Below, piece by piece: positions 1 through 14,661 of a stretch of DNA of 14,661 nucleotides; the first letter of the stretch is position 1, and each line of letters begins with the position of its first letter. The notes under the pieces are model-generated. The model had not been told where the DNA came from, did no database searches, and was given only the letters and a program-made list of their open reading frames with translations. Source of the stretch: an uncultured Demequina sp. (lineage in GTDB: Bacteria; Actinomycetota; Actinomycetes; Actinomycetales; Demequinaceae); assembly GCA_937925595.1 (NCBI GenBank), contig CALALQ010000229.1, positions 1 to 14,661 on the forward strand, given 5' to 3'. The position numbers and the translations under genes were made by a program.

Positions 1-1
1 G

Positions 2-649
2 TGGGACAACCTCACGTGCGTGCAGACCCTCGCCCTCATGGGCCAGGCGTACCGCGAGAAGAAGGAGTACGCGCGCCAGCGTGGACTCGGCCTTCTCAAG
101 CTGGTTCACCTCGAGGAGTTCGCTGACCGTCCCACACGAGTCCTCTCTCGCGGACAGAAGCAGCGATTGTCGCTGGCCCGTGCCCTCATCCACGACCCCT
201 CAGTGCTGCTGCTCGACGAGCCCGCCAACGGACTTGACCCGCGTTCGCGCGTTGAGCTTCGCCAGCTGGTGCGCGAGCTCGCCGCTGGCGGCAAGACCAT
301 CCTCGTCTCGAGCCACGTGCTGAGCGAACTCGACGAGATGGTCGACGGCGCGATCTTCATGTCGAAGGGCGCGACCCTTGGCGAAGACGCCGACGCCATG
401 GTCGCGGACGCGAAGACCCGCTACCGCGTCGAGGCACTCGACCTCGCGGCCCTCGCCGCTTCCCTGGGTCGACAGGGCATCGACCACGAAGACCTCGACG
501 GCGGCGCCATCGTTCGCGTCGCGGACGAGGCACAGGCAGCGGCCCTGCTCGCATCGCTTGTGAAGGACGGCGTTCCCGTCCACCGATTCGGACCCGCCGG
601 CTCGGCCCTTGAACAGACTTACATGCTCATGAATGAGGAGCGGCGATGA
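2..649 (+). CDS. ABC transporter ATP-binding protein, 3' part (5' end outside window)
   Basis: This is the nucleotide-binding subunit of an ABC exporter; it would hydrolyse ATP on the cytoplasmic face to drive the permease encoded next. The reading frame is open from base 2 (W-D-N-L-T...), which resembles the 'ENLT' region after the Q-loop in ABC-2 type ATPases, so the gene begins upstream and the Walker A is missing only because of the window edge. A GTG at 20 is in frame but internal. Visible motifs in order are the signature LSRGQKQRLSLARAL, Walker B VLLLDEP with the catalytic Glu, the D-loop NGLDP, and the H-loop ILVSSHVLSEL. The last ~80 residues form the small C-terminal domain common in this type. 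The stop overlaps the permease start (ATGA), implying translational coupling. The substrate cannot be told. The family is certain; the exact subfamily is not. Confidence 0.93.
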   Translation, partial: WDNLTCVQTLALMGQAYREKKEYARQRGLGLLKLVHLEEFADRPTRVLSRGQKQRLSLARALIHDPSVLLLDEPANGLDPRSRVELRQLVRELAAGGKTILVSSHVLSELDEMVDGAIFMSKGATLGEDADAMVADAKTRYRVEALDLAALAASLGRQGIDHEDLDGGAIVRVADEAQAAALLASLVKDGVPVHRFGPAGSALEQTYMLMNEERR

Positions 650-1788
650 CCACCACCGAAACTCTCGAAGCTCCGGCGACCACAGCGTCGGACTCCATCA
701 AGGGCAACCCGTGGCACCCCACGTTCCGTGGAGTGGCCCTCGCGACCCGGATTGAGCTGCTCCGCAGGCGGCCAAGCAAGAAGGGCTACCTCGTCTACGG
801 GATCACGGTCGCCCTCATCGTTGGCCTTGGCATCCTCGTCGCGGTCTCCTCGGATGAGAAGCTCAACTCCAACCCCATGGAACTGGTCATGATCCTGGTC
901 CTGGGAGCGGGAATGCTGATCGGCCCGTCGCTGTCCGCGACGTCCATCAATGGCGACTCCTCCGAAGGCGTGCTGGCCCCGCTGCAGATGTCGCGACTGT
1001 CCGCAGCCGACCTCGCACTGGGCAAGCTGTTCGCATCGTGGGCGGTGTGCTTCGCCGCGCTGCTCACCACCACCCCATTCCTTCTCTATGCCTTCTCGAA
1101 GTCGGGTTGGCACTTCGACGAGATGCTGTGGGTGCTTGGCGTGATCCTGTTCGTGGTGCTCGCCTTCACCGCAATGGGCCTCGCGTGGTCGTCGATCGCG
1201 GCGCGATCGGTTGCGTCGGTGTCGCTCACCCACATCACGTCGGGAATCCTGGGACTGGGAACGCTGCTGATCTTCGCGTTCTCCATGCCGCTCGTCAGCG
1301 AGCAGCAGACGGTGACCTACTGGGATCACGACTATGAGCAGGCCACGGAGGAAGACTGGTCTGACCCCAACTTCAGCCCCAGCCAGCTGCCGTGCGTGCC
1401 CACCGAGAGCACCGAGATGGTGACGCACACTGACAAGCTCGCTTGGCTGCTGCTGATCAACCCGGCGGTGGTGGTGGTTGAGACCGCTCCCGTGATCGAC
1501 GTAGAGACCTTCCAGGCGGATGGCCGCGCCGCTCCCGGTGTGTTCGCCTTCCTTCACCAGGGAGTCAGCGAGGCTCGCTCTGAGCCCATCGTCGAGCGCA
1601 ACTTCTGCGAAGCAGGTGGCCAGGGCATGACCTGGGACGAGCAGCAGCGGGCCATGGGTCTCGTGAAGCCGAACCCCTGGCCGGGAATTGCCCTCGCCGG
1701 CGGAATCCTCGTGGCCTCCATGGCGATCGTCGTCCAGCGCCTCCGGGTGCCCTACAAGAAGCTGCGCGTGGGAACGCGAGTCGCGTAA
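646..1788 (+). CDS. ABC-2 type transporter permease
   Basis: This is the membrane subunit of the ABC exporter, 380 aa, partner of the ATPase whose stop codon it overlaps by 4 bp. After a ~45-residue cytoplasmic N-terminus (basic stretch LLRRRPSKKG), hydrophobic segments lie at about residues 48-67, 78-98, 120-147, 158-185, 190-218, 264-283 and 345-363. Between the fifth and sixth lies an acidic segment rich in D/E (about 222-262), and between the sixth and the last a second polar loop; each carries one Cys (LPCVP and NFCEAG), so an extracytoplasmic disulfide is possible. The tail ends in basic residues, as expected inside the cell. No conserved permease motif identifies the cargo. It could export a peptide, a lipid or a drug; the call rests on hydrophobicity and gene order. 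Confidence 0.88.
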   Translation: MTTTETLEAPATTASDSIKGNPWHPTFRGVALATRIELLRRRPSKKGYLVYGITVALIVGLGILVAVSSDEKLNSNPMELVMILVLGAGMLIGPSLSATSINGDSSEGVLAPLQMSRLSAADLALGKLFASWAVCFAALLTTTPFLLYAFSKSGWHFDEMLWVLGVILFVVLAFTAMGLAWSSIAARSVASVSLTHITSGILGLGTLLIFAFSMPLVSEQQTVTYWDHDYEQATEEDWSDPNFSPSQLPCVPTESTEMVTHTDKLAWLLLINPAVVVVETAPVIDVETFQADGRAAPGVFAFLHQGVSEARSEPIVERNFCEAGGQGMTWDEQQRAMGLVKPNPWPGIALAGGILVASMAIVVQRLRVPYKKLRVGTRVA

Positions 1789-1819
1789 GCGAGGAGCGTA
1801 ACCGCCACCCACGTCAGGA

Positions 1820-1873
1820 AAGCCCCGCGGGCGACCCTCACATCCGTGAGTCAGAGGGTCGTTCGCGGGGCTT
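1820..1873. terminator. bidirectional hairpin terminator between convergent ABC permease and recR
   Basis: Arms at 1820-1839 and 1854-1873 are 20 nt each and complementary except for two positions that become G-U pairs in RNA; the loop is 14 nt. The stem ends in AA on one side and TT on the other, with short T-rich sequence beyond, so it can stop transcription from both the permease (plus) and recR (minus). It is the only obvious structure in this gap. Confidence 0.85.
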
Positions 1874-1885
1874 CGTTCGCGTCGG

Positions 1886-2482
1886 CTAGGAGACTTTGCG
1901 GCGGCCCTCAAAGGCGCGGCCCAAGGTGACCTCGTCGGCGTACTCGAGGTCGCCGCCAACCGGCAGGCCCGAGGCGAGTCGCGACACCGTCACCCCCAGC
2001 GGCACGAGCATGCGCGTGAGATACGTCGCGGTTGCTTCGCCTTCGATGTTGGGGTCGGTTGCGATGATGACCTCTTCCACGGAGCCGTCGCCCAGCCGCG
2101 TGAGCAGTTGGCGGATGCGGAGGTCGTCAGGCCCCACGCCATTCATGGGATCGATTGCGCCGCCGAGCACGTGATAGCGACCGCGAAACTCGCGAGTGCG
2201 CTCGATGACCACCACGTCCTTGGGCTCCTCCACCACGCACAGAAGGGTCTGGTCGCGGCGAGGGTCGGCACAGATGCGGCACTGCTCGGACTCCGCGACG
2301 TTGCCGCACGTGTCGCAGAACCGCACCTTCTCCTTGACGGTGGTGATCACGTCCGCAAGTCGCTGCACGTCCGCAGGGTCGGTGCCGAGCAGGTGGAACG
2401 CAATGCGCTGGGCGCTCTTGGGTCCCACTCCGGGCAGTCGCCCAAGCTCGTCGATAAGGTCCTGCACCGCGCCGTCGTACAT
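1886..2482 (-). CDS. recR: recombination mediator protein RecR
   Basis: RecR acts with RecO (and RecF) in loading RecA at single-strand gaps. The 198-aa length is normal. Features in order: N-terminal helix-hairpin-helix [20 protein letters not shown] (13-32), a four-cysteine zinc site (C56, C59, C68, C71), a Toprim domain with the [12 protein letters not shown] strand and the [17 protein letters not shown] segment, and the C-terminal [18 protein letters not shown]. The ATG at 2482 has no Shine-Dalgarno; instead TAGGCT lies 7 nt upstream, so the message may start at the ATG itself. It lies 45 bp after dnaX on the same strand, so it may be read both from dnaX and from its own promoter. The ebfC/ybaB gene often found between the two is not present. 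Confidence 0.97.
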
Positions 2483-2489
2483 GCGGACA

Positions 2490-2495
2490 AGCCTA
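2490..2495 (-). promoter_or_regulatory. leaderless-type -10 box for recR
   Basis: On the minus strand TAGGCT is followed by 7 nt and then the recR ATG. This matches the actinobacterial TAnnnT-N6/7-RTG layout in which transcription starts at or next to the start codon. The hexamer and the spacing are identical to those before dnaX. No convincing -35 is seen. Confidence 0.5.
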
Positions 2496-2527
2496 AGCGT
2501 GGGCGCCGACTTGGCAGTCCAGGCGCG

Positions 2528-4402
2528 CTACCCCTCGATGACGGTGCCGCCGAGCAGCTTCGCCACGGCATCTGCACCGGTCAGCTGGGCGTCTTCTGCG
2601 GGCGCGTCGTCCTCGCTGATCTCGTCGTAGGGCTCCGGCGGCTCGTCGGGCAGTGGCGGCTCGTCCGCCGGTGCCACAAAGGCGCCCTTCTTGCCCGACG
2701 CTGCGGAGGACTTGGAAGTGGCCGTCACCACCGGCGTCATGCCGGTTGCGGCAGCAACAGCGGGGGACACGCCCCTGGCTGGGGCGTTGGCCGCGCCTCC
2801 GCCTGCGGCCTCGACCCGGACATGCAGGCCGAGCGTCTCGCGAACCGCAAGCGCCACGTTCTCGGCGTGATCGCTGCTCTGGAAACGAGCGGCAAGCTGC
2901 GGGTTGTCGAAGGTCAGCTTGAGAACACCGGCCTCCACCGAGGCGACGGTCGCGCTCTGGCTCACCATCGCCCACGTGACGCGCCGGCGCTCGAGCGTGC
3001 CGAGCACCTCTGGCCAGCGGCGACGCACGAGCTCTGCGTCCTCGGGGCCGGATGCAACATCGCCCGTTGGCGCGGCAACCACAGGGGTCGCTGCAGTGGG
3101 GGCAGGCTGTGGCGCGGGCGCGACGACAGGCGTCGCTTGGGTGGGCGGTGCCGTCGCTGCCGCAGGAGCTGCCGCCGCAGGAGCCGCTGCCGGGGCCGGA
3201 GCGGAAGCGGCTGGCGCGGCCTGTGGTGCGGGGGTCGGAGCGGCTGCCGCCTGGGCAATCGACGCCGTGACGGTCTGTGCAGAAGCAGGCTGTCCACCAG
3301 GCCCGTCCGCGGCGATGAGGCGAGCGCACAGCAGTTCGAGGTGCAGACGAGGAGCGGCCGCGCCGATCATCGACGTCAGGGCATCGTTGACGAGGTCCGC
3401 GGCGCGTGACGCGCGCGCAAGGCCAAGCGAGCGTGCCTGGTCCTTCATGCGCGCCAACTGGTCTTCGGGCAGGGCGCCAAGCGCCTTAACACCAGCATCG
3501 CCAGAGGCTGCGAGCACCAGCAGGTCGCGCAGTCGCTCGAGCAGGTCCTCCACAAAGCGGCGCGGCTCGTGACCCGTGGCGATGACCCGCGACACCACGC
3601 CAAACAGCGAAGCGCCGTCGCCTGCAGCCAAGGCATCCACAGCGTCGTCGAGCATGGTCGCGTCGGTGAATCCCAGGAGTGCGATCGCACCCTCGTAGGT
3701 CACGCCCTCCTTGCCCGAACCGGCCATGAGCTGATCCAGCACGGACAGCGAGTCGCGCACGGATCCACCGCCTGCGCGCACCACGAGCGGCAGTACTCCG
3801 CTTGCCACCTTCACGCCCTCGGCATCGCACAGCGTCTGCAGGTACTCGGTGAGCACCGTGGGCGGCACCAGGCGGAAGGGGTAGTGGTGCGTGCGGGAGC
3901 GGATGGTGCCGATGACCTTCTCCGGCTCCGTCGTGGCGAAGATGAAACGCACATGCGGCGGCGGCTCCTCGACGAGCTTGAGCAGGGCGTTGAAGCCCTG
4001 CGTCGTCACCATGTGCGCCTCGTCGAGGATGAAGATCTTGTAGCGATCGCGAGCAGGGGCGAAGGCCGCGCGCTCGCGCAGCTCGCGAGCATCGTCAACG
4101 CCGTTGTGGGACGCGGCGTCGATCTCCACGACATCGACGGAGCCGGCGCCTCCACGAGCGAGCTCGACGCACGAGTCGCACTTCCCGCACGGAGAGTCCG
4201 TGGGTCCTTCAACGCAGTTCAGGCAGCGGGCCAGGATGCGCGCGGAGGTGGTCTTTCCGCAGCCGCGCGGACCCGAGAACAGATAGGCGTGATTCACCTT
4301 GTCGGCACGCAGTGCCTGCATGAGCGGGACCGTCACGTGTTCCTGGCCAACGACATCGGCGAAGGTGTCTGGCCGGTAGCGGCGATACAGGGCGGTGGTC
4401 AC
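2528..4402 (-). CDS. dnaX: DNA polymerase III subunit gamma/tau
   Basis: This is the clamp-loader ATPase subunit that loads the sliding clamp and ties the replicative polymerase together. From the GTG at 4402 it is 624 aa. Motifs: VTTALYRRYRP start, Walker A GPRGCGKTT (44-52), four-cysteine zinc site (C63, C72, C75, C78), Walker B LDEAH (126-130), sensor-1 FATTEPEKV, and the SRT motif (169-171). Domain III runs to about 365, followed by a long Ala/Pro-rich linker (~380-460), a tau-type domain and an acidic tail ending AVAKLLGGTVIEG. A TTG at 4432 would add 10 residues, but the GTG fits the family N-terminus and sits 7 nt after TAGGCT. No A-rich slippery site was seen, so a frameshifted gamma form is not supported. 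ffs and tRNA-Ser(GGA) lie upstream, recR downstream. Confidence 0.96.
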   Translation of the reverse strand: MTTALYRRYRPDTFADVVGQEHVTVPLMQALRADKVNHAYLFSGPRGCGKTTSARILARCLNCVEGPTDSPCGKCDSCVELARGGAGSVDVVEIDAASHNGVDDARELRERAAFAPARDRYKIFILDEAHMVTTQGFNALLKLVEEPPPHVRFIFATTEPEKVIGTIRSRTHHYPFRLVPPTVLTEYLQTLCDAEGVKVASGVLPLVVRAGGGSVRDSLSVLDQLMAGSGKEGVTYEGAIALLGFTDATMLDDAVDALAAGDGASLFGVVSRVIATGHEPRRFVEDLLERLRDLLVLAASGDAGVKALGALPEDQLARMKDQARSLGLARASRAADLVNDALTSMIGAAAPRLHLELLCARLIAADGPGGQPASAQTVTASIAQAAAAPTPAPQAAPAASAPAPAAAPAAAAPAAATAPPTQATPVVAPAPQPAPTAATPVVAAPTGDVASGPEDAELVRRRWPEVLGTLERRRVTWAMVSQSATVASVEAGVLKLTFDNPQLAARFQSSDHAENVALAVRETLGLHVRVEAAGGGAANAPARGVSPAVAAATGMTPVVTATSKSSAASGKKGAFVAPADEPPLPDEPPEPYDEISEDDAPAEDAQLTGADAVAKLLGGTVIEG

Positions 4403-4409
4403 GGAAGCG

Positions 4410-4415
4410 AGCCTA
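4410..4415 (-). promoter_or_regulatory. leaderless-type -10 box for dnaX
   Basis: TAGGCT (minus strand), then 7 nt, then GTG at 4402. There is no Shine-Dalgarno before this GTG. The same hexamer and spacing occur before recR. This also supports the GTG as the start rather than the TTG at 4432. Confidence 0.5.
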
Positions 4416-4493
4416 GTAGGACGGTGAGACAAGCGCGCTCGCGATCCACAGGAGAGACCGCCAACAGCGCAACCCAGTCCCAGCGTCGGGCAT

Positions 4494-4591
4494 GAAAGGA
4501 CCCTCCACGCACCCGTCAGAGCCCGCTTACCCTTGCTTCATTCCTGACCTGGGGGAGTTGGGCGAGATAACGCCACGTGGAGGGTCTCCTC
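4494..4591 (-). ncRNA. ffs: signal recognition particle RNA (small bacterial SRP RNA, 4.5S type)
   Basis: The minus strand carries the SRP apical core CAGGTC-A-GGAA-T-GAAGCA; compared with E. coli CAGGTC-C-GGAA-G-GAAGCA, the tetraloop-closing C-G pair is replaced by A-U, a compensated change. The GGAA tetraloop is at 4544-4541. The closing helix is visible as GGACCCTCCACG (4498-4509, plus strand) against its complement at 4576-4589. Total size near 97 nt fits the short SRP RNA that binds Ffh. It lies between tRNA-Ser(GGA) and dnaX, all on the minus strand, an order known from scr-dnaX in Bacillus. Ends are estimated from the helix and from the -10 box, so they may be off by several nt. Confidence 0.93.
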
Positions 4592-4592
4592 C

Positions 4593-4598
4593 AGTCTA
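4593..4598 (-). promoter_or_regulatory. -10 box of ffs, just behind the tRNA-Ser 3' end
   Basis: TAGACT on the minus strand starts two bases beyond the encoded CCA of tRNA-Ser(GGA), with transcription expected to begin 6-8 nt later at the base of the SRP helix. Any -35 element would have to lie inside the T arm of the tRNA gene (around the TTCGAA at 4623-4618), where the match to consensus is weak. ffs may therefore also be read through from the tRNA. Confidence 0.5.
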
Positions 4599-4600
4599 GC

Positions 4601-4688
4601 TGGCGGTGACGGTGGGATTCGAACCCACGGTTGCTTGCACAACACACGCTTTCCAAGCGTGCCTCTTCGGCCACTTGAGTACGTCACC
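4601..4688 (-). tRNA. tRNA-Ser (anticodon GGA)
   Basis: It folds as a class II tRNA of 88 nt including an encoded CCA. The acceptor GGTGACG pairs with CGTCACC, the anticodon stem is CACGC/GCGTG around loop TTGGAAA with GGA at 4654-4652, there is a long variable arm, and the T arm is GTGGG-TTCGAAT-CCCAC. The discriminator is G, as expected for serine tRNAs. It reads UCC and UCU codons. Confidence 0.97.
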
Positions 4689-4710
4689 ATGTTCCGTTTG
4701 GAACCCCACT

Positions 4711-4716
4711 ATGTTA
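4711..4716 (-). promoter_or_regulatory. possible -10 box for tRNA-Ser(GGA)
   Basis: TAACAT on the minus strand lies 22 nt before the mature tRNA 5' end, leaving a short leader that contains a 5-bp hairpin (GTTCC/GGAAC, 4691-4704). No good -35 is visible, so the call is tentative. Confidence 0.3.
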
Positions 4717-4760
4717 CCGGGTCGTTCGCTCACTGTGGGACCCGGAGTTCGCTGGGTCCC
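4717..4760. repeat. three-part competing inverted repeat between the tRNA-Ser and lytR_C promoters
   Basis: CCGGGTC (4717-4723) can pair with GACCCGG (4739-4745), while the overlapping GGGACCC (4737-4743) can pair with GGGTCCC (4754-4760). The centre block can join only one arm at a time. It lies between the divergent tRNA-Ser and membrane-protein genes. It may be an operator pair or chance palindromy in GC-rich DNA. Confidence 0.4.
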
Positions 4761-4767
4761 GGCAGGC

Positions 4768-4773
4768 TAGACT
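4768..4773 (+). promoter_or_regulatory. -10 box for the LytR_C membrane protein gene
   Basis: TAGACT lies at the centre of the palindrome GGCTAG-A-CTAGCC (4765-4777). Transcription from here would give a leader of about 70 nt containing a 7-bp hairpin (TGAGGCG at 4796-4802, CGCCTCA at 4813-4819). The -35 is unclear. Confidence 0.4.
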
Positions 4774-4851
4774 AGCCATCGGTTTGAAGGCCTTTTGAGG
4801 CGTGATTCTGACCGCCTCAGTCAGCACTAAGTGTCCAAGGGGAGACCGCAC

Positions 4852-5535
4852 GTGACAACAGCTCGACCGCCGCGGGGTACGCGGCGCGCCGCTGTGCGAC
4901 GCCACCGTCGCGAGCGTCAGGTGCTCGTCTTCGGCATCCTGCTGATCGCGCTCGCGGCCATCTCCTTCATCGCGATGGGCATCTACAAGGGCACCATCGA
5001 GGGTCCGTTCAACGCGGCCTTCGTGACGCCCCAGTCGGAGTTCACCTCTGACATCACCCTGCCGTGCCCGCCCGACTCCCTGCCGATGCAGCCTGACGAG
5101 GTTGCCGTTCGCGTCCTCAACGGCACCGATATCCAGGGCCTTGCGGGCAACACGCTGACCGACCTCGTGGGCCGCGGCTTCGTTGGCCTTGGCGCCACAA
5201 ACTGGTCGCGCGACTACGCCGGCACCGCGCGCATCATGTTCAGCGAGGAGGGCCTGCACAAGGCCTACACCGTCGCCCTCCACTTCCCGGAGGCCGAGCT
5301 GGTCCTGGACGACCGCAAGAATGCGACGGTCGATGTGGTGCTCGGGAAGGCGTTCACCAACCTCGTGAGCCCGCTCGACCCGCGACTCGACCCCGACAAC
5401 CCTCTCGCCGCCGAGGGTGCCTGCCTGCCGGTGAGCCAGATCGAACCGGAGCCGGCGCCGCGTATCTACCCGGTCGACCCGCTCGCCTCGCCCACGCCCG
5501 AGCCGACGCCGAGCGTCTCGCCCAGCGGCGAGTAG
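4852..5535 (+). CDS. LytR C-terminal domain membrane protein
   Basis: This 227-aa protein has a very basic N-terminus (R/H-rich, 5-22), one membrane helix (about 24-45) and an outside domain. Residues ~75-165 match the LytR_C type domain (VAVRVLNGTDIQGLAGNTL followed by a cross-beta pattern ending in VDVVLGKAF), which in many actinobacteria occurs alone or attached to LytR-CpsA-Psr enzymes that link polymers to the wall. Here no LCP catalytic domain is present, so an enzyme role is not supported. The tail is Pro/Ser-rich (PTPEPTPSVSPSGE), typical of a wall-spanning region. The start is set at GTG 4852 because AAGGGGAG lies 7 nt before it; an in-frame GTG at 4831 has no ribosome site. It converges with the next gene, only 12 bp away. 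Confidence 0.85.
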   Translation: MTTARPPRGTRRAAVRRHRRERQVLVFGILLIALAAISFIAMGIYKGTIEGPFNAAFVTPQSEFTSDITLPCPPDSLPMQPDEVAVRVLNGTDIQGLAGNTLTDLVGRGFVGLGATNWSRDYAGTARIMFSEEGLHKAYTVALHFPEAELVLDDRKNATVDVVLGKAFTNLVSPLDPRLDPDNPLAAEGACLPVSQIEPEPAPRIYPVDPLASPTPEPTPSVSPSGE

Positions 5536-5547
5536 TCGCGGCCTGCC

Positions 5548-6213
5548 TTAGGCGTCGTAGGAGTCGGTCCAGCTCGCGATGTCGACTCCGTGGTTGTCAG
5601 GGGATGCGAGCGTCCACCAGTCGGGGGCGTGTGAATCGTCAACCAGTCGCCCGCCTGCCGCGATCGCCGCATCCACCCGAGCCCTCGCCTGATCCGCTGG
5701 CACAAAGACGTCGAAGTGGGTGCGACCGCGCCCCGCGACGTTCCCGGTGATGGGGTTGAACGCGAGCTGCGGTCCGCAGCGCAGGGGATCAGCCGCGTCG
5801 CCCTCACCCACCGCGTCGTAGCCGAGCGCGGCGAGGAAGAACGGCCGCGCATCCACCCCCGAGTGCTGGGCCACGTAGATGCCTATCGCCTGCACCGCCG
5901 CGGGGTCTGGTGTGAGTCCACGCCGGGCGGCGGCTTGGGAAACGGCGGCGGCGAACACGGGGGCCGACGCTGGGATGGCCCAGTCTTCGCCGTACGGCAG
6001 GCGCACCACCACTCCTTCTGGCCGCAGGTCGATATCGGGGCGCAGCCCGAACTCGGTGGCCGCGGAGACGACGTCCGCGACCAGGGTTGCGGCCTGGTCC
6101 AGCGACGTGGCTCGGAAGACAGCTTGTGGTCCGGTGCCTGTGACGCGCCAGTCGGCGACGCCGTCGGAGGCGTGGAACTTCGCTGGAGTGAGGCCTTGAT
6201 TCGAGTCGCCCAT
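5548..6213 (-). CDS. pterin-dehydratase-like domain fused to a VOC (glyoxalase-like) domain
   Basis: The 221-aa protein has two parts. Residues ~10-100 resemble the pterin-4a-carbinolamine dehydratase fold (FRATSLDQAATLVADVVSAA, then PDIDLRPEGVVVRL). Residues ~107-215 resemble a glyoxalase/VOC domain (QLAFNPITGN, RTHFDVFVPADQARARVDAAI, WTLASPDNHGVDIA). This fusion is known in actinobacteria. The dehydratase active site normally has His-His-Pro and a later His; here the positions read Leu57-Arg58-Pro59 and the later His region is LPYGED, so dehydratase activity is unlikely. The VOC half could bind a metal or small ligand, but the substrate is unknown. The ATG at 6213 is preferred because AAGGGGGAG precedes it; a GTG 30 nt earlier lacks a ribosome site. 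Confidence 0.8.
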   Translation of the reverse strand: MGDSNQGLTPAKFHASDGVADWRVTGTGPQAVFRATSLDQAATLVADVVSAATEFGLRPDIDLRPEGVVVRLPYGEDWAIPASAPVFAAAVSQAAARRGLTPDPAAVQAIGIYVAQHSGVDARPFFLAALGYDAVGEGDAADPLRCGPQLAFNPITGNVAGRGRTHFDVFVPADQARARVDAAIAAGGRLVDDSHAPDWWTLASPDNHGVDIASWTDSYDA

Positions 6214-6272
6214 GACTCCCCCTTGATGAGGTGCGCGCCCCACCCCGAGTGCGCGGGGACTGCGCCTTACCC

Positions 6273-6278
6273 ATGCTA
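6273..6278 (-). promoter_or_regulatory. possible -10 box for the dehydratase-like/VOC gene
   Basis: TAGCAT on the minus strand lies about 60 nt before the ATG at 6213. No clear -35 is present. It sits in the 105-bp gap after the TetR-type gene, so the gene may have its own promoter rather than share the cassette's. Confidence 0.3.
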
Positions 6279-6318
6279 GGTCGAGGGTCCGACGCGCGCT
6301 GGGGTGAGCGCAGGCCGG

Positions 6319-6972
6319 CTAGACCGTGCGGCCGGCCCTCTTCATAGCGTCGGCGAAACCGTCGAGGAGCAGCTCGAGGCCGTACTCAAACTCGGCGGCG
6401 TCATCCTGCGCAAACAGGAGGGGGCTCACCTCGGTCACGAGCGGGAGCACCTTGGCCGCCGTCACCGTGTCCATGTCGTCCCTGCCGTCGGCCGTGATCT
6501 CCCGCGCATCGGGCGAGAAGTAGCCACCCAGCTCGACGTCAATGGTGCCCAGCGAGTAGGCGGCGAGGGCTCGATAGCACCGTGCCGTGCTCACCTCATC
6601 AAAGCCTGCTCGGCGGAAGCTCCGGAACCCCGCCTCGACGAACGCAAGAGCGTCGGGGGTGTGGGGAGGGAACTGATTGATGAGGCGGGCGGCGTTGGGA
6701 TGAAGGAGTCCGACCTCGCGCACCGACCGCATGATGTGGCGGATCGCGTCCCGCCAGTGCGCGTCCTCTGGAGGGGTGTCCACCTCCGCGAGGAGCAGTT
6801 GGGCCACGCCATCCAGCAGCGCCTCGCGATCAGGGAAGTAGGTGTACAGACCCATGGGGGAGACGCCGAGCTCCTGCGCGAGTCGGCGCATCGTGAGCGC
6901 CTCGAGACCCTCCGCGTCAATGACGGCGAGGGCGGCTTGGGCGATGGTCCGCTGTGACAGTTTGGGGGCCAT
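6319..6972 (-). CDS. TetR family transcriptional regulator of the efflux cassette
   Basis: This is a 217-aa repressor-type protein. The N-terminal DNA-binding domain shows TIAQAALAVIDAEGLEALTMRRLAQELGVSPMGLYTYFPDREALL (about 9-53, read here in pieces: helix 1 at 9-20, turn LAQELGV at 31-37, recognition helix PMGLYTYF at 39-46). The C-terminal ~150 residues are helical and would bind the inducer. The ATG at 6972 is chosen because GGAGGA lies 5 nt upstream; an in-frame start 39 nt earlier would fall in the operator. The gene follows GNAT-MFS-VOC on the same strand, 58 bp after the VOC gene, with its own promoter and a GTAC-N3-GTAC operator that is also found before the GNAT gene. This makes it the likely repressor of itself and of the exporter operon (inference). 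Confidence 0.92.
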   Translation of the reverse strand: MAPKLSQRTIAQAALAVIDAEGLEALTMRRLAQELGVSPMGLYTYFPDREALLDGVAQLLLAEVDTPPEDAHWRDAIRHIMRSVREVGLLHPNAARLINQFPPHTPDALAFVEAGFRSFRRAGFDEVSTARCYRALAAYSLGTIDVELGGYFSPDAREITADGRDDMDTVTAAKVLPLVTEVSPLLFAQDDAAEFEYGLELLLDGFADAMKRAGRTV

Positions 6973-6992
6973 GCTTCTCCTCCCACTCAGCG

Positions 6993-7016
6993 GCGTACGG
7001 CGTACGCGCAAGCATA
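6993..7016 (-). promoter_or_regulatory. promoter and operator of the TetR-type gene
   Basis: The operator GCGTAC-GGC-GTACGC (6993-7007) is a perfect inverted repeat with a 3-nt centre. On the minus strand the -10 box TATGCT (7016-7011) lies immediately before it, so the operator covers the expected start of transcription. Fourteen of its bases recur exactly at 9368-9381 before the GNAT gene. A -35 is not clear. Confidence 0.75.
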
Positions 7017-7030
7017 GATGCAGTACACGG

Positions 7031-7435
7031 TCATGGGGTGCCCGTCCATGAGCGACTCGTGAGGACCAGCAGGTAACCGTCGGGATCGGCGAAGGTCACG
7101 CCTCCCTGGTCCCACCAGTCATTGCGCGATGGCGTGCGGACCCCGCCAGCGGCTTCGATGCGTGCGAGAAGTTCGGGGTCGAAGGGCTCGTCGAGGTAGA
7201 GAACCAGCAGGTCCTCCGCCGTGGGTGCGGGCCGAACCGCGCTGTCGCGCACCAGCTCCAGATGCCAGGCCGCAGCGGGCCAGCCAACGAAGGCGAGTTC
7301 CTCGAAGGTCCCGCCGTCGCCGGGCTTGCGTCCATAGAGCTCCATGCCGACTCCATCGACCCAGAAGCGCACCACGGCGTCCGTGTGGTTGGTGGGGCGG
7401 GCGATTCGCAGGTGAGCAGCGTCAAGCGAGGTCAT
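7031..7435 (-). CDS. VOC family protein (glyoxalase/bleomycin-resistance-like)
   Basis: This 134-aa protein has the single-chain VOC layout: HLRIARPTNHTDAVVRFWVDGVGMEL at the N-terminus, then WHLELVRD, a middle loop, ARIEAAGG, and the closing GGVTFADPDGYLLVL strand. Proteins of this type bind metals and small molecules, act on glyoxals, or trap drugs; which applies here is not shown by sequence. The start ATG at 7435 lies inside the end of the MFS gene (14-bp overlap) and has AGGAAAGG upstream; an earlier in-frame start would overlap more and lacks this site. It is the last gene of the GNAT-MFS-VOC operon, so a role in handling the same compound as the exporter is a fair guess. Confidence 0.87.
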   Translation of the reverse strand: MTSLDAAHLRIARPTNHTDAVVRFWVDGVGMELYGRKPGDGGTFEELAFVGWPAAAWHLELVRDSAVRPAPTAEDLLVLYLDEPFDPELLARIEAAGGVRTPSRNDWWDQGGVTFADPDGYLLVLTSRSWTGTP

Positions 7436-8870
7436 TCTTGCCTTTCCTGTCAGGGTCGGTGTGGGCACCGTGGGGCGCGCGCAGTCTGAGAGTGGGGAAC
7501 GCGATCAGCGCGACGGCTATCGCGACTGCCGCCGACGCAGCCGCCGCGAAGTGAGCCGCGTGGAGACCAACCTCGGCGGCCGCGACCTGGGTGCCGCCAG
7601 CGTCGGCGATTCTTCCCCTGGCCATGGCATCGACCGCACCGAACACGGCAATGCCGATTGCGCCACCGAGCTGGGTGGTCGCCGACGCGAGTCCGGAGCT
7701 CACGCCCGCGTCCCTCGCGCGCATTCCGTCGGCTATGACCAAGGTGGTCGGAGTGAAGCTGTAGGCCACTCCGAGCGCAGCGAGCATCAGCGCAGGGAGG
7801 ACCTGCCAGACGTACGCGGACTGGGAATCCACTTGCGCGAGCAGCAGGTGAGCGGCAACGAGCGCCGCGAGACCCATGACCGCCGTGCGCTCCGGCCCAA
7901 AGCGAGTGAGGGCGCGCGGCAGCAGCAGGGTGCTCACGACGAAGCCTGCGAGGGACGTGGGCAGCATCGCCAATCCCGCCGTGGACGGGGAGAGCTGAAC
8001 CACCTGCTGAAGCAGGAGGGCGACGACGGCGAAGCAGGCGATGCGCGCCGCGCCGCCAAGCATGTTGGCGACAATGCCGCCCGCAACGCGTCCCTCACCC
8101 AAGACTGACAGGGACAGCACGGGGTCGGCAGTGCGGCGCTCCACTGCGACAAAGCCCGCGAGCGCGAGCACCGCGATGACGGCCGCGACAAGAACCCGAG
8201 GCGAGGCGATCCCGCTGGTGGGAGCGCTGAGGACCGCGCTCGCGGCAGCCACTACGGCCGCCGTCAGCAGTCCCGCGCCGAGTCCGTCAAAGGGGCGGCG
8301 CTCGTGCTTCTCGTCGGCCGGCAGCAGCGACCGGCCCGTGAGGAGGATGGCCACGGCCACAATCGCCGTCATCGCCATCGCACTGCGCCAGCCGAGGTTG
8401 CCGGTCATCAGCCCACCCACGCTGACACCGAGCGCGCCGCCGGCGGTCGACGCCGCACCCCACCAGCTCATGGCCCGCGCTCGCGTGGCTCCCGTGAAGC
8501 TTGCGAGGATCACCGACATCGCAGCGGGACTGAGCATCGCGGAGCCGACGCCCTGGAGGACGCGAGCCGCGATGAGCACCGACTCTGATGGGGCCACCGC
8601 GCCAAGGAGGGAACCTGCCGTGAGCGTCGCGGCGCCCACCATGAACATGCGGCGGCGTCCGAAGATGTCAGCGGCCCGCCCAGAGATGAGCAGCAGACCC
8701 CCGAACGCCAAGAAGTAGGCATTGAGCACCCATGCGGTGCCGGTGGCGTCGAGGCCGTACTCGGACGTGATCGATGGCAGCGCCACATTGAGGATGCTCG
8801 AATCGAGCATCACGACGAGCTGGGCGGCAACGAGCGTTGGCACGAGCAGCGCGCGGCTGCGATCAGACAT
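7422..8870 (-). CDS. MFS drug exporter, DHA2 (14-TM, EmrB/QacA) type
   Basis: This is a 482-aa inner-membrane proton-coupled exporter. The DHA2 motif LDSSILNVALPSI is at 22-34, motif A GRAADIFGRRR at 64-74, motif B RVLQG at 103-107, and motif C in the glycine-rich GGALGVSVGGLMTG segment near 144-157. Fourteen hydrophobic segments can be counted, with a polar break after about residue 185 (PADEKHERRPFDG), as expected for the 14-TM class. The tail is hydrophilic. The gene starts inside the end of the GNAT gene (8-bp overlap) and ends inside the start of the VOC gene, so the three are one translationally coupled operon under the GTAC operators. Such pumps expel drugs or dyes; the actual substrate is not known. 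Confidence 0.93.
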   Translation of the reverse strand: MSDRSRALLVPTLVAAQLVVMLDSSILNVALPSITSEYGLDATGTAWVLNAYFLAFGGLLLISGRAADIFGRRRMFMVGAATLTAGSLLGAVAPSESVLIAARVLQGVGSAMLSPAAMSVILASFTGATRARAMSWWGAASTAGGALGVSVGGLMTGNLGWRSAMAMTAIVAVAILLTGRSLLPADEKHERRPFDGLGAGLLTAAVVAAASAVLSAPTSGIASPRVLVAAVIAVLALAGFVAVERRTADPVLSLSVLGEGRVAGGIVANMLGGAARIACFAVVALLLQQVVQLSPSTAGLAMLPTSLAGFVVSTLLLPRALTRFGPERTAVMGLAALVAAHLLLAQVDSQSAYVWQVLPALMLAALGVAYSFTPTTLVIADGMRARDAGVSSGLASATTQLGGAIGIAVFGAVDAMARGRIADAGGTQVAAAEVGLHAAHFAAAASAAVAIAVALIAFPTLRLRAPHGAHTDPDRKGKNDLA

Positions 8871-9339
8871 ACGCGACCTCTTGAAGATGGCGACGGTATG
8901 CCGAGGGCTCCCACGACGCGACCACCTTGGTGTTCAGTATCGCTCCAAGGTGCTCATAGAAGCGGTGCGCATTGCGGTTGTCGAGCCGGGCTCCCCAGGT
9001 GACGAGCAGATTCTCTCTGTCTGCCAAGCGTGCCACGGCGGCCATGAGCTGGCTGCCGATCCCACGGTCGCGGTGGCCGTCGCGGACGTAGAGGTCATCA
9101 AGTCCGAGGATCTCTCGGCCGCTCCACAGGTGCAGGCGTCGAACGGTCGATGCGAAGCCCACGGGCTCGCCGTCTTCCTCGGCAACGAGCACTGCGACCT
9201 CGGGCAGGGACAGAAGAGTGGTCCACGTCTCCGCGGTGGCATCCACATGCTCGAGGGAGTTTTCGATGGCCGCGAGTTCGCGGACCATGACATCGAGCGC
9301 GGCGGCGTCGCGGGCCGTGGCGGGGCGAATGGCGATCAT
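8863..9339 (-). CDS. GNAT family N-acetyltransferase
   Basis: This 158-aa protein has the Gcn5-related fold: IAIRPATARDAAAL at the start, the strand AVLVAEEDGEPVGFAS, then LDDLYVRDGHRDRGIGSQL, where R90-D-R-G93-I-G95 is the acetyl-CoA pyrophosphate loop, and the closing NAHRFYEHLGA. It would move an acetyl group from acetyl-CoA to an amine. The ATG at 9339 is preceded by AAGGA at a fair distance. It is the first gene of the cassette, followed by a drug exporter and a VOC protein, so acetylation of the same toxic compound is plausible; the substrate is unknown. Confidence 0.9.
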   Translation of the reverse strand: MIAIRPATARDAAALDVMVRELAAIENSLEHVDATAETWTTLLSLPEVAVLVAEEDGEPVGFASTVRRLHLWSGREILGLDDLYVRDGHRDRGIGSQLMAAVARLADRENLLVTWGARLDNRNAHRFYEHLGAILNTKVVASWEPSAYRRHLQEVAYV

Positions 9340-9367
9340 GAGCGGTCCTTACGTTGTCGATATGTTC

Positions 9368-9422
9368 GCGTACGGCGTACGGATACGACGTACATAATGC
9401 ACCGTACAACGTACGGCGTCAA
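9368..9422 (-). promoter_or_regulatory. promoter and operator cluster of the GNAT-MFS-VOC operon
   Basis: On the minus strand a -35 TTGACG (9422-9417) and a -10 CATTAT (9399-9394) are 17 nt apart. The inverted repeat CCGTAC-AAC-GTACGG (9402-9416, plus strand) fills the spacer. A weaker site ATAC-GAC-GTAC (9383-9393) covers the start of transcription, and GCGTAC-GGC-GTACGG (9368-9382) lies just behind it. The last shares 14 bases with the operator of the TetR-type gene. Binding here would block RNA polymerase. Confidence 0.8.
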
Positions 9423-9487
9423 GAGATTGGTGTGATCGGCACCGAGCTCGCGAACGGTTCCACGCGGCGGAACTGGCCGGAGAAACA

Positions 9488-9512
9488 GAAAACCCCCGCC
9501 GCAGCAGGGGAT
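9488..9512 (-). terminator. hairpin terminator of tRNA-Ser(CGA)
   Basis: On the minus strand CCCCTGC (9510-9504), loop TGCG, GCGGGGG (9499-9493) form a 7-bp stem with one G-U pair, followed by TTTTC. It begins 8 nt after the encoded CCA of the tRNA and separates it from the GNAT promoter. Confidence 0.8.
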
Positions 9513-9517
9513 TTCAG

Positions 9518-9607
9518 TGGCGGTGACGGTGGGATTTGAACCCACGGTGGAGTTGCCCCCACACACGCTTTCGAGGCGTGCTCCTTAGGCCGCTCGGACA
9601 CGTCACC
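9518..9607 (-). tRNA. tRNA-Ser (anticodon CGA)
   Basis: A class II tRNA of 90 nt with encoded CCA. Acceptor GGTGACG/CGTCACC, anticodon stem CACGC/GCGTG around loop CTCGAAA with CGA at 9573-9571, a long variable arm (GTGGGGGCAACTCCAC), and T arm GTGGG-TTCAAAT-CCCAC; the discriminator is G. It reads UCG. Its last 31 nt differ from tRNA-Ser(GGA) at one base. Confidence 0.97.
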
Positions 9608-9614
9608 GCGGACG

Positions 9615-9620
9615 ACAATA
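9615..9620 (-). promoter_or_regulatory. -10 box of tRNA-Ser(CGA)
   Basis: TATTGT on the minus strand lies 7 nt before the mature 5' end, so the transcript would begin almost at the tRNA itself. A poor -35 (TTGGAG) lies 18 nt further upstream. Confidence 0.45.
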
Positions 9621-9671
9621 CCCGCTCGCAAGGGCCCCCTCCAAACGCGCACCCCCTCACCGACCGCCTGC

Positions 9672-9701
9672 TTACCACTTGGTAGGGAAATGACCTATCA
9701 T
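9672..9701 (+). promoter_or_regulatory. promoter and possible operator of the GH3 gene
   Basis: A -10 TATCAT (9696-9701, one mismatch to TATAAT) is preceded at 18 nt by TTACCA (9672-9677). The inverted repeat TACCA-CT-TGGTA (9673-9684) overlaps the -35, a normal place for a repressor of a sugar-utilisation gene. No regulator gene lies next to it. Confidence 0.55.
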
Positions 9702-9731
9702 GGCGGGAGTCACTCGTCGCAAAGGAGCATC

Positions 9732-11990
9732 ATGTCCACCGAGCCGTACCGCGACCCGTCCCTGCCCGTCGAGGAGCGCGTCGCAGACCTGTTGAGCCGC
9801 ATGACTCTCGAGGAGAAGGCCGGTCAGCTCACGCAGTACTTCCACTTCGGCTCGATGTTCGGTGACGCGCCGCCGGAGGGCGAGCAGATGTTCACGAGCA
9901 TCCGCGTGCCCCAGGTTGTCGAGGCGGAGGTCGCGGCCGGCCGCGCAGGCTCCGTCCTGTTTGTGCGCGACGTCCACAACGCCAACCGCATCCAGCGTCT
10001 CGCCGTCGAGAACACCCGTCTTGGCATTCCGCTGATCTTCGGCTTTGACGTCATCCACGGCATGCGCACGATCTTCCCCGCGCCCATTGGCCTCGCCGCC
10101 ACGTGGGACCCGGAGACCATCGCGGCGGCTCAGGCCGTCGCCGCGCGCGAGGCTCGCGCCCACGGCATCCACTGGACCTTCGCGCCCATGGTCGACATCG
10201 CCCGCGACCCCCGATGGGGCCGCATCTTCGAGGGCTCCGGCGAGGACCCCTACCTCGGCTCGGCGGTCGCGGCAGCACAGGTGCGCGGCTTCCAGGGCGA
10301 CCTTGGCAACGAGAGCATCATCGCCGGCCCCAAGCACTTCGCGGGCTACGGCGCGGCTGTGGGCGGCCGTGACTATGAAGAGGCGGAGATCTCCGACTCC
10401 GAGCTGTGGAACGTCTACCTCCCGCCGTTCAAGGCCGCAATCGACGCGGGCGCCGGCAACATCATGAGCGCCTACATGGAGCTCAATGGCGTCCCCGCCA
10501 CCGGCAACAAGTGGCTCCTCACGGACGTCCTGCGCAAGGCCTGGGGCTTCGACGGCTGGGTCGTCTCCGACGCCAACGCCGTCTTCTCGCTCGAGGCCCA
10601 GCACTTCGCTCGGGGCCAGAAGGACGCCGGCGTGCGCGCGCTCACCGCGGGGCTCGACATGGAGATGACCATGTTCGAGCCCGCGTACAGCCACCTGCCC
10701 GACGCTGTGGCTGAGGGCCGATTGGACGTCGCCGAGATCGACGCTGCAGTGGGGCGCATCCTCACGGCCAAGTTCCGCCTTGGACTGTTCGAGAACCCCT
10801 ACACGGACGAGTCGATCGGGACTGAGGTGCTCGGCGCGCCCCAGCACGGCGAGGTCGCCCGTCGTGCCGCGGAGCACTCCCTCGTGCTGCTCAAGAACGA
10901 CGGCGTGCTGCCCCTGAATCGCACCGCCATCAAGAAGGTGGCCGTCATCGGTCAGCTCGCGGCAAGCAAGCGCGACACTCTCGGCTCGTGGTCCTTCGAC
11001 CACGTGACCGAAGACACGGTGACCGTTCTCGAGGCCCTCAGCCAGGCCGTCGGCCCGGATGTCGAGGTCGCCTTTGCCCCCGGCGCGAGCATCCCCGAGA
11101 AGATCAACAAGTCCTTCTTCGACGCCGACACCAAGCCCGAGGACATGACGCCCGCGGACTACGACGACGAGGCCGAGACCGCCAAGGCCGTCGCGCTCGC
11201 GGCGGAGTCCGACGTCACCGTGGTGGTGGTCGGCGAGCGCGTCACCCAGTCCGGAGAGTTTGCTTCCCGCTCATCGCTTGAGCTGCCCCCGGCGCAGGTC
11301 GCCCAGCTCGAGCAGATCGCCGCGACCGGCACCAAGATCGTGCTGCTCGTCATGAGCGCGCGTCCGCTGGACCTGCGCTGGGCAAGCGAGAACGTCAGCG
11401 CGATCCTCGACATCTGGCACCCCGGCACGCGCGGAGGTGAGGCCGTGGCGTCGGTCCTGCTTGGCGAGGCGAGCCCCGCGGGCCGCCTGCCGTTCTCGTG
11501 GCCGCGCCACGTGGGGCAGCTTCCCATGTACTACTCGCACCTCACGACCTTCCAGCCCGACGGTGCCGCGACGCGCTACTGGGACGACAACACCACACCG
11601 CTGTACCCCTTCGGCTACGGACTGTCGTACGCGACCTTCGAGTACGCGAACGTGCGGCTGTCCCGCGAGTCGATCGCGGTGGGCGAGAAGGTCACGGTGT
11701 CCGTTGACGTCACCAACACCTCGCGCATCGAGGCCGACGAGGTGGTGCAGCTGTACATCCACCAGCGGTTTGGATCCGCGGCGCGTCCCGTGCGCGAGCT
11801 CAAGGGCTTCCGCCGCGTGGAGTTCTCCCCCGGACAGACGCAGACCGTCGAGTTCGAGCTGGGGCCGGAGGAGCTGAAGTACTGGAGCGCCGCGCACCGC
11901 GACTGGGTGCAGGAGGTGTCGGAGTTCGACGTGTGGGTTGGCGGCGACTCGACTGCTTCTCTGGGTACGGTGCTGACCGTCACGGAGTAG
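9732..11990 (+). CDS. glycoside hydrolase family 3 beta-glycosidase (BglX-like)
   Basis: This 752-aa enzyme hydrolyses beta-linked sugars from non-reducing ends. Domains: GH3 N-terminal barrel (~15-330) with DPRWGR, KHFAGYG (201-207) and the nucleophile Asp280 in VVSDANAV; GH3 C-terminal domain (~395-620) with a likely acid/base Glu509 in SGEFASR; and a fibronectin-III-like end domain (~645-740, VDVTNTSRIEADEVVQLYI then RPVRELKGF). There is no signal peptide, so it probably acts in the cytoplasm on imported oligosaccharides, unlike exported BglX. The ATG at 9732 has AAAGGAG 4 nt upstream; an in-frame ATG at 9690 lies in the promoter. It stands alone, with no transporter or regulator beside it. 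Whether it prefers glucosides or xylosides cannot be told. Confidence 0.95.
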   Translation: MSTEPYRDPSLPVEERVADLLSRMTLEEKAGQLTQYFHFGSMFGDAPPEGEQMFTSIRVPQVVEAEVAAGRAGSVLFVRDVHNANRIQRLAVENTRLGIPLIFGFDVIHGMRTIFPAPIGLAATWDPETIAAAQAVAAREARAHGIHWTFAPMVDIARDPRWGRIFEGSGEDPYLGSAVAAAQVRGFQGDLGNESIIAGPKHFAGYGAAVGGRDYEEAEISDSELWNVYLPPFKAAIDAGAGNIMSAYMELNGVPATGNKWLLTDVLRKAWGFDGWVVSDANAVFSLEAQHFARGQKDAGVRALTAGLDMEMTMFEPAYSHLPDAVAEGRLDVAEIDAAVGRILTAKFRLGLFENPYTDESIGTEVLGAPQHGEVARRAAEHSLVLLKNDGVLPLNRTAIKKVAVIGQLAASKRDTLGSWSFDHVTEDTVTVLEALSQAVGPDVEVAFAPGASIPEKINKSFFDADTKPEDMTPADYDDEAETAKAVALAAESDVTVVVVGERVTQSGEFASRSSLELPPAQVAQLEQIAATGTKIVLLVMSARPLDLRWASENVSAILDIWHPGTRGGEAVASVLLGEASPAGRLPFSWPRHVGQLPMYYSHLTTFQPDGAATRYWDDNTTPLYPFGYGLSYATFEYANVRLSRESIAVGEKVTVSVDVTNTSRIEADEVVQLYIHQRFGSAARPVRELKGFRRVEFSPGQTQTVEFELGPEELKYWSAAHRDWVQEVSEFDVWVGGDSTASLGTVLTVTE

Positions 11991-11999
11991 CTGCGCGTT

Positions 12000-12015
12000 C
12001 CCCTCTTGCGAGGGG
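12000..12015 (+). terminator. short hairpin after the GH3 gene
   Basis: CCCCTC-TTGC-GAGGGG forms a 6-bp GC-rich stem with a 4-nt loop 10 bp after the stop codon. No T run follows, so it is a weak terminator or merely an RNA-stabilising hairpin. Confidence 0.45.
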
Positions 12016-12021
12016 GCGCCG

Positions 12022-12045
12022 TAATGGGACATGAGGTCCGGGTTT
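12022..12045 (+). repeat. outer left terminal inverted repeat, 24 bp
   Basis: Starts TAATGGGACATGAGG and continues TCCGGGTTT; identical in inverse to 12256-12279. Confidence 0.9.
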
Positions 12046-12062
12046 CAGCGGTTGCGGCTCCG

Positions 12063-12081
12063 TAATGGGACATGGGGTTCG
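12063..12081 (+). repeat. inner left copy of the terminal repeat
   Basis: TAATGGGACATGGGGTTCG, 41 bp after the outer left copy and in the same direction. It differs from the inner right copy at one base (GGGG for GAGG). Confidence 0.9.
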
Positions 12082-12112
12082 CTCGGGTCCTGCGCGCGCC
12101 CGGTCGAGCACT

Positions 12113-12196
12113 CCGCGCCCACCGGGCCCCGCGCCTCACCGGAACCGCGCCCACCGGGCCCCGCGCCTCACCGGAACCGCGCCCACCGGACCCCGC
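12113..12196. repeat. 32-bp tandem repeat, 2.6 copies
   Basis: Two identical 32-bp units (12113-12144, 12145-12176) beginning CCGCGCCCACCGGGCCCC and ending CTCACCGGAA, then a third unit broken after 20 bases with one substitution (12190). It is almost pure G/C and lies at the centre of the nested-repeat element. Confidence 0.9.
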
Positions 12197-12219
12197 ACTA
12201 GACCCGCGCGGTCTGGCAC

Positions 12220-12238
12220 CGAACCTCATGTCCCATTA
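12220..12238 (-). repeat. inner right copy of the terminal repeat
   Basis: Reads TAATGGGACATGAGGTTCG on the minus strand, 41 bp inside the outer right copy. Confidence 0.9.
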
Positions 12239-12255
12239 AAAGACAAGGATCCCGA

Positions 12256-12279
12256 AAACCCGGACCTCATGTCCCATTA
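12256..12279 (-). repeat. outer right terminal inverted repeat, 24 bp
   Basis: On the minus strand identical over 24 bases to 12022-12045. Confidence 0.9.
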
Positions 12280-12292
12280 GCGCGCCATGGCG

Positions 12293-12745
12293 CTAGCGGC
12301 GCTGCTCGAAGAACTCCCTGAGCACCGCCGCGCACTCCTCTGCTCGCACCCCGGAGATCACCTCCACCTTGGAGCCGATTCGCGCATCCCGCACAACATC
12401 CCACTGCGAGCCCGTCGCGCCCGCCTTCTCATCCCACGCGCCAATCACGAGGCGCGGCACCCGCGCGGCAAGCACCGCGCCGGCACACATAAGGCACGGC
12501 TCAAGCGTCACCACGAGCGTGCAGTCGTCGAGTCTCCAGCGGCCCGACGCTGCGGCGGCTTCGCGCAGCGCGATCACCTCCGCATGGGCGGTGGGATCGT
12601 GGGAGAGTTCGCGCCGATTGTGGCCCTCGCCGATGATCTCGCCTGCGGCGTTGAGCACCACCGCGCCCACCGGCACATCGCCTGCTGCCGCCGCCGCGGA
12701 GGCGAGTTCGAGCGCTCGGCCCATCGCAGCGTCGTACCGGCTCAC
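12293..12745 (-). CDS. tadA: tRNA-specific adenosine deaminase TadA
   Basis: TadA changes A34 to inosine in tRNA-Arg(ACG), needed to read CGN arginine codons. The 150-aa protein has the zinc deaminase motifs H54-A-E56 ([11 protein letters not shown]) and P83-C84-L-M-C87 ([10 protein letters not shown]), with the early PVGAVV and GHNRRE segments of the active site. Length is normal. The GTG at 12745 lies 6 nt after TAGCCT and has no Shine-Dalgarno, so a leaderless message is likely; an ATG 21 nt later also lacks a ribosome site. It is divergent from upp across 53 bp. The related cytosine and guanine deaminases share the fold, but the sequence and length fit TadA best. Confidence 0.92.
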
Positions 12746-12751
12746 GGAACC

Positions 12752-12757
12752 AGGCTA
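12752..12757 (-). promoter_or_regulatory. leaderless-type -10 box for tadA
   Basis: TAGCCT on the minus strand, 6 nt (GGTTCC), then the GTG start. It is part of a 53-bp region with two back-to-back promoters; no -35 is evident. Confidence 0.5.
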
Positions 12758-12786
12758 GCGGGGGCCGCGGGCGCGGTGCGGCGCGG

Positions 12787-12792
12787 TACGTT
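12787..12792 (+). promoter_or_regulatory. leaderless-type -10 box for upp
   Basis: TACGTT, 6 nt (GGGGGC), then the upp ATG. The G run is only one base from the ATG, too close for a ribosome binding site, which favours a leaderless start. Confidence 0.5.
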
Positions 12793-12798
12793 GGGGGC

Positions 12799-13434
12799 AT
12801 GGAGCTGCACGTCGCCGATCACCCTCTCATCCGCCACAAGGTCACGGTGCTCCGTGACAAGAACACCCCGTCGCCCACGTTCCGGCTGCTGGTCGACGAG
12901 CTCGTGACGCTGCTGTCCTATGAGGCGACGCGCAATGTGCGTGTTGAGCAGCGAGAGGTCGAGACCCCACTGACCACGACGGTGGGCACGCAGCTCGCTC
13001 ACCCCGCGCCGCTCATCGTGCCGATTCTGCGCGCCGGCCTGGGAATGCTCGACGGCATGACGCGAGTGCTTCCCATCGCGGAGGTGGGCTTCCTTGGCCT
13101 CATGCGCGATGAGCAGACGCTTGAGACCATCACCTACGCGAACCGCCTCCCGGAGCGACTCGACGGCCGCCAAGTGTTCATCCTGGATCCGATGCTCGCG
13201 ACGGGCGGCTCGCTTGTGTCCGCGATCAACTACGTCCTCGAACGCGGCGCCACTGACGTGACGTGCGTGTGCCTGCTCGCGGCGCCGGAGGGCATCGAGC
13301 ACGTGAAGCAGTCCGTAGGCGAGCGTGCGGACGTCTCCGTGGTTGTCGCGTGCGTCGACGAGAAGCTCAATGAGGTCGGCTACATCGTTCCCGGCCTTGG
13401 GGACGCTGGCGACCGGCTCTACGGGCTCGTCTGA
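12799..13434 (+). CDS. upp: uracil phosphoribosyltransferase
   Basis: This enzyme makes UMP from uracil and PRPP in pyrimidine salvage. At 211 aa it has the usual length. Features: N-terminal [16 protein letters not shown], the [13 protein letters not shown] loop, [13 protein letters not shown], the PRPP site D130-P-M-L-A-T-G-G-S138, and the C-terminal uracil-binding [15 protein letters not shown]. The ATG at 12799 fits the family start and follows a leaderless-type -10 box. It is divergent from tadA and has no obvious permease partner here. Confidence 0.97.
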
Positions 13435-13459
13435 GCGAGAGCCGGGGTAGCGTCGGCCC

Positions 13460-13537
13460 ATGGCCTTCGCCCCCTGGAGGCTGCCCCTTCCCGTCCTGCC
13501 CGACGCTGTGGCTGGGTTCCATGTCAGACCCTCCTGA
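13460..13537 (+). CDS. possible 25-residue leaderless small ORF
   Basis: ATG at 13460 follows TAGCGT by 6 nt, the same layout seen at recR, dnaX, tadA and upp. The ORF (MAFAPWRLPLPVLPDAVAGF then HVRPS) is 25 codons with mostly G or C at third positions. It is Pro-rich and matches no family I know. A hairpin (CCC-T-CCTGA / TCAGG-T-GGG, 13529-13554) covers its stop codon. It may be a small protein, a leader, or chance. Confidence 0.25.
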   Translation: MAFAPWRLPLPVLPDAVAGFHVRPS

Positions 13538-13554
13538 GACCATGGTCAGGTGGG
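13529..13554 (+). terminator. hairpin after upp, over the small ORF stop
   Basis: Stem of 5+3 bp with one T-T mismatch and an 8-nt loop. No T run follows. It could end upp transcripts or just be structure in the leader of whatever is read from 13448. Confidence 0.3.
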
Positions 13555-13598
13555 AGTGAAAGGCGGCGGCGAAGTGTTCAACAGAAAGACAGTCAGGG

Positions 13599-13648
13599 TG
13601 TGGACGACACGCCGCGTCATCCACAACGCATACACAGAGTTATACACA
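13599..13648 (+). promoter_or_regulatory. cluster of DnaA-box-like 9-mers upstream of nrdA
   Basis: TTATACACA (13640-13648) fits the TTWTNCACA DnaA box fully. TCATCCACA (13617-13625) and GCATACACA (13628-13636) are weaker copies, spaced 11 and 12 bp apart, about one helical turn. On the minus strand TCGTCCACA (13607-13599) has one mismatch to the actinobacterial TTGTCCACA. DnaA control of nrd genes is known in E. coli; here it is inferred. Confidence 0.45.
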
Positions 13649-13651
13649 GGA

Positions 13652-13699
13652 CCACAACATCTAGGGGCGACTTCGAGAAACACCCCCTATATCTAGTTG
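13652..13699 (+). promoter_or_regulatory. pair of NrdR boxes upstream of nrdA
   Basis: The cores CAACATCTAG (13655-13664) and CTATATCTAG (13687-13696) fit the NrdR box centre CWATATATWG with two and one mismatches. They are 32 bp apart, three helical turns, the normal arrangement for the ATP-cone repressor NrdR. The second box touches the -35 element, so binding would block transcription when dNTP pools are high. Confidence 0.75.
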
Positions 13700-13725
13700 C
13701 ACATCGATGTAATTTGCATTAGGTT
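13697..13725 (+). promoter_or_regulatory. nrdA promoter
   Basis: TTGCAC (13697-13702), a 17-nt spacer and TAGGTT (13720-13725). Transcription would start near 13732, giving a leader of about 115 nt with a small AGGGC/GCCCT hairpin (13811-13825) before the ribosome site. Confidence 0.65.
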
Positions 13726-13847
13726 CGGGACTACGCCTCGAGTTGACGACGATGTGGCCCGTGGGAGGGCCTCGCCGCCGCCAAGAGCGCCGCAAATCGA
13801 CGTCAGTACAAGGGCCAAGAGCCCTCAGATCACACAAGGGGAGCGCT

Positions 13848-14661
13848 GTGACGATCACCGAAAACACCGCAAGCGAGTCCGAGGCGCCAGCCATCACGGC
13901 AGGCATTCGCACTGGCATTCACGTCACCAAGCGCGATGGCACGCGCGAGCCCTACAACGCCGACCGCATCAACAAGGCGATCGAGCGCGCTGCCCAGGGG
14001 CTGCCGGACCACATCTCGATGACGACCCAGGTCGCCACCGAGCTCGCCATCACGCTCTTCGACGGCATCACCACCGAGCAGCTCGACGAGGCCGCGATCG
14101 GCGTGGCAGTGCAGAACGTCAAGGACGACCCCAACTTCGACGTCATCGCCGCCCGCCTGCTGCGCAAGGTCATCTACAAGCGCGTGCTTGGCGGCTACGA
14201 GTCCGAGCTTGAGCTGGCGCTCCTCCACCAGGCTCGCTTCCCCGGCTACATCCGTGACGCGGTCGAGGAGGGTCTGCTCGACACTCGGCTCGAGACCAAC
14301 TTCGACCTCGACGCGCTTGCGGCAGCGCTCGACCACACTCGTGACGACCTGCTGAAGTACATCGGCACCGTGACCATGCGCAACCGCTACATGATCACCG
14401 ACCGCCACGGAAAGGCTCTCGAGGTCCCCCAGTACTTCTGGATGCGCGTGTCCATGGGTCTCGCCCTCAACGAGGCGAACCCCACCGAGATGGCGCTTAA
14501 GTTCTACGACAAGATCTCCAAGCTCGACTACCTGCCCGCAGGTTCCACGCTCGTCAACGCCGGCACGTCCTACCCCCAGCTGTCGAACTGCTTCGTCATG
14601 CAGATGGAGGACGACATCGAGCACATCGCGAAGAGCGTCCGCGACGTCATGTGGCTCACCA
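13848..14661 (+). CDS. nrdA: class I ribonucleoside-diphosphate reductase alpha subunit, 5' part (3' end outside window)
   Basis: This subunit reduces ribonucleotides to deoxyribonucleotides for DNA synthesis, using a radical from the beta subunit. The 271 codons seen include an N-terminal ATP-cone (about 23-112, VTKRDGTREPYNADRINKAI), which senses ATP/dATP, then the alpha N-terminal helical domain (LLKYIGTVTMRNRYMI) and the beginning of the catalytic barrel (LPAGSTLVNAGTSYPQLSNCF), where Cys248 is the expected redox-active cysteine. The ATP-cone favours NrdA-type class Ia over NrdE. The frame stays open to the end of the window. GTG at 13848 is chosen for AAGGGGAG 4 nt before it and the fit of the N-terminus. 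NrdR boxes and a promoter lie upstream; nrdB is expected downstream. Confidence 0.93.
   Translation, partial: MTITENTASESEAPAITAGIRTGIHVTKRDGTREPYNADRINKAIERAAQGLPDHISMTTQVATELAITLFDGITTEQLDEAAIGVAVQNVKDDPNFDVIAARLLRKVIYKRVLGGYESELELALLHQARFPGYIRDAVEEGLLDTRLETNFDLDALAAALDHTRDDLLKYIGTVTMRNRYMITDRHGKALEVPQYFWMRVSMGLALNEANPTEMALKFYDKISKLDYLPAGSTLVNAGTSYPQLSNCFVMQMEDDIEHIAKSVRDVMWLT

Follow-up and report, generated by a model that had tools for sequence, protein, structure and literature searches.

A 258-bp intergenic element of an uncultured Demequina sp. with two sites at each end and an equal 41-bp pitch, possibly a non-autonomous transposon

The whole stretch of DNA that was analysed, hereafter called the window, is 14,661 nucleotides long and represents contig CALALQ010000229.1 of an uncultured Demequina sp. 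A GH3 beta-glucosidase gene (9690-11990, + strand) and tadA (12293-12745, - strand) form a convergent pair in this window and flank a short element, which is separated from tadA by 13 bp, one outer arm of the element beginning 13 bp past the tadA stop codon. These gene coordinates agree with the preliminary description of this DNA, in which the element was placed in a convergent gap 13 bp from tadA. The other genes of the window are recR, dnaX, the SRP RNA gene, two tRNA-Ser genes, an MFS transporter gene and upp. The GH3 gene sits between tRNA-Ser(CGA) and tadA (window 9518-12745). Because tRNA-Ser(CGA) and tadA are often neighbours in actinobacteria, the GH3 gene may itself be a later arrival at the locus too. 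The GH3 protein has one relative at 99% identity (jgi and ena data) and further ones at 75-84%. Of 7997 relatives scored, those with a name among the best 120 share 62-67% identity with it and come from actinobacteria (e.g. Microbacteriaceae, Agromyces, Cellulomonas), in keeping with an actinobacterial source of the window. No ORF of at least 80 aa lies wholly within the element, and none of the 13 distinct proteins predicted from the ORFs scanned in the window matches a transposase in Pfam, in accordance with the earlier account of a 258-bp element without a transposase. The features of the element are as follows.

12022-12279, no strand: whole element, 258 bp, with the outer inverted repeat at both ends
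12022-12045, + strand: outer site of the left end, carrying the 24-bp terminal inverted repeat (repeat listing, Markov control)
12046-12062, no strand: 17-bp spacer of the left end, unrelated in sequence to that of the right end (4/17 identical)
12063-12081, + strand: left inner site, at a pitch of 41 from the left outer site (repeat listing)
12113-12196, no strand: G+C-rich 32-bp unit repeated 2.6 times in tandem, filling much of the middle of the element
12220-12238, - strand: right inner site (repeat listing)
12239-12255, no strand: right spacer, 17 bp (compared as reverse complement)
12256-12279, - strand: outer site of the right end, carrying the 24-bp terminal inverted repeat, at a pitch of 41 from the right inner site

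The site is 19 bp long with the consensus TAATGGGACATG(A/G)GGT(C/T)CG, and its four copies in the window start at 12022 and 12063 on the + strand and at 12279 and 12238 on the - strand. The outer copies form a perfect 24-bp inverted repeat and the inner copies a 19-bp pair with one mismatch. The repeat search gives the direct pairs 12015-12040/12056-12081 and 12219-12238/12260-12279, both at a pitch of 41, and the spacers (12046-12062 versus the reverse complement of 12239-12255) agree at only 4 of 17 positions. Thus, the four copies of the core and the 41-bp pitch at both ends over unrelated DNA, as first noticed in the letters of the sequence, are confirmed by sequence and repeat search. When up to 2 mismatches are allowed, the 12-base core TAATGGGACATG is found four times in the window, always in the element, as compared with a mean of 0.28 and a maximum of 2 in shuffled sequences (n=200). 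No perfect inverted repeat of the window whose arms lie within 320 bp of each other is longer than the 24-bp one, and the longest inverted repeat in 60 random windows generated by a first-order Markov model is 16 bp. The four-site arrangement is real and beyond chance. The outer copies differ from the inner copies identically at the left and right ends: site position 17 reads C in the two outer copies but T in the two inner ones, and a GGGTTT tail follows the outer copies only, at both ends. The inverted repeat ends in TA, and the 138 bp between the inner copies have a G+C content of 81%. Further copies of the element ends would be recognised by the sequence TAATGGGACATGNGGTNCG. An outward extension of the inverted repeat (12/20 matches, p ~0.009 by shuffling) was set aside, and uptake-sequence-like repeats were dropped as an explanation because the window contains no further copy.

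Further copies were searched for in genomes, viral contigs, plasmids and phages. The two-site pattern gives one match only in 84,980 genomes, an unrelated 56-bp tandem duplication in a Desulfatirhabdium MAG (L022), and one match in 2.9 million viral contigs, a phage repeat array (L023); neither is a relative of the element. The 19-base site has no match in the viral contigs, and an exact 15-mer of it is found there in 21 stretches, which contain a single site each and were taken as chance matches. Two sites at a pitch of 41 are found in 12 viral stretches with an 8-base core and in 57 with the TGGGACATG core, numbers that are near our uncontrolled estimate of chance matches. The blastn search with the element or its ends against 72,556 plasmids gives chance-level matches only: the whole element matches four plasmid records in its middle alone with E values of 0.07 or more, the end pieces give single matches with E values of 2 and 7, and the left terminal 30 bp give two with E values of 2 and 5. 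The left end has no blastn match among 50,697 phages. When up to 3 mismatches are allowed, 22 plasmid records contain the site at 5 places, as compared with 7 for the reversed control, and TAATGGGACATG with 1 mismatch is found at one place in 6 records. An autonomous partner with the same ends was found neither by the exact two-site patterns nor in the 22 plasmid records. A search of the literature with the letters of the site returned no bacterial transposon among the paper titles, and one on MITEs returned unrelated papers only. The preliminary description proposed to look for the 24-bp repeat elsewhere, together with full elements carrying a transposase gene, and named the lack of any other copy as refuting its reading. 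No such copy or full element is found in the genome, viral, plasmid and phage searches, but this is a weak negative, because exact patterns were used, the source species is absent from the searched data and the named relatives of the GH3 protein among the best 120 are only 62-67% identical. The flanks of the element contain no significant target-site duplication; the best candidate is GCGCC at offsets 1 and 2, and the G+C-rich flanks make such matches easy.

To what extent equal pitch marks a transposon is seen from plasmid DNA. A scan of 1.99 Mb for inverted quartets, with no preset sequence, gives 11 quartets, two of which have equal pitch (L225 and L256). The L225 quartet seems to consist of a stretch of genic sequence present in inverted copies. 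A larger scan of 3.55 Mb of actinobacterial plasmid DNA (180 stretches, partly overlapping) gives seven quartets with a pitch equal within 1 bp, five of which are ISNCY-type transposons; four of these five lie on plasmids fetched for carrying an ISNCY-type transposase, and the scanned plasmids were all picked for an IS21 or ISNCY match, one for a chance match. The other, unbiased 3.05 Mb contains three equal-pitch quartets, one of which is a transposon (L328 left out of inspection), and the transposon reading is thereby weakened. Equal pitch alone is no proof of a transposon and is less diagnostic than at first sight. None of the equal-pitch inverted quartets in the 3.55 Mb is shorter than 600 bp, indicating that the arrangement of the element is not a common sequence accident. 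A scan with K = 7 and a pitch of 38-44 gives two G+C-rich words at 42/42 (L212 and L239); the reversed controls give 28 and 35 matches, and among the 25 listed of each all but one come from a tandem array in L355. An 85-bp quartet in L184 was rejected for its unequal pitch (39/36) and repetitive sequence.

The L256 quartet represents a 1.4-kb element (L256:18477-19877), which encodes a 427-aa integrase-core transposase and carries two TGCCTCA...GCCCGCG sites per end at a pitch of 35/35 bp. The relatives of this transposase in alphaproteobacteria are annotated as ISNCY and are 33-35% identical. In seven relatives (L264-L270), from Microbacterium, Paenarthrobacter, Glutamicibacter, Tessaracoccus, Gordonia, Mycolicibacterium and Novosphingobium, 13 of the 14 ends have a pitch of 34-36 bp. 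The missing end is the left one of the Microbacterium element, which was not found in the stretch examined; an IS256-type insertion has probably removed it. The transposases of this type consist of 412-493 aa. These eight ISNCY-annotated elements are similar in plan to the IS1202 family, whose TIR has its inner part repeated 7-10 bp further in (PMC10132070, in part). The 258-bp element resembles the ISNCY-type elements in having two direct sites per end, a near-equal left and right pitch and variable spacers, and shares with them and with IS1202 the second copy of a TIR part at each end. However, its pitch is 41 and not 34-36, its site is TAATGGGACATGAGG and not TGCCTCA...GCCCGCG, and they encode a transposase. 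It ends in TA and not in TGT/ACA, and with the ISNCY-type site matrix it scores 10.0, as compared with an average of 18.3 for the ISNCY-type sites themselves and 10.3 for the rest of the window, so that no site of the IS1202/ISNCY type is detected in it. The hexamer CCTCAT, common to the element and the ISNCY-type site, was rejected as a link, because its orientation relative to the element is opposite. The pitch of end sites can be read off and tells transposon groups apart, being 34-36 bp here and 22-25 bp in IS21-type elements.

The best explanation of the 258-bp stretch is a non-autonomous, MITE-like transposable element that would be served in trans, and we regard the chances for and against it as about evenly divided. 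Two-site DDE transposons, such as those of the IS21 and ISNCY types, have tandem end sites with characteristic pitches, as does this element. Its spacing is kept (41/41) and its spacer sequence is not (4/17), and its outer arms have the same sequence as its inner arms, which would not be required for pairing in a hairpin alone. An equal pitch across spacers of unrelated sequence is typical of two-site transposon ends, and the argument from spacing is therefore sound. MITEs usually show one TIR per end. The element resembles them in being short (258 bp) and gene-less, without a transposase gene, in having a long perfect terminal inverted repeat (24 bp) and in lying between genes, but differs from them in that the inner site is kept as well. 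The element may move or have moved, and the four sites may bind a transposase. According to the mechanism that we propose, a transposase encoded elsewhere would bind as two protomers per end at the tandem sites, pair the ends and then cut and insert the element. The outer copy would be the cleavage end and the inner copy an architectural site, a division of labour that agrees with the GGGTTT tail and with the C/T difference seen at site position 17. A pitch of 41 bp corresponds to about four helical turns and may place both protomers on one face of the helix. Of the earlier suggestion of a non-autonomous transposon with multiple terminal sites, the multiple sites have gained from the two-site ends measured in real transposons, while neither a copy nor a full element has been found. 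If mobile, the element would be a natural minimal donor of 258 bp with complete two-site ends, suitable for studying how a transposase reads spacing.

The IS21 family offers a narrower form of this reading, in which the element is IS21-derived and served by IstA and IstB. IS21 has two direct repeats per end, and IstA needs both (PMC10122671 and PMC11208146, both in part). The inverted repeats of an IS21 element of Leifsonia start with TG (PMC2516522, in part), and ISMyo2, an IS21 element of Mycobacterium yongonense, has three left and two right repeats starting with ATGGGACC (PMC4608216, in part). Our sample of 33 IS21-type loci (31 from actinobacterial plasmids) is non-random, consisting of matches to one IstA query or plasmids carrying its match, and several loci are closely related. 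Tandem, site-type end repeats are readable in 28 of the 33 loci, and 23 of these 28 have a step of 22-25 bp. The remaining loci have steps of 61 (L083), 43 (L094) and 45 (L033, L034 and L035), and further spacings of 33-34, 46-48, 56, 61, 70 and 95 bp are present in these loci. The unusual 43- and 45-bp steps are found at left ends (L094:600-760 and L033-L035:3056-3110), where steps of 33-34 bp and of more than 45 bp occur as well. In L096, three ATGGGACCACC-type sites (steps 34 and 23) lie just upstream of an ORF matching an IS21 transposase model. An orphan end with three ATGGGACCAC sites (L051:1060-1135; steps 34 and 24), beside which no istA is annotated, is present on a plasmid of Candidatus Mycobacterium methanotrophicum, and the L096 end, of related type, is on the same plasmid.

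The element shares with IS21 the tandem sites at both ends and, with ISMyo2 and L096 in particular, the core ATGGGAC. The sites before the istA-like ORF of L096, with the orphan end of the same type on the same plasmid, and the left-end steps of 43 and 45, which are near 41, place more weight on an IS21 origin and less on a new group. A 5-bp direct repeat is also usual for IS21 (PMC10122671, in part). However, no 41-bp site pair is found in the 33 loci, the 43-45 steps are found at left ends only and the basic step of 22-25 bp is missing in the element. Past ATGGGAC, the sites diverge (ATGAGG versus CACC). The element ends in TA and not in the TG/CA of IS21, no TG being present at matching offsets outside the inverted repeat, and neither of the two genes of IS21, istA and istB, is found among the ORFs of the window that were scanned, although their absence is expected for a derivative. 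An IS21 origin is therefore rather improbable, and its probability is contained in that of the non-autonomous transposon. None of the transposon ends measured has a symmetric pitch of 41 bp, which speaks against the transposon reading, and the element was filed under neither IS21 nor IS1202, since tests of pitch and termini show no agreement with these families. It might be a non-autonomous member of a transposon group not yet described, with a transposase that would join two sites per end across a symmetric 41-bp pitch, in contrast to the 22-25 bp of IS21 and the 34-36 bp of ISNCY-type ends, and with small derivatives keeping a complete two-site end; we suggest this only tentatively. If mobile, the element would point to transposons whose symmetric pitch is unlike that of any end measured.

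The main rival of the transposon reading is that the element is a bidirectional terminator or a structured intergenic element of the host, in which two stacked stems stop or stabilise the GH3 and tadA transcripts. This possibility, which we consider unlikely, is consistent with the convergent position of the genes, with the outer arm located 13 bp after the tadA stop codon and with the very stable predicted fold of -174.4 kcal/mol (z = -8.05, 100 shuffles), but any long inverted repeat, a MITE included, yields such a z-score. Stems need complementarity only, yet at either end the inner arm repeats the outer one in sequence and in register. In addition, no hairpin followed by a T run is found in 11500-12800, in a search that covers the T-run type only. 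The four sites may instead be operators or an iteron-like array for a DNA-binding protein of the host or a phage, the symmetry serving looping. Clusters of TGGGACA/TGTCCCA in both orientations do occur between genes in 4 of the 68 viral loci obtained above with the two cores at a pitch of 41 (L023, present in both sets, L111, L133 and L142), but all four are irregularly spaced and were fetched for holding the motif. The sites of the element, furthermore, lie in a convergent gap, and no sigma-70-like promoter is found in 11500-12800 by a search covering the sigma-70 type only. An operator function is accordingly very unlikely. The viral clusters are located at L023:175-395, L111:1918-2110, L133:5806-5950 and L142:1920-2210.
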